From positions 1-64,000 of the IMG/VR virus record IMGVR_UViG_3300028384_001500: a stretch of DNA of 64,000 bases. The stretch is one strand, 5' to 3'. Source of the DNA: a virus. The translations under genes and the position numbers were made by a program. Below the pieces are notes generated by a model. The model ran no database searches. It was not told where the DNA came from and worked only from the letters and a program-made list of their open reading frames with translations. This document shows positions 1 through 64,000 of the stretch, piece by piece. Every line of letters starts with the position of its first letter. Position 1 is the first letter of the stretch.

Positions 1-42
1 TCCCCTTATGTTTTTGTTATAACGTTTAATTGTTATGTTAAT

Positions 43-70
43 ATAATACCGCATGTTTTCCAGTATTACA
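43..70 (-). promoter_or_regulatory. Phage promoter, TGTAAT-N16-TATTAT class
   Basis: On the minus strand a TGTAAT box (65-70) is followed 16 bases later by TATTAT (43-48). It is preceded by an A-rich run. The spacing and boxes match a motif found repeatedly in this window. It fires leftward out of the window, just past the end of the photolyase-like gene, so it serves a gene not seen here. Confidence 0.6.
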
Positions 71-78
71 TTTTTTAT

Positions 79-1254
79 TTAAAATTTATTAACCAGTTTA
101 AAAGTTCTTTTTGTATTGTAATTCATTACTTTACCGTATTGCATTCTCATAGTTGAGACGCAACTAATATAGTTGTTTGGGCTTTGTCCATCGTCTGAAT
201 AGTAATTAAACAGATCGATGATTGTTTTTAAACTTTCTATTCCTCCGCCCATGCCATAGTAACATTGGCTAGCCAACCACATTCTAATTCTATTTGGTGC
301 CCATTTTGACTCGATTAATCTTTTTAGTTCATTGTCAAGAATAGTGTTTCCTGTAGTCGCACTCAAAAACTGCTCTCTAGTAAACTTACCAGGAAAAGGA
401 GTAATTAAGTTATCATAAGACTTCTTGTCTAAAAGTCTTTCTGCCCATAACTCAACTGGATCTTTAAAAGACAAATCATTAATTCTTGTTTTTCTAATCG
501 ATATCTCTCTAAATGCCATTTGACGAAGAAACGGTACAATAGGGTGATCTTTCTGAATAAAACCAGGTAGCATATTAATTATTCCTGACAGTATTTCATT
601 GGCGTCAATTAGACCATGATGTAAGTATTTAGAAAATAGGGACGACCCTTCTTTATGATTTCGGAATTGATGATATTTTGGCAGTATCTGTTCAAATCGC
701 TTTTCTAATTTTGTTATTTCTTCTCTTAGGTTTTCTGCTTTTTCTTTATCTGGTTTAACTTTAGGTAGGTTTAATTTTATACCTTTTACGTTCTCGCAGT
801 TTAACTCTGTTGTACTTTTCTTGTTCTTTAACCAGTATACCCATCTACTTTTGGCAGTCATCTTAATACACTCTGGGTCATGACTGTCGGAGTCAATAGT
901 GGTCACATCCAACCCAGACATGTCAATCCATGACCCGGGACCGAAAAGAGGCATATCATAAAAAACTTCTTCGATATCGTTTTCTTTTAAAATATCGACT
1001 ATGATATCTTTGGGTCTGTCTGATTTAATTAGGAATAAATCTAATCCTAATTTGCTTTTTAAGTCAGAAGCAAATAAGTTTATTGCTTTTTTATGAAATT
1101 GACATGACCCTCTTTTCAATACTTCTCTTTCACTTGAAGAGAAATACCAGGGTGAAGGATATACTACAGCTAGTTTGTTATGCTTAGTTAGCGCTTTTTT
1201 AAAGAGTCTAGAATTAATTCTAAAACTATGACTGAGAACAATCAAACAACTCAT
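79..1254 (-). CDS. DNA photolyase/cryptochrome-like flavoprotein, short form
   Basis: 391 residues. The first ~120 residues look like the photolyase alpha/beta antenna domain (starts IVLSHSFRINSRLF). The C-terminal half carries the FAD-domain signature: TGNTILDNELKRL, then WAPNRIRMWLAS, where classical enzymes have TGYPLVDAAMREL and a similar Asn-Arg-x-Arg-Met helix. Photolyases use FAD and light to split pyrimidine dimers. The protein is shorter than the usual 450-500 residues, and the end (after YGMGGG) departs strongly from the normal tryptophan-rich segment, so electron-transfer residues may differ. It lies just downstream of the tRNA cluster and is probably co-transcribed with it. Fold call is fairly firm; catalytic activity is inferred. 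Confidence 0.72.
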   Translation of the reverse strand: MSCLIVLSHSFRINSRLFKKALTKHNKLAVVYPSPWYFSSSEREVLKRGSCQFHKKAINLFASDLKSKLGLDLFLIKSDRPKDIIVDILKENDIEEVFYDMPLFGPGSWIDMSGLDVTTIDSDSHDPECIKMTAKSRWVYWLKNKKSTTELNCENVKGIKLNLPKVKPDKEKAENLREEITKLEKRFEQILPKYHQFRNHKEGSSLFSKYLHHGLIDANEILSGIINMLPGFIQKDHPIVPFLRQMAFREISIRKTRINDLSFKDPVELWAERLLDKKSYDNLITPFPGKFTREQFLSATTGNTILDNELKRLIESKWAPNRIRMWLASQCYYGMGGGIESLKTIIDLFNYYSDDGQSPNNYISCVSTMRMQYGKVMNYNTKRTFKLVNKF

Positions 1255-1283
1255 TTGTTATCTCATAACTAGGGGTTTAAAAG

Positions 1284-1356
1284 TACATCCAGCAGGACTC
1301 GAACCTGCGACCACCTGATTAAAAGTCAGATGCTCTACCAACTGAGCTATGGATGC
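1284..1356 (-). tRNA. tRNA-Lys (anticodon TTT)
   Basis: Cloverleaf on the minus strand: acceptor GCATCCA/TGGATGT (first pair G-U), discriminator A, D arm GCTC/GAGC, anticodon loop CTTTTAA giving UUU, and T arm GCAGG-TTCGAGT-CCTGC. No CCA is encoded. First of a cluster of RNA genes between two protein genes. Confidence 0.93.
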
Positions 1357-1368
1357 TTAAATAAAAAA

Positions 1369-1440
1369 GATGTGATCGAGATCTTTCCTAACATCTCATA
1401 AAATAAAAGTGGGGACGAGGAGCGTATGCTCGATCACATC
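1369..1440 (-). ncRNA. Unassigned folded RNA closed by a 12-bp stem
   Basis: Positions 1369-1380 and 1429-1440 are perfect 12-base inverted repeats (gatgtgatcgag / ctcgatcacatc) enclosing 48 bases. It lies between tRNA-Lys and a tRNA-like RNA. No T loop or anticodon arm is visible, so it is not a normal tRNA. It could be a processing signal, a small RNA or a decayed tRNA. Confidence 0.4.
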
Positions 1441-1449
1441 AGAAAAAGC

Positions 1450-1552
1450 TGCGAGACTAGGGAGTCGAACCCTAAAAAGCCTAAGATAAATTGCAAACTC
1501 TATCTCAGCCCAGTTGATCCGATTTGTTTTACACCAAACTCAACTGTCTCGC
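1450..1552 (-). ncRNA. tRNA-like RNA with abnormal D and anticodon arms
   Basis: The ends are those of a good tRNA: 7-bp acceptor GCGAGAC/GTCTCGC, discriminator A, T arm TAGGG-TTCGACT-CCCTA. The 70 bases between them are too long for a class I tRNA and do not fit a standard class II tRNA: a 5-bp GTTGA/TCAAC arm has a 22-base loop, and an 8-bp CTGAGATA/TATCTTAG arm has a 12-base loop (GAGTTTGCAATT). No clear anticodon can be assigned. It may be a tRNA with an insertion, a decoy or a degenerate copy. Confidence 0.5.
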
Positions 1553-1557
1553 ATAAA

Positions 1558-1635
1558 TGGACGCGGGAGCCGGATTCGAACCGACGACCTCTGGGTTATG
1601 AGCCCAGCAAGCTGACCTGACTGCTCCATCCCGCA
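1558..1635 (-). tRNA. tRNA-Met, initiator type (anticodon CAT)
   Basis: Closely resembles bacterial initiator tRNA: GGGATGGAGCAGTC in the 5' half, the GGG/CCC anticodon stem with loop CTCATAA, then GGTCGTCGGTTCGAATCC. The 1-72 position is U-G rather than a Watson-Crick pair, consistent with an initiator. The genome encodes the terminal CCA (bases 1558-1560 read TGG on the plus strand). Confidence 0.88.
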
Positions 1636-1645
1636 ATAAAAAGAA

Positions 1646-1930
1646 TGTATCATGAGGGACTCGAACCCCCGACCCGCTGCTTAGCGCACCACTACAATTT
1701 TCATTGCCAATTTTCATTGTTTGTAGTCCGGACTATCCCTCAACCATAGAATTAATTATTCCTTAGGCCACTCCCGTCTAGTCTCTACACCTTCATAATT
1801 TCTTATGCTTGGCTCGGGATTGCCATTTTAAAGGTTTCCCCGAATTTGAGAGTGTATGCAATGTGATGTTTCCACCACAAGGCTCCTTTATCTTAAAGGC
1901 AGCTGCTCTATCCATCTGAGCTAATGATAC
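1646..1930 (-). tRNA. tRNA-Arg (anticodon TCT) interrupted by a group I intron
   Basis: 5' exon 1896-1930 and 3' exon 1646-1684 join to a 74-base tRNA: acceptor GTATCAT/ATGATAC with discriminator A, D arm GCTC/GAGC, anticodon stem GCTGC/GCAGC with loop CTTCTAA, and T arm with GGGTTCGAGTCCC. The splice falls between U34 and C35. Joining at this point gives U33 and a 7-base loop, which alternative junctions do not. It lies directly downstream of a promoter at 1971-1998. UCU reads AGA/AGG, codons favoured by AT-rich phages. Confidence 0.88.
1685..1895 (-). other. Group I intron (IC3-like, related to the Azoarcus tRNA-Ile intron)
   Basis: 211 bases with no ORF. Core elements match the Azoarcus ribozyme nearly word for word: TCAAATTCGG and GAAACC, ATGGCAA, CCGAGCCAAGC, then ATGAAGGTGTAGAGACTAGACGG, CCTAAGG and CATAGTCC (here GATAGTCC). 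A P2 hairpin TGTGGTG-GAAA-CATCACA is visible. The 5' exon end CUU can pair with an internal GAG so that the splice-site U pairs with G, as required for P1, and the last intron base is G. It should self-splice from the tRNA-Arg precursor using guanosine. Confidence 0.9.
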
Positions 1931-1970
1931 ATATAATTTATAGCAATTTTAAAGATCTTGTTATAAGAAT

Positions 1971-1998
1971 ATTATAACTAACATTTTTTAGTATTACA
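1971..1998 (-). promoter_or_regulatory. Phage promoter, TGTAAT-N16-TATAAT class
   Basis: TGTAAT (1993-1998) and TATAAT (1971-1976) on the minus strand, 16 bases apart, with an A-rich run upstream. Expected start near 1964, about 35 bases before tRNA-Arg, so it drives the Arg / initiator Met / Lys RNA cluster and perhaps the photolyase gene. Confidence 0.75.
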
Positions 1999-2017
1999 TT
2001 TTTTTATTTTATAATAA

Positions 2018-2108
2018 CAAGGGCGTGAGTCTCTAGCATATCATTAGATGATTACTAGCACACATGGGAACTCATCGTTTAAGATTGCCTGCCTGAGCAA
2101 TCCCCTCG
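2018..2108 (-). ncRNA. Candidate branched structured RNA between tRNA-Leu and tRNA-Arg
   Basis: Read on the minus strand, an outer stem CGAGGG/CCCTTG (2103-2108 with 2018-2023, one G-U) encloses a 6-bp hairpin GATTGC/GCAATC and a second stem TGAGT/ACTCA. The second stem is topped by a further hairpin (CTAG and ATCAT/ATGAT pairings). It has no T arm and is not a tRNA. It sits between two promoters in an RNA-only region. Base pairing is seen; function is unknown. Confidence 0.4.
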
Positions 2109-2120
2109 TATTCTATAAAG

Positions 2121-2204
2121 TGCCTCGGGCGGGACTTGAACCCGCACTCCCTATCGGAAACAAGATTTTAAGTCTTGCGTGTCTACCAATTCCACCACCA
2201 AGGC
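2121..2204 (-). tRNA. tRNA-Leu (anticodon TAA)
   Basis: 84 bases, class II. Acceptor GCCTTGG/CCGAGGC with discriminator A, D-region GGTGGAATTGGTAGACACGC typical of tRNA-Leu, anticodon stem CAAGA/TCTTG with loop CTTAAAA giving UAA, a long variable arm, and T arm GCGGG-TTCAAGT-CCCGC. No CCA encoded. Confidence 0.93.
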
Positions 2205-2255
2205 AAAGTGTATTTCAAAGAACTGTTAAATAACTGTTTAATTATTTATGTTTAT

Positions 2256-2283
2256 AATATAACCAGTGTTTACCAAGATTACA
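2256..2283 (-). promoter_or_regulatory. Phage promoter, TGTAAT-N16-TATATT class
   Basis: TGTAAT (2278-2283) and TATATT (2256-2261) on the minus strand with a 16-base spacer and an AAAAAA run just upstream. Expected start near 2249, 45 bases before tRNA-Leu. Confidence 0.7.
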
Positions 2284-2287
2284 TTTT

Positions 2288-2518
2288 TTATTTCATTTTT
2301 ATGCTTTCTTCTTTAATTTTGAATCTTTTTTTGTTTTCTTCTATCGTCCCTACATTAATAACGACTAACATTAATTGTTCATGAGGTAACTTTTCAATGA
2401 TAGTTGCCATTTCCCAGCCATTGCGATATGCTTCAAACGGTCCTTTTGCAAAGACTTCAATAAAGAACTTTTCATCGAGATTTTCTTTTTTGATATATCC
2501 GATTGTCCATGTATCCAT
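2288..2518 (-). CDS. Small hypothetical protein
   Basis: 76 residues, starting MDTWTIGYIKKENLDEKFF, not recognised. A GGGAGG ribosome-binding site lies about 10 bases before the ATG. The mix of beta-like strands and a charged C-terminus (KRFKIKEESIKMK) suggests a small soluble protein. It is last in a run that begins with the RadA-like ATPase. Confidence 0.65.
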   Translation of the reverse strand: MDTWTIGYIKKENLDEKFFIEVFAKGPFEAYRNGWEMATIIEKLPHEQLMLVVINVGTIEENKKRFKIKEESIKMK

Positions 2519-2536
2519 TTCATTATGCCTCCCATT

Positions 2537-3292
2537 CTATACACCTGAACTACTCAGTCTAGCAACTTCATTAAATCCAGATCGATGAAGGCTTAGAAAG
2601 ACAATATGCCCACTGCCACCAAACCTGTTTTTCAATGCCAACAAAACACGACAGCCAACTAAGTCAGGATCTTTTTCTTCAACTGACAGATGAATGTGAC
2701 TGTCGACCATATGTTTAAGTTTATTTGATCCGGCCATCTTTCCGTCCTTGGTTACCTGACCAATGACAATGACATTCACAGCATGTTCTTTTGCATAATC
2801 AGTTAACATACCTAAAGCTCTTTCAGCAGTTTGTGTTGTTATTCTGCCGTTCTTAAAGCGTCCATCGTCCATGCATTGCAAAGAGTCGACAATTAAAAAG
2901 AAAGGCTTTTTTGGGTTTGCTTTTCTTATTTTGTCACAACCTTCAAGTAGCTTTGGGATATTATCTTCCCCGCCTACAGCAAACTTATGTCTAAGTTTGA
3001 GTCTATCAACTGTCATTTTAATTTGAAATAGACTCTCTTCAGCTGTGTTAAAAACTGCCATAGCTCCATTACCTTGTAAAGCATTCGCAAGTGTAAGCAT
3101 CATTGTTGTCTTTCCAGCACCAGGTGTCCCTGTAAATAGAGACACCATTGAAGGTGTAAAACCTTCTCCTCCTAAAATACAGTCAAAAAAGTCTAGACCA
3201 GTAGGAACCTTCTTTTTAAGAACATCAGGGACTTTAATGTCCTGAATATTTGTTCCAAAAGGAACATCTTCAATTTTAACTTTTAATTTCAT
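2537..3292 (-). CDS. RadA/RecA-like DNA repair ATPase lacking the flanking RadA domains
   Basis: 251 residues. Walker A GTPGAGKT at 55-62, Walker B FFLIVDS at 131-137, and KNRFG at 221-225, the motif that marks the RadA/Sms branch of the RecA family; GSNKLKHMVD at 188-197 also matches RadA. RadA promotes branch migration and works as a helicase in recombination. Cellular RadA has an N-terminal zinc finger and a C-terminal Lon-like domain; both are absent, leaving only the ATPase core. The gene lies in a run of DNA-metabolism genes (exonuclease, ligase), so a role in phage recombination or replication is likely. Confidence 0.8.
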   Translation of the reverse strand: MKLKVKIEDVPFGTNIQDIKVPDVLKKKVPTGLDFFDCILGGEGFTPSMVSLFTGTPGAGKTTMMLTLANALQGNGAMAVFNTAEESLFQIKMTVDRLKLRHKFAVGGEDNIPKLLEGCDKIRKANPKKPFFLIVDSLQCMDDGRFKNGRITTQTAERALGMLTDYAKEHAVNVIVIGQVTKDGKMAGSNKLKHMVDSHIHLSVEEKDPDLVGCRVLLALKNRFGGSGHIVFLSLHRSGFNEVARLSSSGV

Positions 3293-3320
3293 TTCTTTCT
3301 CCCCAACACTTTATAATTAT

Positions 3321-3923
3321 CTAGCCGCCAATAAAACCTTTCTTTTCGGCAAACCAAGAAGGAACACGAAATGTAATCGTTTCAGACACATCACCTTTTT
3401 TTGAAGGATCGGGAGCAAGCGAAGAGGACATAAATAATTTTATATCATGATCGTGAACCATTTCTTTGTTAACCCATATCTTCTCGTCGCCACCAACTTT
3501 TTTAAGTAGCACAGCACTATTGTCTTTTGACGTTAAGACTGGATGACCGGTATAGTCATAAAGATGCGATCCAAAAACTGGGACGTATGTTTTGTCCATC
3601 CACGCAAGCTTACCCTTCTCAAACTTGTCAATAAGCATTCTTTGAGAGTCTGATACACTATCATCATTTCTGTATTGGAAATCTTTATTTGACACGACTA
3701 ACTCTACACAGTTGTCTGTTGTGTAATACTGCTCACCTAATTGATCAACCATGAACAGCTTACATGTACCAAAGTTGTTGACAAAGACAGAAGTAACCAG
3801 GTACATTGAGTCAACTTCAGCTTTGTTAAGAAAGTGTTTTGATCTTGTCTTTTTTGTGCAAATGACAATATCATTTTTTTGAAAACTCTTGATATCGTTT
3901 TCATTAAAAAAGGATCCTAGCAT
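3321..3923 (-). CDS. Hypothetical protein
   Basis: 200 residues, not recognised. The first ~90 residues look beta-rich (NDIVICTKKTRS, DSMYLVTSVFVNNF, LGEQYYTTDNCVELV), like a small barrel that also appears in other short proteins of this window. The ATG lies 10 bases beyond the stop of the next gene upstream. The position between a RadA-like ATPase and an exonuclease suggests nucleic-acid work, but this is context only. Confidence 0.65.
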   Translation of the reverse strand: MLGSFFNENDIKSFQKNDIVICTKKTRSKHFLNKAEVDSMYLVTSVFVNNFGTCKLFMVDQLGEQYYTTDNCVELVVSNKDFQYRNDDSVSDSQRMLIDKFEKGKLAWMDKTYVPVFGSHLYDYTGHPVLTSKDNSAVLLKKVGGDEKIWVNKEMVHDHDIKLFMSSSLAPDPSKKGDVSETITFRVPSWFAEKKGFIGG

Positions 3924-3932
3924 TTATGTGCC

Positions 3933-4376
3933 TCACATTATCCAGGGTTTATAAGAGTCAGAGTTATCGCCCACTAATTTTTCAATCGGTATGTCATTAG
4001 CATTGTTTGCTAATTTACCTGTGGCGATAGCGTATGTTTTTGTAAATGTCACGATGCCATGGCATGCTTGTGCCAAGATTGTTCTACATTCTACAGCAGA
4101 AAATTCTGAAGAAAAGTATTCGTCGCCTTCATTAAAAGCAGTTAAAATAATAATCTTTCCGTCTTTATATTTAACTTGACACATTTCAGTTTTCATCCCA
4201 GCATGAATAAACACACCTTCCTCAGTTAAGTCAGCAACGAAGTCATTATCATCTGAATTTACGTAGAATGAAAATGCTGAATAGAATTCTTGTTTTTCTT
4301 GTTCAGAAAGTTCTAGCGGAAAGCCTTCCGTAATAAATTCAATGAATTCATTTTTTGAAATTGTAATGGTATCCAT
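3933..4376 (-). CDS. Hypothetical acidic protein
   Basis: 147 residues from MDTITISKNEF. This start is chosen over the longer frame (to 4517) because a promoter at 4407-4434 would begin transcription near 4400. The N-terminus is acidic (LSEQEKQEF) and the middle looks like alternating strands (VFIHAGMKTEM, CQVKYKDGKIIIL). No family recognised. First gene of a leftward run towards the RadA-like ATPase. Confidence 0.7.
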   Translation of the reverse strand: MDTITISKNEFIEFITEGFPLELSEQEKQEFYSAFSFYVNSDDNDFVADLTEEGVFIHAGMKTEMCQVKYKDGKIIILTAFNEGDEYFSSEFSAVECRTILAQACHGIVTFTKTYAIATGKLANNANDIPIEKLVGDNSDSYKPWIM

Positions 4377-4406
4377 TTGTTTTCCTTTGTTTTGGGTTAT
4401 GTGTTT

Positions 4407-4434
4407 AGTATACCAGGATGAAAATAGAATTACA
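4407..4434 (-). promoter_or_regulatory. Phage promoter, TGTAAT-N16-TATACT class
   Basis: TGTAAT (4429-4434) and TATACT (4407-4412) on the minus strand, 16 bases apart. The stretch after the -10 box (AAACACATAAC) is shared with the promoter ahead of the sigma factor gene at 52508, which suggests common regulation. Start expected near 4400, 24 bases before the ATG at 4376. Confidence 0.75.
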
Positions 4435-4437
4435 CTT

Positions 4438-5016
4438 TTAGCTTTTAATTGTATTACTAATAATGTGGTAGAAGACTTGCCTGCAATCTTCGACGTCTTT
4501 ACCTGCTGTATGTGCACCTTCTGAATCGATTTCTAAGTGTTCACGAAGTGTGTCTAAATTTTGTCGATCTGTTGGTAAGAATAGATATGAAAGAGCGCAT
4601 GTATCAATTTTTGGATATCCAAAACTGTATGTCTTATCAGACTCTTTTGCATCTCTCGTCCACTTCTTATAGCCGTATCTCTGGAATACTGCTGTTAAAT
4701 GATCTAGATCAAAGTCAATGTTATGTGCAATAATAGGACCAAAGCGAAGCTTCTTAGCAATAGTTTCAGCAACTTCTTCAAATGTAGGAGCATCTTCCCA
4801 ATCAGCTTCGTTGTAGCCGCAAATCTTAAGTGCTTCTTCGGATGCGAACTCTAGTTCTACCGGGCGAGGCTTAATCTTTGTAGTCCACTTATCTGTGTTG
4901 CCACTTTCCCAGTCAGTAATAATAGATATCTCTAAAATTGCAGACCTGGAAGAGTCTAAGTGTGTTGTTTCGATATCAAAAAATGTTGTTGCTTTTGCGT
5001 TTGTAAAGTTTCCCAT
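4438..5016 (-). CDS. DnaQ-like 3'-5' exonuclease (DEDDh)
   Basis: 192 residues from MGNFTNAK, the ATG that follows TAGGAGAG; the longer frame to 5043 would overlap the upstream gene without benefit. The three exonuclease motifs are present: FFDIETT (catalytic Asp and Glu at 13-16), AHNIDFD in the middle, and HTAGKDVEDC near the end with the DEDDh-type His and Asp. Members remove 3' nucleotides for proofreading or RNA/DNA turnover. No polymerase is in this window, so it is either a free proofreading subunit or an RNase T/oligoribonuclease-like enzyme. Confidence 0.85.
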   Translation of the reverse strand: MGNFTNAKATTFFDIETTHLDSSRSAILEISIITDWESGNTDKWTTKIKPRPVELEFASEEALKICGYNEADWEDAPTFEEVAETIAKKLRFGPIIAHNIDFDLDHLTAVFQRYGYKKWTRDAKESDKTYSFGYPKIDTCALSYLFLPTDRQNLDTLREHLEIDSEGAHTAGKDVEDCRQVFYHIISNTIKS

Positions 5017-5024
5017 TATCTCTC

Positions 5025-5315
5025 CTAATCTGAGTAATCGCAATCGTCGTAATCATAAACAGTTGGTTCTTCTGAATCTCCATCATAAAAACCATCCCAT
5101 ACATTATTAAGGTCATCTTCTAAATCATTATTGACTTCTCGTTGGATTTTTCTAAAGATCTCATGTGCTGACATTCTTTCAAACTCAAACACATTATTTC
5201 CAAAGTCATTTTTGATTCTAAAGTTTCCTTGGTCATCTTTTTCTAAGATAACAGTCTCTACATCTCCGTCAGGAGTTGATGCATTATATCTTCCTATTTC
5301 TGCCCAATTCATCAC
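5025..5315 (-). CDS. Small acidic hypothetical protein
   Basis: 96 residues with a very acidic C-terminus (DDLNNVWDGFYDGDSEEP, then repeated Asp/Tyr). Not recognised. Its ATG overlaps the stop of the next gene by 4 bases (ATGA), so it is translated as part of a tightly packed run. The N-terminal half (TVILEKDDQGNFRIKNDFG) looks like a small beta sheet. Confidence 0.65.
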   Translation of the reverse strand: MMNWAEIGRYNASTPDGDVETVILEKDDQGNFRIKNDFGNNVFEFERMSAHEIFRKIQREVNNDLEDDLNNVWDGFYDGDSEEPTVYDYDDCDYSD

Positions 5316-5494
5316 ATATCTCCAAAAAGTAGTTTAAGTTTAATAAACTCTTTAGGCGTACAAGATACGACGACGTTACCGTTTTTCTTCAAAGCAACAA
5401 ATTTATGACCACCAATTGATGTTTTCTCAATGGTAATTTCATGCTTTCTGTTACCGTAACCTTTTACATTCACAGACTTTCTATCTATGTTCAT
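5312..5494 (-). CDS. Small basic hypothetical protein
   Basis: 60 residues, Lys-rich, alternating strands (HEITIEKTSIGGHKFVALKK, NGNVVVSCTPKEF). Overlaps its neighbours on both sides by 4 bases, which supports it as a real gene in a translationally coupled run. Function unknown. Confidence 0.6.
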   Translation of the reverse strand: MNIDRKSVNVKGYGNRKHEITIEKTSIGGHKFVALKKNGNVVVSCTPKEFIKLKLLFGDM

Positions 5495-5721
5495 CGAATA
5501 GCCCCTTCCAATTGTTCAACAATATTGTCAAGTTGAACAATTTCATCTCCTAATTGTGTTCTAATTTTAGCAACCTGAATTGCTTTACGAATAACTTTAG
5601 GTGAAATACCATGTTGATCTTTAAGATCTTCAATTAAAATCTTTTTATCCTCTTGAAGTAGTTTAATTTCTTCTTCAATAGCTTTGTATTTGTCGATAAA
5701 TTGTTTTAGTTCATCTGTCAT
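5491..5721 (-). CDS. GapR/DUF2312-like small coiled-coil DNA-binding protein (tentative)
   Basis: 76 residues, almost all helix: LKQFIDKYKAIEEEIKLLQED, then a short basic helix around VIRKAIQVAK. The order resembles GapR/DUF2312 proteins (LKxFIERIExLEEEKKxLxED, then a basic helix), which clamp overtwisted AT-rich DNA. The resemblance is by eye only; a generic coiled coil is the alternative. A weak promoter of the window's class lies 30 bases upstream. Confidence 0.5.
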   Translation of the reverse strand: MTDELKQFIDKYKAIEEEIKLLQEDKKILIEDLKDQHGISPKVIRKAIQVAKIRTQLGDEIVQLDNIVEQLEGAIR

Positions 5722-5750
5722 GTCTGACTCCTTTGTTATATTGTTTTTCT

Positions 5751-5778
5751 ATATTATTCTTATTTTGGTTTATTTACA
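5751..5778 (-). promoter_or_regulatory. Possible promoter, TGTAAA-N16-TAATAT
   Basis: TGTAAA (5773-5778) and TAATAT (5751-5756) on the minus strand with the same 16-base spacing as the strong examples, and 30 bases before the gene starting at 5721. Both boxes deviate by one or more bases, so it is weaker evidence. Confidence 0.45.
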
Positions 5779-5792
5779 ACAGTATTTATTAT

Positions 5793-5984
5793 TTATTCGT
5801 TTGGATATCTGCTAGCTAATTGAATTTGTGCGCCTCTTAGCCTGATTATTTTTCCACAATACAATATCGACCCTAGCTTCTGGGATTTGTCATATTTTAT
5901 TAGCAGGCCGATTTTCCACGGCTCTCGATCTTCAAATCTAACACCTACTAAATATTTAAATCTAACAAGGTCACCTGCTTTCAT
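5793..5984 (-). CDS. Small SH3/KOW-barrel-like protein 1
   Basis: 63 residues beginning MKAGDLVRFKYL. The pattern MKxGDLV, a central GLLI strand, then a hydrophobic strand pair is shared with the next two genes upstream (MKAGDLVKWTF and MKVGNLVSGY) and with others elsewhere, suggesting tandem copies of a small beta-barrel family. Overlaps the upstream gene by 4 bases. Such barrels often bind nucleic acid or protein; no function can be assigned. Confidence 0.65.
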   Translation of the reverse strand: MKAGDLVRFKYLVGVRFEDREPWKIGLLIKYDKSQKLGSILYCGKIIRLRGAQIQLASRYPNE

Positions 5985-6166
5985 TCTACTAACTCTATTT
6001 CTGTTGGGCAGCTATGTATGATATTGCCACAAGACAAGAGTATGTGCCAACTGTTTTCTGGAATTGGCATTGGCTTTAGAAGTATTCCAATAGAGTACTC
6101 GTTGTTTATGTTGTGAACACTTGAAGTTTTTGCAAAAGTCCACTTAACTAAGTCACCTGCTTTCAT
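5981..6166 (-). CDS. Small SH3/KOW-barrel-like protein 2
   Basis: 61 residues from MKAGDLVKWTF. The internal Met is chosen because GGGAGGAG directly precedes it and the paralogues all start MKxGxLV; an in-frame ATG 12 bases earlier exists. The IGILLKP strand and ILLSCGNII match the layout of its neighbour. Overlaps both flanking genes by 4 bases. Function unknown. Confidence 0.65.
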   Translation of the reverse strand: MKAGDLVKWTFAKTSSVHNINNEYSIGILLKPMPIPENSWHILLSCGNIIHSCPTEIELVE

Positions 6167-6342
6167 TGCTCCTCCCATTCATTCTTGACAATTATAAATT
6201 CGTTTGGATAATGACTTGAAAGCTGACCGGTACTCCACATAATCATGTACAGACGATTAAGCGGGCGTATTACGTCGACAATTATTCCAACACAACCAGC
6301 TATCTTATCGGAATAACCTGATACTAAATTACCTACTTTCAT
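6163..6342 (-). CDS. Small SH3/KOW-barrel-like protein 3 (59 residues)
   Basis: Encodes 59 residues beginning MKVGNLVSGYSDK and ending NEWEEQ, with strands CVGIIVDVI and LYMIMWSTG. The AAGGAG ribosome-binding site lies inside the last codons of the ligase gene, and the stop overlaps the next start (ATGA). It shares SSHYPNE with the SRYPNE end of barrel protein 1. A clear third tandem copy. Confidence 0.65.
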   Translation of the reverse strand: MKVGNLVSGYSDKIAGCVGIIVDVIRPLNRLYMIMWSTGQLSSHYPNEFIIVKNEWEEQ

Positions 6343-6344
6343 AT

Positions 6345-7601
6345 TTACTCCTTGTCATTTCTAAAACATACGAACGTTGGAAATCGCAAAGATCCGTCGG
6401 GCGTTTCTTCTTGATATCGAACTTCAATAATGCGTCCAATGTGTTTGTCTTTATCTTGCCAAATTTGTTCTCTGAGTTCATCATTTAACCCAGAACCAAC
6501 ATTAACTTCAACACCTTTATAATCTACCAAGAAACTGCCTAGCTTACCCTGGTGTTTACCTGTACCTTCTTTAAGTCCTATAATTGAAACATCTGCGTCA
6601 AAGAAAGCTTTGTATTTCATGACTGACCAATCACGACCAAAACTATAAAGTGAGTCTGTGTCTTTAATCATAATCCCTTCATATCCTTGTGAAACCCATC
6701 TGTCGTGCGATTCTTTTAAAACTTTCTCAGAAGGCATTAGCTCAGGTTCAAATCTAACTTGTTTTAGATACCTTAAGCCTTCTTTTGCATATGCAGTTGT
6801 TATTCTTTGATTTAAAGAAGCTTTTCTTTTTTTCAAAGTATGTAAACCTTTCTTGCTTTCCCATTCTTCGAGTGTCAAATAATCAAAGATCGCAAAATAT
6901 ACATCACTTATATCTTTGTCTTCTTTGCGATAAACCTGTCTCATAAGATCAGTAAAATCATTGCTCATAATTTCGCCATCATAGCAACCATCAGAGCGTA
7001 ATTTTAGAAGTTCTTTTCCGACTGTGTCATCAAAGTTTGTGATAAGTTTCCCAGCACGTGTAAAGAGTTTTGCCTCACCATCTTTTACGATTGCCAAGCA
7101 TCTAATACCATCTAACTTAGGTTCAATGTAGACCCAATCACTCATCCTCTTTCTTTCAAATTTTTGTGCAAGAGCAACATTAAAAGTTGGAATAAGCCCA
7201 GGCATAACTTTATTAATAGTTTTTGTGGAAACGCCTATCGCTAGATTTTTCTTTAAGATCTTGCGCATCCATTTTTCTTGCTGTTCGCTACTGTGCATAA
7301 ATGTGTGGTGCATTAAATTAATTGCAGCGTTTCCTGTAACTTCTCGTCTTGAACAAGCATCTGCGTTTATCGCAAAGTTTTCCCAAGCTAAATGTGGGTC
7401 AATAGGTTTTCTATTTTCTTTTTTTACTTTCGGGACTTTTACAACATGAAAAGATCGATACGGGTCGAATGTATACTTAATCAATCTCTGAAATGGGTAG
7501 TGGTCTAGATATGATTTAAGCAATTCTTTTTTAGCATTCGTGCCTTTTGCAGCAGCTATATTTTCAAAACAATCTAAGACTTTATCAATTACTAAATTCA
7601 T
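6345..7601 (-). CDS. ATP-dependent DNA ligase
   Basis: 418 residues. The adenylation motif I is EPKLDGIRC with the nucleophile Lys162. Further nucleotidyltransferase motifs follow: the YDGEIM region, GYEGIMIKDTD, and SVMKYK (motif V). An OB-fold-like C-terminus contains GKLGSFLVDYKGVEVNVGSG. An alpha-helical N-terminal domain of ~150 residues precedes the catalytic domain, as in T4 gp30-type ligases. It seals nicks during phage replication and repair. It overlaps the next upstream gene by 4 bases and its end holds the ribosome-binding site for the following small gene. Confidence 0.92.
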   Translation of the reverse strand: MNLVIDKVLDCFENIAAAKGTNAKKELLKSYLDHYPFQRLIKYTFDPYRSFHVVKVPKVKKENRKPIDPHLAWENFAINADACSRREVTGNAAINLMHHTFMHSSEQQEKWMRKILKKNLAIGVSTKTINKVMPGLIPTFNVALAQKFERKRMSDWVYIEPKLDGIRCLAIVKDGEAKLFTRAGKLITNFDDTVGKELLKLRSDGCYDGEIMSNDFTDLMRQVYRKEDKDISDVYFAIFDYLTLEEWESKKGLHTLKKRKASLNQRITTAYAKEGLRYLKQVRFEPELMPSEKVLKESHDRWVSQGYEGIMIKDTDSLYSFGRDWSVMKYKAFFDADVSIIGLKEGTGKHQGKLGSFLVDYKGVEVNVGSGLNDELREQIWQDKDKHIGRIIEVRYQEETPDGSLRFPTFVCFRNDKE

Positions 7602-7855
7602 CGTTTAACTCCTTTTAATTCTTTTTCAGTATCGGCGCAGTGATCGTGATGGACAGCAGCAAATTTAAAGTCTCTCTGATCTACAATCTGGTAGTAGAAA
7701 GATGATGTCTGCTCATGGGGGTGAGCTGATAGTACTTCAGCAAACTGCACTTTATTGTTAGCATCTAAATAATAACAAAAATCTCCCTTAACATACGGAT
7801 CAGTCTTGTTTTTTCTTTTTGTTGCCTGAGCTTTGCTTGTCTTTTTCTTTGCCAA
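7598..7855 (-). CDS. Small hypothetical protein upstream of ligase
   Basis: 85 residues. Lys-rich start (MAKKKTSKAQATKRKNK), then YVKGDFCYYLDANNKVQFAEVLSA, which resembles the GDxV/VxF/xAxVL strand pattern of small SH3-like barrels. Has its own promoter at 7875-7902, and its first 58 bases are also the 3' end of the gene upstream, read in another frame. Function unknown. Confidence 0.65.
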   Translation of the reverse strand: MAKKKTSKAQATKRKNKTDPYVKGDFCYYLDANNKVQFAEVLSAHPHEQTSSFYYQIVDQRDFKFAAVHHDHCADTEKELKGVKR

Positions 7856-8102
7856 TGTTGTCTCCTTTTTTATTATTATACTGTAATACTTCGTAGATTA
7901 CATAAAGGGACATCCATTTAATTTCACCAATGGCATTTTGTATTTTCATTGTTTTGTCGTCAATGTAAAGGACAATTCCAATAAAATTTTGATTATCAAC
8001 GTTAACTTTAATTAGGTCACCTGGGCACACATTTGCCTTTTCCAAAGTGTCGCGCCTTCTTATATTAACCAAATCATCCAATGTTAACCTGTTAAACCCC
8101 AA
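7800..8102 (-). CDS. Small SH3-barrel-like protein with a disordered Lys/Asn-rich tail
   Basis: 100 residues. Residues ~25-70 (VCPGDLIKVNVD, FIGIVLYIDD, KTMKIQNAIGEIKWM) follow the barrel pattern seen in several genes of this window. The last ~25 residues (NNKKGDNIGKEKDK, then Lys-rich) are low-complexity and overlap the start of the next gene by 56 bases in a different frame, so the tail may be a by-product of overlap. A promoter lies inside its coding sequence. Confidence 0.6.
   Translation of the reverse strand: MGFNRLTLDDLVNIRRRDTLEKANVCPGDLIKVNVDNQNFIGIVLYIDDKTMKIQNAIGEIKWMSLYVIYEVLQYNNKKGDNIGKEKDKQSSGNKKKKQD
7875..7902 (-). promoter_or_regulatory. Phage promoter, TGTAAT-N16-TATAAT class
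   Basis: TGTAAT (7897-7902) and TATAAT (7875-7880) on the minus strand with a 16-base spacer. It lies within the coding region of the upstream small gene and fires at about 7868, just 13 bases before the ATG at 7855; ligase follows in the same direction. Confidence 0.65.
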
Positions 8103-8109
8103 TTTTACC

Positions 8110-8697
8110 TCATGGTTTCAAAGCCTTCCTTATATCTTCAACTGAAAATCCTTTTCTTCCAGTGTTCATTTTTTGTTTTATAGTTTGTCTAATCATACCG
8201 ATAGTTTTGTCTTTTAATGTTGTATCTAATTTGACTATAGCTTCTCCAGCTTTTCTAACATCTGGATTATCACTTAAAGCAGCCAAACCGCCAATAGTTG
8301 CAAAATTTAATTTTGTTTTATTAGATCTAGGTTCACCATCAACTTTGTATTTAACTTTATCATCTGTGTCTAAGTAAAACTGGACTTCAGGTTTTTCGCC
8401 ATCCAGTTCAATTTCAAACTTTGCTTTTTCCCATTCAATGGAAGGTTCAGGTTCTTCAACCGGTTCTTCATCAGCAGGTTCTTCTTCGTTGTCACTACTT
8501 TCTGGGTTTGGATCAAAAGCTTCATCTCCAGAATCATCTGTTTCGGAAGAAGCACCTTCACCTTCTTCATCAAACATTTCATCGCCTGTACTGTCAGTTC
8601 CTTCTGCTGAGTCGTCTCCTTCTTCATCAAGCACTTCATCCTGTTCTAGTAGATAATTTTCAATAAGCTTTTTAAGTCGACTTTTAGAAATACGCAT
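8110..8697 (-). CDS. Tagged acidic protein (candidate packaged protein)
   Basis: 195 residues. Begins MRISKSRLKKLIENYLLEQ, a variant of the basic helix shared by about twenty proteins here, with possible (L/I)xE cleavage points at LIE and LLE. Residues ~17-80 are extremely acidic (repeats of DEEGD, SDNEEEP, EEPVEEPEP). The C-terminal half looks folded (FEIELDGEKPEVQFYLD, then helices). Acidic, disordered proteins with such a leader recall phage head-core or internal proteins. GAGGA precedes the ATG. Function inferred only from the tag. Confidence 0.65.
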   Translation of the reverse strand: MRISKSRLKKLIENYLLEQDEVLDEEGDDSAEGTDSTGDEMFDEEGEGASSETDDSGDEAFDPNPESSDNEEEPADEEPVEEPEPSIEWEKAKFEIELDGEKPEVQFYLDTDDKVKYKVDGEPRSNKTKLNFATIGGLAALSDNPDVRKAGEAIVKLDTTLKDKTIGMIRQTIKQKMNTGRKGFSVEDIRKALKP

Positions 8698-8734
8698 TGC
8701 AATCCTCGCTATTAATAACTATTATTTAAAAAAG

Positions 8735-8757
8735 AAAAAAGCACCGAAGTGCCTTTA
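8735..8757 (-). terminator. Intrinsic terminator with UUCG loop
   Basis: On the minus strand an 8-bp stem AAAGGCAC/GTGCTTTT is capped by TTCG and runs into a T-rich tract. It lies just after the bS21 gene stop, so it ends that transcript before the acidic tagged gene. Confidence 0.75.
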
Positions 8758-8758
8758 T

Positions 8759-8959
8759 TTAATTTCTTCTTCGCCTATTCTCCATTTTTCTTCGACGTTT
8801 CGCAGCTCTTTCTTTTTTCTTTTTCTTTTTAACCGAAGGCTTTTCATAATACATACACTCTTTTGCACGCCTTATTATACCTTCATTATCAACTAGTCTC
8901 TTAAATCTTCTAAGCGCTTTTTCAACCGTTTCGTTTTTTCTAATTCTAATTTTTGCCAT
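8759..8959 (-). CDS. rpsU: Ribosomal protein bS21
   Basis: 66 residues. Matches bacterial S21 along its length: KNETVEKALRRFKRLV, then CMYYEKPSVKKKKKKERAAKR and an Arg-rich tail. S21 sits near the anti-Shine-Dalgarno of the 30S subunit and helps initiation. Phage-encoded bS21 is known in large phages and is thought to swap into host ribosomes to favour phage messages. It has its own terminator and lies next to a lipoprotein gene. Confidence 0.92.
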   Translation of the reverse strand: MAKIRIRKNETVEKALRRFKRLVDNEGIIRRAKECMYYEKPSVKKKKKKERAAKRRRKMENRRRRN

Positions 8960-8966
8960 GTTTCCT

Positions 8967-9893
8967 CTATTGAATGTATCCTGTACCTATTACTTCCCAC
9001 CAACTGTAACTCTCGATTGTTCCTCCAAAATCTTCATACTCTTGCTTTTTTATTTTGTGCCGCATGAGATGAATTGATGTAAGGCTTCCGTTCTGATACT
9101 GTTGAAAATATGAACCCGGGATTGTCATGTATCCCACATCCTCTGATTTACAAATAACTGTTCCATAATAAGAACTACCATCATAACTATACACAGAAAT
9201 ATGAATTGTGAAAAAACTGTTAACGTCTCCACTAGGTCCCCACGTAAAAACATTATTTCCGTTTCGATTGATTGGGGCTTGAAAAGCATAGCTAGGGTCA
9301 ACATAAAGCATTTGGTATGGTTCTATATAGTCAAACCCACGCAATGTCTCCACAACCTGGTCTGCCGTCTTTCCGGCTGCATTTAAAGTATGTTGTGTAT
9401 TTCTTCTAAAATTAGCTTCTTGTATAAAGCTATTTTGATAAATAACACCGGTATTGTCTGATGTTTTATTTAGCTGGATATTGTCTCCAAAAGTATTTAA
9501 CAAAGAAACAGACTGTCCTAAATCTACATTTGGAGAACTTACTCCTGATTCATAATAATCTCGGCAGCCATCTATAGTCGGGATCCAAGAAGTATGCTCA
9601 CCAGTTGTAGGTTCATGAAAACGTGCTTCTGCTATTGTATTTATTTCTTGTGAAAGACCCATGCAATATGGGCAAGAAGCCTGCATGAGGCCGAGTTCAA
9701 CGTAAGCAATAGTTTTACTTAAGTCTTGTTGACTAGTATTTGTGTCTTCATTGTCAACTGCTGTTTCTATCTCTTTTGTTGTGTCAGTCGTCAAACTAGT
9801 ATCATTTGCAGATTCTGTCTCAAAAGTTTTTGAAATATAGACATCATTTCCACAGCCTGCAAATATAGAAAAAATAAATAATAATGATTTCAT
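8967..9893 (-). CDS. Secreted lipoprotein of unknown function
   Basis: 308 residues. A short signal peptide MKSLLFIFSIFAGC ends in a lipobox, so Cys14 should be lipidated. A Thr/Asp-rich linker (TDTTKEIETAVDNEDTNTSQ) follows, then a CPYC-containing segment (QASCPYCMGL) and a Tyr/Ser-rich beta domain to the end. ATG at 9893 is preferred; an in-frame GTG lies 6 bases earlier. A consensus-type TTAACA-N17-TATAAT promoter precedes it. Could be a moron that alters the infected cell surface. No family recognised. Confidence 0.7.
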   Translation of the reverse strand: MKSLLFIFSIFAGCGNDVYISKTFETESANDTSLTTDTTKEIETAVDNEDTNTSQQDLSKTIAYVELGLMQASCPYCMGLSQEINTIAEARFHEPTTGEHTSWIPTIDGCRDYYESGVSSPNVDLGQSVSLLNTFGDNIQLNKTSDNTGVIYQNSFIQEANFRRNTQHTLNAAGKTADQVVETLRGFDYIEPYQMLYVDPSYAFQAPINRNGNNVFTWGPSGDVNSFFTIHISVYSYDGSSYYGTVICKSEDVGYMTIPGSYFQQYQNGSLTSIHLMRHKIKKQEYEDFGGTIESYSWWEVIGTGYIQ

Positions 9894-9910
9894 AGTCACC
9901 TTTTTTTGTA

Positions 9911-9939
9911 ATTATATTAACTTCGACTATCTTTGTTAA
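9911..9939 (-). promoter_or_regulatory. Host-type sigma-70 promoter for the lipoprotein gene
   Basis: TTAACA (9934-9939) and TATAAT (9911-9916) on the minus strand, 17 bases apart, with expected start near 9904 and the ATG at 9893. This differs from the TGTAAT-N16 class used elsewhere in the window and would be read by host RNA polymerase. Confidence 0.5.
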
Positions 9940-9992
9940 AATTTATATTTATTAACAAAACTGTTTATAATCTTTTTGTTTAAGGAGAAACA

Positions 9993-10667
9993 ATGGAAAA
10001 AATATATTTATATAACGACAACATCGGAAGCGTTGAATATGTGCAGCATATGGGTGACGACTTAACAATTGTAAACTCTGCTCGCGTCAGCTTTGGCAAG
10101 GAGAAAAAGGAGATAGATAAAAGAGATAAAAAACTTATTAAGTATCTTATTGAACACCAGCACACTAGCACGCTCGAGCATAATGTTGTTACTTTTAGGT
10201 TTTGTGTTCCTCTCTTCATTCGTAGTCAGCATCATCGTCATAGAACATGGTCCTACAATGAGATATCTCGTAGATATACTGATGTAAATCTTCAATTCTA
10301 TGAACCTAAAGAATTTAGAACACAGCACAAATCTAATCGTCAAGCTTCTAATGATACTAACTTAATTAATCCCATTATGGCTTTCGATAAAACAACCGCG
10401 AGTCAAGAGGTTCAAAGTCATCATATGAAAAGTTTAGATCTTTTCAATCGATTAATTGAAGAAGGAGTTTGCAGAGAACAAGCACGTGGTGTTTTACCAC
10501 AAAATCTCTACACTGAATATTACGGCACTGCAAATCTAAATAACTTAATTAAGTTTATTAAGCTCAGAACTCACGATGGTGCACAGCAAGAAATACGAGT
10601 TGTTGCAGAAGCATGCAAAAAAATAGCAACCGACTTGTGGCCAGTTGCTATGAAGCATTTAGAATAG
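9993..10667 (+). CDS. thyX: Flavin-dependent thymidylate synthase ThyX
   Basis: 224 residues. The ThyX signature RHRTWSYNEISRRY is at ~82-95. ThyX methylates dUMP to dTMP using FAD, NADPH and methylene-tetrahydrofolate, feeding phage DNA synthesis. AAGGAG lies 6 bases before the ATG. It is one of only four plus-strand genes in the window and is flanked on both sides by minus-strand genes, so it forms its own transcript. Length is normal for the family. Confidence 0.95.
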   Translation: MEKIYLYNDNIGSVEYVQHMGDDLTIVNSARVSFGKEKKEIDKRDKKLIKYLIEHQHTSTLEHNVVTFRFCVPLFIRSQHHRHRTWSYNEISRRYTDVNLQFYEPKEFRTQHKSNRQASNDTNLINPIMAFDKTTASQEVQSHHMKSLDLFNRLIEEGVCREQARGVLPQNLYTEYYGTANLNNLIKFIKLRTHDGAQQEIRVVAEACKKIATDLWPVAMKHLE

Positions 10668-10671
10668 ATAA

Positions 10672-12225
10672 TTATCTTCTAAATATTTCCATCATGGTGC
10701 GTCGTATTGAGCTTCGCACCATTTTTCTTATGCGTGCTTCATTTAGACTTATTTCACCCATACCAGAGTCAACTTCTCGTTCTGCTTGTTGTGTTAGTGC
10801 AGCTTTAACATCCCAACCTAAGTATCCTAAGATTTGATTGGCTGCGGCAAATCCACCTGTAAATTTATAATATTGACGTGACATAGGAGGATACTCAAAA
10901 ACCACACCTTCCATTGCTGTTGAAATATTATCGACAGACTGCAGTCTTTTCATTTGTTTTTTGTATTTTCTTTCAAGTGAAACCATCTTCGGATCACTCA
11001 TGTCAGCATTAGCCAGCGTTTTTTCTATGTGAGCAATTGCTAGTTCAACTGTTCTTCGAAATATTTTTGTCCCTCTATCACTATCGTCCATGAAAGCAGA
11101 AGGAACATCTTGCATAAGTCTCGCTGTTAAACCAGGTGTGATTTGTGCAAAAGGCTCAAGTATCGCAGACATAAGTGCAAAAGCTTTAGTCTTTGATAAA
11201 CAGTTAGAAAGTAAAGTGATATCAGATTTAGAAGCTCCAACATGATTGGCAATTATTTTTTTCCTTGCCGCTGCTTTACTCTTTTTCCTCCCATTGACAA
11301 TTTGATCTGGCGGAAGGGAAACGCCCCCAATCTGTCCTGGGTTCATGACAAATGCATCAGGATTAATAACAGCTCTTTGGAGTAGTTCAACTGTATCTTG
11401 AGGAATGTTTACAGAAAATCCTGCCTTATTTATATAATCTTCCACGCCTTTTGCAACGTAATCAGCAAAAGTATTATCTAGCGTCATATTGTATTTTTGT
11501 ATAATTCCTTGTATCTGCTCTCGGGCTTCGTTGACAAAGCTAACGTCTTGATTAGTTAATTGTCGCTCCTGAGGACCTACAACTCTCCAAGAATTATTTC
11601 CTACCATTTGCTCTTGCTTTTCAACTTCAGCAACTAAAGTGTTAAACTTTTCTCTTGTCGACGCGTCTATTCTATTTAACTCATCTTCTGGTAGGCCTTC
11701 CAGGTTTTCATTTAGAAGTTGGAAATTATGAAAGACAATAAAATCGCCGTCGTACATAATCATATTCCTATTTTTAGAATACATGATTTCACAGTTTGCA
11801 AAAACAGTAGGCACATCGTAAGGTGTGTCATCATTAACGTCAGCTTCTTTTGCTCTTTCAAATAATGTATATAAGACTTCTTGAGGCACGGCTTCAAGTG
11901 CTTGTTCAATTGCAGTCATCCCAAAATAAAAAGCATCGACAACATGTTGATATCCCTCAGGATCATTGCTGGCATCACGCTTTCTAACAAACTCAGCGTT
12001 GAGTACTTCTTTGGTGATGCCACCGTTTGCTGCCTCATCTGCACGACGAGCGAACTTTGCCTGGTTGTCTCTCAAGTCATATGTAAAAAATAAGTTTTGG
12101 CCATCAACTTTTTCTGTAGGTGTCAATTCTCCTGCAGCTGCTTTTGTAAAGATATCTAATAAACCACCAAATGACAAGTTTAAATTGTCATAAATGTGAT
12201 TCATGTGACCACCTAGTCCGCCCAT
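10672..12225 (-). CDS. KxDG (nucleotidyltransferase-like) phage protein with a C-terminal tag-like helix
   Basis: 517 residues. SFGGLLDIFTKAAAGEL then TEKVDGQNLFFTYD near the N-terminus: Lys39-Val-Asp-Gly has the form of the ligase/nucleotidyltransferase motif I and resembles a conserved phage family I know as DUF6267. The later motif MYDGDFIVFHNFQLL is also typical. The C-terminus ends SLNEARIRKMVRSSIRR, then MMEIFRR: an LNE site followed by a basic helix, like the N-terminal tag of other proteins but at the other end. TAGGAG precedes the ATG. Whether it transfers nucleotides is not shown. Confidence 0.65.
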   Translation of the reverse strand: MGGLGGHMNHIYDNLNLSFGGLLDIFTKAAAGELTPTEKVDGQNLFFTYDLRDNQAKFARRADEAANGGITKEVLNAEFVRKRDASNDPEGYQHVVDAFYFGMTAIEQALEAVPQEVLYTLFERAKEADVNDDTPYDVPTVFANCEIMYSKNRNMIMYDGDFIVFHNFQLLNENLEGLPEDELNRIDASTREKFNTLVAEVEKQEQMVGNNSWRVVGPQERQLTNQDVSFVNEAREQIQGIIQKYNMTLDNTFADYVAKGVEDYINKAGFSVNIPQDTVELLQRAVINPDAFVMNPGQIGGVSLPPDQIVNGRKKSKAAARKKIIANHVGASKSDITLLSNCLSKTKAFALMSAILEPFAQITPGLTARLMQDVPSAFMDDSDRGTKIFRRTVELAIAHIEKTLANADMSDPKMVSLERKYKKQMKRLQSVDNISTAMEGVVFEYPPMSRQYYKFTGGFAAANQILGYLGWDVKAALTQQAEREVDSGMGEISLNEARIRKMVRSSIRRTMMEIFRR

Positions 12226-12237
12226 TATTTCTCCTAG

Positions 12238-12840
12238 TTAGATCCAGTCATCATCGTCATCGTCATCAGAAGAGTCGACATCACTTGATGATGTTGGGTT
12301 AAGTTTGATATCAGCACGATTAGGTTTGACATAAACTCCTTTAGCATAAATATCATCTTCGTCAGGAACGTTCTTGTCATTATCTACCTTATCTTCAGTT
12401 GTCTTCTTAATAATAGAGTCTAAGCGAGAAGAAATATTAGGCTTTGGTATTTTTAATCCGGCTTTTCTTCCAGGTGATTTTGGGGTTGAGTCACCTTGAA
12501 CTTCAGATCCAAAAGGAACACCGAGCAAAAATGCACGTGTCATTTCTAAAAGATGTGCACGAAAGTCATCGATCTCATCAAATTCTTGATAACCGTCGAC
12601 ATACTCATCTATAACTGACCACCCTTCGTTTTTCCATTGCTCGATTAATCCCTGTACAGGTGAAATACCTTTTGCTTCTCTAGTGTAGATAAAGGTTAAC
12701 CTTACGCGTGTTGTTGTGGGTGCAGCTGGGCCAAATGACCACATAATTGCATGCATATCTGATGTGACATTAACAGCTTCGTCTGCTAAGTAAGATTGAG
12801 TATAAAGTAATCGTGTTTCATAGTTTGTTTTATAAGCCAT
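12238..12840 (-). CDS. Hypothetical protein with acidic tail
   Basis: 200 residues, not recognised. Residues 1-110 look folded (HAIMWSFGPAAPTTTRVRLT, then FIYTREAKG), followed by a Lys/Pro-rich linker and an end made mostly of Asp and Ser (SSDDDDDDDWI). TAGGAG lies before the ATG. Lies directly upstream of the KxDG protein gene and is likely co-translated with it. Confidence 0.65.
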   Translation of the reverse strand: MAYKTNYETRLLYTQSYLADEAVNVTSDMHAIMWSFGPAAPTTTRVRLTFIYTREAKGISPVQGLIEQWKNEGWSVIDEYVDGYQEFDEIDDFRAHLLEMTRAFLLGVPFGSEVQGDSTPKSPGRKAGLKIPKPNISSRLDSIIKKTTEDKVDNDKNVPDEDDIYAKGVYVKPNRADIKLNPTSSSDVDSSDDDDDDDWI

Positions 12841-13036
12841 TGCTTTCTCCTAATATGTCAAAATACCCCTCAGCAATTAAAACTGCAAAGTCTCCGTATT
12901 TAAGTTTGTTATTTCCTATTATAACCCATTTTTCTTTAGGGTTTATATGACCGATTACATTATCATCTTTGATTATTAAATTTTCTTTAATTTCGTAGTC
13001 ATAATAATTGCAGTAGTTCCTAAGATAAAAAAGCAC
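12830..13036 (-). CDS. Small hypothetical protein
   Basis: 68 residues, aromatic-rich start (MLFYLRNYCNYYDYEIKENL) and several beta strands (IGHINPKEKWVIIGNNKLKY). Not recognised. Overlaps the next gene by 11 bases and touches the stop of the previous one, as in the rest of the run. Confidence 0.55.
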   Translation of the reverse strand: MLFYLRNYCNYYDYEIKENLIIKDDNVIGHINPKEKWVIIGNNKLKYGDFAVLIAEGYFDILGESNGL

Positions 13037-13263
13037 TATTTTTTCCTTTGTTTGTTTTTAAACGCCTTACTTATTTTAACCGGTTCTTTTTCTTGTTGCA
13101 CATCTTCTTGCTTATTTTCAGGCCCTAGGTTCGGTGAAGGATAAGCTTTGAAGTAAACAGGGTGACCAACACCGTATCCGCGGCCACCTCTTACTTTAAG
13201 TACTTGATTTTCTTGTTCTAAGATCAGATCAATTATTTTCATTAACTGTCGTCTTTTGTCCAT
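13036..13263 (-). CDS. Small basic hypothetical protein
   Basis: 75 residues from MDKRRQLMKIIDLILEQ, chosen because GGGGTGG lies just upstream; a longer frame to 13320 lacks such a site. The opening helix ends LILEQ, which resembles the (L/I)xE tag, so it may be another tagged protein. The rest is Gly/Pro- and Lys-rich (VRGGRGYGVGHPVYFKAYPS). Confidence 0.5.
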   Translation of the reverse strand: MDKRRQLMKIIDLILEQENQVLKVRGGRGYGVGHPVYFKAYPSPNLGPENKQEDVQQEKEPVKISKAFKNKQRKK

Positions 13264-13390
13264 TTTGCCACCCCTTTGCAATACTACTATACAAGAAATA
13301 AGTATATATTGCTCCGACAATTAGCATCATCTCGCCTATTTGTTTTCTATTTTTATTGATGTGTAACAGTTTTCTATAGACAGATCTCAT
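13229..13390 (-). CDS. Small membrane protein
   Basis: 53 residues from MRSVYRKLLHINKNRKQ. One clear membrane segment (GEMMLIVGAIYTYFLYSSIA) follows a basic N-terminus, giving N-in topology. The start is set by the ATGA overlap with the preceding gene; a longer frame to 13453 has no support. With its neighbour it forms a pair of tiny membrane proteins, which could be holin-like; this is inference. Confidence 0.55.
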   Translation of the reverse strand: MRSVYRKLLHINKNRKQIGEMMLIVGAIYTYFLYSSIAKGWQNGQKTTVNENN

Positions 13391-13584
13391 AACAGTTCTC
13401 TTGTAATAAAAAGATAGACTGAAATTATACCTACAATTGTCATTGCGGTCCAACCGACTTTTATCACCCTGTCCATTAAGTCTAAAAATAATTGTAGATC
13501 TTTGTCGTCTTTCTTTGGATTGTCGCCTATAGGTTGTTTATATCGATCATACAACCGCTTTAATTCTTTTTTTCCTTTGGCCAA
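13387..13584 (-). CDS. Small membrane protein, holin-like size
   Basis: 65 residues. A charged N-terminal half (KGKKELKRLYDRYKQ, then KKDDKD) is followed by one membrane segment (VGWTAMTIVGIISVYLFI) at the C-terminus. Overlaps the next gene by 4 bases. No family recognised; holin, spanin or membrane-anchor roles are all possible. Confidence 0.6.
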   Translation of the reverse strand: MAKGKKELKRLYDRYKQPIGDNPKKDDKDLQLFLDLMDRVIKVGWTAMTIVGIISVYLFITRELL

Positions 13585-13892
13585 AACAAAAACTCCAAGT
13601 GATTACCACAAAGATCTTTAATGTAGCAGGACTCACTACCGTCTCTGTGTTTTTTAAATTCATGTCCTTCATTTTCTAAAGTTGCACGGTGCATGTCGTC
13701 AATTCGAAATGCGACATGAGGTGGGTGTTGCTCTGGAAGCACAAAGGCAACCTTGACTCCACCCACAGAAAGAAGAGACCACGTATCATCTTGATACAGT
13801 ATCTTGGCGTCGTATTGATCGACATACCATTTGACGTTATTTTTCATCATTGATGGTGTTGGAACTGTTAGAGCTACATGGTCAAAATTCAT
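13560..13892 (-). CDS. VOC-superfamily (glyoxalase/bleomycin-resistance-like) protein
   Basis: 110 residues. Starts MNFDHVALTVPTPSMMKNNV with the N-terminal His of the VOC fold, continues with WSLLSVGGVKVAFV and ends DLCGNHLEFLFWP, the typical last strand with a metal-binding Glu. Members are metal-dependent lyases, isomerases or dioxygenases, or drug-binding proteins; substrate cannot be told. One VOC module only. Its end overlaps the small membrane gene by 25 bases. Confidence 0.75.
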   Translation of the reverse strand: MNFDHVALTVPTPSMMKNNVKWYVDQYDAKILYQDDTWSLLSVGGVKVAFVLPEQHPPHVAFRIDDMHRATLENEGHEFKKHRDGSESCYIKDLCGNHLEFLFWPKEKKN

Positions 13893-14035
13893 CGCTTTCC
13901 TTTTATGTCATCGTATGTAATTAGCTTCTTAGATGATCTGCTAATCATTGTGCTACCGCCCGGTCCTTTCCATTGCCACTCAGTGACTTTATAGGAATGA
14001 ACACCAAACTGCACGTATCTTACTGTTTTCTTCAT
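13889..14035 (-). CDS. Small hypothetical protein (48 residues)
   Basis: Encodes MKKTVRYVQFGVHSYKVTEW, continuing to DDIKGKR. Its ATG overlaps the stop of the nuclease-like gene (ATGA) and its stop overlaps the VOC start (TCAT on the plus strand), so it fills the space exactly. Basic and beta-like. Function unknown. Confidence 0.55.
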   Translation of the reverse strand: MKKTVRYVQFGVHSYKVTEWQWKGPGGSTMISRSSKKLITYDDIKGKR

Positions 14036-14829
14036 GCTGCGGCTGACTCCTTTTCACTATCGCTAAAGTCTTCAAAAACAACTGAATATTTAGGATTATT
14101 CTCCCAGTACTCAATGCGTGCATGCAATTTATTGATTGCCTTTTCATAGCGGATTGTCTCATTCTCCAAGATCTGCTCTGTCTTTTCACGGAGCTTAACA
14201 GCTTTATCAGAACAGTTATCAAGTCGTTCTTGCAGTTCAACTATTCTTGCGTCTCGTTCTGCAATTTTGCCGATCAATTCTGCTTGCACCTTGGCAACAT
14301 TGTCAATAGACATATTGACCACATCTCCTACTAACGGTACCAATTTCTTCATTGCACTGTCTTTGCGCATGCGTGATTTACCTCGACTTCCACTTGCAGG
14401 TGGGAAATAGTCTGATGTTGTCAGACCTTCAAAGAAAAGCACAGCAAATTTATTAAATGTTGCATCAGCAACAATAAAAACATAGTCAAGTGACCCTTTG
14501 GATTTAAGAGTGGCCCAGTCTGTCTGGAAGGAATATGATACTGTGCCTTTGCTTTTGCTGCCCGATGTTAATTTACATTCGAGCTCTTTGTCGATATCAC
14601 AGATGACAACGTCGGGTTTACCAGGGGTACCGTCGTCTAATACCTCATTAAACTTTTGGCGTAGAACTCGGGCTGTTTCTTTTTCTTGGACTGCACTGAG
14701 TAGCATGTTACGACGTCCGATGTTTTCGTGAAGGTCGTAATCGTAATCACCGAACAGGGTTTTAAGTTGACTCTCGAAGTCCTGCATGCGTGTAATTACT
14801 TGTAGTGCGTCTTGTCTTGTTAAATACAT
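14032..14829 (-). CDS. Putative PD-(D/E)xK nuclease with C-terminal coiled coil
   Basis: 265 residues. The region GKPDVVICDIDKELECKLT carries Asp then Glu-Cys-Lys, spaced like the PD-(D/E)xK catalytic core of restriction-type nucleases; LDYVFIVADATF follows as a core strand. Residues ~185-245 form a long coiled coil (ELIGKIAERDARIVELQERL). Promoter of the TGTAAA-N16-TATAAT type lies 25 bases upstream of the transcript start. Nuclease activity is inferred from the motif. Confidence 0.55.
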   Translation of the reverse strand: MYLTRQDALQVITRMQDFESQLKTLFGDYDYDLHENIGRRNMLLSAVQEKETARVLRQKFNEVLDDGTPGKPDVVICDIDKELECKLTSGSKSKGTVSYSFQTDWATLKSKGSLDYVFIVADATFNKFAVLFFEGLTTSDYFPPASGSRGKSRMRKDSAMKKLVPLVGDVVNMSIDNVAKVQAELIGKIAERDARIVELQERLDNCSDKAVKLREKTEQILENETIRYEKAINKLHARIEYWENNPKYSVVFEDFSDSEKESAAA

Positions 14830-14860
14830 AGAATAACCTCATTTGTTATGTTACTCTATT

Positions 14861-14888
14861 ATTATACACTATTTATTTTCTTTTTACA
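14861..14888 (-). promoter_or_regulatory. Phage promoter, TGTAAA-N16-TATAAT class
   Basis: TGTAAA (14883-14888) and TATAAT (14861-14866) on the minus strand, 16 bases apart. Overlaps the stop of the 1079-residue gene and would start at ~14854, 25 bases before the ATG at 14829. Confidence 0.65.
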
Positions 14889-17800
14889 CTTTTGCGCTTT
14901 TTACTTAATTTTCTTTCTATTAGTTTTTCAGACATATAAATCTTTTTTGGTTTTCTTGTTATTTTCTGTTTTTTCTCTGTAGCTTCCATGATGTCTTGGA
15001 GGATATTTTTAAAAAGTCGTGACTCAGCTGCTATTTTTGATGAATATTTACTAAATTCTTGAATTAATTTATTTTTTATATCTAATATTAGTTTTGTAAG
15101 TTCTCTATAAACAGGCAACGATATAGAACTTAAACCGTCAACAAACTTTAGTGTTGCTATTACGACGTTAAATATTTCTAATGTTTCTGTTCTTAAAAGA
15201 CTTTCTGGTAAAATACCAGGAAGTTCTCCTGTATACCGATCACCTAGTAACTGATCTGCCCATTCCGGAGGCGGTGTGTGATCTTCAGGCTTATGATGAT
15301 TTAAAGAGCTAACAAGATATCTTCTAAATTGCGCTGTAGTTCTAATAGATAAACACCCTAGCAAAGCTGCTCTAAGAGATTCTTCTGATTCATCGCCTGA
15401 TTCAAACACTGATTTTGTTGTGGCGGCAATAAAATTAGTGCACTGCATCATTCCATATTGATATATTTCTTCTGGGTTATTAAGATCTGCCCTAAATGGT
15501 CTCGGTTCTATACTTTGATAGTTTTCAGGAAAATTATCAAGTACAACGGATGCAAAACCTCTTGCTAGTCTTTTGATTGATGGCTCGTCGATATGAGCAG
15601 TATTCATTACAGATCTTATTTGTTCGCTAACTGAAGAGATTACTTGCAATGCTTGCCCGAATGTCTGTTCTTGACCAAAAAGAGTAGTGCCCTCACTGTC
15701 TTCAACAAAAGTTTTTGAACTTCCAGGCTTTTTAACTAAGCTTATAGTTCCTGAATTAGGACTATTAATTCTAGTTCTACTTGGTAAAGTGACAGGTTTA
15801 TATGGTGATAATGCATTAAATACACTTGCAGTATATACTTTTGCTAATGCGTTTACAAAGTCTGCTTCTTTTTGGTTTGATGATCTGACAATTTGACTGA
15901 CGTTTCCTGCGTTAACTGCTGGAAAAAATGTAGCAACTGTGGTTAATGCTGGATTACCTAGAAGACTACTAGTGCCTGACCAGTTGGTTGATTTTTTTTC
16001 GAAAAAATCTATCTTATCTTCCATTACAATCGCTCCAGTAGCATCAGTTACAACTTCACCATTCTCCGATAATTTTTGAACTCTAAACTTTTTAATAGAA
16101 GCTAACTCTAAATCATCTTTATTTGTAATTTTCCAAGTTATAACTTGATTACCACTGGTATCTAGGCTAATGTCTCTGCTTAAGGTAATTAAAGCCTCCT
16201 TAGACAGATAACATGTAAGTCCGGGAACAGACTCTGCTGTAGGCCTTGCTGATAAATCTTCAGCATAATTCTCGTAATACTTAGGATCGGCCTGCGCATT
16301 AATAGTCATACCTAAAATACAGTTTGACTTTATAAACGCTAAAAATTCAGTGAATTCTTCACTAGTGCCATCTAGATAAGGCATTAACCAAATTTTTAAT
16401 TTTGTTTCTAAAGTTGTTTTATCTCTTCTGGTTGTCTTTATTAAGTCTTGTTTATTTCTTTTATTCCCTTTTATTTCTACATTATTGGCATCAAACATTC
16501 TTATTTCACGCCCTTTTGAGTCATACACAGGGTCGTCATTCCCTATAAACCCTCTAAAACCGGAGATGGCGATAGTCGCTTTGTTATCTGAATATATTTT
16601 GTCGTCACCCGCAAATGGTATAATGTCATTAATGGAACTAATCTTATTTTGGCTAATTTCTAAAGTAGTCTTTTCTTCAGTGCTTAGTGTTCTCTGTTTT
16701 GCTGAAGATGTTGCATAATTAATAATAAATTCTGATAACTGATTTTGGCTACCTAGTATGTATGAAGGTTGATTACCTGCAGTGGTTTTGTTGCTATCCT
16801 TAGTAAGTGAGATTAATGTGCCTGCTTCAAGTTCAGCTTTTAGCTGGTTTATTACATTAGATGCTATCTTGTTGCTAAGCTCATTTACATAATCTTTTAA
16901 TTCTTCTATTCCAAGTGTATGTTTAAGTTCCTGGGCTGTAACAGACGGGTTTGTTCCTTCAAATAACCAGCTAGCATTCCAATGAGTACTACTTGGAGTA
17001 CTATCCGAAATATCTACAGCATGTAATAATTTTGCTCCAACGTCACTATGCGCAGTTAAGTTTATGTTTAATCTAATTACGTTAAGCGGGTTTTCCGAAG
17101 TGGTTCCAGCTCCAGATACGTCGCCAAATTCTCCAAATTCTGCTGTTGTTTTTGCAGGTGATTTTAAACCTCCAGTAGAAAAAGAGTAATTCATTGCTAA
17201 CTTCTTATCACCTAAGACAGCGTTAAACAAATCTATTACTTGACTAGCATCACCATAACCAGAAGAGTTTGGTCTTAGTAGTTGTGCAAATACTTTTATT
17301 ATTTTTAATCCTTCAAGTTTTGAATATATTTGATTACCTGTTGAACATTTACCGCTTAAGCAGACACCAGGTATTATAATCGTGTCGCCTTGAGAAGCTG
17401 CTTGAATTAATGCAGTAAGATTTAACTGGTGGGGAGGTTGATCACCTAAATACAGATCAACAGATGGCATATTACTAGGAAACACTCTTGAAGAATTTAA
17501 ATTATATGCATTACTATAAGTAGTGTTAGTAACAGAATCACTAAATTCCGGCAATATTACTTGGGAAGAAAACTGTTCATAAAAGTTTCCTATTGCCCCG
17601 GCGTTGGCGCTGATAATTGCTTCTAATATATACTTTTGGGCTTGACTAGAAGCAACAACAGATGGGTCTAAATAAAAAACTGGGTGCTGTATTGTTGTCT
17701 CTCTAACACTAACATTAGTTCCTGCAATACTCCTAGAATTAGGATCATCTATAATATCTTGTCCGCGCTCTCTCTCTGTCTGGGCTGCAGTGGTTGTTCC

Positions 17801-18112
17801 AGTTTTACTAGCATTATACGCAAGCAATGCAAAGTTTTTACCTCTCAAACCTAATAGATATCTTTCTAAACTAGCTGGATTGCCTAGCTTACTTACAATC
17901 TCTGGATTAATAATATTATTAAAAAACGTAGCAAAAACAGTCGACGCTGATGCAAACTCCTTTTTATCAATGACGACATCTTGACGCTTAACCATTTCAT
18001 GAAACTTAACTGCAGCATTGTATGTTGAGTCACTTTCATCAGGCGCAGGAGACTCGAGTAACATCTGCTCGAGCATTAATCGCAATCTTTTCTCTGATAT
18101 AATTGTTTTCAT
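14873..18112 (-). CDS. Very large tagged protein of unknown function
   Basis: 1079 residues, the largest protein in the window. It begins MKTIISEKRLRLMLEQMLLE, a tag variant with candidate cleavage after MLE or LLE. The body mixes beta-rich, Ser/Thr/Asn-rich stretches (ANNVEIKGNKRNKQ, NSSRVFPSNMPS) with helices, and two cysteine pairs are visible (CLSGKC). The end is very basic (TRKPKKIYMSEKLIERKLSK). No enzyme motif seen. Its size and tag suggest a head-internal or otherwise virion-associated protein. Confidence 0.65.
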   Translation of the reverse strand: MKTIISEKRLRLMLEQMLLESPAPDESDSTYNAAVKFHEMVKRQDVVIDKKEFASASTVFATFFNNIINPEIVSKLGNPASLERYLLGLRGKNFALLAYNASKTGTTTAAQTERERGQDIIDDPNSRSIAGTNVSVRETTIQHPVFYLDPSVVASSQAQKYILEAIISANAGAIGNFYEQFSSQVILPEFSDSVTNTTYSNAYNLNSSRVFPSNMPSVDLYLGDQPPHQLNLTALIQAASQGDTIIIPGVCLSGKCSTGNQIYSKLEGLKIIKVFAQLLRPNSSGYGDASQVIDLFNAVLGDKKLAMNYSFSTGGLKSPAKTTAEFGEFGDVSGAGTTSENPLNVIRLNINLTAHSDVGAKLLHAVDISDSTPSSTHWNASWLFEGTNPSVTAQELKHTLGIEELKDYVNELSNKIASNVINQLKAELEAGTLISLTKDSNKTTAGNQPSYILGSQNQLSEFIINYATSSAKQRTLSTEEKTTLEISQNKISSINDIIPFAGDDKIYSDNKATIAISGFRGFIGNDDPVYDSKGREIRMFDANNVEIKGNKRNKQDLIKTTRRDKTTLETKLKIWLMPYLDGTSEEFTEFLAFIKSNCILGMTINAQADPKYYENYAEDLSARPTAESVPGLTCYLSKEALITLSRDISLDTSGNQVITWKITNKDDLELASIKKFRVQKLSENGEVVTDATGAIVMEDKIDFFEKKSTNWSGTSSLLGNPALTTVATFFPAVNAGNVSQIVRSSNQKEADFVNALAKVYTASVFNALSPYKPVTLPSRTRINSPNSGTISLVKKPGSSKTFVEDSEGTTLFGQEQTFGQALQVISSVSEQIRSVMNTAHIDEPSIKRLARGFASVVLDNFPENYQSIEPRPFRADLNNPEEIYQYGMMQCTNFIAATTKSVFESGDESEESLRAALLGCLSIRTTAQFRRYLVSSLNHHKPEDHTPPPEWADQLLGDRYTGELPGILPESLLRTETLEIFNVVIATLKFVDGLSSISLPVYRELTKLILDIKNKLIQEFSKYSSKIAAESRLFKNILQDIMEATEKKQKITRKPKKIYMSEKLIERKLSKKRKSVKRK

Positions 18113-18113
18113 C

Positions 18114-18437
18114 TTATATAAACCTCTGGGCGAATACTACTGCTGCCATCAGAAATTGTATAACAGCAAAAATGGTCACGGCTTTCGTCCGGAACATCTT
18201 TAACTCTTCTACTTCCTCTTTTAATTTCTCTAACTGTGTAGGTGATGCCACCTCATCAATTCGCTCTTTCCACTTGACTAACTCTTGCACCTTATCTTCA
18301 CGTGCTCGGATCTCTGTGATCTCACGCTTCATGTCATTCAGACTTTCGTTTAGATCTTTAATTCCCTGCGCCAACGTCTCTAATTCTTTCAGGACAAGAC
18401 GTGAGTATTCTCCCCATCCATTATTCTCGTTTGTCAT
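18114..18437 (-). CDS. Coiled-coil protein with C-terminal membrane anchor
   Basis: 107 residues from MTNENNGWGEYS; this ATG has GAGG at good spacing, while an earlier in-frame ATG overlaps that site. A long coiled coil (LKELETLAQGIKDLNESLND) precedes one C-terminal membrane segment (AVTIFAVIQFLMAAVVFA). The layout matches small phage membrane proteins (DUF7201-like or holin/spanin associates). Directly upstream of the 1079-residue gene. Confidence 0.6.
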   Translation of the reverse strand: MTNENNGWGEYSRLVLKELETLAQGIKDLNESLNDMKREITEIRAREDKVQELVKWKERIDEVASPTQLEKLKEEVEELKMFRTKAVTIFAVIQFLMAAVVFAQRFI

Positions 18438-18660
18438 CTTCATCCTCCTCAGGTTCTACGACGCAGATCAAGTCTTCAAGCATGTTGACCACGTCTTCCT
18501 TTGTTATAATATCAGACTCAGCTTGTCTTACTAAGTCTTTAAGATTTTGTATTAGCCAGTCACGCAAAGTAAATACCTCTGCCCAGTTATTATTCTTTTT
18601 GCAGAGTTCTTCACGTAGTTCACGGAGCTTGGTAAAACGATCAGATATGTTATTTATCAT
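18421..18660 (-). CDS. Small helical acidic protein
   Basis: 79 residues, mainly helix (RFTKLRELREELCKKNNNW, LRDWLIQNLKDLVRQAES) with an acidic end (VEPEEDEDDKRE). Overlaps both neighbours. No family recognised. Confidence 0.6.
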   Translation of the reverse strand: MINNISDRFTKLRELREELCKKNNNWAEVFTLRDWLIQNLKDLVRQAESDIITKEDVVNMLEDLICVVEPEEDEDDKRE

Positions 18661-18890
18661 AGTCGTCTCCGAATGCTCTCTATAATCATCTGGCGTATCA
18701 TAGATTCAGCAAGAACTGCCCTAGGATTGTCGTCATCAACAAGTCCCATTGCTTTTAAATAATCTGCTATTTGTTTATAAACCGGTTTCTTATTATCCCT
18801 GTAACTTCCACTGTGACCACCAGGCCAACCACCATGTGATGTAGGACGATCTAAATACAGATCTTTAATAGCATTTCTTTTCTTAGACAC
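18657..18890 (-). CDS. Small protein with a C-terminal tag-like helix
   Basis: 77 residues. The middle is Gly/His-rich (THGGWPGGHSGSYRD, from about residue 18). The C-terminus LAESMIRQMIIESIRRRL resembles the shared basic tag but is C-terminal, with LAE and IIE sites. Overlaps the next gene by 4 bases. Function unknown. Confidence 0.55.
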   Translation of the reverse strand: MSKKRNAIKDLYLDRPTSHGGWPGGHSGSYRDNKKPVYKQIADYLKAMGLVDDDNPRAVLAESMIRQMIIESIRRRL

Positions 18891-18952
18891 AAAACAACCC
18901 CAACTATAACTTATTATAATTATATTGTTGAGGTTTTATTTTCTGAAATAAA

Positions 18953-19162
18953 TTAGGTAATATCTTTCGTTAAGTCTTGTCTCTTAGCTGTTACTATCTC
19001 TCCAGTTAACTCACTCTGAAATCTAATCCACATTTGTTTTGATAATGTGCCCGGGCCAATATTTGCTGTAACAGGACGATAAAATACCTCTGTTACAATC
19101 CCTTTGTTACTCATATGATGAGTCATATATACTTTATCACCTGGTCGGATATTGTTTGACAT
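18953..19162 (-). CDS. Small SH3/KOW-barrel-like protein
   Basis: 69 residues: IRPGDKVYMTHHMSNKGIVTEVF, then WIRFQSELTGEIVTAKRQDL. The GDKV strand, GIVTEV strand and closing strands match the barrel pattern of several short genes here. Lies alone just after the helicase gene with a GGAG site. Nucleic-acid or protein binding is possible. Confidence 0.65.
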   Translation of the reverse strand: MSNNIRPGDKVYMTHHMSNKGIVTEVFYRPVTANIGPGTLSKQMWIRFQSELTGEIVTAKRQDLTKDIT

Positions 19163-19187
19163 GTTTTCTCCTTTTATTTAATTCTAC

Positions 19188-20819
19188 TTAGACAATAAGC
19201 CTTTTAAAATCTTCACAGAATAATCTTTTATTTTTATTGTAGAACCTGTCCCAGTCACTATCAAGAATATAAGTTATTGCTGTATCTTCACTATTCCTTA
19301 CACTGCGCCCTACAGACTGCACAACTGTCATTGCAGTTTTAAGAGCATACCAGTCTGGAAATTTATTCATGCGCTTTTTAACAATAGGATCACCAAGCCA
19401 TGGATAAGGAACTTTACAGATAACTTGAAAACGACTTAAGTCACCTTTAAGATCAACTCCTTCTGTCATTGATGGTGATAACAGAACTGTGGGTTCTTTT
19501 GAACGCATATGCTGTTGGAGTACTTTATCTCTGTTTTCACTATTATGAATAAGAATTCTTTTTCCTAATTTTCCTTTGATATTGTTTTTAAGATAGTTTG
19601 CAATTCTATATGTATGACAATGAATTATTCCTTTTTCATTGCTGTGTTCTTGCATAATTGCTTTGACTGCTTTTTTAACATTAGGTAATGTTCCGTCAAT
19701 AGACTTAAAGCTCATGCTACCAACTGATGCGTTAATAATGGGACGATTTTCTACCGGGAAAGGTGAAGGAATACTAATTGAAGCGTATTGATCTTTTGGT
19801 ATACCTAACGATCTTGCAAAAGCGTCAGCGTTAAGAATGGTTGCTGACATAAGAATTACTTTATGGCCTAGTCTAAACAAGTATTCTTCAGCATAATTTG
19901 ATATATCAATTGCACGATATACAACCTTTACATACCCTCTCTTCTCTGTCTCTTGCTTTTCCATAACCCAATTGTCTTTATCATAATTGTCCATAAACTT
20001 TTTAAGTTTGTCAGCATGACCTTTCATCATATCGTATTTTAAAGATAATGATGACAATTCTTTAATTTTAGAAGCAATACCTAATTCATCAATTTGCTTT
20101 TCAAAATGCATGATTTGTGAAGTTAACTTTGGTTGATAAACGTTTTCAATCCATTTAACAAAGTTAACCGGTGTTACTTTGTCAGGCCATTTACACTTAA
20201 CAATTTTCTCAGCAAAATACTGACTTACACCTACCTCGACAAAACTACTAAGGACTTGTTCTGTGTTGTGAGCTTCATCAATAACTAACACGTTTCTTGG
20301 CCCAATACCGCCGCTAAATGTCGACTCAGTTAAAAAGTATGGAAAGTTAGTAACAGACTCTGGTGACTCGAGAAATTTCTTTTTTGCCTTTTTATATTTG
20401 CAATTAAACTTACATGCCTTAAAAAACCCAGATTTAGTATCAGCAGTTTTTAACATTTGTTGTGACGTACGACAATCATTTCCTTTATGAAAACCACATT
20501 TATAGTTTGTTGCAGAATATATAGACTTCATTTGTGTGTCTTTTGGACCTCCAAAGTCTTTTTCGTATTGTTCTTGTAGAATTTTTTGTGTCGTCAAGAA
20601 GTAAGCGCCAGGACTGAAACCTTCAACTTCTGAAGATTTATTATTAAAATATCTTGCCAGTGTTAATCCAATGGCAGACTTTCCCACACCTGTTCCTGCT
20701 TCGATAATACAAAATCTCTTTTTACTATTTTCAATTGCATTGATTGCAAATTCAATTGCATCACACTGTTCTTGACGAGGTTTTTTGTATGGAAAGTATT
20801 GTTTATATTCTTGCGTCAT
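19188..20819 (-). CDS. DinG/XPD-type superfamily 2 DNA helicase with Fe-S cluster
   Basis: 543 residues. Walker A AGTGVGKS at 41-48, DEAH at 181-184, and the C-terminal motif VI region QSVGRSVRNSED. Four cysteines at about 108, 116, 136 and 140 between motifs I and II fit the 4Fe-4S cluster of the XPD/DinG/Rad3 family. Such enzymes unwind DNA 5' to 3' and clear damaged or RNA-paired DNA. Preceded by a strong promoter of the window's class with a 25-base leader. Length is shorter than DinG (~700) but complete for all motifs. Confidence 0.9.
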   Translation of the reverse strand: MTQEYKQYFPYKKPRQEQCDAIEFAINAIENSKKRFCIIEAGTGVGKSAIGLTLARYFNNKSSEVEGFSPGAYFLTTQKILQEQYEKDFGGPKDTQMKSIYSATNYKCGFHKGNDCRTSQQMLKTADTKSGFFKACKFNCKYKKAKKKFLESPESVTNFPYFLTESTFSGGIGPRNVLVIDEAHNTEQVLSSFVEVGVSQYFAEKIVKCKWPDKVTPVNFVKWIENVYQPKLTSQIMHFEKQIDELGIASKIKELSSLSLKYDMMKGHADKLKKFMDNYDKDNWVMEKQETEKRGYVKVVYRAIDISNYAEEYLFRLGHKVILMSATILNADAFARSLGIPKDQYASISIPSPFPVENRPIINASVGSMSFKSIDGTLPNVKKAVKAIMQEHSNEKGIIHCHTYRIANYLKNNIKGKLGKRILIHNSENRDKVLQQHMRSKEPTVLLSPSMTEGVDLKGDLSRFQVICKVPYPWLGDPIVKKRMNKFPDWYALKTAMTVVQSVGRSVRNSEDTAITYILDSDWDRFYNKNKRLFCEDFKRLIV

Positions 20820-20850
20820 TTATAATCCTTGGTAAAAGTTTATACTTTAG

Positions 20851-20878
20851 ATTATAACAAAACGTTTGAACAATTACA
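20851..20878 (-). promoter_or_regulatory. Phage promoter, TGTAAT-N16-TATAAT class
   Basis: Perfect TGTAAT (20873-20878) and TATAAT (20851-20856) on the minus strand, 16 bases apart, start expected ~20844 and helicase ATG at 20819. The -35 box overlaps the stop region of the upstream gene. Confidence 0.75.
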
Positions 20879-21269
20879 ACCTCATTTTCTCTAATATTTC
20901 TTTTGTGTTTGTAATTTTTTTAGATCCTAAGAGATGTAAAAACTCTTCGTATTCTTTTGAAGAAGCATTTGAAGCAAACATATCTTGTTTTGTAATCTTA
21001 ACAAACGGTCTTTTACTACCACATCTAATGTAAAGACAGTTTGGAATTTTTAATTTATTAGGGTTAAGCGTGTAAGAGAAAAAATACTCTAACTTTAAAA
21101 GTCTAAAAGGCGTAAGAAGTCTAAGTCTAAATTTTAATTCTTTTACAATTGCTGTTTTTGCATGTGAATTCATGTCAATATTGGCAATAAAGTCTTTGCT
21201 TGTCCATTCATTTGGTTTTGCCGTGTTAATTTTAATTGACTTATTATTCTTTTTCTTTATAAAAATCAA
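20874..21269 (-). CDS. Basic hypothetical protein, TTG start
   Basis: 131 residues. I set the start at a TTG (21269): it follows AAGGAG-AAGGGG and overlaps the stop of the preceding gene (TTGA), whereas the longer frame overlaps that gene by 49 bases. The protein is Lys/Arg-rich (LIFIKKKNNKSIKI, IVKELKFRLRLLTPFRLLKL) with a single YIRCGSKRPFVKI segment. Nucleic-acid binding is possible; family unknown. Confidence 0.55.
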   Translation of the reverse strand: MIFIKKKNNKSIKINTAKPNEWTSKDFIANIDMNSHAKTAIVKELKFRLRLLTPFRLLKLEYFFSYTLNPNKLKIPNCLYIRCGSKRPFVKITKQDMFASNASSKEYEEFLHLLGSKKITNTKEILEKMRL

Positions 21270-21751
21270 CCCCTTCTCCTTTTTGTATGACTGTCTGCTA
21301 GACTTGATGCCCAACTATCTGGCTTGACCCTTAAATCAAATCCGGTACCGGATACCCAACCTTGTATTGTCTTAAAAAATCTAGCAGTTGCGTTTCTTTT
21401 TTTATTTGTCCCGATATCAATATGTAATTCAATGTCTGCATGAGGACACATTTCTAAAACAAATTGTGCTGTTTGAATTGCCAAAGATACTTCTTCTAAG
21501 ATCTTGGCTTGTAGTTCAACATATTGCTCAGATCCTTTCTTAATTTTTCTAAAATAGTATCTTGCAATGTTAAGATCTCGATTATGAAATGCAATCACAG
21601 TAGCAAAATTGCACTTATTAGGAAAAAGCATACTATCAGTTCCCACGTATATTTTACCGCCTTGGGCCACATAATCTTCAATTTCTTTCTTAATGAACTC
21701 AACATCTACGTCATTACCGTCAGCATCTTTCCAATAATATAATTCAGGCAT
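21266..21751 (-). CDS. YkuK-like RNase H-fold protein (DUF458)
   Basis: 161 residues from MPELYYWKD, the ATG that follows GGGGGG. The core IYVGTDSMLFPNKCNFATVIAF matches the first strands of the YkuK/DUF458 family, with an acidic pair from YVGTDS and later DIELHIDIG, as in RNase H-like active sites. The C-terminus ends in SWASSLADSHTKRRRG. The family's biochemical role is poorly known; nuclease activity is inferred from fold. Confidence 0.7.
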   Translation of the reverse strand: MPELYYWKDADGNDVDVEFIKKEIEDYVAQGGKIYVGTDSMLFPNKCNFATVIAFHNRDLNIARYYFRKIKKGSEQYVELQAKILEEVSLAIQTAQFVLEMCPHADIELHIDIGTNKKRNATARFFKTIQGWVSGTGFDLRVKPDSWASSLADSHTKRRRG

Positions 21752-21780
21752 GAAACCCCCCTTTATATTATTGTACTCCA

Positions 21781-22830
21781 TTACTTAATTCTTTTATAAT
21801 TTGATTTAAACCAATCTTTAAGAATATCTCGATCATCGATGCCTCTTCCTTCATTAAGAGTATTATCTTTTTCTATTTCATTTAGCCGATCGTTTTTTCT
21901 TTTTTGCCTTCTCAATTCAGATATTGTATTTTGAATTAGCGATGCTTCTTTCCTATATTGCTTTCCTTCTTTTTTTCTGGAGTTGTAAGAGCTTTTAATG
22001 TATTGTAACTCATCTATCATTTCTTGTAAGTAACGAGAATAGTCTGAGCTTCCTTTTTCTGCTCTTTTAATTTCATTTAAAGTAGGCATAGAAAGAATTT
22101 GAAAAACTGAGTGTTTTGTATTTTCGTCCATCCAACTAGGCAATCCTGACTTAAATGCCTCGACGTCACCCGTTTCTAAATACGCCCTCATTTTAGTACC
22201 GCTAATATCTATTGTTCCACCTTCTCCACCGCGAGTAAATCTATCTGGAAAATCGGCTCCCATAAAAGAAACTCCAGCTGGATTCATTGACCTAAGCGCA
22301 TCTGAGTATTTAGGTGGCGAAGATTTAAGTTCAACTGCCGGATCTTTCTTAGAAAACTTAGGCAACAAATAATACTGTTGTGTATCCTCAGGGTCTGAAT
22401 AGATGTAAAACATGTTGTTTGGTCGCGTACCAGTGTGCGCTAATTCGTTTGCTTCTTTTAGTAACGCAAGAACTTTACCAACAGGTCCTCCGCCGTATTC
22501 AATATGAATATTAGGAGAAACACTTTCGTAGTAGTCTTCAATATATGCAGTCCAGACTTGTTGCATTGATTCACCTTTAAGTGCACCTCTATCTCCAAGT
22601 CCTATAAAAAGAAGCACTCTACCATTCGGATCTTGTGCAGCATCGTTTATGGCGTGCATAATCATCTGGTCATGGCCGGCGTGGAAAGGTTTAGTACCAC
22701 CAGCAAAAATGTAATAGTTTTCACCAGGAACAACTTGAAAACCTTCATCTCGATAACCGACATACACTCCTCTCGCCATTTCATTAAGACTACCATACAT
22801 TATTTCGTATATGTTTGTTTTTCTTTTCAT
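21781..22830 (-). CDS. HxGH nucleotidyltransferase (cytidylyltransferase/NMN-adenylyltransferase-like), tagged
   Basis: 349 residues. IFAGGTKPFHAGHDQM carries the HxGH motif (His50, His53) after the first strand, and DISGTKMRAYLETGD carries the ISxTxxR signature, both of which bind the nucleotide. Related enzymes make NAD, CoA or CDP-linked compounds; the substrate is not clear. The N-terminus MKRKTNIYEIMYGSLNE looks like a tag with an LNE cleavage site. Its C-terminal ~120 residues are helical and charged. It overlaps the cysteine synthase gene by 4 bases. Confidence 0.75.
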   Translation of the reverse strand: MKRKTNIYEIMYGSLNEMARGVYVGYRDEGFQVVPGENYYIFAGGTKPFHAGHDQMIMHAINDAAQDPNGRVLLFIGLGDRGALKGESMQQVWTAYIEDYYESVSPNIHIEYGGGPVGKVLALLKEANELAHTGTRPNNMFYIYSDPEDTQQYYLLPKFSKKDPAVELKSSPPKYSDALRSMNPAGVSFMGADFPDRFTRGGEGGTIDISGTKMRAYLETGDVEAFKSGLPSWMDENTKHSVFQILSMPTLNEIKRAEKGSSDYSRYLQEMIDELQYIKSSYNSRKKEGKQYRKEASLIQNTISELRRQKRKNDRLNEIEKDNTLNEGRGIDDRDILKDWFKSNYKRIK

Positions 22831-23675
22831 AGGTATCTCTCCCCTCTGTCACATAGTATAGTTATAACTATTCCTTTCGGGTCGTGTTTTTCAACATATT
22901 TTTCTGCAGCCAGGATGTTTGCACCACTACTAATACCAACAAGTATTCCGTTTTCTTTCCAGAATTGTTTCATTCTTGCAATTGCATCTTCTGTTTTAAT
23001 AGAAATAATTTCGTCCATTAGAGTGCGATCTAATAAAAAATCAGCACCATCATTAATTCCTTGAATTCCATGAGTTGCATTGTCTTCAGCAGGTTGGGTT
23101 AATATACACTTAACACCTAATTTTTTGTCATCGATATATTGCTTTATTCCCATCATTGTTCCGCCCGTGCCTGCTCCGTGCACAAATGCTTCCCACTTAC
23201 CTACCCTATTAATAATGATATTTTTGTGGATCTCCAGAGCTGTTTCCTGTCTATGACACTCAACATTTAATGGATTGCTAAACTGCATGGGTGAAAACGC
23301 ACCAGACTCATTTACGAGACTGTCGCGTAATTCAATGGCAGCCTGGAATTCGTTTGGTCCAGTTTCAATAATTTCAGAACCAAATGCGCGCATCATTTGT
23401 TTTCTTTGTTCAGACATATTACAAGGCATAATAATTTTGCATGGGCAGTTAATTGAAGCTGCGTAACTAGACAATGCAATTCCTGTATTTCCGCTAGTAG
23501 CCTCTACCAAGGTAGTCTCACCTGAGATAATCTTGTCTTCAGAAAGTGCACGATCACAAATATATTCTATCATTCTATCTTTGACAGATCCTGTTCTATT
23601 GTGTGTTTCTAGTTTTGCCCAGATACGGCCGTCGTCGTCAATTGATATTAGTGGTGTTCTTCCTGTTATATTCAT
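22827..23675 (-). CDS. Cysteine synthase-like PLP enzyme (CysK/CysM)
   Basis: 282 residues. The PLP lysine is in NRTGSVKDR (Lys32), followed by TSGNTGIALS, a Gly-rich phosphate loop (GAGTGGTMMG) and VGISSGANILAA. These order and spacings are those of O-acetylserine sulfhydrylase, which makes cysteine from O-acetylserine and sulfide; related enzymes use other nucleophiles. Slightly short (about 300 is usual) but complete. Overlaps both neighbours by 4 bases, giving a nucleotidyltransferase / cysteine synthase / NUDIX block. Unusual in a phage; may tune host sulfur metabolism. Confidence 0.85.
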   Translation of the reverse strand: MNITGRTPLISIDDDGRIWAKLETHNRTGSVKDRMIEYICDRALSEDKIISGETTLVEATSGNTGIALSSYAASINCPCKIIMPCNMSEQRKQMMRAFGSEIIETGPNEFQAAIELRDSLVNESGAFSPMQFSNPLNVECHRQETALEIHKNIIINRVGKWEAFVHGAGTGGTMMGIKQYIDDKKLGVKCILTQPAEDNATHGIQGINDGADFLLDRTLMDEIISIKTEDAIARMKQFWKENGILVGISSGANILAAEKYVEKHDPKGIVITILCDRGERYL

Positions 23676-24100
23676 ATTTTAAAATACTCCCATATCATTT
23701 TTTCTGCGACAACGACATGTGATTTAAGATATCCTAGACACTCTGACTTAAGCTTGTTTAATGATGTCCACTCATATCCTTCATGTTCTATTTCACCAGA
23801 AATTGGATTTTTACCTATTACTACCTCATCGTCTGTGTCTACGTACCCTACCCATAAAGCTAGTGGCCCAAAAACAATAGGCTCTTTAGATATTAATCTT
23901 GGATTAAGGCCTGACTCTTCAAAACACTCCCTTTTTGCTGCTTCAAAAGCGCTTTCTTCTGGATCGATTGAACCTTTAGGTACATCGTATCTACCTCCAG
24001 CACGCCTTCTATGCTTAGGTAGCGCTACTAATCCTAACACTTCTGGGTTATTAAAATTATTTCTAAACACTATAATCCCAGCTGCAGTTACCTTTGACAT
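23672..24100 (-). CDS. NUDIX hydrolase
   Basis: 142 residues. Full Nudix box at 43-65: GSIDPEESAFEAAKRECF and then EESGL (G-x5-E-x7-RE-x2-EE-x-G-x). The N-terminal AAGIIVFR and RRRAGGRYDVPKG fit the small NUDIX hydrolases that cleave nucleoside diphosphates linked to another group. Could be an NTP-cleaning or (di)nucleotide-clearing enzyme. Next to a nucleotidyltransferase and a PLP enzyme. Confidence 0.88.
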   Translation of the reverse strand: MSKVTAAGIIVFRNNFNNPEVLGLVALPKHRRRAGGRYDVPKGSIDPEESAFEAAKRECFEESGLNPRLISKEPIVFGPLALWVGYVDTDDEVVIGKNPISGEIEHEGYEWTSLNKLKSECLGYLKSHVVVAEKMIWEYFKI

Positions 24101-24109
24101 AATAACCCC

Positions 24110-24529
24110 TTAAATGTAATCGTCTGTGTCTTCGTCTTCAAAGTCAAATATTTCTACATCGTCTTCGAAGTCGCTATTGAAGTTCATAGCACTGTCTGGT
24201 TCAGGTATATAATCAGGATCTTTCATGACACTATCAGGTGAAAGGGGGTCACCTTTTGAAAATGAATTAAAGTCATCCAAAAAGGAAGCATACATATCCA
24301 TATATTGATCGATGGACATTGTCTCTCCTGATATAGCATCATCAACTGTCATGACACCTGCTTCTTTAAACCCTTCTAATACTTCTACTAAGTCTTCTTC
24401 ATTTTTAACAACAGTTTCAGCACCGTCTTCTGATGTAATCATATACCCTACATGCGGTGATTTTTGAATGATTATATTTGCACCTGTTACAGCTTCAGTT
24501 AATAATCTTCTTAATATTTTTCTACTCAT
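24110..24529 (-). CDS. Tagged acidic protein
   Basis: 139 residues. Starts MSRKILRRLLTEAVTGANII: basic helix with an LTE site before Ala, very like the T4 pattern. The C-terminal third is acidic (FNSDFEDDVEIFDFEDEDTD). The middle (VGYMITSEDGAETVVKNEED) may be a small fold. A promoter-like element lies 20 bases upstream. Function unknown. Confidence 0.6.
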   Translation of the reverse strand: MSRKILRRLLTEAVTGANIIIQKSPHVGYMITSEDGAETVVKNEEDLVEVLEGFKEAGVMTVDDAISGETMSIDQYMDMYASFLDDFNSFSKGDPLSPDSVMKDPDYIPEPDSAMNFNSDFEDDVEIFDFEDEDTDDYI

Positions 24530-24550
24530 ATCCTTCCTTAGTTCTTTTAA

Positions 24551-24578
24551 TTTATATAGCTAAATATAATAATTTACA
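24551..24578 (-). promoter_or_regulatory. Possible promoter, TGTAAA-N16-TATAAA
   Basis: TGTAAA (24573-24578) and TATAAA (24551-24556) on the minus strand with the standard 16-base spacing, start expected ~24544 and ATG at 24529. One mismatch in each box. Confidence 0.5.
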
Positions 24579-24579
24579 A

Positions 24580-25050
24580 TTAAAAATATCTAATTGCAGG
24601 TACTGGATTTCTATAAATTGATGTTAAGTCTTCTATCTTATATGCACATGCATAATCTGCAATTGCTGTCATTAATAATTCAAAAAATTCCATAAAGTGA
24701 TCAGATAGTTCATCCATTTCTACTCCTAAGCTGAGAATATGATCTAGGTACAGTTGAAAGTCTGAGTAATTATCTTCAACCCAGCTTCCAAATGTCCTAA
24801 ATACTTCATCATATATTCTATCATAATGTGGATGAAACGGTTCACATCTACCTGGATTAGGATCTCTTCTAGGATCCCATCCTCCTCCGTTTCCGTCGTC
24901 ACCTCCGCCTCCGCCGCCGCCTCGTCTAGGCGGAATTACAGGTGGTATCTGACCTCCTCCAGCGCCGGCACCAAGATCGAAGTCTTGACCAAAAGTATCT
25001 CTAAATTCTTTCAATATTAATCTTCTAAGTTTTTTTCTATTTAATTTCAC
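24580..25050 (-). CDS. Tagged protein with Gly/Pro-rich linker
   Basis: 156 residues. Tag MKLNRKKLRRLILKEFRDTF, then a Gly/Pro-rich stretch (LGAGAGGGQIPPVIPPRRGG, then more Gly) and a C-terminal helical domain (VEDNYSDFQLYLDHILSLGV). The LILKEFRD segment and Gly/Pro linker recur in the gene at 25821-26399, so they are related in the leader. Function unknown. Confidence 0.6.
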   Translation of the reverse strand: MKLNRKKLRRLILKEFRDTFGQDFDLGAGAGGGQIPPVIPPRRGGGGGGGDDGNGGGWDPRRDPNPGRCEPFHPHYDRIYDEVFRTFGSWVEDNYSDFQLYLDHILSLGVEMDELSDHFMEFFELLMTAIADYACAYKIEDLTSIYRNPVPAIRYF

Positions 25051-25068
25051 AATCTTTCCCTTTTATTT

Positions 25069-25824
25069 TTATAATATTACTAGTTTTCCTCTTTCGAACA
25101 AAAAATGATATGAATCTTCCCAAAATACAACAGGTGGAAAATTACCAGCTGGACTTTGACCGTGGGTTAAGTTTTGTTCACCAATCCCACAGTCTTCTAC
25201 GTCGTATCTACTAACATATGTTTTATTTGCAATATTCATTATAGCAGTAACTACTTTATGACGAGCATCAACTTCAGAATCCATACCCATGTGATCATCA
25301 ATATCAGACTGGGTTATTTCTTTCTTTTTTGCTGCAACTCTAATCACCATGTTGTTAAGATCTTCGGGTTCTATTGCATAAGGCTGTGATCTATTATCTT
25401 TTGCCAAATAAAAGACCGGCCCATCCCAACCAGCGAGCACATAATTCAATTCTTTCCCCACAATGCTATTTAAAATACTAAAATCGCTCGAGGTTAAATA
25501 GTTTCCAATTTCTCCTATTCTTCTTGAAAATGCTTTATTATTAAAATCATTGATATCATCTACATAGTCTGAACCCTTGTAAGGTAATTCTTCGTAAGGA
25601 GCGCTATTGTCGTTTGGAAATACTAATTCATCTTGCTGAAGAGACGACGCTAGCTGATAGCCAGCCCTGCGATCTTCTTCGCTATCTGACGTCGTCAATT
25701 GTGAGGTCTTTTTTCTTATTTGAGGGGTGACGTGCATACTAGGATCCCTAGGCCACTTGTAATAATTGCTTCCGTAAATCGCTTCATTGATTAACTCTCT
25801 AAGCTTTCTTCTATTTAATTTCAT
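25069..25824 (-). CDS. Tagged protein of unknown function
   Basis: 251 residues. Tag MKLNRRKLRELINEAIYGSN with INE before Ala as a likely cleavage site. The body is mixed helix and strand with no known motif; GWDGPVFYLAKDN and VVFWEDSYHFLFERGKLVIL are distinctive. Overlaps the downstream tagged gene by 4 bases, so it is in the tagged operon. Confidence 0.6.
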   Translation of the reverse strand: MKLNRRKLRELINEAIYGSNYYKWPRDPSMHVTPQIRKKTSQLTTSDSEEDRRAGYQLASSLQQDELVFPNDNSAPYEELPYKGSDYVDDINDFNNKAFSRRIGEIGNYLTSSDFSILNSIVGKELNYVLAGWDGPVFYLAKDNRSQPYAIEPEDLNNMVIRVAAKKKEITQSDIDDHMGMDSEVDARHKVVTAIMNIANKTYVSRYDVEDCGIGEQNLTHGQSPAGNFPPVVFWEDSYHFLFERGKLVIL

Positions 25825-26399
25825 TTTCTTCCTACCTTTGTATAATAATCAATTAAAAATGCCCTACTATTTAGAAAATCTTCCATAGTAAAAGGATCCG
25901 GATCGCTTGCGCCTGAAGCTTCTAAATTATCCAAGTCATCTTGTATGTCTTCACTACTTTTATTTTTTACAGCTTTGGCAATTGCAACAATAATACTCAT
26001 AGCCTTATTTACATCCATGCCATTTAACACACTTACAAATTTTTGTCCGGCAATATGTATTATTTTATGTTCGCCCTTTCCATAATTAACAGCAATAGCA
26101 ACGCCTTCTTGCAGTGCATCGATAGTTAAACTCACATCAGGATCGATCATGTTTTTAACTACTTGCCGTTTAAAAGGAACTATTCCGTCGCTTCTAACAA
26201 AATGATGATATCCTATTCTTTTCAAACGACTGATAACTTCCATAGGCCAATCTTTTGGTCCTCCACCCTCATCATCGTCATCCAGAGGTGGTAAATCAGG
26301 AGGACCGCCACTGGTTAAATCTAGGTCACCAAAGTCTCCAGTAATATCTCTAAATTCTTTAAGAATTAATTTTTTAAGTTGTCTTCTTGTAATTTTCAC
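25821..26399 (-). CDS. Tagged protein with Gly/Pro/Asp linker
   Basis: 192 residues. Tag MKITRRQLKKLILKEFRDIT, linker with TSGGPPDLPPLDDDDEGGG, then a folded domain containing AIAVNYGKGEHKIIHIAGQK and a long helix (KAMSIIVAIAKAVKN). The leader matches that of 24580-25050. Function unknown. Confidence 0.6.
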   Translation of the reverse strand: MKITRRQLKKLILKEFRDITGDFGDLDLTSGGPPDLPPLDDDDEGGGPKDWPMEVISRLKRIGYHHFVRSDGIVPFKRQVVKNMIDPDVSLTIDALQEGVAIAVNYGKGEHKIIHIAGQKFVSVLNGMDVNKAMSIIVAIAKAVKNKSSEDIQDDLDNLEASGASDPDPFTMEDFLNSRAFLIDYYTKVGRK

Positions 26400-26414
26400 T
26401 TTTATTTCCTTAAT

Positions 26415-28709
26415 TTAAATATTATGCAATACATCGTTATCTAAAGACCAAATACCTTCGCTAATTCTTGCCTTAATTTCATCAGCAATTTTTGTCTTAA
26501 TATCGTCAGGTACCGGTCGTGTAATTGTTTCTACAGATCCGTCAGCTCGATATCTTTTTATTTCTTGGGTTTTAAGTTCCATACTATTATACTTATCTAG
26601 TAAAAATTGATCATCACATTTTACTTTATTATATATGAATATATCGTGATATTCAAGAAAATGTTTCTTGAAATGCTGTATGGCTCTTTCAGAAATGTAG
26701 TTACTAGCTGCGATATAAGAGAGTAAACGTGCAAGAGGATTATCACCAGCAGAATTCGCATCATATTGTGCAAACTCCCCTGTTAGTAGAGGTTCAATAT
26801 AAATATCGATATCAGCTTGATGAGCATACTTAGATATCTTTTCTCTACCTTTAAGTCCTCCTTCGGGTTCGATAAATCTATAAAACTCTGATAAACTCAT
26901 TTGAAAAAACTCAGGAAAGTGTTCATCAATTGCATTTTCTAATTCTTGAATCATGACTGGCGTCTCTTGCCTTGTCATTCTATAGTAAACATTATGAGAA
27001 GGCAGCATTGATAATACTCTGATCATAAGTCCGGTAGCCAACCCATCTTCGTCAGTCATGCGAGGTAATGTTCTTCTCTTACCATCTGGCCCTCTAACAG
27101 GCAAAAAACCAAAGTCTACTAATCGACGCATAATTTTTAAAAAATAATTAAATCTATGTTCTATAACTTCTGTAAAAAATTTGCTTTTAAGTTCTTCATT
27201 TTGAGAACTGGTATATACACTTTCTACAGTTCTTAATCCTCTATAGTCACTATCATATTTTGATGATTTAGAGTTATCTATAATATTCTGCACTCCTTTT
27301 TCACTTAAGACGTCTGATTCGTATTTGTTAATCTCACTCGCAAAGTTAGGGTGTGGCGGAAAAATTAGATGCTGAACTTCCATAACTTCATCAACTAGTT
27401 CTTCAAAATAGTAATCAATATCATCCTCAGAAACGTTAGTTTTGCCTAATGTAAGTTGTGTATGAAGTACTAAATACTTTTGAAAAAAATCACCTGCTAA
27501 AAGGTGGCTTTGACGAATTAAAATAAAATTAACGATATCTTTTATTGCCCTTTTTGAGTTACTTTTAAAAGCATAGCTTTTATTTTCCTTAAATGCGTCA
27601 ATGGGGTTTGAAGAACTCGTAATTAGCCTATAAACTCTTTCAACAGTATCAAGAGTTATACCTGAATTCTCACCTTTAGGTTTTTTAATGCTATGCAGTA
27701 AAAAGATCGGATCATAAAAAAATATGAATTCAAAAACTTCTTGAGACTTTTCATAGCTTGATGCAGAAATCTGTTCAATGTAATCTCTTTTTTCGTCTTC
27801 ACCGTAATCCTTGATTACACTTTTTAAGTATAGTATATCTTGGCATGCTCTTTTAAATGACTCTTTTGCTGGGTGGTTACTACCTATTACTTGAGCTTCG
27901 GCTTTAAGTATCCCCATTATCTTGTCGTAATATTGGCCCAGGCCTGCCTCAGATCTTAAGTGGTGATCTTTTATTCCTTTGTTCGCCGCATCTACTGATA
28001 AACTACCATCTTGACCGGTAAGAGTAGGCGAACCATGAACAAATCCAATTGAAATACGTGAGTCGTTATTATCCATAAATGGTTCTTTTTGCACTTTAAA
28101 AGGATCGTCAGGAGTACGACTATAGTCCATAACATAAAAAAGAATAATGTCTTCTTTTTCTCTACCCACATAAGAAAGAAAAAGATTTTGACCTTTTGTT
28201 TTAGTTGTACACCAAGACGTGTCTTTACCACTAATATCGCATGCTGTAGATCCTTTGACAGTCTTTGGTAATAAAATAGTCCATGGGCCTACTTGATCGA
28301 TCTTTTCTACCTGATTCGGATCATCAATCGTTTTAACTGTTGGTTCTGGTTTGCTTTTCCTGCTATCAATTAAAGCGTCAACTTGCGATAACACCCTACG
28401 CAAATCATTAACCGTTTTATAATTTTTTTTAGATAAGTTAGTAGGATATCCGTTTTCTCTCACAATTGCTTGTACTTGAGGCTCAAAAAATCTAATGACG
28501 TCGGGGACAACGTCTTGGATAGGCTCTGTACCACGTGTTTTCTGAATCCAAGATAGTTTGTCAATCACAGTTAGCCCTTTATTATATGCATCGAGAAGAG
28601 GCGTTTGATCAGGTTTCGGCTGAGTTTTGATCCATTCTCTTGTTTTTCTACTCTCAAGCAGCAGGCTTTCTAATAAAATTTTTCTTAGTCTTCTTTTTGT
28701 TATTTTCAT
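26415..28709 (-). CDS. Large tagged paralogue A (WCTTK family)
   Basis: 764 residues. Tag MKITKRRLRKILLESLLLES (LLE sites), then TREWIKTQPKPDQ. A conserved block contains VGPWTILLPKT, DTSWCTTKT, ILFYVMDYSRTPDDP, NNDSRISIGF and LSVDAAN at about 150-260. The block is repeated in the next two upstream genes. The C-terminal ~480 residues are helical and diverged. The WCT block recalls a motif I have seen in other phage proteins but I cannot name the activity. One of three tandem copies, each 760-830 residues. Confidence 0.7.
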   Translation of the reverse strand: MKITKRRLRKILLESLLLESRKTREWIKTQPKPDQTPLLDAYNKGLTVIDKLSWIQKTRGTEPIQDVVPDVIRFFEPQVQAIVRENGYPTNLSKKNYKTVNDLRRVLSQVDALIDSRKSKPEPTVKTIDDPNQVEKIDQVGPWTILLPKTVKGSTACDISGKDTSWCTTKTKGQNLFLSYVGREKEDIILFYVMDYSRTPDDPFKVQKEPFMDNNDSRISIGFVHGSPTLTGQDGSLSVDAANKGIKDHHLRSEAGLGQYYDKIMGILKAEAQVIGSNHPAKESFKRACQDILYLKSVIKDYGEDEKRDYIEQISASSYEKSQEVFEFIFFYDPIFLLHSIKKPKGENSGITLDTVERVYRLITSSSNPIDAFKENKSYAFKSNSKRAIKDIVNFILIRQSHLLAGDFFQKYLVLHTQLTLGKTNVSEDDIDYYFEELVDEVMEVQHLIFPPHPNFASEINKYESDVLSEKGVQNIIDNSKSSKYDSDYRGLRTVESVYTSSQNEELKSKFFTEVIEHRFNYFLKIMRRLVDFGFLPVRGPDGKRRTLPRMTDEDGLATGLMIRVLSMLPSHNVYYRMTRQETPVMIQELENAIDEHFPEFFQMSLSEFYRFIEPEGGLKGREKISKYAHQADIDIYIEPLLTGEFAQYDANSAGDNPLARLLSYIAASNYISERAIQHFKKHFLEYHDIFIYNKVKCDDQFLLDKYNSMELKTQEIKRYRADGSVETITRPVPDDIKTKIADEIKARISEGIWSLDNDVLHNI

Positions 28710-31000
28710 TAGTATCCGTCCATTTCAATATTAAGCTCTTCCAATATTTCTGTTCCTAGTGTCCAAGTGCTAGGATAAGCATAGAATGCTCTGTCTTCTA
28801 TCTCTGCATACACAAGATCTCCAAAATAGGTTTTGTCTTCGATTGTTCTTGTATACTGTGTGTCTGGTAGTTGTGGACCTTCTGACGCTGAATAGTACCT
28901 TAATACTCTATAAAGGTCAACTAGATATTGATCGCTTGAATACTTAGGATTTCTTAAAAAACCGTCAAAGTCAACACACATATTGTTTTTTATATAGTTT
29001 GCCATTTTTTCTGAAATAAAAGGACTGCCTATTAAAAATCTTATTAATTCATCAAAAAATGTTATTTCTCTAGAGGGAGTCCAACGATTTTGGCCAAACC
29101 CAGTAAGCCAACCCAAGTCTGAATCTTTAACATATGTGCTAATCATTAAACTGTTTATTCCTCTATTTCCTCCCTTAATAAAACTTTTAAATTGACTAGG
29201 CTTCATTTGATAAAATTCAGGAAATATCGATACAAAATAGTTTTCAACATCCTGGATTAACTTTTGCTGCATTCCTCTAGCATTTTCAATAAAGGCTCCT
29301 CTTCCACCAACCAATTCTTGCCGCACGATAGTTATCGCAATTCCGTCTTTTTGGTCTAACAAAGGAATATCCAACCCTTCAAATCCACCATATTCGGTAA
29401 ATTTACTGCGACCTTTATCTATTAGATATCGAAAAGATTTTAAGACATGTTCATATCTGGTAGAGACTCCTGACTCATAAAATTTTTCTTTTATATTATC
29501 TGAAGCTATATTGTAAATCCCTCTAATTTGATTTTGCTTACCTTGATCGATAAAATCTTGTATACCTTCATCTGATAATTGGTAAGTATGTCTTTCATGT
29601 ATTTTTTGAGCAATCTTAGGGTGGTATTGAAAACCTCTATGGTGTCCGTAAGATAATATATTTTCAACTAGATCATTCATTCTAACTGATGGGTCAATAA
29701 CTGTTCCTCGACTCATTTGACCTGTGCTAATTAATTTCTCATCAAGTAACTCGTTGTATAGATCAAAGAACTTATCAAACATGACGTCACTCATAAGGTA
29801 GCTTTTAAAAGTCAACACGTCAAAAATAAGCATGTCACTAGAATATCTTGAGCCACCTTGATATTGTGCAAATATTTTGCCCAAAGCAAGTCTTTTTGTT
29901 GAGAATTCATTATATATTTTTTCTAAGGTATCTTTCGAAAAATTCACAGTTTGGTAGCCTTCGCCTCTAGCTCTAATTACATCATAAAAAGTATCTGGTG
30001 TAGAAAACAAAATAAATTCCACAACTTCTGGGGATGCCTCATTTAAATTTGCTGCCACCTGATTAAGGTAGTCATTCTTTGCATCCTTATCATAGTCTTT
30101 GATTATATTTTTTAAATACAGTAAGTCTTTTCTAGCTCGTTTAATAGACTCTTTAGCAGGGTGATTTGAGCCAATAGTCGTAGCTTCAGCTGTTAAAATT
30201 GACATAATTTGATCGTAATACTGTCCTAGGCCATTATTTGAGCTAAGTATTCTTTTGTTTAGACCCATGTTTGCTGCATCAACTGACAAACCCCCACTTT
30301 GACCGTCAAGTACAGGGCTGCCATTCATAAACCCAATGCACATTCGACTGTCATTGTTTGCCATGCAAGCTTCTTTTCTGACTTTGTGAGGATCATCTGG
30401 GGTGCGACTGTAATCCATGATATAGAAAAGAATAATATCAGCATTTTCTCTGCCTACATAAGAGAGAAATAGATTTTGCCCACGAGATTTTGTTGTGCAC
30501 CAAGTTGTATCTTTTCCACTAATATCACAAGACACAGAACCAGTTACAGTTCTGGGCATTAAGATTGTCCATGGGCCTACTTCGGCTATCTTGTCAACAT
30601 GGCTAGGATCATCAATAGGATTTGTTTGTTGCGTTGATGTAGCTGCTTTTCTGCTATCAATAAGCGTATCTACTTGTCTAATTACTCTACGCAATTCTCC
30701 CACAGTTGGGTAAGTTCTTCTATTTAAGTTAGTCTGATATCCGTTTTCTTTTACAATTGCCTGTACTTGCGGCTCAAAAAATCTAACGACGTCTGGTACT
30801 ACATCTTGGATAGGCTCTGTGCCTCTGACCTTTTGAATCCAAGATAATTTATCAACAACTGTTAGCCCTTTATTGTAACCGTCAAGTAGTGCTTCTTGAT
30901 CGGGTTTAGGCTGAGTCTTGATCCATTCTCTTGTTTTTCTACTCTCAAGCAATAAACTTTCCCATAAAATTTTTCTAAGTCTTTTCTTTGTAATCTTCAT
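28709..31000 (-). CDS. Large tagged paralogue B (WCTTK family)
   Basis: 763 residues, nearly colinear with paralogue A: tag MKITKKRLRKILWESLLLES, then TREWIKTQPKPDQ, VGPWTILMPRT, DTTWCTTKS, ILFYIMDYSRTPDDP, NNDSRMCIGF and LSVDAANMGLN. Identity is highest over the first 300 residues and drops after, so the N-terminal half is under stronger constraint. Overlaps paralogue A by 1 base. Recent tandem duplication is likely. Confidence 0.7.
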   Translation of the reverse strand: MKITKKRLRKILWESLLLESRKTREWIKTQPKPDQEALLDGYNKGLTVVDKLSWIQKVRGTEPIQDVVPDVVRFFEPQVQAIVKENGYQTNLNRRTYPTVGELRRVIRQVDTLIDSRKAATSTQQTNPIDDPSHVDKIAEVGPWTILMPRTVTGSVSCDISGKDTTWCTTKSRGQNLFLSYVGRENADIILFYIMDYSRTPDDPHKVRKEACMANNDSRMCIGFMNGSPVLDGQSGGLSVDAANMGLNKRILSSNNGLGQYYDQIMSILTAEATTIGSNHPAKESIKRARKDLLYLKNIIKDYDKDAKNDYLNQVAANLNEASPEVVEFILFSTPDTFYDVIRARGEGYQTVNFSKDTLEKIYNEFSTKRLALGKIFAQYQGGSRYSSDMLIFDVLTFKSYLMSDVMFDKFFDLYNELLDEKLISTGQMSRGTVIDPSVRMNDLVENILSYGHHRGFQYHPKIAQKIHERHTYQLSDEGIQDFIDQGKQNQIRGIYNIASDNIKEKFYESGVSTRYEHVLKSFRYLIDKGRSKFTEYGGFEGLDIPLLDQKDGIAITIVRQELVGGRGAFIENARGMQQKLIQDVENYFVSIFPEFYQMKPSQFKSFIKGGNRGINSLMISTYVKDSDLGWLTGFGQNRWTPSREITFFDELIRFLIGSPFISEKMANYIKNNMCVDFDGFLRNPKYSSDQYLVDLYRVLRYYSASEGPQLPDTQYTRTIEDKTYFGDLVYAEIEDRAFYAYPSTWTLGTEILEELNIEMDGY

Positions 31001-31003
31001 AAT

Positions 31004-33493
31004 TTAATACTCAACATCAAAATCAAGAAAGTCTTCTTGACTGTTAGCTATTTCCATTTCTTTTTGTTTCCGCTCCACAATACTTTTTATCTCAATTGAT
31101 TTTTCCGGAAAAGTTGATATTAACCATCTTTCGTATGTGCCTACAACGTACTTAAAACCAGTTGAGCATTTGACATTTTTAAAAAAGTGCATTATTATTT
31201 TTTCAGTTCTGTATTTATCTATGTTGGTCATTCTTTGATACAAATAACCTCCAGGCGCGTCTTCTGTTAATATTTTTTCCACGGCGCCTACAGACAAAGC
31301 TCCAGATCCAATCATGCCGGCGATTGCATTTGCTGCATGGTATATACCCATTAGATCTGAATCTTTAAATTCGTTAGCTATTTGGTAAGATTGAACTAGG
31401 GGGAAGTTTTTAATAGAGGGGAACATTACTAAAAGTTTATAGACTAACTCTCCTACTGGTGCATAAAAATGCTGATATAAGCCAGGCGGCAGCTTAAGAT
31501 CTTCTTTCAGGTAGTCAGCATTTAGTCCTATAACTCTGTCATAAGCAGCTCTACAAAATATTACTTCGAGTGGAAATTCTCTATCAGCTAATTTTACCCC
31601 TTTGCTGTCGTATTCTTTTGACATTTCAAAATATTTAAGGTAATTTTCTTTTATTTTTAGACTATTAAACTCTTGCTCGTTTAAAAATCTTCCACCCTCT
31701 TCAGGCTTTAGGAAGGGTGATGCTATTAACGATATCACATTAGAAAAAACATCATTAACAATATCAAAATCGTATACTTTTGAAAGATCACCACCTCTAT
31801 CAGATTTAAAATCTTCCATGCTGTTTTTTGCTCTTTCAAAAACTGTATCGATTAAATCTTGAGTGGGAATAGCGTTGTACTCTTTCATAAATAATAAAAT
31901 ATCATCAGGTAACCGATCACCTTCAATGCCAACATAACCATACTGGTTTTTTGTAAAGTCTAATATGACATACATTGCAAAAGTTTTATCATCTACATTT
32001 TTCGGCCTAATTACATTTGTCTGCGCCCCTAATCTTTCAATTATATTTTCATCTGTTTTGTGTGCTTTGTAAAAATAATCAACAATCTTGTTGTGAATCA
32101 TGTTGAAAACATTTTTATTAATACTACTGCTAACACCCGGTGCACCAACTAATACTAATAACATTCTTGCTTTTTGATCTGATACCTTGTCCCACGTACT
32201 ATTTTCGCTCAAGTCCATCAAGTCTTTTGAAAACATCCACTTATCAGACTTTGTAGCTGCGTCAACTTTTCTAACATACTCTTTAATTTTTTTAGTACTT
32301 GCATTTTTAAAAACGTAAGGTAGCGCATTGTTATGAAAATTATAATTTCTCCAAAACAAAAATTCAATAACAGGAGGAGAGAATACTTCAGCCGGATCTT
32401 CACCGTTATCTTCCATCTTCGCCCAATAATTACTTAACTCACTATAAAAAGACTGTTTAGATTCAGGCTTAAAATCTTTAATGTGATCTTTTAAAAAGAA
32501 TATATCACGTGCAGCATTTTCTAAAAGTCCTTGTGCTGGGTGTTTTCCGTCTAAAGAATCAGATTTATCTTTAAGTAGTTTCATTATTTGAGTGTAATGT
32601 GGACCTAAAGCCTGTTTGACATCTTCTTCATTCAATCCCATATTTGCGGCATCGACAGACATACCTCCATGACCTTGACCAAAAATAGGTTGACCACCTC
32701 GAAAACCTATTGATAATCTACTGTCGTTATTTGCGATACACGACTTTTGTCTAGGCGTCTTAGGATCGTCAGGTTTTCTGCTATAATCCATCACATAAAA
32801 AAGAATAACCTCGGCACTACCGCCTACATAATTATGAAACAAGTTTTCACCGTCTCTTTTTGTAGTGCACCAAGTCGTATCACGTGCTGTGCTGATATCA
32901 CAAGATATTGAACCACCAACAGTAATTGGCATCAATACTGACCATGGGCCAACTTGTCCAAGAATATCTACATCATCAGTGTTAAAACCTTGAGGATTGT
33001 TAGCAGTTGCAACTATTTTTGAAGGCTCTTTTTTGCGCAATTTTTCTTCTTCTCTTCTTTTATTAGTTGCATCGATTAAATCAGTTACTTTTGTCAGTGC
33101 CATGATATTAGGATAGTAGCTAGTTGTTAAGTTTGTATGAATACCTGCCCCTCTCATCATGTTTTGATTCTGAGGTTCGAGAAACTTTTTTACCGCATCG
33201 ACGATATAAAGAATGTCAATGCTATCTCCATATTCAATGTCAGTTTGCGTTACTTCTCCCGGTGATAATGGGATTCCTAACTCTTGATAGTTTATTGGAA
33301 TATTCTTTCTAATTTTTTTAATCCAAGCAAGAGCATCTAATTTAGTAATACCGTCATTATAGGCAATTAAAAGATCAGCGCCTTCGCTAGGATCATCAGG
33401 GTCGACATTAGACTTAATCCACTCTCTTGCAGCACGTGTTTCTAAAATAATATATTCTATTAATAGACTTAAATTTTCTTTTTTAATTTTCAC
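31004..33493 (-). CDS. Large tagged paralogue C (WCTTK family), GTG start
   Basis: 829 residues from a GTG at 33493. The GTG gives MKIKKENLSLLIEYIILETR, which realigns the leader with its paralogues, follows GGTGG, and comes 1 base after the upstream stop; the longer frame to 33667 runs through that gene. The block VGPWSVLMPIT, DTTWCTTKR, ILFYVMDYSRKPDDP, NNDSRLSIGF and SVDAANMGLN is conserved. C-terminal half diverged, and an added loop (WIKKIRKNIPINYQELGIPL) lies early on. Most distant of the three copies. Confidence 0.7.
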   Translation of the reverse strand: MKIKKENLSLLIEYIILETRAAREWIKSNVDPDDPSEGADLLIAYNDGITKLDALAWIKKIRKNIPINYQELGIPLSPGEVTQTDIEYGDSIDILYIVDAVKKFLEPQNQNMMRGAGIHTNLTTSYYPNIMALTKVTDLIDATNKRREEEKLRKKEPSKIVATANNPQGFNTDDVDILGQVGPWSVLMPITVGGSISCDISTARDTTWCTTKRDGENLFHNYVGGSAEVILFYVMDYSRKPDDPKTPRQKSCIANNDSRLSIGFRGGQPIFGQGHGGMSVDAANMGLNEEDVKQALGPHYTQIMKLLKDKSDSLDGKHPAQGLLENAARDIFFLKDHIKDFKPESKQSFYSELSNYWAKMEDNGEDPAEVFSPPVIEFLFWRNYNFHNNALPYVFKNASTKKIKEYVRKVDAATKSDKWMFSKDLMDLSENSTWDKVSDQKARMLLVLVGAPGVSSSINKNVFNMIHNKIVDYFYKAHKTDENIIERLGAQTNVIRPKNVDDKTFAMYVILDFTKNQYGYVGIEGDRLPDDILLFMKEYNAIPTQDLIDTVFERAKNSMEDFKSDRGGDLSKVYDFDIVNDVFSNVISLIASPFLKPEEGGRFLNEQEFNSLKIKENYLKYFEMSKEYDSKGVKLADREFPLEVIFCRAAYDRVIGLNADYLKEDLKLPPGLYQHFYAPVGELVYKLLVMFPSIKNFPLVQSYQIANEFKDSDLMGIYHAANAIAGMIGSGALSVGAVEKILTEDAPGGYLYQRMTNIDKYRTEKIIMHFFKNVKCSTGFKYVVGTYERWLISTFPEKSIEIKSIVERKQKEMEIANSQEDFLDFDVEY

Positions 33494-33494
33494 T

Positions 33495-34061
33495 TTACCA
33501 CCATGTATATTTGCTTTTACCGCCAAATAAGTGTGGGTATCGACCAATTCTACAAGCCCAGTAACCAGCTTTTGTTTTGTCTTTTTTATCTTTGCATTTA
33601 TGACGAGCAGCAAAAGATTTTCTACGGGCAGGATCTTTAAGACCGACAGACATTCCTTTTGCACCAAAAGAAACTTTTTTTACTTTGCCTGTTTTAGGGT
33701 TCTTGACATAGACATAAAACTTTTTGCTTCCGCCGCGCTTTGGCTTATTTAGTTGAACTTTTTTACCCTGATACTCGGCTTCATCCAGGGTTTCTAGATT
33801 GTCAATAGATTCATCTAATTCAGCAGGGATAGGGTAATCAAGGGGAACGTACCCACCATTAAATTCTCCGTATTCTCCTATGTCTGATGTTAATAAATCA
33901 TGATCATACTCATCAGCTTCTATAATTCCTGCGCGGTATGCTTTTTTGGCTTCTACAATAAAAGCAAAAAATGATTTTGAACCCGGCCTGTAAATACTTT
34001 CTCTAATCGGTAAATTATTATTAATATGATAATTCATACCTTCAGACAATAAAAAAGACAT
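33495..34061 (-). CDS. Conserved phage protein with RRKSFAARHxC and GYWACR motifs
   Basis: 188 residues. The C-terminal half is basic: KKFYVYVKNPKTGKVKKVSF, DPARRKSFAARHKCKDKKDK and AGYWACRIGRY, a combination I recognise from marine T4-like phages where it is a virion-associated protein of unknown role. The N-terminal half (SFLLSEGMNYHINNNLP, then EADEYDHDLL) is different and has an LLSE site. The start codon is embedded in a hairpin (see 34055-34080), which may limit translation. Confidence 0.65.
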   Translation of the reverse strand: MSFLLSEGMNYHINNNLPIRESIYRPGSKSFFAFIVEAKKAYRAGIIEADEYDHDLLTSDIGEYGEFNGGYVPLDYPIPAELDESIDNLETLDEAEYQGKKVQLNKPKRGGSKKFYVYVKNPKTGKVKKVSFGAKGMSVGLKDPARRKSFAARHKCKDKKDKTKAGYWACRIGRYPHLFGGKSKYTWW

Positions 34062-34080
34062 ACGCTACTCCATATGTCTT
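34055..34080 (-). promoter_or_regulatory. Hairpin over the ribosome-binding site and ATG of 33495-34061
   Basis: Minus-strand arms AAGACATA (34073-34080) and TATGTCTT (34055-34062) form an 8-bp stem; the loop holds GGAG and the 3' arm holds the ATG. A run of six T follows. It reads as both an intrinsic-terminator-like stem and a cover for the translation start. Confidence 0.6.
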
Positions 34081-34121
34081 AATTATCTTCTGTGTATTAT
34101 AAAATTAAAATATTTTAATAG

Positions 34122-34493
34122 TCAATGTTTACCATCAAAAGGATTGTCTCTTTTAAAATAATTTCTTCTTCTTCTAGCAGCATCCGGATCTTCTAAATCT
34201 AGTTCAGGTATTCCGTAATTACCAGACTTAAGTCCTTTTTCTTGTAATATTTTTCTTGCTTCTTCAGCCGGGTTTTCTGATGATCTAATTTTTTCCAAGT
34301 CTCTTCTGGTAAAAGCTTTTTTCATTCTTTCATCTAACATTTTGTGTGCATAAAGTATTGCTGCTGGAGTCCCAACAGCTAAAACAGCCATTGCAGCTTT
34401 AGCTAGTAAAGTTACCATACTAACCATATCACCTTCACTAATTACACCTTCGTTTAATAAAATTTTTTTAATTTGTCTTTTTGTAATTTTCAC
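34122..34493 (-). CDS. Tagged protein with a membrane segment
   Basis: 123 residues. Tag MKITKRQIKKILLNEGVISE with LNE and ISE sites. A hydrophobic stretch (MVTLLAKAAMAVLAVGTPAAILYA) could span a membrane, and the rest is charged helix (FTRRDLEKIRSSENPAEEAR). If cleaved after LNE, the membrane helix would be near the new N-terminus. Function unknown. Confidence 0.6.
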   Translation of the reverse strand: MKITKRQIKKILLNEGVISEGDMVSMVTLLAKAAMAVLAVGTPAAILYAHKMLDERMKKAFTRRDLEKIRSSENPAEEARKILQEKGLKSGNYGIPELDLEDPDAARRRRNYFKRDNPFDGKH

Positions 34494-34858
34494 TTTAGCT
34501 TTCTCCTGCTAAATTTTTTAATTTCCTCAAGTGATTCAAGGATTACTATTTTTACATCATTAACTTCAGATACACTTTGCATTTTGTGGCGTGCAGCATC
34601 AGTCCAGTAACCTTTTACTTCAATATATGTATCATGCTCAGGCAAGTAAAAATCAGGAATGTAGTTTCTTTTTCGACCGGTTTTTGAGAAGTACTTAAGC
34701 TTCATGTCTTCTCTACGATCCCACAATATCTTAAGATGATCTAGCCTCTCTGCCATGGCAACTTCCCATGTACTGTCCATAAGTACTTTACTTCCGTCTT
34801 TTCTTTCGTATAGTGACTGTTTACTCCACAACTTTTTCTTTTTCTTTTTTCTAGGCAT
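34490..34858 (-). CDS. Small PD-(D/E)xK endonuclease-like protein
   Basis: 122 residues from MPRKKKKKK; the ATG overlaps the stop of the preceding gene (TGATG), so the longer frame is not used. The core is MAERLDHLKI (Glu), YIPDFYL (Asp) and TYIEVKGYW (Glu-x-Lys), a PD-(D/E)xK arrangement like TnsA and phage resolvase-type nucleases. About 120 residues is normal for the simple phage versions. It sits among tagged genes but has no tag itself. Confidence 0.7.
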   Translation of the reverse strand: MPRKKKKKKLWSKQSLYERKDGSKVLMDSTWEVAMAERLDHLKILWDRREDMKLKYFSKTGRKRNYIPDFYLPEHDTYIEVKGYWTDAARHKMQSVSEVNDVKIVILESLEEIKKFSRRKLK

Positions 34859-35292
34859 CAGGTTGAAAAATACCAATTATCCCCTTCGGGTGTAGTTAAG
34901 ACCATGTCATCAACATTGACGACTATATAACCTAAATCAAATAAGTCTTGCAACATTAACTCAACGTGTTCCGATGTAAATTCACCAAAGTCACTGCCGC
35001 CTAGGAGACTATAGTCATTAGAAGAAAGACGTTCTAAGAATCTTGTACCTTCATCTACAACATTGTCGATATGAATACCATAACTACTATCCCAGTTATA
35101 GTCGTCACTACGCATTTCAATAAAACTAAATAGATCTTTTTTGCCTTCTTCATAGTGAGGGTGATTTCTTTCCAGCTGATCTGGGTGTATGCCTAACGTA
35201 ACTCGCATTGCATCTCGATCTAAAGGTCGCTTAGGTGTAAACTTGGTTTCTGCGATTAAACGTCTTAATTGTCTTCTTGTAATTTTTATCAA
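34858..35292 (-). CDS. Tagged protein, TTG start
   Basis: 144 residues starting at TTG (35292), six bases after GGGGGAG and overlapping the upstream stop (TTGA). Tag MIKITRRQLRRLIAETKFTP with IAE. The body is acidic and helical (DYNWDSSYGIHIDNVVDEGT). Its end holds the start of the nuclease gene. Function unknown. Confidence 0.6.
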   Translation of the reverse strand: MIKITRRQLRRLIAETKFTPKRPLDRDAMRVTLGIHPDQLERNHPHYEEGKKDLFSFIEMRSDDYNWDSSYGIHIDNVVDEGTRFLERLSSNDYSLLGGSDFGEFTSEHVELMLQDLFDLGYIVVNVDDMVLTTPEGDNWYFST

Positions 35293-35837
35293 AGATACTC
35301 CCCCACTTTTTCCATCGCCTTTTCATATTTATCAGCGAGGTATCCATCAGCTGGCTTAGGGCCATAGCTATATATATCATAACTATTGTAACCATGTTTG
35401 TCAGCTAAGTGATCGTGGATATGTTGATATATATCCATTCCTATTTCTCTAAAATCAAAAGCAGCGCTTCCTTGATCGAATATACTAATTCCTTGAGACT
35501 CTAATTCAACTATTTTTTGATAGCGCCTAATCAATTCATCTGTTAACTCATATGGGATCGGAATGGTTATTGTTTCGTTTGGTGACTGCCCATTTTTCAC
35601 AGCAACTGTATCTAAGGTGACACGGTTTGCAGCTTCGTATGTTCTTAAATCATCTACATAACTACGGTCTTCTGGGTAACCAAAAGAGTGGGCAAAAGAA
35701 TCAGCGTCTACCTCCAGATCTGACGAACTGGCAAAATCATCAATCTTGCCTAGTAGATCTTCACTAGGTACATTAGGAATACTAGGCTTGATTGTTGTTT
35801 CTATTAATCGTCTTAAGATGTTTCTTGTAATTTTCAT
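35289..35837 (-). CDS. Tagged protein of unknown function
   Basis: 182 residues. Tag MKITRNILRRLIETTIKPSI with LIE before Thr. The remainder is acidic and Tyr-rich near the end (KHGYNSYDIYSYGPKPADGY). GAGG lies 6 bases before the ATG, and a weak promoter of the window's class lies 20 bases upstream. Function unknown. Confidence 0.6.
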   Translation of the reverse strand: MKITRNILRRLIETTIKPSIPNVPSEDLLGKIDDFASSSDLEVDADSFAHSFGYPEDRSYVDDLRTYEAANRVTLDTVAVKNGQSPNETITIPIPYELTDELIRRYQKIVELESQGISIFDQGSAAFDFREIGMDIYQHIHDHLADKHGYNSYDIYSYGPKPADGYLADKYEKAMEKVGEYL

Positions 35838-35857
35838 TGTAACCTCTGATGACTATA

Positions 35858-35885
35858 ATTATACAGATCACTATGAAAAATTAAA
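35858..35885 (-). promoter_or_regulatory. Possible promoter, TTTAAT-N16-TATAAT
   Basis: TATAAT (35858-35863) is perfect; the -35 box TTTAAT (35880-35885) has one mismatch; spacer is 16. Start expected ~35851, 14 bases before the ATG at 35837. It lies just after the homing endonuclease stop. Confidence 0.45.
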
Positions 35886-35910
35886 AAAATGGTGGACCGC
35901 GTGGGAGTAG

Positions 35911-36624
35911 TCACTCTTTAACATCGTAATACTTCACTATTCTTGGTGTTCTATTTGCTAACTCTTTTTTGACAATATTGAATGTTTGCTGAAGATTGTA
36001 TTTTGTATTGTCAATTCTTATTAGTACTTTGCTGTTTTCTTTGGCGTATTCTTCTTTAAGTGTGTCAGTCTTTTTTGTATTTTCAAAGTCATGTTTTTCA
36101 AATACTTTTTCAAAATGCCAAATGCCGTCACATTCAATTAAAAATAAATTATCTTTTGATGCGATATCAAAATCAATCCTTCTGTTATTAAACTTAATAT
36201 TGTGATGGCGCTTGAATTCGTCGCCTAACATTTTAGCCAGTGATCTTTCAAGTTTTGATGAAAATCTTTTGCAACTGGCAGGTTTGCCCATCTGTTCTTT
36301 CCAACTTTTATTATTTAAAGCTGCTTTACTTAGTTTTTCTTTTGTTTCTTTTAAATACGATCCTGCCCTTGATCGATTACCACAACTTCTTGAACATGTT
36401 TTCTTGTAGCCCTTTTCACCTGGCTGCTTTCCTTTTCTTCTTCTAAATACTGTTTCGCATATTGGACAGTTAACATCTTCAAATCTTTCCGGTCTAGAGC
36501 TTTTCTCTTTTAGAGACTGATACCCTTCTTTGCTAAATTTTTCTTCTTTGTGTTGCCATCTGACATGATTTGCTTTAGCCTGAAAAGTTTTAAATTCCTT
36601 ATTGCATTCTTGACATTTATACAT
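35911..36624 (-). CDS. Free-standing homing endonuclease-like protein with two zinc-binding N-terminal modules
   Basis: 237 residues from MYKCQECNKEF, with GGAGGA 8 bases upstream. An N-terminal C2H2 finger (YKCQECNKEF, HVRWQH) and a second cysteine set (NCPICETVF, CSRSCG) are DNA-binding modules. The C-terminal domain has KSKLERSLAKML, RRIDFDIAS and LFLIECDGIWHF, resembling the Vsr/EDxHD nuclease fold of phage homing endonucleases. It sits immediately downstream of the tmRNA gene, like the Seg/Mob genes of T4. Its ribosome-binding site is in a hairpin. Target is unknown; the tmRNA 3' end is a candidate (see direct repeat finding). Confidence 0.75.
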   Translation of the reverse strand: MYKCQECNKEFKTFQAKANHVRWQHKEEKFSKEGYQSLKEKSSRPERFEDVNCPICETVFRRRKGKQPGEKGYKKTCSRSCGNRSRAGSYLKETKEKLSKAALNNKSWKEQMGKPASCKRFSSKLERSLAKMLGDEFKRHHNIKFNNRRIDFDIASKDNLFLIECDGIWHFEKVFEKHDFENTKKTDTLKEEYAKENSKVLIRIDNTKYNLQQTFNIVKKELANRTPRIVKYYDVKE

Positions 36625-36660
36625 AAAAAAGTCCTCCAATATTATTATATATCAGAGGAC
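36625..36660 (-). terminator. tmRNA terminator that also hides the endonuclease ribosome-binding site
   Basis: Minus-strand stem GTCCTC (36655-36660) and GAGGAC (36631-36636) with an 18-base loop, followed by six T. GGAGGA, the ribosome-binding site of the endonuclease (ATG 36624), is the 3' arm. It can end the tmRNA transcript and block endonuclease translation from read-through RNA. Confidence 0.7.
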
Positions 36661-36680
36661 CCACTAAGTTTCCAAAAAAG

Positions 36681-37040
36681 TGGACCGCAGCAGAATCGAA
36701 CTGCTGTCCGCAATAGTCTTGGTTCTAGTCATTCACAAGCTTAGTTATCTTTTTTCTCCTGATAACAGGGATAGTCACCTCTTTCCACCAACTCTAGGTA
36801 ACATTGAGTTCCCACCTCATACTACGAGGATAACCATTTTAGTCATGATATATCGCCTCGACTAACTGGCTAACCTCTTGTTTTTCACCGGAAGAGATAC
36901 CGGCGTTGATTAAGCAGCTAAAGCTACTGACTCAAAGTGTGCGTTATTGTTTGCAACTAAATTGTTTGAACTGTTAAGGTCGAGTCTCACCTGCTTGCAC
37001 TGTCTCCTTGATTCTATTCCGTCGAAGCCATTAGCGGCCC
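36681..37040 (-). ncRNA. ssrA: tmRNA
   Basis: About 360 bases. The 5' end GGGCCGCTAATGGCTTCGACGG has the conserved TTCGACGG; the 3' end GACAGCAGTTCGATTCTGCTG with GCGGTCC forms the T arm and pairs with GGGCCGC as a 7-bp acceptor stem (one G-U). The tag frame begins at a GCA resume codon (36952-36954) after TTTAGTT and reads ANNNAHFESVALAA then TAA (36910-36912), ending in the ALAA degron. tmRNA with SmpB rescues stalled ribosomes and tags the peptide. Promoter at 37051-37078 starts 4 bases before the 5' end. Confidence 0.92.
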
Positions 37041-37050
37041 ATATATTTTT

Positions 37051-37078
37051 ATTATACTATATCTATGTTGATATTACA
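37051..37078 (-). promoter_or_regulatory. Phage promoter for tmRNA, TGTAAT-N16-TATAAT
   Basis: Perfect TGTAAT (37073-37078) and TATAAT (37051-37056) on the minus strand, 16 bases apart. The expected start (~37044) fits the mature tmRNA 5' end at 37040, which supports the motif as a real promoter. Confidence 0.78.
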
Positions 37079-37156
37079 TTAAATAAATTACTAATATGTA
37101 GAAGACTTATGAATATAACCATCATATTCCTTATTTGCCTTTAATATCTATACTAC

Positions 37157-38428
37157 TTACTTATCAAATGAAGTGTAAGATGGGTCAAGTGAATCTACGC
37201 TGACGTCGCTAAGTACTTCACTTATTCTAATATTGCTAATGTTTGTTTCAAATTGATGTGCTGCCAAGCCCACATCTAAATTCATGTCTTTACCGCCAAT
37301 ATCAAGTGCAACTAATTCACCGTCAGCTCTTCTTCCAAATTGTTCCTCATGAATATCACGCCATGTTAATGGGTCAATATTTTTTTCAGGATCGCCTGAC
37401 TTAAGTATGATTTCATCAATTAAGTTTAAGATATCTAAGTAGTCCTCGTATAAAAGACTGTTTTTGTTCATTGGCAGTTTCTTTCTTTGTCTTATTCTTT
37501 GGTTTTTTAAATGATCAATAAAAATTTGATTAAACTGATGAACTTCAGGAAAATTATTAACTATACCTAATACATTTAAAAATAACATTTTTAGTGTAAG
37601 AGGACTTCCGTTGGTTGTTTTAACTAAAGCCTCACCTGTTTCTTTACCGTGTGTAGAAAATAAATTATTGACTTCACTAGCAATTCTTCTTACATGTTTA
37701 GGAGGTGTGTTAGGATTGCTAATGTAATTTATAAGTTGTTGAAACGTACTAAGATTATATTTTTTTAAAAATCTTAAACCACTGTAACCCGCTTTAAGTA
37801 TATCTTGATAAACAGCTTCAATCTGATTTGCAATTGTATTTCCTAAACTATATAACGCAATTATATCATTAAATTTAGTAAACCTTATTTGTATAAATTT
37901 TGCTAATTCAATGTCTATATTTTTAAAAACAAATCGATCAGGAATAATTCTTTCCATTATTATGTAGTAAAGTCTATTTATTTGATAGTTTTTATTGCTT
38001 TTGTTGTGAGTCGACCCACGCTTCCAATATACAACCGGTTGATCCAAGTTAATAACACCTTTTGAATAAACTTTTGCAGTTTTTTCATGACTATTGGAAA
38101 CAAAACCTAGGTTTTTAGCAGAGTTGTCAATTGAATGAAATAACTTAATAACTTTAAAATCGTCTAGTGAAACAACAATACCTTCTGCACCGCTAGCAAC
38201 AATCCTAGGCATGTGCATCCGATTCTCAAAGCGAGGAAGTCTTTCTATGTCAGCTAGGTAATCAACAATTTTTTCTGCTAAAGGCGCATTAAGTGACCAA
38301 CCTTTATCGTGTGAAGGATCACTAGCAGCACTAGCGTCGTATAAATAAAAATTCTCACTAAGCAAATTTAACCTTTTACTTATTGATTCGCGTATTAATC
38401 CCCTTATTATGTTTTTTAAATTAGCCAA
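37157..38428 (-). CDS. Tagged protein kinase-like protein
   Basis: 423 residues. Tag MANLKNIIRGLIRESISKRL with IRE and, later, LLSE sites. The middle looks kinase-like: ASGAEGIVV (glycine loop, 79-86), KVIKLF (Lys95), hinge-like YYIIMERII (154-162), and WRDIHEEQFG with Asp358 followed by VALDIGG with Asp376, which match the HRDxxxxN and DFG elements (Gln replaces Asn). About 195 residues lie between hinge and catalytic loop, longer than usual, so an insertion must be assumed. If packaged, it could modify host proteins early, as T4 Alt does. Kinase activity is inferred from motif order. Confidence 0.5.
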   Translation of the reverse strand: MANLKNIIRGLIRESISKRLNLLSENFYLYDASAASDPSHDKGWSLNAPLAEKIVDYLADIERLPRFENRMHMPRIVASGAEGIVVSLDDFKVIKLFHSIDNSAKNLGFVSNSHEKTAKVYSKGVINLDQPVVYWKRGSTHNKSNKNYQINRLYYIIMERIIPDRFVFKNIDIELAKFIQIRFTKFNDIIALYSLGNTIANQIEAVYQDILKAGYSGLRFLKKYNLSTFQQLINYISNPNTPPKHVRRIASEVNNLFSTHGKETGEALVKTTNGSPLTLKMLFLNVLGIVNNFPEVHQFNQIFIDHLKNQRIRQRKKLPMNKNSLLYEDYLDILNLIDEIILKSGDPEKNIDPLTWRDIHEEQFGRRADGELVALDIGGKDMNLDVGLAAHQFETNISNIRISEVLSDVSVDSLDPSYTSFDK

Positions 38429-38447
38429 AATCTCTCCACGAATATAT

Positions 38448-38455
38448 TATAAATA
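38448..38455 (+). promoter_or_regulatory. T4-late-like box TATAAATA
   Basis: A single exact match to the T4 late promoter core, 38 bases before the ATG of the plus-strand gene at 38493. No second copy was found, and the surroundings are very AT-rich, so this may be chance. Confidence 0.3.
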
Positions 38456-38492
38456 TTTTTTATTATAGTAAGTATCCATATAAAATGTTAAT

Positions 38493-38792
38493 ATGAATAA
38501 ACACCTTTATGTAATACAATCAGATGTAACAGGCGCAATAAAAATAGGTATGAGTAAAAACCCTCAAAGCAGATTACGACAGTTACAAACCGGTTCACCG
38601 TACAAACTTAAACTACTAACCATAGTAAAAGGCAAAGGGAGCTTAGAAAAGTCTCTGCATGAATCTCTAAAACCTTATAAACAGTCTTGCAAGGGAGAAT
38701 GGTTTGATTTTGAATGTACGGGCTCTTTTCCAATTTGGTTAAGCGAAATGGTCGACTGGGACATTGCAAATGTTTGGTGGGATAAAAGTTAA
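38493..38792 (+). CDS. T5orf172/GIY-YIG-like small nuclease-type protein
   Basis: 99 residues. HLYVIQSDVTGAIKIGMSKN has the YVI and IGMS strands of the GIY-YIG-like T5orf172/Mug113 family; RLRQLQTGSPYKLKLL, a central Lys-Ser-Leu helix and CKGEWFDF complete the small fold. Family members include nucleases and domains attached to phage regulators. A lone plus-strand gene converging on the HAD gene with a 4-base overlap of stops. Activity unproven. Confidence 0.75.
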   Translation: MNKHLYVIQSDVTGAIKIGMSKNPQSRLRQLQTGSPYKLKLLTIVKGKGSLEKSLHESLKPYKQSCKGEWFDFECTGSFPIWLSEMVDWDIANVWWDKS

Positions 38793-39460
38793 CTAGATAA
38801 TATTGCTTGAAGTTGTTGGATTGTTTGTTGACTGTTGCCAGTCACATGAAGTATTCCCAATCCACCTCTGGAATTCCACTGTAAAATTGTTTCTTCCTTG
38901 TCATCGATTAAAATGTTAGGAGTTCCTGTTTGTGATACGGCGTAGTTTTGTTTTTCATCTGCTGGGACAATGACTATTTCAGTTGGTTGCGGTGTAAGAT
39001 TTTCTTGTACCCACATTATTTTACCTTGCTCGGCTGGCATGCCTTTTGTACTTCTAATTGGTGCGCTAAGAATATTAACAGTTAGGCCTAAAGATGTAAT
39101 AAAAGGCCACAACATATCAGTACCGTCAGTTAGCTTCGGTAAGTTGTAAAAGAATTGACCCGGATCCTGAACAACAACAGAATATTTAAGGCGTTTTATT
39201 AGTTTAACAGCATCAATATCTGATCCTACAGGAACTCTAAAGTCTGGGCCGAAAGCTGTCATAACTTTACTTATTCCTTTTCTTAAAGATTTTGATGCGA
39301 TATGCCCGCCGCTAGAAGCAAAATTCAAGTACTCATTCATCTTCAACACAACACCGGTGTTAAAATCAGCAATGACCCCATCCATATCACAGTATATTTG
39401 ATGTTGAGCACCTAATGATTCTGTTATCAAAGCCTTAAGTTGATTTCGTGTTATTTTCAA
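38789..39460 (-). CDS. Tagged HAD phosphatase, 5'(3')-nucleotidase-like
   Basis: 223 residues. Tag MKITRNQLKALITESLGAQH (ITE before Ser), then the HAD motif IYCDMDGVIADF with Asp25 and Asp27, and C-terminal NILIDDKEETILQWNSRGGL, as in 5'-deoxyribonucleotidases (NT5C-like). These remove phosphate from deoxynucleotides. The tag directly precedes the enzyme domain, so trimming would leave a working enzyme. A candidate packaged enzyme that acts on host nucleotides at once on entry. Confidence 0.75.
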   Translation of the reverse strand: MKITRNQLKALITESLGAQHQIYCDMDGVIADFNTGVVLKMNEYLNFASSGGHIASKSLRKGISKVMTAFGPDFRVPVGSDIDAVKLIKRLKYSVVVQDPGQFFYNLPKLTDGTDMLWPFITSLGLTVNILSAPIRSTKGMPAEQGKIMWVQENLTPQPTEIVIVPADEKQNYAVSQTGTPNILIDDKEETILQWNSRGGLGILHVTGNSQQTIQQLQAILSS

Positions 39461-39472
39461 AACTACCTCGCT

Positions 39473-40168
39473 TTATGGCATATGGTAACTAATGTTGTAC
39501 TCATATAATATTTCTTGCATTTCTATTAACCAATCTGTTATATAAGTCATTGGATCACCTTTGCGTGTCATTGAATAATTCCCATAAGTATATTGTCCGT
39601 CTACTAGATCTCTAGCAGCAGAAAGAAGTTTTATTCTATGACGAGCTAATTTTGACAAACCCTCAATTATTTTTTCTTCTGCATCACGAAATGCCTGACC
39701 TTTTATTCCTTGTGACCTTAAACCTTCGTAAAAACTTGGATATATGTCTCCTGTTCGTAATCTACGAAGTACTCCCTGCTTATTCATATACTTGCTAACG
39801 TCCCTTATTCTACTATTAAGCATTTTAAAAACAGTGTCGCCAAAGGGAGGCAAAATGTGTCTACTATATACATTTGCGTACGCATTTCCGGAGTTATAAT
39901 GATAATTGTCTTGATAATATCTTAGAATCTCTTGATTAGTTTGGGCATTAATAAGTTCCCGATCGATTGGCTGCCCAAACTGCTGATGTAACTTAATTGC
40001 TGCTTTTACTAGTGCCATGTCACCATTGTTTCCTGGGTTTGGCTCGAGTTTGTGAGGAATACCTAGCTGCTTAAGTTTAAGCTTTCTTGGGCCTCGTTTT
40101 CTTTCGCCTGTTTCCTTAATGATACTTTTCTTTATCATTCTTTTAATTTTATTTTTTGAAATTTTCAT
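39473..40168 (-). CDS. Tagged basic protein
   Basis: 231 residues from MKISKNKIKRMIKKSIIKET, the ATG that follows AAAGGAG; an earlier in-frame ATG (40201) overlaps the preceding gene. IKE before Thr is a possible cleavage site. Basic, mainly helical body (VFKMLNSRIRDVSKYMNKQG, RRLRTGDIY). No family recognised. Confidence 0.6.
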   Translation of the reverse strand: MKISKNKIKRMIKKSIIKETGERKRGPRKLKLKQLGIPHKLEPNPGNNGDMALVKAAIKLHQQFGQPIDRELINAQTNQEILRYYQDNYHYNSGNAYANVYSRHILPPFGDTVFKMLNSRIRDVSKYMNKQGVLRRLRTGDIYPSFYEGLRSQGIKGQAFRDAEEKIIEGLSKLARHRIKLLSAARDLVDGQYTYGNYSMTRKGDPMTYITDWLIEMQEILYEYNISYHMP

Positions 40169-40181
40169 CGTTAAATCTCCT

Positions 40182-41129
40182 TTATTTGACAATGTCTGCA
40201 CTAGCTAAATGACCGTTAACAACAATTAATTTACCTTTTATGTAGTTATCAAACCATTTTGCAACTTCTGATACTTTTTGCTTTAAATTCTTAAGATACT
40301 CAACTTCATAGTCAGTTAACCCAGCAATATTAAGTCTTAATCCATTTTTTGTTAAAAGTTCTTGACAAACCATTTCTGCTAGATCATCATTTAAAAAATA
40401 ATTTCTATATTGCTCTTGTTGATGAGGTACTGGACCTTTTCTTTGGGTTATTGCGCTTTTCATCGTAAGAATGTCGATTACTCGCTTACTAAAACCCGGG
40501 CTAGTATTTTGTAAATTTCCTATATCATGACCTAGCTTTGTAAGCTTATTTCTCATTAATTCACTATCAAAAATAGCATGCATTATCATCCAAGGCGTCA
40601 TTTGAAACTTGTGATTTCCAATATTAATAAAGTCTGTTTGATAATAAATAATGCAATCGTTGTCCTCTATTGTCGATAAATCAATATCAGGTTTGACTTT
40701 TTTAAGAAAGTTTTTTGCACTTTGATTTAAAGGCGATATTTTTAATCGACTGTCAAAGTTACCTCTTTGCCTACCAACAAACTTATTAAACTGACTTTTT
40801 GAGATTGTCCCGTTTTTAAAACAAAATGATCCAATCTGAGCAAGAACGCATACTTTTGCGTTCATGTACCCGAATCTTTTTTCTGCTTCTTTGTTAAATG
40901 AACTGCCTTTCGCGTAAACTGACGCTGCTTTTTTTTGTTTGTTCATTCTTTTAATTGCACCTGGATCAAATACCGGCCTTTCGTAGTCACCTAGAAATTC
41001 ATAATTGTCTGTTGCAGCTATCTTATTAAAAGAAGAAAATTGATCATCAGCAGAATCGACAGTCCCTAGATTTTTTTTAAACGCCATTTCTCTTATTATT
41101 TGTCGTAGCTGTCTTCTAGTTATTTTCAT
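40182..41129 (-). CDS. Tagged protein of unknown function
   Basis: 315 residues. Tag MKITRRQLRQIIREMAFKKN with IRE. Lys-rich with several aromatic-rich strands (CIIYYQTDFINIGNHKFQMT) and a helical C-terminus (EYLKNLKQKVSEVAKWFDNY). No motif recognised. Overlaps the upstream gene by 4 bases. Confidence 0.6.
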   Translation of the reverse strand: MKITRRQLRQIIREMAFKKNLGTVDSADDQFSSFNKIAATDNYEFLGDYERPVFDPGAIKRMNKQKKAASVYAKGSSFNKEAEKRFGYMNAKVCVLAQIGSFCFKNGTISKSQFNKFVGRQRGNFDSRLKISPLNQSAKNFLKKVKPDIDLSTIEDNDCIIYYQTDFINIGNHKFQMTPWMIMHAIFDSELMRNKLTKLGHDIGNLQNTSPGFSKRVIDILTMKSAITQRKGPVPHQQEQYRNYFLNDDLAEMVCQELLTKNGLRLNIAGLTDYEVEYLKNLKQKVSEVAKWFDNYIKGKLIVVNGHLASADIVK

Positions 41130-41692
41130 TTGTCTTCTTTACCTCCACTTTCGCTAGCATATTTAACGCCCATGATAGTACCAATAATACTGAATGAGTT
41201 CGTTAGAAGTATACCAAGTAAATTTGACCAGGTATTACCAATTAATGTCGTATCAGCACCTGCACCTTTAGTGTATAAAGCGACAATATACAGTATTGAC
41301 GTCATTATACCTACACCTACGATTATCCAAAGGGCAACATTGACAATATTTCCGATTAGTTCAAATTGTGTTTTCTTTTGCATAAGGTCTAAATCGTTTA
41401 ATGCAGCATCTTTTGCGCCTTCAGCCTGTGCAAGTGCTTCTTTCAATTCAACCATTAATGCATCGTTTTCTTTTGCTTTGGCTGCTAATTGCTTATTTTG
41501 ATCCTGAACTTGTCTAGTGATCTCTAATCGCTTCTTTCTGGTTTCATTGTCCTTTTCTTTCGCCTCAACAAGATATTTTTTAAAGTCTTCGTCTTCTGTT
41601 TTAATGACTTTAATAATGTTACCTTCAAGGTACACACGTCTTTCTTTAGCCAGATCTAAAAGCTGTTTTATGTCTTCTTTACAAAAATTCAT
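41126..41692 (-). CDS. Coiled-coil and two-membrane-segment protein
   Basis: 188 residues. A charged coiled coil over 1-110 (KKRLEITRQVQDQNKQLAAK) is followed by two membrane segments (IGNIVNVALWIIVGVGIMTS and LLGILLTNSFSIIGTIMGVK) and a short charged tail. It could be a holin, a membrane anchor or a sensor partner. Not tagged although it lies between tagged genes. Confidence 0.6.
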   Translation of the reverse strand: MNFCKEDIKQLLDLAKERRVYLEGNIIKVIKTEDEDFKKYLVEAKEKDNETRKKRLEITRQVQDQNKQLAAKAKENDALMVELKEALAQAEGAKDAALNDLDLMQKKTQFELIGNIVNVALWIIVGVGIMTSILYIVALYTKGAGADTTLIGNTWSNLLGILLTNSFSIIGTIMGVKYASESGGKEDK

Positions 41693-41704
41693 TTTTTATT
41701 CTTT

Positions 41705-42472
41705 TTATCTTGCACAAAAATAAAATGTTGCAAATCCTTCGTAGTAATCATAAATAAACAGTCTACCATCAACGTTGATAGAGACAAATTTATTATCTAG
41801 CTCTTTCGGGTAATGATCAGATGTAGGAAAAGAAACATTTTTATTACTAAAAAAGTAGTCATGAAGTGCTGTAAAGAGTGGATTAAAATCATCATCCCAC
41901 ACTTCTGTTAGTGAGTCTATCACACCCATATCTTCTATTTCACACCCTAAAAATTCTGAGTATACACGAAATTCGTCACCCATACCATCATAATCATTAT
42001 TTTCTAGTGTCATTTCTGGCATCTCGCCTACAATAGAAAATACATCACCATATGTGTTTCTTAAAAAGTTACAATACGTCTTATTTTTTGACAGCTTAAC
42101 AAACTGTTCTGGATCGATATCATTAAATTCTGGTACCAAACTATCTTGGGCTTTTGATCTTATGCCTAGTGAGTCAACAGCAGTCTCCTCAGCAGGTGTC
42201 AAAGGGTTATCGTAATCAAGGTCTGGGTGCCTAACGGCTAACTCACGCCCCATCTTTCTATACGAAGCATTATTAGGTCCGTATGTGTCTACTCCACTTG
42301 AGCCTTTCATTAAAGATGATAATTTTGGGTCCAATCCTGCAATTTGATCGTCTTTTTTGCGACCTAATTCATATGCGACATCAGAAGGAGTAGCTACTCC
42401 TTCTGGGTCAACTATGTAAGTGCGTGCTGCTTCTATTATTAGTTGCCTTAATTGTCTTCTTGTTATTTTCAT
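41705..42472 (-). CDS. Tagged protein of unknown function
   Basis: 255 residues. Tag MKITRRQLRQLIIEAARTYI with IIE before Ala, the closest match here to the T4 form FIAEA. Acidic body (NPLTPAEETAVDSL, FIYDYYEGFATFYFCAR at the end). Overlaps the response regulator gene by 4 bases, linking the tagged run to the signalling block. Confidence 0.6.
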   Translation of the reverse strand: MKITRRQLRQLIIEAARTYIVDPEGVATPSDVAYELGRKKDDQIAGLDPKLSSLMKGSSGVDTYGPNNASYRKMGRELAVRHPDLDYDNPLTPAEETAVDSLGIRSKAQDSLVPEFNDIDPEQFVKLSKNKTYCNFLRNTYGDVFSIVGEMPEMTLENNDYDGMGDEFRVYSEFLGCEIEDMGVIDSLTEVWDDDFNPLFTALHDYFFSNKNVSFPTSDHYPKELDNKFVSINVDGRLFIYDYYEGFATFYFCAR

Positions 42473-42900
42473 TTATACACCTTAAACGGGTTTGTTCTAT
42501 TAACGTATCCGTCATAGTCTTTTTTAAACTCTTCTAAGCGAGGTTCAATATCATCAGACTTAACTATCCAAAATTGAGCCCCGGCTGAGATAGCTTTTCC
42601 CATTTCTTCTTTGTCAGCTGAGGAAGATATGATACCAATGACCACGCCGTTACCATATTCAAAGTTAATTTTACGAATTAACTCAATTCCGTTAAATGAC
42701 GATCCAATAATGTTAAGATCAACAAACACACAGTCTGGTTTTTGATCTTTTTTACCTTGCCATGCATCAAAAAGTTTAGCGGCCTCATCAGCAGAGTCTA
42801 TAGACTCTAAGTTGAGTGTTATATCTAATAAACTACATGCATCTTCAAAAACGAGATGAAATAAGTTTTCATCATCTACCAATAATATTGAATTAATCAT
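42469..42900 (-). CDS. Response regulator receiver protein
   Basis: 143 residues, a single receiver domain. ILLVDDENLF gives the acidic pair (9-10), VFVDLNI the phosphorylated Asp61, IISSSAD the conserved Ser, and WIVKSDD the Lys114. No output domain, so it acts by binding partners like CheY or Spo0F. It overlaps the upstream kinase gene by 4 bases (ATGA), so the pair is co-translated. Phage-encoded two-component proteins are rare. Confidence 0.88.
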   Translation of the reverse strand: MINSILLVDDENLFHLVFEDACSLLDITLNLESIDSADEAAKLFDAWQGKKDQKPDCVFVDLNIIGSSFNGIELIRKINFEYGNGVVIGIISSSADKEEMGKAISAGAQFWIVKSDDIEPRLEEFKKDYDGYVNRTNPFKVYK

Positions 42901-43787
42901 TCGAACTCCACCTTAATCATTGTACCTGTCTCTAATTGTTCAGAAGATACTTTAAACCCATGTTCATTAAGTATGGCGACACAAATGTTTAATCCTAATC
43001 CTGACCCACTTTCTGACTGATTTTTTCTTCTTGTGTAGGGTTGACGTAACCTATCAAAATCTTTTTGGCTCATACCGCGACCATTATCAATCACAGCAAG
43101 CGTTTTACTATTTATCATTTCTATCTTTACCCATTTTGTATCACTATCATTGTACTTTAATCCATTTCTTATCAAGTTGTCAATCGCAGTACAAAACAAA
43201 GACTCGTTAACACGCATAGTCGGTAAGTCTTCTGAGACCAAAACCTGGTCTGCATAATTTGTTCTTTTTAAATATTTTTCTAATGCTTCGCCAATATCAA
43301 TCATGTCTAAGCAAAGTGTGCTGTCTTCTCTAACAAGATTGGTAAATTCATACACACCTCTATAAACATGTTGAGAGTGTGCTAAACCTTCCTTTAAAAG
43401 CCGAAGCGGTGATTCAAGCTTAAGGTCTTTGATAATTTCAGGCTTAAGCCTTCGTTCTAATGATCTTACACCTCTAGGAATGTAAGTATTTAAACCGCTG
43501 TGCATATCATGTCTAAGTATTTTAGCTGCATGCTCAAGATATGTATTTTTTTCCAAGACAGAATCTAACAACTCACGTTCTGTGCTTTTTACCATAGTTA
43601 AGAATTCAAGAACAAATGTGCTAAAAGGTAAAGCAAAGACAATTACACATGCATAACCAAAAAGTGCTGTGTAATAAGTTGACTTAATTAATTTAAAAAC
43701 AATTAAACTTTGAACAACAAAAAATGACAACATAATTGTTAAAGCTAGAGAAAGACAAATCTTTGATCGCTTGCTTATTTTATCCAT
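42897..43787 (-). CDS. Membrane-bound sensor histidine kinase
   Basis: 296 residues from MDKISKRSK; this ATG overlaps the previous gene by 8 bases. An ATG at 43838 adds 17 residues but overlaps by 59. Two membrane segments (LALTIMLSFFVVQSLIVF and ALFGYACVIVFALPFSTFVL) precede the dimerisation helix with RHDMHSGLNTYIPRG (His ~93), then N box NLIRNGLKYND, G1 VIDNGRGM and G2 GSGLGLNI. No large periplasmic loop, so it likely senses the membrane or a partner. Homologous to the kinase at 44004 in its catalytic half. Confidence 0.85.
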   Translation of the reverse strand: MDKISKRSKICLSLALTIMLSFFVVQSLIVFKLIKSTYYTALFGYACVIVFALPFSTFVLEFLTMVKSTERELLDSVLEKNTYLEHAAKILRHDMHSGLNTYIPRGVRSLERRLKPEIIKDLKLESPLRLLKEGLAHSQHVYRGVYEFTNLVREDSTLCLDMIDIGEALEKYLKRTNYADQVLVSEDLPTMRVNESLFCTAIDNLIRNGLKYNDSDTKWVKIEMINSKTLAVIDNGRGMSQKDFDRLRQPYTRRKNQSESGSGLGLNICVAILNEHGFKVSSEQLETGTMIKVEFE

Positions 43788-44007
43788 CGGTATGTAAAGC
43801 AATATGGATTTTTCTATCGATTTCTTTAATTTTTTCATTATTTTCTTCCGTAGGGTTTAAGGCATATTTTAATTTTAATTCTTCTCTCTTTTTGTAGAGC
43901 CCGGTTATGTATTTGTCAGCGAACAAATTCTTCTTATTGCAAATAAATACAAACATTGCTGAGCTCAAAGCTAGCGAAATTAAAAATACAGCTGTCATAT
44001 CAATCAT
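43780..44007 (-). CDS. Small one-pass membrane protein between two histidine kinases
   Basis: 75 residues. N-terminal membrane segment (MTAVFLISLALSSAMFVFIC), then a charged helix (YKKREELKLKYALN). Overlaps both kinase genes (4 and 8 bases). Its setting suggests an accessory of the signalling block, such as a sensor cofactor; family unknown. Confidence 0.6.
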   Translation of the reverse strand: MIDMTAVFLISLALSSAMFVFICNKKNLFADKYITGLYKKREELKLKYALNPTEENNEKIKEIDRKIHIALHTDG

Positions 44008-45002
44008 AGCAATTTTACTCCTATAACTGTTCCTGTGTCTACTTTCTCGACGTTAACAGTAAACCCATGTTCTTTTAAAATAGCGTTTGCAATATTAAGA
44101 CCTAACCCAGATATGTCATCGTTTTTAACTTCTCGCATATAAGGCATGCAATATAGATCATACTCATACTGTGTCATTCCAACGCCGTTATCTTCTATTA
44201 CTAGCTCATTATTATATCTCATATAAATTTTTACTTTTTTATCTTTGCTGTCGTTGTAAGTTATTCCGTTTCTTATAAAATTGTCCAATGCAATACAAAA
44301 CAGCGTAGGGTTGATTTCTGAGACGACTAGATCACTTAATTCTACTTTATTAGAGTACGATGTACCTTCTAAAAAACCCATCAATATCTTTTTTAAATTA
44401 TGCTTTTCTACTTTAAACTCAGGTTTTCTTTTAACAAGATTAGTAAATTCATACACGCCTCTATAAACGTTCTGTGTGTGTTTTAAACCCTCCTTTAATA
44501 GTTTTATACTTAAACCTAAACGATGTTCCTTGATTGCTTCCTCAGGCAGCTTATCTAATAAAAGCTTAAGGCCTCTTGGAATATAAGTGTTAATGCCGCT
44601 ATGCATATCATGTCTAATAATTTTTGCTGTATGCTCAAGATATATGCTTTTTTGTTGTAGCAAATGTTTGTCTTTTATTTGATCTGTTAACTCTGTTCTT
44701 AAGTTAAAATATTCTTTAAGCCAATCGTCATAAGTTTTATTGTCACCTGGCATAAACATTCCTGTCTGATAATGGGTCGGTACTTTAACGCCGTCCTCAA
44801 GAGTAATAAAAATAGATGTAAGTTTAATATCAACAATTCTAATTTTGCTAAACTTATTTTCTAATTCAGACTCGATACATAGTGTGTCTTCACTAGCACA
44901 GACAAAAACTGGGCATGTTTTAAGTTGTGCATATGATTCTTGATCGTAATAGTTTCTAGGTTCCCATTTGAGTGAAAACCACTCTCCTTTTTGTGCGCGC
45001 AT
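44004..45002 (-). CDS. Soluble sensor histidine kinase
   Basis: 332 residues, no membrane segment. A ~100-residue N-terminal domain (MRAQKGEWFSLKWEPR, ESELENKFSKIRIVDIKLTS) may be a sensor. The kinase core has RHDMHSGINTYIPRG (His131), N box NFIRNGITYND, VIEDNGVGM and SGLGLNIANAIL. The core is clearly paralogous to the kinase at 42897. AAGGGG lies 5 bases before the ATG. The H box is unlike the usual HELRTPL form and both copies share it. Confidence 0.85.
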   Translation of the reverse strand: MRAQKGEWFSLKWEPRNYYDQESYAQLKTCPVFVCASEDTLCIESELENKFSKIRIVDIKLTSIFITLEDGVKVPTHYQTGMFMPGDNKTYDDWLKEYFNLRTELTDQIKDKHLLQQKSIYLEHTAKIIRHDMHSGINTYIPRGLKLLLDKLPEEAIKEHRLGLSIKLLKEGLKHTQNVYRGVYEFTNLVKRKPEFKVEKHNLKKILMGFLEGTSYSNKVELSDLVVSEINPTLFCIALDNFIRNGITYNDSKDKKVKIYMRYNNELVIEDNGVGMTQYEYDLYCMPYMREVKNDDISGLGLNIANAILKEHGFTVNVEKVDTGTVIGVKLL

Positions 45003-45021
45003 AAAACCCCTTGGTTATATA

Positions 45022-45396
45022 CTAATTATAATAAACCTGCACAAAAAGAATTGATATTGCTAAAAATACGCATATCATTGTTTTAGGAGTGAACATTGAT
45101 TCACCTAAGAAATGCCAAGTCATTATCGGAAAAACTGTGTAGGAAAAAACTGCAGCAATAAAACGAACTGACCATAACTCTTCTCCTGTTGCGATAAAAC
45201 AAAATTTAGTACCATACCAGAACGCCAACCCCGCAGGTGTTCCAAAAAGAAGAGTTGCCAAAATGGGTTTATCTTTCCAGTAGTCCCAAACAAATTGTGA
45301 ATTACCGGCAAACCAACCCATAATATGACCTAAGACCAGAAACCCAATCCCAATTAACATTTCTCTACTAAAAAATTCAATTATTTTTTCAATCAT
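45022..45396 (-). CDS. Small four-segment membrane protein
   Basis: 124 residues with about four membrane segments (MLIGIGFLVLGHIMGWFAG, LATLLFGTPAGLAFWYGTK, FIAAVFSYTVFPIMTWHFLG, MICVFLAISILFVQVYY). It resembles a family of small membrane proteins I have seen in many tailed phages, of the DMT/SMR look. Role unknown. Divergent from the plus-strand tail gene. Confidence 0.65.
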   Translation of the reverse strand: MIEKIIEFFSREMLIGIGFLVLGHIMGWFAGNSQFVWDYWKDKPILATLLFGTPAGLAFWYGTKFCFIATGEELWSVRFIAAVFSYTVFPIMTWHFLGESMFTPKTMICVFLAISILFVQVYYN

Positions 45397-45446
45397 TACA
45401 ATACCTATTTTTGTATTATAATTATAACACGTATTTGGAGAATTAT

Positions 45447-47198
45447 ATGGGAAGAATTAAAAATATGGGTTCCTCAACAATGAGGTTTAAAGAAGGTATA
45501 ATATTGACAGGAAGTGCTGGCGACACAACAGACAGCTTAATCGTTTCAGGAACAACTATTTTCAAAGATAATGTTCAAATGGACGTTAATAAAAGACTAT
45601 ACTTTGACGGCAATTCAATATCTAACGGGCCTTACATATATGGAAACACAGTTGCACTTTTTATTGACGGTGACGACAGAGTTACGCTTTCTATGGACAA
45701 GGACTTAAGAGTTTTAGACAACAGCAATAATCCTGTTATTCACATTACAGACAAAGACGCAACTGACAATGATAACTATAAAGAATTTGATGACGTTAAC
45801 ATATTCTTTTCCGGATCAGTTGGTTCAATGGGTGGTAGTACATTTGGTGCTGCAGCATTTGGAGGTGATTTAGTTGCATCAGGAAACATGAGAGTTGCAG
45901 ATGCTGTTGTGTTTTCTAAATCAGGTTCACAAGATTTTAGCATCGATGCAGATAATGAATTGTTTGTTAGCGCGGGAGGAGGAACGTTATCATACAAAAT
46001 TAAAACAGACGGCAACGTTGAATTTGTCAATGCTGTTACTTCTTCTCATTTTAAAGTTGAAGGGTCAGGCGGACAGTTTGTAGCACACAACGAAGACACG
46101 GTCAAGCTAAAACATGTTAACTGGTATTCTTCGAATGATAGACAGTACGGACAAGGGCAACTTTGGTATCAGCAATGGTTTGGTGCTATCGAACCTTCAG
46201 ACTCAGGTGCTCAAGGTGGTAGAAGAATAGGCTTTTTCTTTTACGAGCCAAATGCAGGTGCCTCTGATGCTAACGGTGGCACAAGCGCTCATCCAACAAA
46301 TACTCATATGTATTTAGACAGAACAGGTATGTATCTTCAAACAGGTAGCTTTGATGTAACGCAAGGTGACGTAATAGTATCAGGTAGCTTAAAAGCCACC
46401 AACATGGGTCCGCAAAATGAAATTGTTATTGTAGGAACAGATAATGCTCTCACTTCGTCAAACTTATTGACAATCGATTCGGCAAATGAAAGAATCGGTA
46501 TTGGTACAACTAGCCCGACTGTTAAATTGGATATGGTTGCTGAGTCTGAAAATGAAGCACAAATCCGAGTAGCACAACACTCAAATGGATCAGACGGTCC
46601 AGATATTAGATTTTTTACTTCTAGGGGTACAGCTGCAGCACCAACTGCTGTGGCAGACAATGATAATGTTGGAAGAGTTAATGCATTTGCGCACGACGGT
46701 ACCAACTATCAACAAGCTGGTACTTTTGGATGGAATGCTGATGGCACAGATGGTGACTCAACCTTCGACATTAGAACAAGAGTTGGAGGAAACACAGCTG
46801 ATAGAATAACAATTGATGCAGCCGGCAATGTTAGTATTCCTGGTGATCTTTATTTTGAAGACTTTGTGATTGCAGACCTATCAATTCCTGGCCTCGATTT
46901 ACAAACAGACACAAATGCATTTAGGTTTAATTGTCCATACAATTTAACTGTTGAAGGCTTGCAATTGTACCTAGATCAGCATACTACTACAGGTAATGTT
47001 ACTGTAACAGTAACAAACACAACAGACACAAATCAAATGACATCTTTGTCGATCACCGGAACAAATACATCAGCAAGTACTACGACAGTGTCAAATCAGA
47101 ATTGTGATACCGGTGATGTTATAACCTTTGCTATTACTGCAACACCGGCAAACGCGCAAGGTTTACGAGCTAATTTGCAATTTAGGAGAAGAGGATAA
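45447..47198 (+). CDS. Tail fibre or tail-tip-like structural protein
   Basis: 583 residues from MGRIKNMGSSTM, the ATG after GGAG; an in-frame ATG at 45411 lacks a site. Contains repeated short beta-strand segments rich in Gly/Ser/Thr/Asp (IILTGSAGDTTDSLIVSG, DLVASGNMRVADAVVFSKSG) and the SANERIGIGTTSPTVKLD phrase that is common in phage tail fibres and bacterial surface fibres. C-terminal end is Thr/Asn-rich (TNTTDTNQMTSLSITGTNTS). Opposite strand to nearly all neighbours, so it forms a separate transcription unit. Confidence 0.75.
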   Translation: MGRIKNMGSSTMRFKEGIILTGSAGDTTDSLIVSGTTIFKDNVQMDVNKRLYFDGNSISNGPYIYGNTVALFIDGDDRVTLSMDKDLRVLDNSNNPVIHITDKDATDNDNYKEFDDVNIFFSGSVGSMGGSTFGAAAFGGDLVASGNMRVADAVVFSKSGSQDFSIDADNELFVSAGGGTLSYKIKTDGNVEFVNAVTSSHFKVEGSGGQFVAHNEDTVKLKHVNWYSSNDRQYGQGQLWYQQWFGAIEPSDSGAQGGRRIGFFFYEPNAGASDANGGTSAHPTNTHMYLDRTGMYLQTGSFDVTQGDVIVSGSLKATNMGPQNEIVIVGTDNALTSSNLLTIDSANERIGIGTTSPTVKLDMVAESENEAQIRVAQHSNGSDGPDIRFFTSRGTAAAPTAVADNDNVGRVNAFAHDGTNYQQAGTFGWNADGTDGDSTFDIRTRVGGNTADRITIDAAGNVSIPGDLYFEDFVIADLSIPGLDLQTDTNAFRFNCPYNLTVEGLQLYLDQHTTTGNVTVTVTNTTDTNQMTSLSITGTNTSASTTTVSNQNCDTGDVITFAITATPANAQGLRANLQFRRRG

Positions 47199-47782
47199 TG
47201 CCGATTATTCATCAAAAACAATTAGCGTCAGGTCTATATATACGTAAATTCGACGTGTACCTTAACGCTGATTCTGGAGGCTCACACACTGGAGACAACG
47301 ACGACCCGGGAAGATTAGAAGGAAACTTAGATGCAGGCTGGAATGGTGAAGGTGCACTTACAACTGTTAATCGAACAGGTGTTATTGACACTCTAGACAC
47401 ACACGTCATTAGTGGTGTTGTTCGGCCAGACGTTAGTGGCACTTGGCAGTTTAGAATTAGAGCTGATGACGCAGGATATCTTTGGGTTGGTTTTAACGCT
47501 GAACCTCTTGAGTGGGATTTAGATAAAGATAATGCTACGGGTGATGCTGGTGGTGCTCACGCTCCGACAAACGGTGATGGTTCTGTTACTTTAACTGCGG
47601 GTCAACTTTACGCAATAAAGGCAATGGTTGGAGATCGAGGTGGTGGTGATACTTTTATTATTGACTTTTCCGGGCCAACTGGTTCTCAATGGGACGATGC
47701 TTTAAGTAACACAGGAAGAGACGGTACAGGATTTTTCTTTCATAACCCGGATGCCCCTAATGGCTACAACCTAGACAGTTAA
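47198..47782 (+). CDS. PA14/GLEYA-like carbohydrate-binding protein
   Basis: 194 residues. The core GTWQFRIRADDAGYLWVGFN is the PA14/GLEYA signature strand with an Asp pair that binds calcium and sugars. Gly/Asp-rich loops (GDNDDPGRLEGNLDAGWN) surround it. Overlaps the fibre gene by 1 base on the same strand. A receptor-binding partner of the fibre is the simplest reading. Confidence 0.75.
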   Translation: MPIIHQKQLASGLYIRKFDVYLNADSGGSHTGDNDDPGRLEGNLDAGWNGEGALTTVNRTGVIDTLDTHVISGVVRPDVSGTWQFRIRADDAGYLWVGFNAEPLEWDLDKDNATGDAGGAHAPTNGDGSVTLTAGQLYAIKAMVGDRGGGDTFIIDFSGPTGSQWDDALSNTGRDGTGFFFHNPDAPNGYNLDS

Positions 47783-48286
47783 TTACCAAAACTTATCACC
47801 CATTAAGTCGTAATAAGGGTGCATAATATGTCCCGGTATTTTTCTATGTGAATACCCAAACGCATGCCCTAGTTCGTGTTCTAAGAGTAAAATAAAATTG
47901 TGCGTCCCAGGCTTAAAAACAATTGTTGCAGACTGAATAATTCCTAGTTTTGACGATCTTTTAGTTGATGCCAGCACTCCTTGTTCAAGTTTTTCTGTCT
48001 CTTGTGTCTTTAAAACAATAAACCCGGATAATAAGTCAACGTCTTTACAAATCGAATTTAGTCTATTGTACTCATAAAAATATACTTTTTCACCTTTACT
48101 GTCCCAATATTCAATTGCCCTCTTAATAGTTTCTTCTTTTATTTCGTTTCCTGAACAGTTTAAAACAATAGGTGGGTATTTCCAATGACAAGGTTGACGT
48201 GCAGTTAAATTATAAGTTTCTTTAATAGTAATACCTAGAAAGAAACCAAAAATTAACGCAGTGAACAGTCTCTTTGCCGAATTCAT
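47783..48286 (-). CDS. Metzincin-type zinc metalloprotease, secreted or membrane-anchored
   Basis: 167 residues. HELGHAFGYSH at 137-147 gives the full HExxHxxGxxH metzincin motif, and GHIMHPYY (Met ~155) gives the Met turn. The N-terminus KRLFTALIFGFFLGITI is a signal or anchor sequence, so it acts outside the cytoplasm. Small for a matrixin-type enzyme but both key motifs are intact. Next to a VWA lipoprotein (4-base overlap). Could attack host or competitor envelope proteins. Confidence 0.8.
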   Translation of the reverse strand: MNSAKRLFTALIFGFFLGITIKETYNLTARQPCHWKYPPIVLNCSGNEIKEETIKRAIEYWDSKGEKVYFYEYNRLNSICKDVDLLSGFIVLKTQETEKLEQGVLASTKRSSKLGIIQSATIVFKPGTHNFILLLEHELGHAFGYSHRKIPGHIMHPYYDLMGDKFW

Positions 48287-49860
48287 TCACCGCAACCTAG
48301 AATAGCATAATCAATCTCAACTGTATTACCACCTTCAGGTATTGAATTAGAATTAAAGACAATTGAATTTGTTGCTTCGTCGTATATCCAGTCATGTGAA
48401 AGCTGCCCATTTACTCTAACTTCAATCGTATCTTCCATAACATTGCTTTCGCTCATTTCAAAAGAAGCTCTAACAGAAACTTCTGTTGCTAAGTTTTGCA
48501 TTTGAACCCCCCAATCAGGTGCGCATATCGAATAAGTTTGACCGTTATATCTTTGCGTCATTTCATAATAGCCTCCACCAAACGGAACGTTATACGATGT
48601 ATTATTTGATGGGTTAACCAATAAACATCCTGTGGGGTAATCTCCAATAACAGCAAATTGCCTTACTAGACTAGGCGATGATTTAATATTGTCAAAAAAA
48701 GCAAAATAACTTGCATAACTATTTGGACTATAGTCAGGCTCGTCAGATATATAAACGATTACGAAATTAGAATTAGGCCTCCAGTAATCGTTAGAAAGTG
48801 ATGCTAGACTAGAAAAAGCCTGTGCATAGTATATTCCTTGCTCAAAAGGAGAACCTCCTGTACCGATAGAGTTGATTACACTAGCTGCCCACATAACAGG
48901 ATCAGGGTGTCGATTGTCAATCCAGTCATGACCGTCGTATTGACGTAGCATAGAACTATCTGTGGTGATAAACCCTAAGTGGTAGTCGACATTCATACCT
49001 TGCAGTATCGCTACGAAATCATTCATTTGATAGGCTAGTTCTTGTTGCTGATCATTCATGGATCCAGAATTGTCAACGACAAATACAATATCAACTATTT
49101 TTGATTCGTCTTGAACGTATCTATCGTGAAACCAATGAACAATATCTCCGTAACCTTCCTGAACAATAATAACTTCACTGTTGACTGGGTCGTTGCTCTT
49201 AACTGTTATTTGACTTTCATCCATGTTAACGTCAGTTGGACTATACAGTATACTAAAGTCCAACTCTTGACCAGGTATGAGTTCCCAAGGAAGAACAGGA
49301 AGAGTCCCAAAATCAGCAACGATATCTGTAGGTAGTGTGGCCATCTGAGTGACGTCAGTAATTGTGAGATTTAAATTACCGTTATTTCTTAAAGTAATAG
49401 TTTCTTCAATATCACATCCAATACTGATATCACCAAAATACAAGCTAGGAGGCTCAACTGACAAGAGTGGTGCATCTCCATTTCCAGCAATAGGTAATTC
49501 TAGATATTCTTCATCTTCATCATTAGATAAAATAGTAATCGATGTATTGTTAGATTCGTATGTTTCTGGATTATAATAGACGTTAAACTCAACTGAATCG
49601 CCGGGTTGAATAATATATTCTTCACTTAAATTATCGTTCATAGAAAATCGTGAGCTATTATTAACAACAGGTTTGTTGATAATTAAGTCTTCATCACCTG
49701 CGTTTATAACAGCAAAACTTTCTTGACCACTCTCATGTCCTGATAATAGACTTCCAAAATCGATTGATTCAGGATGCAATACAATTTCTGGTCCGGTTTT
49801 TATTTCGTTTTTTAAGGCATAGTCATTGCATGCCATTACTAGTGTCAATATTAAATACAT
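48283..49860 (-). CDS. Lipoprotein with HYDIN-like (choice-of-anchor D-like) domains and a VWA domain
   Basis: 525 residues. MYLILTLVMACND is a lipoprotein signal with Cys11. Residues ~25-130 and 130-235 are two beta-sandwich ASH/HYDIN-like repeats (LHPESIDFGSLLSG, VEPPSLYFGDISIG). A VWA domain follows with MIDAS DNSGS (Asp263, Ser265, Ser267). This architecture is common in Myxococcota/Bdellovibrionota surface proteins. A hairpin covers its ribosome-binding site. Unusual cargo for a phage; could be host-derived surface protein or adhesion factor. Confidence 0.8.
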   Translation of the reverse strand: MYLILTLVMACNDYALKNEIKTGPEIVLHPESIDFGSLLSGHESGQESFAVINAGDEDLIINKPVVNNSSRFSMNDNLSEEYIIQPGDSVEFNVYYNPETYESNNTSITILSNDEDEEYLELPIAGNGDAPLLSVEPPSLYFGDISIGCDIEETITLRNNGNLNLTITDVTQMATLPTDIVADFGTLPVLPWELIPGQELDFSILYSPTDVNMDESQITVKSNDPVNSEVIIVQEGYGDIVHWFHDRYVQDESKIVDIVFVVDNSGSMNDQQQELAYQMNDFVAILQGMNVDYHLGFITTDSSMLRQYDGHDWIDNRHPDPVMWAASVINSIGTGGSPFEQGIYYAQAFSSLASLSNDYWRPNSNFVIVYISDEPDYSPNSYASYFAFFDNIKSSPSLVRQFAVIGDYPTGCLLVNPSNNTSYNVPFGGGYYEMTQRYNGQTYSICAPDWGVQMQNLATEVSVRASFEMSESNVMEDTIEVRVNGQLSHDWIYDEATNSIVFNSNSIPEGGNTVEIDYAILGCGE

Positions 49861-49903
49861 AAAAAAACCTCTATCATATAAATTAACTATACAACAGAGG
49901 TTT
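49861..49903 (-). promoter_or_regulatory. Hairpin overlapping the ribosome-binding site of the VWA lipoprotein
   Basis: On the minus strand AAACCTCT (49896-49903) pairs with AGAGGTTT (49865-49872), followed by a T run and then the ATG at 49860. AGAGG in the 3' arm is the ribosome-binding site. It looks like an intrinsic terminator that doubles as a translation block. Confidence 0.6.
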
Positions 49904-49930
49904 ACTTGTTATTAAACTTTAACAATTTAG

Positions 49931-50122
49931 TTAACTAAACTGGACATATTTTGCCAAAAAACTATCCAAGTCTTTAATCGCTTGGCCCACTACTTGAATG
50001 TGATCGATTTCTTTCATTAACGCATTTTTATTATTTTTGTAGTCTCTACATCGCTCAAATTGCAAAACCAGAGTTTTTCTTAAAGCTAATAACTTTTCTA
50101 GATCTTCTTTACTAAATTCCAT
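49931..50122 (-). CDS. Small coiled-coil protein
   Basis: 63 residues: MEFSKEDLEKLLALRKTLVL, a continuous amphipathic helix to the end (LMKEIDHIQVVGQAIKDLD). Its AGGAG site lies in the 3' arm of a hairpin at 50128-50153. Function unknown. Confidence 0.55.
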   Translation of the reverse strand: MEFSKEDLEKLLALRKTLVLQFERCRDYKNNKNALMKEIDHIQVVGQAIKDLDSFLAKYVQFS

Positions 50123-50127
50123 TTTGT

Positions 50128-50153
50128 ACTCCTAATTTAAACCAGTTAGGAGT
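50128..50153 (-). promoter_or_regulatory. Hairpin hiding the ribosome-binding site of 49931-50122
   Basis: ACTCCTAA (50146-50153) pairs with TTAGGAGT (50128-50135) on the minus strand. AGGAGT in the 3' arm is the ribosome-binding site, 5 bases before the ATG at 50122. No long T run follows, so this is more a translation switch than a terminator. Confidence 0.6.
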
Positions 50154-50168
50154 GTTAGCACGTGACTT

Positions 50169-50249
50169 CTATTTGGCAAACCTAACCTTGCCTTTAATAT
50201 AATAATTTTTATAAGATTGTATAGGATCGCCTTTGACTTTTATATTCAT
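50169..50249 (-). CDS. Micro-protein of 26 residues
   Basis: Encodes MNIKVKGDPIQSYKNYYIKG, then KVRFAK. Its ATG overlaps the stop of the upstream gene by 4 bases (ATGA), as in most real gene pairs here, and CAGGA lies before it. Basic and aromatic. Function unknown; below the usual length cut-off. Confidence 0.45.
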   Translation of the reverse strand: MNIKVKGDPIQSYKNYYIKGKVRFAK

Positions 50250-50461
50250 GCTATTTTTTCCTGTATGAAAGTTTCTGTTAACTTTATTATTTTACCGTAC
50301 AATAGCACATTATACAATACGTCTTCATTAATAATTACTGTATTCCAAAGGTCATCAATTATATTTTTTTCTTTTACAATGCGGCCGCCAGTTATAATAC
50401 CTAAGACTTTTTCTTTTCCTAAGTATCTAACATAGACTAGATCCCCTGTATTAAACTTCAT
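50246..50461 (-). CDS. Small SH3/KOW-barrel-like protein
   Basis: 71 residues. MKFNTGDLVYVRYLGKEKVL and GIITGGRIV match the GDLV and GIV strands of the barrel family seen at 5.8-8 kb, then LLYGKIIKLTE forms the end. Overlaps the upstream structural gene (TGATG). Unknown role. Confidence 0.65.
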   Translation of the reverse strand: MKFNTGDLVYVRYLGKEKVLGIITGGRIVKEKNIIDDLWNTVIINEDVLYNVLLYGKIIKLTETFIQEKIA

Positions 50462-50802
50462 CAGTTATGTTTTAGTTGTGACCCTGAAGGAGGAAGATAA
50501 GATCCAGAAGGAATATTGGTTATAGAAACTAATGCATCAACACCCGAATCTAATGCTAGTGTTAAAAACTTTCCTTTAAAGTGAGCAACAGCGCCCGTCT
50601 TTAAAGTAAAAGCCTCGCCATAATGTGCTGAATCATATATAGTAACATTAGCAGAGCCTCCTGAACCATTACTAAATACTGCTTCTGAGGCAACGTATTT
50701 TAAGCGAACAGTTGTTCCGGACCCTGTCAAAACTAGCGTATGACCTGATGCTTGAAATTCGCCTACGTGTGTTATTCCTGGTTTTGGCCAACTTTGTGAC
50801 AT
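50461..50802 (-). CDS. Small beta-rich protein, virion-decoration-like
   Basis: 113 residues, Gly/Ser/Thr-rich strands (GEFQASGHTLVLTGSGTTVR, NVTIYDSAHYGEAFTLKTGA). No known motif. Sequences like this often coat heads or tails of phages; this is a guess from composition. Good GGAG site. Confidence 0.55.
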   Translation of the reverse strand: MSQSWPKPGITHVGEFQASGHTLVLTGSGTTVRLKYVASEAVFSNGSGGSANVTIYDSAHYGEAFTLKTGAVAHFKGKFLTLALDSGVDALVSITNIPSGSYLPPSGSQLKHN

Positions 50803-50824
50803 ATTAAACTCCTTTTAGTTATAA

Positions 50825-50983
50825 TTATCTTTCTTTAATTGAATTGGCATGCCATTCTTCAATTTTTCCCATCGTCATCACTGCCCAAAACCCTTTGTGG
50901 ATTTTGTTTTGTTTTATTACTATTCCTAGGCTTCCGCTTTTTTTGTGTGTTACTATTTTTCCTATTAGGTTTTTTAACTTCAT
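50825..50983 (-). CDS. Small SH3/KOW-barrel-like protein
   Basis: 52 residues from MKLKNLIGKIVTHKKSG, with LGIVIKQ and FWAVMTMGKIEEW strands matching the barrel family. It overlaps the gene at 50859-51155 by 125 bases in another frame. The Met was chosen because the family always starts MKxxxL; ribosome-binding evidence is weak. Confidence 0.5.
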   Translation of the reverse strand: MKLKNLIGKIVTHKKSGSLGIVIKQNKIHKGFWAVMTMGKIEEWHANSIKER

Positions 50984-51155
50984 TTTTCTTTTCTTTTGGC
51001 AATACTGCTTTATATTCACTTTCTTCGCAAGGAATAAAACCTCGCATCTTACAATATTCTACCAGACTGTCGTAACTAGTTAATTTATTTTTAGAGATAA
51101 AAGTTAAAAGATTAGACTTATTTCTTTTAAGTATATTTTTTAAACTGACTGACAT
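50859..51155 (-). CDS. Basic hypothetical protein with a disordered tail
   Basis: 98 residues. The first ~50 (MSVSLKNILKRNKSNLLTFI, then YDSLVEYCKMRGFIPCEESE) look folded. The last ~45 are Lys/Asn-rich and low-complexity, and coincide with the overlap onto the next barrel gene. Its ATG abuts the upstream stop. Function unknown. Confidence 0.6.
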   Translation of the reverse strand: MSVSLKNILKRNKSNLLTFISKNKLTSYDSLVEYCKMRGFIPCEESEYKAVLPKEKKNEVKKPNRKNSNTQKKRKPRNSNKTKQNPQRVLGSDDDGKN

Positions 51156-51415
51156 TAATGTCCTCCTTCTTCTTTATTTAAATATTCATCAACAAATAAA
51201 GCTTCTTCTTTAAATAAATTAACGACAATTTTGTATGGGGCTTCACCAAAACAATCTTTGATTTCAGTTAACATTTCTTGTAAGTTTGAATTACTCTTAA
51301 GCTTATCATCAAAATACAACAAAAAAGTCTGAAGCAGGTCTTCATCCCACTCCAGACTTTCTAACAAAGACGTTCTAAACCGAATGTCTTCTACAATAGA
51401 AAAGATATCTATCAT
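51155..51415 (-). CDS. Small acidic helical protein
   Basis: 86 residues: MIDIFSIVEDIRFRTSLLES, then DEDLLQTFLLYFDDKLKS. Acidic helices throughout. It overlaps the sigma region-4-like gene by 4 bases and so might belong to the transcription-factor block (for example as a regulator of it). Family unknown. Confidence 0.6.
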   Translation of the reverse strand: MIDIFSIVEDIRFRTSLLESLEWDEDLLQTFLLYFDDKLKSNSNLQEMLTEIKDCFGEAPYKIVVNLFKEEALFVDEYLNKEEGGH

Positions 51416-51705
51416 CCTCCAATACCGTTGTCTAGTTCATCCATAAAATCTCGAATTGTTTCTTGGAATTCTGGATTAATAGCTATTTTCTTTAGTTTTT
51501 TATCATCCATAGCCACATCATAAAGTTCAGTAACTTCAGAAGCAATCTTCATTAAAGCTTTTACGTATACGTTTCTAGCTGTTGAATGATTCATTTTAAA
51601 GCCTTGCTCATTAAGCTCATCAGCAATCTGATGATATGTTTTTCCGTCAAACTTTTTAGATGTACCGTAACCATTTTCTGATTTAAATCCTTTAGGCATT
51701 GCCAT
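51412..51705 (-). CDS. Separate sigma region-4.2-like helix-turn-helix protein
   Basis: 97 residues. KTYHQIADELNEQGFKMNHS and then STARNVYVKALMKIA align with the -35-reading helix-turn-helix of sigma-70 region 4.2 (for example LREIGEEFGVSRERVRQIEA then KALRKL), with a small insert. The sigma factor encoded just upstream lacks exactly this part. AAGGAG inside the end of that gene lies 6 bases before this ATG and the frames overlap by 14 bases. It most likely works together with that sigma factor as a split sigma. Confidence 0.6.
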   Translation of the reverse strand: MAMPKGFKSENGYGTSKKFDGKTYHQIADELNEQGFKMNHSTARNVYVKALMKIASEVTELYDVAMDDKKLKKIAINPEFQETIRDFMDELDNGIGG

Positions 51706-52462
51706 TGTTTACTCCTTCATTGTTTTCGTTGATATTATATATATTTTTGTCGTCTTGTAATACTTCGTCTAAACCAAATCTTAGCCTTAAGACTAGTTCT
51801 TCTCTCTTTGATAGTGAGCCTAGTGCTTTGATTATCTTTGCTCTAATAATTTTGTTGTCAAGAATTTGTTCTATATTTGTCGATCCATTATCAGGAATAA
51901 TGTCTCCTAAAGTTCTTGCACCTTCTTCACCTACTTGCTGATCAATACTGGCAATATTTTTACTTCTAATTGAAGCCATGGCTAGACGTACATGTTTTTC
52001 AGTAATATCTAATGCATCACAGATTTCTTCAATAGTAGGTTCTGCACCAAACTCTTCTATATAATCTTGCTTAAGCTGCCAAATTTTTCTAGCATTTGCA
52101 AGAGTGTGAGAAGGAACTTTTAGTAGTGTGCTATTTGAAGTAAGGCTACGTGTCACAGCTTGTTTAATCCACCATGATGCATATGTAGAAAACTTAAACC
52201 CTTTACGCCAATCAAATTTTTCAACAGCTTTAATTAAGCCAATATTTGACTCTTGAATAAGATCTTCCAGCGTGTGACCGTACCTAGCATACTTTTTAGC
52301 AATTGATATTGCTAGTCTAAGATTAGACTCGATCATTTTGTCTCTTGCTCTACGATCGCCTCTTTCGATTCTTTTGGCCAACTCAACTTCTTCCTCACGC
52401 GTTAGAAGTCTTGTTTTGTTTTTAATATCTCGAAAGTATGTTTCGAGGACTGTGCTTTCCAT
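51692..52462 (-). CDS. RpoD/RpoH-family sigma factor truncated within region 4
   Basis: 256 residues. Region 1.2 (YFRDIKNKTRLLTREEEVEL), region 2 (NLRLAISIAKKYARYGHTLE, LIQESNIGLIKAVEKFDWRK, GFKFSTYASWWIKQAVTR) and region 3 (VPSHTLANARKIWQLK, TIEEICDALDI) are intact, so core binding and -10 melting are expected. Region 4 stops after SLSKREELVLRLRFGLDE, and a low-complexity Asn-rich tail follows, so the -35 reader is missing. That reader is in the next gene. A promoter of the TGTAAC-N16-TATAAT type precedes it, suggesting autoregulation. Confidence 0.9.
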   Translation of the reverse strand: MESTVLETYFRDIKNKTRLLTREEEVELAKRIERGDRRARDKMIESNLRLAISIAKKYARYGHTLEDLIQESNIGLIKAVEKFDWRKGFKFSTYASWWIKQAVTRSLTSNSTLLKVPSHTLANARKIWQLKQDYIEEFGAEPTIEEICDALDITEKHVRLAMASIRSKNIASIDQQVGEEGARTLGDIIPDNGSTNIEQILDNKIIRAKIIKALGSLSKREELVLRLRFGLDEVLQDDKNIYNINENNEGVNNGNA

Positions 52463-52507
52463 TTAATCTCCAATTTTTAATTTTTAATGTTTAGTAGTTA
52501 TGTGTTT

Positions 52508-52535
52508 ATTATACAACAAAAATGTGTGCGTTACA
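52508..52535 (-). promoter_or_regulatory. Phage promoter for the sigma factor, TGTAAC-N16-TATAAT
   Basis: TGTAAC (52530-52535) and TATAAT (52508-52513) on the minus strand, 16 bases apart, then AAACACATAAC as at 4407. Start expected ~52501, 39 bases before the sigma ATG. Confidence 0.7.
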
Positions 52536-52577
52536 CTTTTTATGTAAAACGCACACAAAATAATTTAGCTATTAAAA

Positions 52578-52991
52578 TTAGTTAATAGTAATTTTTTTAG
52601 CTGCCGGTTTTTTACTTTCATATGTAGGTACAAGAATAGAAAGCACGCCTGATGTATAATCAGCATCGACGTTATCAATATCGACATTTTTAGGCAAAGA
52701 AAAAGATCGTTTAAATTTTGTTGTCTGAATATGCTCTTGATGAATATATTCTTTTCCTTCAAAATCTAACGTACCTTTAACTGTTAAAATATTATTTTCG
52801 ATGTTAATATCGAAGTTGTCACGTGAAAAGCCGGGTAAAAATAAATCAAAGACGTAAGAATTGTCTTGTTTGTAAATATTACATTTTGTATTGAAACTGT
52901 TAGCATGCGACTGCTTACCGCGGCTTTTTCCAATTCCAAAGTAATCATCATTAAAAAAATCATTTAAATAAGAATTATAAATTAGACTCAT
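52578..52991 (-). CDS. Hsp20-family small heat-shock protein
   Basis: 137 residues. Alpha-crystallin domain at ~37-125, from YKQDNSYVFDLFLPGFSRDN to SGVLSILVPTYES, the latter being the conserved GVLxIxVP strand. The C-terminal IxI-type end is AAKKITIN. Small Hsps hold unfolded proteins. AAAGGAG lies before the ATG. Together with GroEL nearby it forms a folding block. A weak promoter of the window's class precedes it. Confidence 0.88.
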   Translation of the reverse strand: MSLIYNSYLNDFFNDDYFGIGKSRGKQSHANSFNTKCNIYKQDNSYVFDLFLPGFSRDNFDINIENNILTVKGTLDFEGKEYIHQEHIQTTKFKRSFSLPKNVDIDNVDADYTSGVLSILVPTYESKKPAAKKITIN

Positions 52992-53040
52992 TAGCGCTCC
53001 TTTGTTAAATTGCTATTAATCACCTTGTAGTGATTATTAA

Positions 53041-53068
53041 TAATATAAACACCAATTCTTAGATGTAC
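53041..53068 (-). promoter_or_regulatory. Possible promoter, TGTACA-N16-TATATT
   Basis: TGTACA (53063-53068) and TATATT (53041-53046) on the minus strand with the 16-base spacing; start ~53034, 43 bases before the Hsp20 ATG. Both boxes deviate slightly. Confidence 0.45.
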
Positions 53069-53077
53069 ATAATTTTT

Positions 53078-53407
53078 TTAAAAAATTAATTTTTTTCCTT
53101 TCATTAGAATTTTTCTCTTATTGAATGTAACAACCGCGACTGTTTTAACACCTGGTAATCGCTTAACCAAATTAGACATGTCCTTAAGACTTTTATATAT
53201 TTCATCAGACTCTGGTAAATACTTAATGCTTAATAGTAGAGAACCATCACCGTCAGAAAATCGTGCAACTTTATCTTTTTGTCCAACAACTGCAATTCCT
53301 GGAAGTATTCGTATTCTTGTCATTAAGTCTGGAACGTGCGTTTCATTTTCAATTTTAAGATTAACAACGGCAGTTACTAATTTTCTTTGTAATTTATACT
53401 CTTGCAT
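53078..53407 (-). CDS. Small alpha/beta protein of unknown function
   Basis: 109 residues. Two similar halves: KLVTAVVNLKIENETHVPDL, MTRIRILPGIAVVGQ and LLSIKYLPES, NLVKRLPGVKTVAVVTFN, suggesting a ferredoxin-like beta-alpha-beta repeat. CAGGAG precedes the ATG. It lies between Hsp20 and GroEL. Co-chaperonin is unlikely from sequence (no GroES mobile loop). Function unknown. Confidence 0.6.
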   Translation of the reverse strand: MQEYKLQRKLVTAVVNLKIENETHVPDLMTRIRILPGIAVVGQKDKVARFSDGDGSLLLSIKYLPESDEIYKSLKDMSNLVKRLPGVKTVAVVTFNKRKILMKGKKLIF

Positions 53408-53443
53408 ATATTCTCCTGTGGAATTTGCATTTTTATATAATTA

Positions 53444-55054
53444 TTACTCAGAATCGCTTTTAACTTCAATAAGAGAACAATCAGCAGATAAAAGCATAGT
53501 TGCAGCAGACACAGCATTTTCTAATGCACAACGGGATACTTTGGCGGGATCGATTACACCTAACTCAAACATGTCTCCAAAAACCTTGTTGCGAACGTCA
53601 TACCCAACGTTAGAGACACCTTTTGACTCTTTCTGTATGTTTGTTAAGATATTGTGATGGGATAATCCAGCGTTGCTTAGAATTTGTCTAAATGGCTCTT
53701 TGCATGCACTTATAAGCAAGTCTTTTCCAGCTGCAATATTTTTATCAATATCGCCGTGATCTAATTTACTTCCAAAAGATGATGCTGCCTGATACAAAGC
53801 CATCCCACCACCGGGTAGAACACCTTCTTCTAGGGCAGCGCGAGTTGCATGCAAAGCATCATCAACACGATCATAACGCTCAATAAGTTCAGATTCAGTT
53901 GCAGCACCAACTCTAAGGATCGCTATGCCTCCCGATAATTGCTGGAGCCTATACTTTAAAAGCAATTTTTCTTCATTGCTAAGACCCGGATACTTGAGAC
54001 TGTCTTTAATTGCTAGCATTCTTTCTTTTGAATTATCTAGTTTTGCATTTTCATCTTTGATGACAAGTGTTTTTGACTTTTGAATAATTATCTTTTTGCA
54101 AGTACCGAACATTTCCATTTCAAACGAAGTCATGTCAAATCCACCGTCGACAACACGCCCACCTACTATTGATTGTAGATCTAATAATAGATCATGTCTA
54201 GCACCGCCAAATCCAGGCGATTTAATAGCTGCGATTTGCAAAGATCCTTTAACTCTATTTAAAACCATTCCTTGCATTGCATCACCTTCAATTTCATTTG
54301 CAATAACAACAATTGGGCGACCGGTATCTAAGGCTAATTCTAAAGGCTTCATTAACTCTCTAATTGAATTAAACGTTCTATCTGCCATTAACAGTAACGG
54401 ATTTTTAAATTCTGCAACCATTTTATTTTTATCTGTAACAAAATACGGTGATAAAAACCCTCGTTCCATTTGAAATCCGTCGACAACAGTTAAAGAGCTA
54501 TTAAATCCTTTTGCTTCTTCAACTAGAACATGGCCATCAGGCCCAGCAGCTTCAATTGCCTTTACAATTAATTTAGCAATTTCTGTTTCGCCATTTGCTG
54601 ATATTGTTGCAACTTTTAAAAGATCATCAGTACCAGCGACCTCAACTGCACAGCTTTTGATATTGTCTGTTATTTCTTTTTTTATAAGATCAATTCCTAG
54701 CTTAAGCTGGTCAATATCAAATCCCGCAGTTTTATATCTTAAGCCTTCATTATAAATAAACTGAGCTAAAACTGTCGCTGTGGTCGTACCATCACCTGCT
54801 TCTTCAGCTGTTCTACTTGCAGACTCTTTAAGAATTTGCACACCTAGGTTTTCAACTTCATCAACTAGATTAATTGATTGTGCAACTGTTACACCGTCTT
54901 TTGTTACGAGCGGATGTTGCCCGGGTCTATGTATAAGAACTAATTTACCTTTCGGGCCCATAGTTACCTTAACTGTATTAGCTAGTTTATCGATACCTCT
55001 TTTAATTTTTATATCTAAATCTTGACCAGAATAAATCTCTCTTTTAATTTCCAT
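53444..55054 (-). CDS. groEL: Chaperonin GroEL
   Basis: 536 residues. KGKLVLIHRP, TKDGVTVAQS with the catalytic Asp53 and DGTTTATVLA at 88-97 form the ATP site; EEGVLPGGGMALYQAA and GGIAILRVGAATESE mark the equatorial and intermediate domains. The Gly-Gly-Met tail is absent and it ends EVKSDSE. It folds proteins in a closed ring. No GroES gene is visible here, as in phages EL/OBP whose chaperonins can work alone. Diverged but complete. Confidence 0.95.
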   Translation of the reverse strand: MEIKREIYSGQDLDIKIKRGIDKLANTVKVTMGPKGKLVLIHRPGQHPLVTKDGVTVAQSINLVDEVENLGVQILKESASRTAEEAGDGTTTATVLAQFIYNEGLRYKTAGFDIDQLKLGIDLIKKEITDNIKSCAVEVAGTDDLLKVATISANGETEIAKLIVKAIEAAGPDGHVLVEEAKGFNSSLTVVDGFQMERGFLSPYFVTDKNKMVAEFKNPLLLMADRTFNSIRELMKPLELALDTGRPIVVIANEIEGDAMQGMVLNRVKGSLQIAAIKSPGFGGARHDLLLDLQSIVGGRVVDGGFDMTSFEMEMFGTCKKIIIQKSKTLVIKDENAKLDNSKERMLAIKDSLKYPGLSNEEKLLLKYRLQQLSGGIAILRVGAATESELIERYDRVDDALHATRAALEEGVLPGGGMALYQAASSFGSKLDHGDIDKNIAAGKDLLISACKEPFRQILSNAGLSHHNILTNIQKESKGVSNVGYDVRNKVFGDMFELGVIDPAKVSRCALENAVSAATMLLSADCSLIEVKSDSE

Positions 55055-55055
55055 G

Positions 55056-55268
55056 TTACCCCTTTAACAAACCCCCGCTATTTTTCCTAGGGGCAATAGA
55101 TGAATTCATCAGCGATTCAATTAACTGCTGATCTACATTGATAATTCTACGCTGCTGATCAACAACGTTAACAGCTACATAAAGGTCACCTTCTTTTTTT
55201 GCAACTTCATTAACTGAAATAATATTGTTTCCACGCAAGTGGTTTTGAACGTTATCGGGTAAATACAT
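55056..55268 (-). CDS. Small hypothetical protein
   Basis: 70 residues from MYLPDNVQNHLRGN; this ATG is at the end of the 5' nuclease gene, 1 base overlapping, and a longer frame to 55304 lies inside that gene. Contains LYVAVNVVDQQRRIINVDQQ. Function unknown; between a nuclease and GroEL. Confidence 0.6.
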   Translation of the reverse strand: MYLPDNVQNHLRGNNIISVNEVAKKEGDLYVAVNVVDQQRRIINVDQQLIESLMNSSIAPRKNSGGLLKG

Positions 55269-56065
55269 TATAATCCTCCAAAAGTTTGTACGTATTTGTT
55301 CCAAGTTTTTTCTTTAAGCATAGACTGAAAATCCATGTCATCAAATATATCATAAAGCTCTTCAAAGTCTGCAGCACCTTCATACTTTTCCATCTCATCC
55401 ATGTTATCAGAGAAGTCGACAAGGCGGATTAGATGAACGTTTCTTTCAAATATCTGTTGCCTAATAGGGTCTTTCTTAAAGTACTCTGAAAGTAATTCTG
55501 GGTCCCTTACAAGTTTATCTGCAGTTTTATCACCACACCCAGGAATTCCTGCGATATTGTCAGTTGCATCCCCTCTAAGCGCTTTCCATGTCACGTAGTC
55601 ATAGTCAGGTGTTTCGATCATTTTTTTCTTGACAGGATTGTAAATACTGCAATTATTGAAAACATTTAGTAATTGATAGAAGTCAGAGTCTGACGAAATA
55701 ATTGTGCATTCATCTCCTTGATCGCAATGAACTTTTACTAGTGTTGCAATAGTATCATCACACTCAAGCTTAGGGTGTCTTACAGTCGTAATAGGAAAAC
55801 ACTCTTTAACTATTGATATTATTTGTGCTTTTTGTTCATGAAAATGTCTATCATTGTTAGTTCGATTTGCCTTGTAAGCGTCGTTTAATACTTTTCTAAA
55901 TTCAGGATTTCCTTCCAAGACAAAATATACTTTATCTGGTGAAAATTTTTCAATAAGCGGCCTAAGGCTTCTAAAAAAATTATAAACAACTGGGAAATCA
56001 CCTTTTAGGTAACCACTCCGTGCTCTGTATATTAAGTTATATGCGTCTAATAAAAGTACTTTCAC
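55268..56065 (-). CDS. 5'-3' exonuclease (FEN/PIN-like, T4 RNase H type)
   Basis: 265 residues. Starts MKVLLLDAYNLIYRA with the first metal Asp; further ECDDTIATLV and ISSDSDFYQLL give the acidic metal sites, and LRGDATDNIAGIPGCGDKTA is the helix-3-turn-helix DNA grip with GIPGxGxKTA. It trims RNA primers and flaps in lagging-strand synthesis. It overlaps the upstream gene by 4 bases. Confidence 0.9.
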   Translation of the reverse strand: MKVLLLDAYNLIYRARSGYLKGDFPVVYNFFRSLRPLIEKFSPDKVYFVLEGNPEFRKVLNDAYKANRTNNDRHFHEQKAQIISIVKECFPITTVRHPKLECDDTIATLVKVHCDQGDECTIISSDSDFYQLLNVFNNCSIYNPVKKKMIETPDYDYVTWKALRGDATDNIAGIPGCGDKTADKLVRDPELLSEYFKKDPIRQQIFERNVHLIRLVDFSDNMDEMEKYEGAADFEELYDIFDDMDFQSMLKEKTWNKYVQTFGGL

Positions 56066-56526
56066 TGTGCTGCTCCTGCTTTATTAAGGTCGCCTACGGA
56101 CATTTTTCCAAATTTACCATTCCCTAGATCTACTTTTATTATATCATTTTCCTTTTCTTGTTGCATTTTTTCTTCAATTATATCTGGAGCAATAATGTCA
56201 GGTTCTTTAATGACTTCTAATTGAGGCTGCTTAGTATGCCCAAAAAGGCTGCTGGCGACCGCTTCTGCTTCTTCAATCATTTGTGTAATTGCATCGTTTG
56301 CATTTTTCATCATAAACGCTTTTGCGTCTTTATTTGTTGCAAATAAATGGCCGGTTAACTTTTTAATATCGACTGTTGTTTGCTTCTTATCAGGTAGTTT
56401 TGCAATGTATGTTTTGTCTTTACCTTGAAGCGTTGTGCGAATTACTTCTTCAATTATTTGAATAGGAATAACTTTGCTGCTGTCTGCTATAAAAAATAAA
56501 ATTTGCCCAACTTGATATTCTTGCAT
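56062..56526 (-). CDS. Hypothetical protein
   Basis: 154 residues. N-terminus YQVGQILFFIADSSKVIPIQ resembles the barrel strands (VGQILFFI, DKTYIAKLPDKKQ). C-terminal half is charged helix (DAITQMIEEAEAVASSLFG). AGGAGG precedes the ATG. No family recognised. Confidence 0.6.
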   Translation of the reverse strand: MQEYQVGQILFFIADSSKVIPIQIIEEVIRTTLQGKDKTYIAKLPDKKQTTVDIKKLTGHLFATNKDAKAFMMKNANDAITQMIEEAEAVASSLFGHTKQPQLEVIKEPDIIAPDIIEEKMQQEKENDIIKVDLGNGKFGKMSVGDLNKAGAAQ

Positions 56527-56600
56527 ATATCCTCCTTACTGTATGGATATAATATACCAAATTAGACAAATTTATAATTAATTGTGGATTGTGCTGCTAA

Positions 56601-57104
56601 TTAGCGTCTAAATCCGAATCCCGGGATATAGCTACCCTGGTGTGTATAGCCGTTACGGCTTCTTCTAGGTTTGTTTCTTCCGTAAACCCAGCCGCTTGAA
56701 TAATTCATTTCGTCAAAAACGTTTTGAACTTCTTCGTCAATAACTTGGCGCAATTGTGCTTCAAACATTCTTTGTTTTCTTTGCCGTTTTCTAGACTCTG
56801 ACAATTGCTTGCGTCGCTTATTTTCTTGCATAATTCTTTTAGCACGACGAAGTTCTTGGACTAGCATTGTTTCATCCACTTCAATCATAGCTTCATCAGT
56901 ATCTTCTTCATACATTTCGTCCATGGGATCCATTCCTTCTTCATACATTTCGTCCATAGGATCCATTCCTTCTTCGTAAGAACCTTCATAAGCATGCATA
57001 CCTTCGTCTTTTTCTAAGTCAGCATTCTCATTTAAAGATCTTCTAGATGATGCTCCACCTGGTAAACCAGCAAGCTTGCTAAGTCTGTCAAAATTAATTC
57101 GCAT
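56601..57104 (-). CDS. Tagged head-core-like protein with an 11-residue tandem repeat
   Basis: 167 residues from MRINFDRLSKLAGLPGGASS, the ATG after GGAGGG. RRSLNENADL contains LNE. An acidic middle has two copies of EGMDPMDEMYE, then a highly charged helix (ETMLVQELRRAKRIMQENKR, then RKRQRKQRMFEAQLRQV). The combination resembles core/scaffold proteins of marine T4-like phages. Ends in a Gly/Tyr/Arg-rich tail (RNKPRRSRNGYTHQG). Confidence 0.65.
   Translation of the reverse strand: MRINFDRLSKLAGLPGGASSRRSLNENADLEKDEGMHAYEGSYEEGMDPMDEMYEEGMDPMDEMYEEDTDEAMIEVDETMLVQELRRAKRIMQENKRRKQLSESRKRQRKQRMFEAQLRQVIDEEVQNVFDEMNYSSGWVYGRNKPRRSRNGYTHQGSYIPGFGFRR
56904..56969 (-). repeat. Two 33-base direct repeats inside the head-core-like gene
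   Basis: Copies at 56904-56936 and 56937-56969 differ by one base and encode EGMDPMDEMYE twice. They are in frame and immediately adjacent. A likely slippage hot-spot. Confidence 0.85.
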
Positions 57105-57163
57105 AATAATACCCTCCACAATATTGTAGTATCTGTTATAAGTATTAAGTAAATATTTAATTG

Positions 57164-57517
57164 TTATTTACTTTGTAAATTTTTTCTAATGTTTTCAGTA
57201 ATTTTTTTGCCTTTAGTCACAGCCTGTCTTAAAGGTTCTAACCCAAGCACTTTACGTACTTTGTCATAAGTCTCTTCGTCAAGTCCTTCTTTTAATATAA
57301 GCATATCTGCATATTGATGCAAATCCATTTCCATAATAGGTACAGGATCACCTTCGTCGTTTGGCTCGTATTCACCTGTTTCGCGACTTTCAAAAATAAA
57401 AACTATTTTTGGCATAACCTCTTTTTGAGGTACCATAATAAAAGGAATGTTTGACGTCATTCCGTCATCACTTTCTTCATACATGATTTCTGGGATCCAG
57501 TTGTTGCTATTTTGCAT
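57164..57517 (-). CDS. Small hypothetical protein
   Basis: 117 residues: acidic with MYEESDDGMTSNIPFIMVPQ and LMILKEGLDEETYDKVRKVL near the middle/end. The C-terminus is basic (GKKITENIRKNLQSK). No family recognised. Between the core-like gene and a tagged gene. Confidence 0.6.
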   Translation of the reverse strand: MQNSNNWIPEIMYEESDDGMTSNIPFIMVPQKEVMPKIVFIFESRETGEYEPNDEGDPVPIMEMDLHQYADMLILKEGLDEETYDKVRKVLGLEPLRQAVTKGKKITENIRKNLQSK

Positions 57518-57575
57518 AGTGTTCTCCTAAATAATAGCAATCGTATCTTGAATTGATCAAGTTGTAAATTACAGT

Positions 57576-58430
57576 TTAAATAGAAACAATATTTTCAGCT
57601 TTTAGCTTCTCAAATATTTTTAAATATATTTTTTTAACAGACTCTACACCTTCGCCTTCCGGGTCAGAGCGCCACAATTGAATTGCTGATGTTAACATGT
57701 TTTTAATTATAGTTTCGTCCCAGCCAGGTATATCTTTTCCTTTTTCAGCTGCCCTATACAAACTATTAAAGTTGTTAATTCTATCATAATTAAACGCTTC
57801 AATCACACTGTTCACGTATCTTTGATTTGAAACTGCAGCATCTTCTAAATTACCCAAAAGAAATTGTGCTAGTCTGATTTCATTTTTACTAAGTGAACCA
57901 TAGCCGGATGATGCTGACATGTAACTTCCTGCTGCTCGAGGCCTGGTCAAGGAAATTCCATTATCTCTCAACGATCGGTTAATCTCACGCACATATTTTG
58001 TATATTCTCGATCAAATTTTTGATCGTTTTCTTTGTTTTCTCTATCATCAATCGGTTCAGCTCTTTGCAAACCTTTTCTATAATCCCTATATAGATTATT
58101 AAAAAGTCTATTTAGTTCTTGCATTGCATTGCAAAATGTTTCGATCCCAAATTGAGGTGCCACTAACATGTTCATAAAAGGTAGCGCTGCATCTGTAAAT
58201 GCTGATATAAACACAGGATTCATCCAGTCAGGTTTGCTGTCATCATTACCGCCACCATACGCCGGTATTTTCCCACCGGACTTAACAATTTCTATAATTT
58301 GCAAAAATTCATCATCAAAATTAAAATTGCAACGCGCGATTTTAACTTCGTAATTGCCTCTATTTTTATATCTTTCTTGCAAAAGATAATTTTCAATGAT
58401 TAAATTTAACTCTTTTTTTGTAACTTTCAT
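57576..58430 (-). CDS. Tagged protein of unknown function
   Basis: 284 residues. Tag MKVTKKELNLIIENYLLQER with IIE and LQE sites, very like the start of the 8110-8697 protein (LIENYLLEQ). The body is helical (FCNAMQELNRLFNNLYRDYR) with a Gly/Asn-rich stretch (GGNDDSKPDW). Overlaps the acidic tagged gene by 1 base. Function unknown. Confidence 0.6.
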   Translation of the reverse strand: MKVTKKELNLIIENYLLQERYKNRGNYEVKIARCNFNFDDEFLQIIEIVKSGGKIPAYGGGNDDSKPDWMNPVFISAFTDAALPFMNMLVAPQFGIETFCNAMQELNRLFNNLYRDYRKGLQRAEPIDDRENKENDQKFDREYTKYVREINRSLRDNGISLTRPRAAGSYMSASSGYGSLSKNEIRLAQFLLGNLEDAAVSNQRYVNSVIEAFNYDRINNFNSLYRAAEKGKDIPGWDETIIKNMLTSAIQLWRSDPEGEGVESVKKIYLKIFEKLKAENIVSI

Positions 58431-59128
58431 TATATTCTCTTCATCAACCTTTGGACTTTTCTTCTTATCTCTTGCAGGTTTTGTTGCTCATTAACTTTAA
58501 TTGGAGGGCTGCTATCTTCAGCTGAACCTTTTGGCTTAGACTGAGGCAAGTTAGATTCTTCCTCTTCTTCAGGCAGTTCTTCGTCCTCTTCATTCTCAGC
58601 TCCTTTCATAATAATATCAGCGTACAAAGGTGCATCACTAGGGTCAAGAGCATTTTCGCCTTCCAAGGCTCCTTGGAGTATGCTGGACAATTCTCTTAAA
58701 AATAAGTGCAAAATTTTTCTTTCATCTTCATCTAGGCGATCATAATATGTTAATAATTCATCTTTAATCTCTTTGTCTTTTGTAGATCTTCCAGCTCTAA
58801 GATTGTTAATGTCTTTAAGTACACTATCAAAAGACACTCCAAATTGTTCTGCATCAACTTCTTCTTCTACTTCGTCGTCAACAGGCGCTTCTTCGGTATC
58901 ACTAGTTGTTTCTTCGGTATCTACTTCGCCATCATCAGCAGGTTCAGCTTCTTCTTGCTCAGAAAGGCTTACGCCATAAAAGCTTTCGCTGGCTTTTAAG
59001 TTTGACGCATATGCGCTATGAGCAGGATCTGCAGATTCAAATAAACTTTTTTTTGTTTTTATAACTGCTTCTTCTGAAATAATCTTTAATAAGCTCATAA
59101 GCTCTTTTTCTGAATTTACTTTAATCAT
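58430..59128 (-). CDS. Tagged acidic protein
   Basis: 232 residues. N-terminus MIKVNSEKELMSLLKIISEE then KKSLFESADPAHSAYASNLK, with ISE and LFE sites. Residues 60-95 and 175-195 are extremely acidic (DDGEVDTEETTSDTEEAPVD). Resembles a head-core or scaffold protein in composition. A basic end (QEIRRKVQRLMKRI) is also tag-like. Confidence 0.6.
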   Translation of the reverse strand: MIKVNSEKELMSLLKIISEEAVIKTKKSLFESADPAHSAYASNLKASESFYGVSLSEQEEAEPADDGEVDTEETTSDTEEAPVDDEVEEEVDAEQFGVSFDSVLKDINNLRAGRSTKDKEIKDELLTYYDRLDEDERKILHLFLRELSSILQGALEGENALDPSDAPLYADIIMKGAENEEDEELPEEEEESNLPQSKPKGSAEDSSPPIKVNEQQNLQEIRRKVQRLMKRI

Positions 59129-59475
59129 TATGCACCTCTTTGTTTTATAACTATCTTACAAGATATTAAGTTTTCTTCTGGGTTTTGACTGAATTCCTTA
59201 ATTTCTAATACACCTTCACCTTTTAAAAAATAATTATTATCAACAACGATTGCGTGTTTTATATTTAAATTGTTAGCATTAAATAACATACTGATATTAC
59301 TGCTTATTTCAATAACAAAAGTATGTAAATTATTTTCTTTTTTATAACTTCTGACAAAATATTCTTCTTTGTTAGTCTTGTATTCTAAAAGCAAAAATAT
59401 ATCTTTTCCAGAACTCTCTATTAAGTCTTCTTCTGATATTACACTTTTTAAATTGTCGCTTACAAAAAATGACAT
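59128..59475 (-). CDS. Small hypothetical protein
   Basis: 115 residues, mostly beta: YKTNKEEYFVRSYKKENNLH and GEGVLEIKEFSQN. Begins MSFFVSDNLKSVISEEDLIE with ISE and LIE, possibly another tag variant. Overlaps neighbours by 1 base. Function unknown. Confidence 0.6.
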   Translation of the reverse strand: MSFFVSDNLKSVISEEDLIESSGKDIFLLLEYKTNKEEYFVRSYKKENNLHTFVIEISSNISMLFNANNLNIKHAIVVDNNYFLKGEGVLEIKEFSQNPEENLISCKIVIKQRGA

Positions 59476-59855
59476 TAATATCTACCTAATCGAATTACTT
59501 GTATATCTTCAATAATTTCATCAATTTTTTTAGACATTTTTATATCTACGTCAGAAACATCATTCATGTTCATTGTAAATAACTTAATGCTTACTTCTGT
59601 GTTAAAAATATTAATATTAGGGTGGTGATTTAGCTTATTTGCCAAAAATAGCACTTCGTCTAAAAAATAACTTAATAATTTAATATCGTCAAACTTATAC
59701 GATCTAAATAAAAAATTTTTTTCATTATCAGACTTAATTTCCCATCCTGGATCGCTTACGTTAACCGGCATTTCGTCAACAAAATTTTGATTAATTTGCT
59801 CGAATATTTGCCCTTTGTACCTATTATTGATTGCATTCATTAACAACCTGTTCAT
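59475..59855 (-). CDS. Pterin-4a-carbinolamine dehydratase-like (DCoH/PhhB fold) protein
   Basis: 126 residues. After a tag-like start (MNRLLMNAINNRYKG), the sequence WEIKSDNEKNFLFRSYKFDD, then LANKLNHHPNINIFNTEVSI and VSDVDIKMSKKIDEI match the pterin dehydratase pattern: WxI, Phe-Lys-Phe/Asp, NHHPN at His77-His78-Pro79, and an Asp near 104. The fold recycles oxidised pterin cofactors or acts as a transcription cofactor. Phage function is unknown. Confidence 0.7.
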   Translation of the reverse strand: MNRLLMNAINNRYKGQIFEQINQNFVDEMPVNVSDPGWEIKSDNEKNFLFRSYKFDDIKLLSYFLDEVLFLANKLNHHPNINIFNTEVSIKLFTMNMNDVSDVDIKMSKKIDEIIEDIQVIRLGRY

Positions 59856-62527
59856 TAAATACCTACCTGTCTCATTCTTCTACTGTCAGCAGCAAATTGC
59901 ATAAAGTCTTTATATCCCTTCATAAACATTTTTGCCATCTCTTTTTCATTTTCAATAATTTTGTCAACCTCATCAACAAAGTACTCGCTTAAATCAGCAC
60001 CCTCCATTGTTTCATCCATTTGTGATTCTAAGTCAAGCCATATATTGCGCGCTTCAATTGCAATCTCTGCATAAGCTTCTGGTGTAATGTCAGCTTTTAT
60101 TAGTGCTTTAGCAGCTTTGTTTTTATTATTAAAGTCAGGATCACCTTTAAGCCCAGTAAAGTACTCAACAACGCTATTTAATTCTTTTTCTGAAAGGTCA
60201 GATTTAACTTCTGGATTATTCTTCTTTCTTATTTGATTAATTATACCTTTGATCTCTTCTGACCACTGAAGTGAAAATTCAGCAACTAATTTATCTAACG
60301 GGTAGCTCCCAACATTTCTAATAATAGCGCCTCCTGTTGTTTGCAAAAACTCTGTTTCTTCAGCAAGTACTTGATAATCAATATCATATTCATCCATAAA
60401 TTGTACAATCGCTTCAATCTCAGGCAGAATCTCATTTTTAATACGGTGTAAAAGTTTTGCCTCATCAACTTGCTTAAGCTTGTTCTTTTTATCATCGTAG
60501 TTTCTTGTTTTTAATCTTCCTTTTTGCGCTTTCTTTTCTAAGTCAGGTACAACAACGTTTTTAATTGCTATAGCTAGCTGCTTAATTATTAGCTCCATAT
60601 TTTGATTAAAGAGATCGTTAATCGATCCTCGCATAACCTCACCGGTGTCAGGATCTTCATATTTGTAAGTAAATAAATCTACTTTTGGCTGTATCTTTTT
60701 CAAGTACCACTGTCTTATACCTGCTTCGCCAGAAAATCCAAAGTAAGGAAACAAATCACGCCAGTCAAAAGGTTGACCTTCAGCAATTAGTTTTGCGTAC
60801 CTTTCAAGCTTTTTGACGTATTTTTCTTCTTCTGTCATGTTTTTGCTAGGCACTTCCTCTACTTTAGTACTATCTTGGCTTTCTTCAGGTGGGCTAGTTT
60901 TTTGTTGTTCTCTTGCTAAATCAAAGGCTCCTGCTACGTGACCGTCAGAAAAACCTTTTGCTTCTTCTGCAGTTACTAGAACGGTTGTGTCCGCATCTCT
61001 AAATTCAAATTCATCGGCAGATTTTTTAAATTTAGACTCGACAAATTCAAAAAACATTGCTTTGAAATCTTCTTCAGCGTCGACATTAACGTTACCAATG
61101 AAGTGTGTTTGGTTTAAAAACTTTTTGTCTTCGTCTTCAGACATAGGAATGGTTTTTACCCAGCTAGAAAATGCCTTCGTTAAAACATTATCTATAATAG
61201 CTTCTGCACTGTCAAATCTTGTGGAAACACCGTAGTTTGCATAGTCAGCAGCAATTGCTTCAGAAACTTTTTGAATAAATATATTTAGCGGATCGCCGAC
61301 TTGATTTGCAAAGCCGGTTAACATCCTTCCAATATGTTTTTTCGTTGCAGCGAGTTTGTTTAAAATTCCAAATATTCTCTGATACACAATCATTAAAAGA
61401 TCTTGAATCTTTTGGTCTCGTTTTACCGGATCTTTAATGTTGTTGACAGCAGCAAACATGGATTTAACTTTAATTGGATTTAAAACAGTGTTTGGTGTAA
61501 TTCCAAACTCGTGTGTAAGTGGTTTAAGTAGTGCACCAAATTCTTTTTTAAGATCCGGATTCATTAACTCGTTTGTAAATTCAGCGTCAATTTGCTTAAA
61601 GAAAAGCTGCAATTCATCATGCGAATCATAAACGGCCTTTTCAAAAGGAGACAAGTCTTCGTAATTTTTTCCCATTGTTTCTTCGATTCCGGTTCTAGTC
61701 AAATATTGTTGATAAGATCGGTACCTTGGCATGCCTTCGCCTCTCATTGCAGGGTCTTCATCAACTCCGGCTTCTTTTGGGAAAAGTGGTCTAAGGCTTT
61801 CGCGATCAATTTCCTGAACGCCTGTTGATACATCTGTACCGGCTGTGTATCCTGCAACAAAATCAGCTGATTGTGATTCGACATATTTATCATGTTCTTC
61901 TAATTCATCCTCTGATTTTCCTTCGACTTCAAAATCTGCAGCAAAATCATAGCCTCGCATATATTCATCTTTATTCGACGCAGATTCGTAACCTGGCAAG
62001 TCTTCTGGACCTAGGTCAGAAGGTAGTGCCTCAATTGTTTTTTCTGTGCCTCTTTTCTTTTTTCTAACGCGAATTCCTGATTGATTAGAAATAGATTCTG
62101 CTATAAGATCAAAATCAGATATTTTTGTTTTCTTAGAGATGCTAAATCCTTCAAAGAGTGTATTAGTGTCTTCCTCTCTATCGATTGCTTCATCTAAGAT
62201 TACGTGAAGTTTTCTGTAAAAAAATTCTACTTGTGATATAGGCACTTCTTTACATATGACAGATGCTGCAGCGCATAATTCATTGATTGTACCGGGCACA
62301 TATTCTTCATCCTCGACAGGAGGTGTTTCAATAGACAACTGGGTTGCCATATGTGATGATGGTTTAATTGGATTATCTTCCTCGTAAAAACCAAAGGGGT
62401 CAGAGTTTGGAGACTGGACGTTAAAAGGGTGAATCATTCTACCACCTGTCCCATCATTACCTCTATTTTCATTTAGGCGCTTTTTTAATATATTAAAAAG
62501 AACACTTTTTTTAACAGCAACTTTCAT
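59855..62527 (-). CDS. Large tagged protein of unknown function
   Basis: 890 residues. Tag MKVAVKKSVLFNILKKRLNE with LNE before Asn. Mostly helical, acidic, with repeated ETPPVEDEEYVPG and EEYAKLIAEGQPF type segments. Contains SADFVAGYTAGTDV and, later, a similar FSDGHVAGAFDLAREQ, suggesting an internal repeat. No enzyme motif. Size and composition fit a virion-internal or tail protein. Confidence 0.65.
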   Translation of the reverse strand: MKVAVKKSVLFNILKKRLNENRGNDGTGGRMIHPFNVQSPNSDPFGFYEEDNPIKPSSHMATQLSIETPPVEDEEYVPGTINELCAAASVICKEVPISQVEFFYRKLHVILDEAIDREEDTNTLFEGFSISKKTKISDFDLIAESISNQSGIRVRKKKRGTEKTIEALPSDLGPEDLPGYESASNKDEYMRGYDFAADFEVEGKSEDELEEHDKYVESQSADFVAGYTAGTDVSTGVQEIDRESLRPLFPKEAGVDEDPAMRGEGMPRYRSYQQYLTRTGIEETMGKNYEDLSPFEKAVYDSHDELQLFFKQIDAEFTNELMNPDLKKEFGALLKPLTHEFGITPNTVLNPIKVKSMFAAVNNIKDPVKRDQKIQDLLMIVYQRIFGILNKLAATKKHIGRMLTGFANQVGDPLNIFIQKVSEAIAADYANYGVSTRFDSAEAIIDNVLTKAFSSWVKTIPMSEDEDKKFLNQTHFIGNVNVDAEEDFKAMFFEFVESKFKKSADEFEFRDADTTVLVTAEEAKGFSDGHVAGAFDLAREQQKTSPPEESQDSTKVEEVPSKNMTEEEKYVKKLERYAKLIAEGQPFDWRDLFPYFGFSGEAGIRQWYLKKIQPKVDLFTYKYEDPDTGEVMRGSINDLFNQNMELIIKQLAIAIKNVVVPDLEKKAQKGRLKTRNYDDKKNKLKQVDEAKLLHRIKNEILPEIEAIVQFMDEYDIDYQVLAEETEFLQTTGGAIIRNVGSYPLDKLVAEFSLQWSEEIKGIINQIRKKNNPEVKSDLSEKELNSVVEYFTGLKGDPDFNNKNKAAKALIKADITPEAYAEIAIEARNIWLDLESQMDETMEGADLSEYFVDEVDKIIENEKEMAKMFMKGYKDFMQFAADSRRMRQVGI

Positions 62528-62571
62528 GTAAACCTCACTTAAAACTATCTTTATTAATTATCAAAGAAAAA

Positions 62572-62967
62572 TTAATTTTGATTTACAGAATATGTAATTC
62601 CTATTGTAACGGCACTGCCAAGTGCAAAACCGCCTATAAAGGCAGCACGCTGGATCCAATCTTTTCTTGCCTGAATTTTTAACTCTTCGTCTCTATTTTC
62701 TAACATTTTTTTATACATGTCTTCATTTGCTTGACATGTTATTGCATAAAGATCATATTTTAAATTTAATTCATCAGCAAGTTTTTGAACTTGATATTCT
62801 CTTTCTAGATCAGCATTAAGTAACTCGCTTTCATGTGTAGCAATAATTCCTGCCAGTGCATCATGTGTAATTAGTTTTCCGGAAAAAGGTGCTGACTCAC
62901 CTTTTTCTAATGTAATAAAATCAACACTTGCTGCCCAAAGTGTCCCAATCAAAGCATATAAAAACAT
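62572..62967 (-). CDS. Small secreted/membrane protein, lysis-family-like
   Basis: 131 residues. Signal-like start (MFLYALIGTLWAASVDFITL), then GESAPFSGKLITHDALAG, a motif I recognise from many small phage membrane proteins near lysis genes. Long charged helix and a C-terminal membrane segment (AAFIGGFALGSAVTIGITYS). Spanin or holin partner are candidates. Confidence 0.65.
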   Translation of the reverse strand: MFLYALIGTLWAASVDFITLEKGESAPFSGKLITHDALAGIIATHESELLNADLEREYQVQKLADELNLKYDLYAITCQANEDMYKKMLENRDEELKIQARKDWIQRAAFIGGFALGSAVTIGITYSVNQN

Positions 62968-63305
62968 TATTCCCCCTTTAAACTGTATTTCTCCTTTAAG
63001 ATTTTATCAAGTTCTTCAGGATTGTTTTCTAATTCTTTTTGACGTTCTTCTTTATTTTCAGCGATTTTTTCAATATCTTCACGAAATTTCTCTTCCGCTT
63101 CTGATCGCTTAGATATAAATTCTTTGTAAGACTTTTTCTGCTCTTCATTAACTTTCTGATCGCGTTCTGCTTTAGCCTTACTGTCACCTTTTTCTACCTT
63201 TTCTATACTATCTCTTTTTTTGGAAGCAGCAATTGCAATAATTGCAAGTATGCCGCCGATAATCCACTGCCATTGATCTTTTAGCCAATTCATTAGCCTT
63301 TCCAT
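62967..63305 (-). CDS. Inner-membrane spanin-like protein
   Basis: 112 residues. N-terminal membrane segment (WIIGGILAIIAIAASK) and a very charged coiled coil to the end (KKSYKEFISKRSEAEEKFRE). This is the layout of i-spanins. Overlaps the preceding gene by 1 base. Role in lysis is inferred from layout and neighbours. Confidence 0.6.
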   Translation of the reverse strand: MERLMNWLKDQWQWIIGGILAIIAIAASKKRDSIEKVEKGDSKAKAERDQKVNEEQKKSYKEFISKRSEAEEKFREDIEKIAENKEERQKELENNPEELDKILKEKYSLKGE

Positions 63306-63562
63306 ATTTTTGCAAAATCAATTGCAGATTGGCCACCAATATACATCATAGCAATCATTCCCCAGGTATCAGCATCTAGCCCTGAGTAAACTAAAAGTGC
63401 TGTTGCTGTGGCAAATACTAATAATTTTCTAGATATTACTTTTTCTTGTAGCCCATCTAACAAGCCTTTTGACTTACTTTCAAGATAAAAGTCTTTTTTG
63501 AATTTTTCTACCTTATCTTCAGGTAACTTATTAACTGCTTCTTTAATTTCTTCTAAGCTCAT
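63293..63562 (-). CDS. Small membrane protein
   Basis: 89 residues. A charged N-terminal helix (EAVNKLPEDKVEKFKKDFYL) and one or two hydrophobic stretches (LLVFATATALLVYSGLDADT, GMIAMMYIGGQSAI). Overlaps the next gene by 13 bases. Holin-like in size; not proven. Confidence 0.6.
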   Translation of the reverse strand: MSLEEIKEAVNKLPEDKVEKFKKDFYLESKSKGLLDGLQEKVISRKLLVFATATALLVYSGLDADTWGMIAMMYIGGQSAIDFAKIWKG

Positions 63563-63563
63563 G

Positions 63564-63833
63564 CTAATCCTCGTCTTCTATCATATTAAATATACTTTCA
63601 ACATCTGATTTACTAAAACTTTTATTTGATTTTTGCTTCTTTTCTTCGACAACATCATCTAAAAACTTTAACATTTTATTGTCTTCAATTTCAATTCTCT
63701 TTGCAAAAGCTTCAACAACTTCTTGCATTGATAGGCTTCTTGCTGCACAAGCCATTTTTAGAGCTGTGTGGCTGTCTTTTGTCAGGCTAAAATGAACTGA
63801 CTTTTTAACAAGAACATTATATTTTGAAGACAT
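63564..63833 (-). CDS. Ribbon-helix-helix-like DNA-binding protein (tentative)
   Basis: 89 residues. HFSLTKDSHTALKMACAARS then LSMQEVVEAFAKRI has the strand-helix-turn-helix pattern of ribbon-helix-helix regulators. The C-terminus is acidic helix. Lies just before small membrane genes and could regulate them. Tentative. Confidence 0.5.
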   Translation of the reverse strand: MSSKYNVLVKKSVHFSLTKDSHTALKMACAARSLSMQEVVEAFAKRIEIEDNKMLKFLDDVVEEKKQKSNKSFSKSDVESIFNMIEDED

Positions 63834-63834
63834 A

Positions 63835-64000
63835 TTAACCCCCTACAGATCCTGCGCCGGCAGGATTTGCACCCACAGCTAATGGTACATCTTCTGCATA
63901 ATCTACGTCAAACTCTTCAACAGTAATACCAAATTGTTCTTCAAGGATATCTAGATAGGCTGATACAAATCTATCACCATAGTTTTCATCAAGAAAGTTT
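63835..64000 (-). CDS. C-terminal end of a protein cut by the window edge
   Basis: The last ~55 residues are seen, ending AEDVPLAVGANPAGAGSVGG after NFLDENYGDRFVSAYLDILE. Its stop (63835-63837) is 1 base from the next ATG. No family recognised from this fragment. Confidence 0.6.
   Translation of the reverse strand, partial: NFLDENYGDRFVSAYLDILEEQFGITVEEFDVDYAEDVPLAVGANPAGAGSVGG

Follow-up and report, generated by a model that had tools for sequence, protein, structure and literature searches.

Gene content of the block

What would a phage do with two histidine kinases and a receiver of its own? The question is raised by a gene block in a 64-kb window, by which we mean the whole stretch of DNA analysed, taken from a 236.7-kb IMG/VR virus record. 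That record encodes a T4-type capsid protein and a prohead protease, and the virus carrying the block is a large uncultured T4-like phage; our statements about the entire record come from family searches. Lytic phages are usually viewed as running fixed programmes with few decision points.

An earlier note on this DNA had delimited a block at 42469–45002 with four ORFs (44004–45002, 43780–44007, 42897–43838 and 42469–42900), all of which are present on the minus strand. Overlaps of 4–8 bases had been reported between them; we found overlaps of 4 nt at 44004–44007, 42897–42900 and 42469–42472, but the membrane kinase and the small ORF overlap by 59 nt if the kinase starts at 43838. The limits of the block were also drawn too short. 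The co-directional run, entirely on the minus strand, begins with M124, a 124-aa multi-pass membrane protein recognised from sequence (45022–45396) and located 19 nt upstream of HKs, and continues through the soluble kinase HKs, the small ORF, the membrane kinase HKm, the receiver RR and the tagged protein T255 to C188 (41126–41692), which belongs to the block. Across relatives, the conserved unit appears to be the kinase or kinases, the receiver and C188.

The small ORF (43780–44007, minus strand) encodes a 75-aa one-pass membrane protein and has its own ribosome site and the 4-nt overlap with HKs. It had no homologue in any other locus compared, and is therefore treated as an uncertain accessory of this phage and rejected as a core part.

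Phage two-component systems had been described as rare, which holds among deposited phages (the receiver and its partner had no match among 50,697 deposited phage records) but not among uncultured viruses, hundreds of which have related genes. Looking for the same block in other phages, as had been proposed, returned related blocks in hundreds of IMG/VR contigs, and the kinase–RR–C188 system seems to occur almost only in phages.

Kinases and receiver

HKs (332 aa, 44004–45002) and HKm (313 aa, 42897–43838), both on the minus strand, match Pfam HATPase_c at 3.6e-10 and 4e-15, respectively, and are paralogues with 50% identity over 217 residues. The unusual H box RHDMHSGxNTYIPRG, already noticed as a sign of their homology, is present in both and recurs in essentially all of the 144 distinct homologous kinases examined, so that it represents a lineage signature rather than chance. 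HKs consists of an N-terminal alpha/beta domain, dimerisation helices with His131 and an ATPase domain, and in its AF2 model (pLDDT 78) the kinase core matches ZraS and HK853. HKm has two N-terminal TM helices, with His110, the N box and the G1/G2 boxes intact. A two-component system requires of its kinase a phospho-acceptor histidine and ATPase N and G boxes; we found these by sequence and kinase fold, and both kinases of the window have the H, N, G1 and G2 boxes, which hardly vary among the 144. Translation of HKm most likely starts at the ATG at 43838 rather than at 43787, because a GGAAG ribosome site precedes 43838, with none before 43787, and because its nearest relatives share the same 26–28 residue N-terminal extension.

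The kinase core, including the receiver-docking H-box region, is near-invariant in the 144 kinases, and the sensor parts vary (GAF, PAS, 2-TM or uncharacterised). The proposal that the kinases sense host state is plausible, but it has to accommodate sensors that differ widely. Second kinases fall into two distinct clades, a soluble one (the HKs type, found in 5 phages) and one with a periplasmic sensor, which is consistent with several inputs into one receiver.

RR (143 aa, 42469–42900, minus strand; Pfam Response_reg, 2.3e-11) shares 76–92% identity with its best 80 IMG/VR relatives. The elements required of a receiver, namely two acidic residues, a phospho-acceptor aspartate, a Ser/Thr and a lysine, were found as D9/D10, D60, a serine after beta4 and K114, all conserved in 105 distinct sequences. 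Pfam revealed no DNA-binding output domain in RR, whose 143 residues comprise a receiver domain only, and we rejected a role as a response regulator transcription factor. RR is also the only receiver found by the family model in the 236.7-kb record; its target should therefore be a protein, in agreement with the earlier note. Taken together, the genes make up a functional-looking phage two-component system in which two kinases would act on one stand-alone receiver. The multi-step phosphorelay suggested previously was not borne out: searches of the 236.7-kb record for receiver and HATPase domains yielded no second receiver or hybrid kinase, and its only HATPase genes are the two kinases. One-step transfer with two inputs would be the simpler arrangement.

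Linkage between the receiver and C188

C188 (188 residues, minus strand) is predicted to comprise a helical head (~1–33), a long helix or coiled coil (35–141) running into TM1, and TM2 (147–182), so that one uninterrupted helix would connect the TM hairpin with the coiled coil in the cytoplasm. The AF2 model (pLDDT 83, pTM 0.36) is of a monomer built from 52 sequences, and interfaces lie outside its scope. C188 has at least 517 relatives in IMG/VR and no significant match in Pfam, PHROG or NCBIfam, including their holin families. Neither a profile search of PDB sequences nor a PDB fold search produced a significant hit, which for the fold search is expected of a long helix. C188 appears to be a membrane protein not described before, and its known relatives are almost confined to the kinase–RR system.

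We proposed C188 as the membrane effector from its structural model, its relatives and its linkage to the receiver. Of 98 distinct receiver loci, 96 have C188 downstream of RR, 92 of these within 30 nt and 72 with a −4 or −1 junction (an overlap of 4 or 1 nt); reciprocally, RR lies upstream in all 66 independently found C188-anchored loci. Among 103 distinct receiver loci, 98 have the kinase family and likewise 98 the C188 family. Locus L140 keeps RR and C188, and no HATPase kinase was found in its 241.9-kb record, from which RR–C188 looks like an indivisible pair. Some of this linkage could reflect common descent within one phage clade. A stand-alone receiver calls for a dedicated protein partner, and for the receiver-only RR, C188 is the linked candidate.

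The Bacteroidetes MAG contig L162 encodes a PAS kinase, a receiver (72% identity to RR) and then the C188 head (41% over 90 aa, 5e-15) fused to HisKA and HATPase domains. Because the head is here joined to a classical kinase beside the same receiver, the fusion points to the head as the probable target of the receiver, and both this fusion and the architecture of phage C188 would be explained if the head responds to the receiver and drives a coiled coil. The fusion is known from one bacterial genome. With the C188 head in 1 of 396 sampled Bacteroidota genomes and the receiver in 1 of 198 sampled bacterial genomes, a common bacterial operon was rejected as the origin of the block.

Proposed function and alternative explanations

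We consider it rather likely that the block is a phage-dedicated three-component signalling system with membrane output through C188, and phages carrying it probably monitor the condition of the cell they infect and intervene at its membrane. This reading builds on intact catalytic residues, gene order and overlaps, near-reciprocal RR–C188 linkage, modular sensors and the bacterial head–kinase fusion. In the scheme that we infer, a single histidine kinase or a pair of them (here a soluble and a membrane-bound one), equipped with exchangeable sensors, would autophosphorylate and hand phosphate to the single stand-alone receiver. The phospho-receiver would then act through protein contact with C188, whose gene belongs to the same run as those of the kinases and receiver and which would serve as a coiled-coil effector anchored in the membrane; binding to its head or coiled coil would change the state of the two-helix membrane hairpin. 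The likeliest endpoint would be control of late envelope events, for which lysis timing is the leading candidate.

Lysis timing is a more specific form of the three-component explanation and a serious possibility, short of probable. In this version C188, acting as holin, antiholin or regulator of lysis, would have its cytoplasmic domain under the control of the receiver. The kinases would read the state of the cell or environment, and the phospho-receiver would delay or trigger the membrane lesion, in a signal-regulated parallel to T4 lysis inhibition. Of the 18 distinct records with a GH19 endolysin (phrog_181, 2.7e-66), 15 have it no more than 7 kb from RR, against an expectation of 1.8. In L152, L255 and L258 the block has endolysin-like, holin and muramidase-like genes as immediate neighbours, the order in the latter two being endolysin-like, Phage_holin_4-like, kinase, RR, C188 and M124. 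The predicted hairpin and coiled coil of C188 would also suit such a role. However, a small membrane protein beside an endolysin, the setting expected of a holin, is found in the GH19 lineage and not in the phage of the window, whose Amidase_2 endolysin is ~59 kb from the block; distances are similar in L002, L014, L016 and L058, and we rejected the lysis link as universal. C188 lacks a holin-family match and also occurs in phages with a Phage_holin_4-like gene, so that it is not needed there as the only holin.

It is more doubtful that C188 reshapes or protects the inner membrane when the kinases sense envelope or energy changes, with a part in ion homeostasis, envelope stress or the exclusion of secondary phages. 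Sensors are often membrane-bound or look periplasmic, and multi-pass membrane proteins recur in the block (M124, a 165-aa TM family and rhodopsin), but there was no similarity to a known exclusion protein and PADLOC matched no known defence or exclusion system. M124, which we regard as accessory and which has no Pfam, PHROG or NCBIfam match, has homologues that adjoin the block in some members of the family (L002, L003, L102, L143, L149, L151, L152, L255, L258 and L261). The rhodopsin, of the microbial type, is encoded between the receiver and C188 in L228 and L265 and is a probable light sensor.

Rewiring of host signalling is unlikely. Here the C188 coiled coil would pair with host kinases, or the receiver would drain their phosphate, after the manner of DivK–DivL; the head–kinase fusion in L162 and the pair without a detected kinase gene in L140 fit this, and stand-alone receivers that act on a kinase have been described (DivK–DivL, PMC5361649). 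Yet the phage form of C188 lacks a kinase domain, and in 89 of 90 loci the phage brings a kinase of its own, with a lineage-specific docking region.

The earlier suggestion that the receiver controls adjoining tagged genes is very improbable. Such genes adjoin or interrupt the block in the window (T255, MKITRRQLRQLIIEA..., 41705–42472, minus strand), L002 (187 aa) and L085 (309 and 206 aa), but their number and identity vary, the RR–C188 junction is empty in L001, L003 and L014 and lacks them in most loci, and the receiver has no DNA-binding domain. Junction comparison among relatives thus identifies T255 as variable cargo between RR and C188, the constant neighbour, and tagged genes were rejected as conserved targets. 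Recent capture of a host two-component operon with no phage-specific role is scarcely credible: the domains are all bacterial in type and homologues occur in two Bacteroidetes MAG contigs, but hundreds of viral relatives stand against the single bacterial occurrences of receiver and head, and gene order and overlaps are fixed across divergent phages.

Returning to the three-component system, we tentatively suggest that a large clade of uncultured jumbo phages of the T4 superfamily might time lysis or another membrane event through a multi-input system running from swappable sensors, a rhodopsin among them in some phages, to one receiver and on to C188, which would be a membrane effector of a new class. 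If true, hundreds of them would read the cell or its surroundings in real time and adjust a membrane event, with sensor swaps, rhodopsin and inserted membrane genes as suggested routes to new inputs. C188 is thereby named as a testable effector family.

Comparison with known systems

To our knowledge, kinase–receiver control of lysis has not been described. In the open-access literature on phage-encoded histidine kinases, two-component systems and rhodopsins, we found no paper describing the kinase–RR–C188 system. The one receiver domain described in a review of jumbo phages is divergent and is linked with NAD+ systems, not with histidine kinases (PMC7824862).

The block resembles orthodox two-component systems (HK853–RR468, EnvZ–OmpR, CpxAR and ZraSR) in kinase core fold, N, G1 and G2 boxes and receiver acid pocket, and the nearest solved relatives by sequence and fold are HK853, QseC, EnvZ, CpxA and ZraS. 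It differs in an H-box region that Pfam HisKA does not recognise in the kinases tested, in a receiver without DNA-binding output and in its near-restriction to phages. Like CheY and DivK, RR is a single-domain receiver with a full phospho-acceptor pocket and no output domain, and the partner in L162 is a kinase, as DivL is kinase-like, whereas the phage partner is a predicted coiled-coil membrane-hairpin protein of no known family.

With the control of phage lysis by holins and antiholins (T4 lysis inhibition; Phage_holin_4) the block shares a predicted membrane-hairpin protein, C188, in phages of the T4 superfamily, and one large lineage has endolysin or holin genes next to the block, but sequence similarity to holins and endolysin linkage in the window's own lineage are lacking. 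Sensory rhodopsin–Htr pairs offer a further parallel, limited to two viral records: although C188 carries its TM hairpin at the C-terminal end and lacks a chemotaxis signalling tip, rhodopsin in L228 and L265 directly precedes this 2-TM coiled-coil protein within a kinase–receiver operon.

Gene order in the window phage

The window covers bases 1-64000 of an IMG/VR virus record of 236,652 bases. Matches in that record to the T4-type major capsid protein (PF07068, 6.7e-66) and the T4-type prohead protease (PF03420, 2.7e-28) place the phage in the T4 superfamily. One co-directional run on the minus strand comprises the multi-pass membrane protein M124 (124 aa, 45022-45396), the soluble kinase HKs (44004-45002), a 75-aa one-pass ORF (43780-44007), the membrane kinase HKm (42897-43838), the receiver RR (42469-42900), the tagged protein T255 (41705-42472), the proposed membrane effector C188 (41126-41692) and a second tagged protein, T315 (40182-41129). 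An earlier note had delimited the block as 42469-45002; its two kinases and receiver carry Pfam HATPase_c and Response_reg domains, respectively, but that range omits C188, the sole neighbour conserved everywhere. The note's 4-8 base overlaps also need amending, as HKm overlaps the small ORF by 59 nt, not 8, when started at 43838. This start is most likely correct, since a GGAAG ribosome site lies 5' of it and none 5' of the alternative at 43787, and the 26-28-residue N-terminal extension recurs in the homologous loci L001, L002 and L085. The small ORF is without a homologue elsewhere.

The N-terminal tag (MKITRRQLRxLI.E) is common to at least 11 minus-strand ORFs between 8110 and 58430, and since the phage has a T4-type prohead protease, this tag may serve in capsid targeting and cleavage. 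A neighbouring pair of tagged ORFs (764 and 763 aa; 26415-31000, minus strand), nearly identical at the N-terminus, probably represents a tandem duplication. The minus strand also carries a phage-encoded tmRNA (36680-37040, tag ANNNAHFESVALAA) and clustered genes for a sigma-70-like factor, a small heat-shock-like protein and a GroEL-type chaperonin (51692-55054).

Conservation and spread of the kinase-RR-C188 unit

Among 103 distinct receiver loci, 98 had a kinase and 98 had C188. Where downstream room sufficed, C188 lay 3' of RR in 96/98 loci and started within 30 nt of it in 92/98, most commonly with a 4-nt (39 loci) or 1-nt overlap (33 loci). The two apparent exceptions were L015, whose C188 frame was called too long to count, and the bacterial locus L163. 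Anchoring the search on C188 placed RR upstream in all 66 distinct loci, a set that partly overlaps the receiver-anchored one. A kinase preceded RR in 89 of 90 loci (one kinase in 63, two in 26). L140 (5001-6118) encodes RR and C188, with no HATPase gene found in its 241.9-kb record; upstream is a pair of small ORFs for membrane coiled-coil proteins. Few phages, the window phage among them, have genes between RR and C188. These inserts are tagged proteins in the window phage, L002 and L085, and a TM protein of ~165 aa in eight loci (L214, L222, L223, L228, L233, L236, L241 and L246). The latter protein (HILTYHDSEPTE...LIWFIFAP) was also seen at L265:4499-5008.

Scanning IMG/VR returned 476 kinase, 282 receiver and at least 517 C188 relatives, counted as contigs, part of them near-identical. 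Identity to the window RR was 76-92% for the best 80 of 282 receivers, and kinase identity roughly 52-69% for the best 80 of 476, over the best-matching segment only. A tblastn search of 50,697 deposited phage records gave no match for the receiver or C188 and a single weak one for the kinase. A pattern scan covering 84,980 species genomes of bacteria and archaea yielded three close homologues, one on a contig from an uncultured bacterium (L164) and one on each of two Bacteroidetes MAG contigs (L162, and L163 on a contig of 967 kb). In sampled Bacteroidota genomes, the C188 head occurred in 1/396 and the receiver in 1/198, in each case the seed genome itself. We consider kinase-RR-C188 essentially a phage system. 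Features at L265:8128-9036, and signal peptides ending ...SQ in the family, resemble, by eye, Bacteroidota export and sorting signals, a likeness suggesting that part of the clade may infect Bacteroidota.

Kinases and a putative light input

HKs and HKm are 50% identical over 217 residues and, as the earlier note had observed, share an unusual H box; because the motif around the phospho-acceptor His is identical in both, they would be expected to serve one receiver, and RR is the only receiver found in the record. Across 144 distinct kinases the core is near-invariant (YLEHAAKIxRHDMHSGINTYxPRG..., N box, DNGxG, GLGL), while the N-terminal part varies: two TM helices only, PAS, GAF, GAF-PAS, a small soluble domain, or an uncharacterised region that begins like a signal peptide and contains TM helices, which we read as a periplasmic sensor. 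In the tree of kinase cores, soluble second kinases form their own clade (5 rows, 100/94) and periplasmic-sensor second kinases a separate one (12 rows, 100/99); the backbone is weak, and the two may share a common origin. The AF2 model of HKs (pLDDT 78) has an alpha/beta N-terminal domain, dimerisation helices and an ATPase domain; by fold it matches ZraS and HK853. Between two kinase genes, L046 (3195-3791) and 21 other loci encode a signal-peptide coiled-coil protein (YPIxTIxxGDSVVI), possibly a sensor accessory or spanin.

Two jumbo phage contigs, L228 and L265 (the latter 297 kb long), carry a microbial rhodopsin gene (PF01036, 1.2e-13; L228:2393-2974, L265:5001-5582) between RR and C188, overlapping C188 by 4 nt within a single tightly packed kinase-RR-C188 operon. 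The RY-D-W-T pattern of helix C and the retinal lysine (DLTAK, K180) are conserved in the protein, which among solved structures is closest to OLPVRII, a giant-virus rhodopsin, and to proteorhodopsins. The direct prediction for these loci is light input to C188, or a light-driven partner of it. The window phage has no rhodopsin gene between RR and C188.

C188 and its proposed output

The AF2 model of C188 (pLDDT 83) comprises a small helical head followed by two helices (residues 35-141 and 147-182), predicting a cytoplasmic coiled coil that continues into a membrane hairpin. The head contributes the invariant residues G24, K28 and Y40, the beginning of the coil R52, R55, L56 and Q63, and the second TM segment T164, N165, F167-I169, G171-I173, G175 and K177. 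In bacterial L162 (8041-9090), directly after the receiver gene and in C188's place, a C188-type head (41% identity over 90 residues, 5e-15) is fused to HisKA and HATPase_c. Because the head thus occurs with a hairpin in phages or a kinase in this bacterium, and the receiver beside it is of one kind in both, head and first coil would most simply be read as the receiver's target and the attached part as the output, a strong lead rather than proof as the fusion is known from one genome.

A membrane output in the broad sense is probable for the C188 system. Lysis timing as that output is a more tentative proposal: a GH19 endolysin (phrog_181, 2.7e-66) was no more than 7 kb from RR in 15 of the 18 distinct records carrying one (110-322 kb) against 1.8 expected under uniform placement. 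The relatedness of the records overstates the nominal significance, but the side of the block and the strand on which the endolysin lies both vary. L255 and L258 share the order endolysin-like gene, Phage_holin_4-like gene, kinase, RR, C188 and M124, as does L261 from the holin onward, with both lysis labels resting on family matches of homologues. However, the window phage's own endolysin (Amidase_2 and PG_binding_1; record 101909-102571) is ~59 kb from the block, and the distance is similar in L002, L014, L016 and L058.

Relation to known systems

The system is a variant of a known signalling type, since its parts can be recognised as those of two-component signalling. In the open-access literature searched, no description was found of the C188 family, of the three-gene unit or of how widely that unit occurs in jumbo phages.
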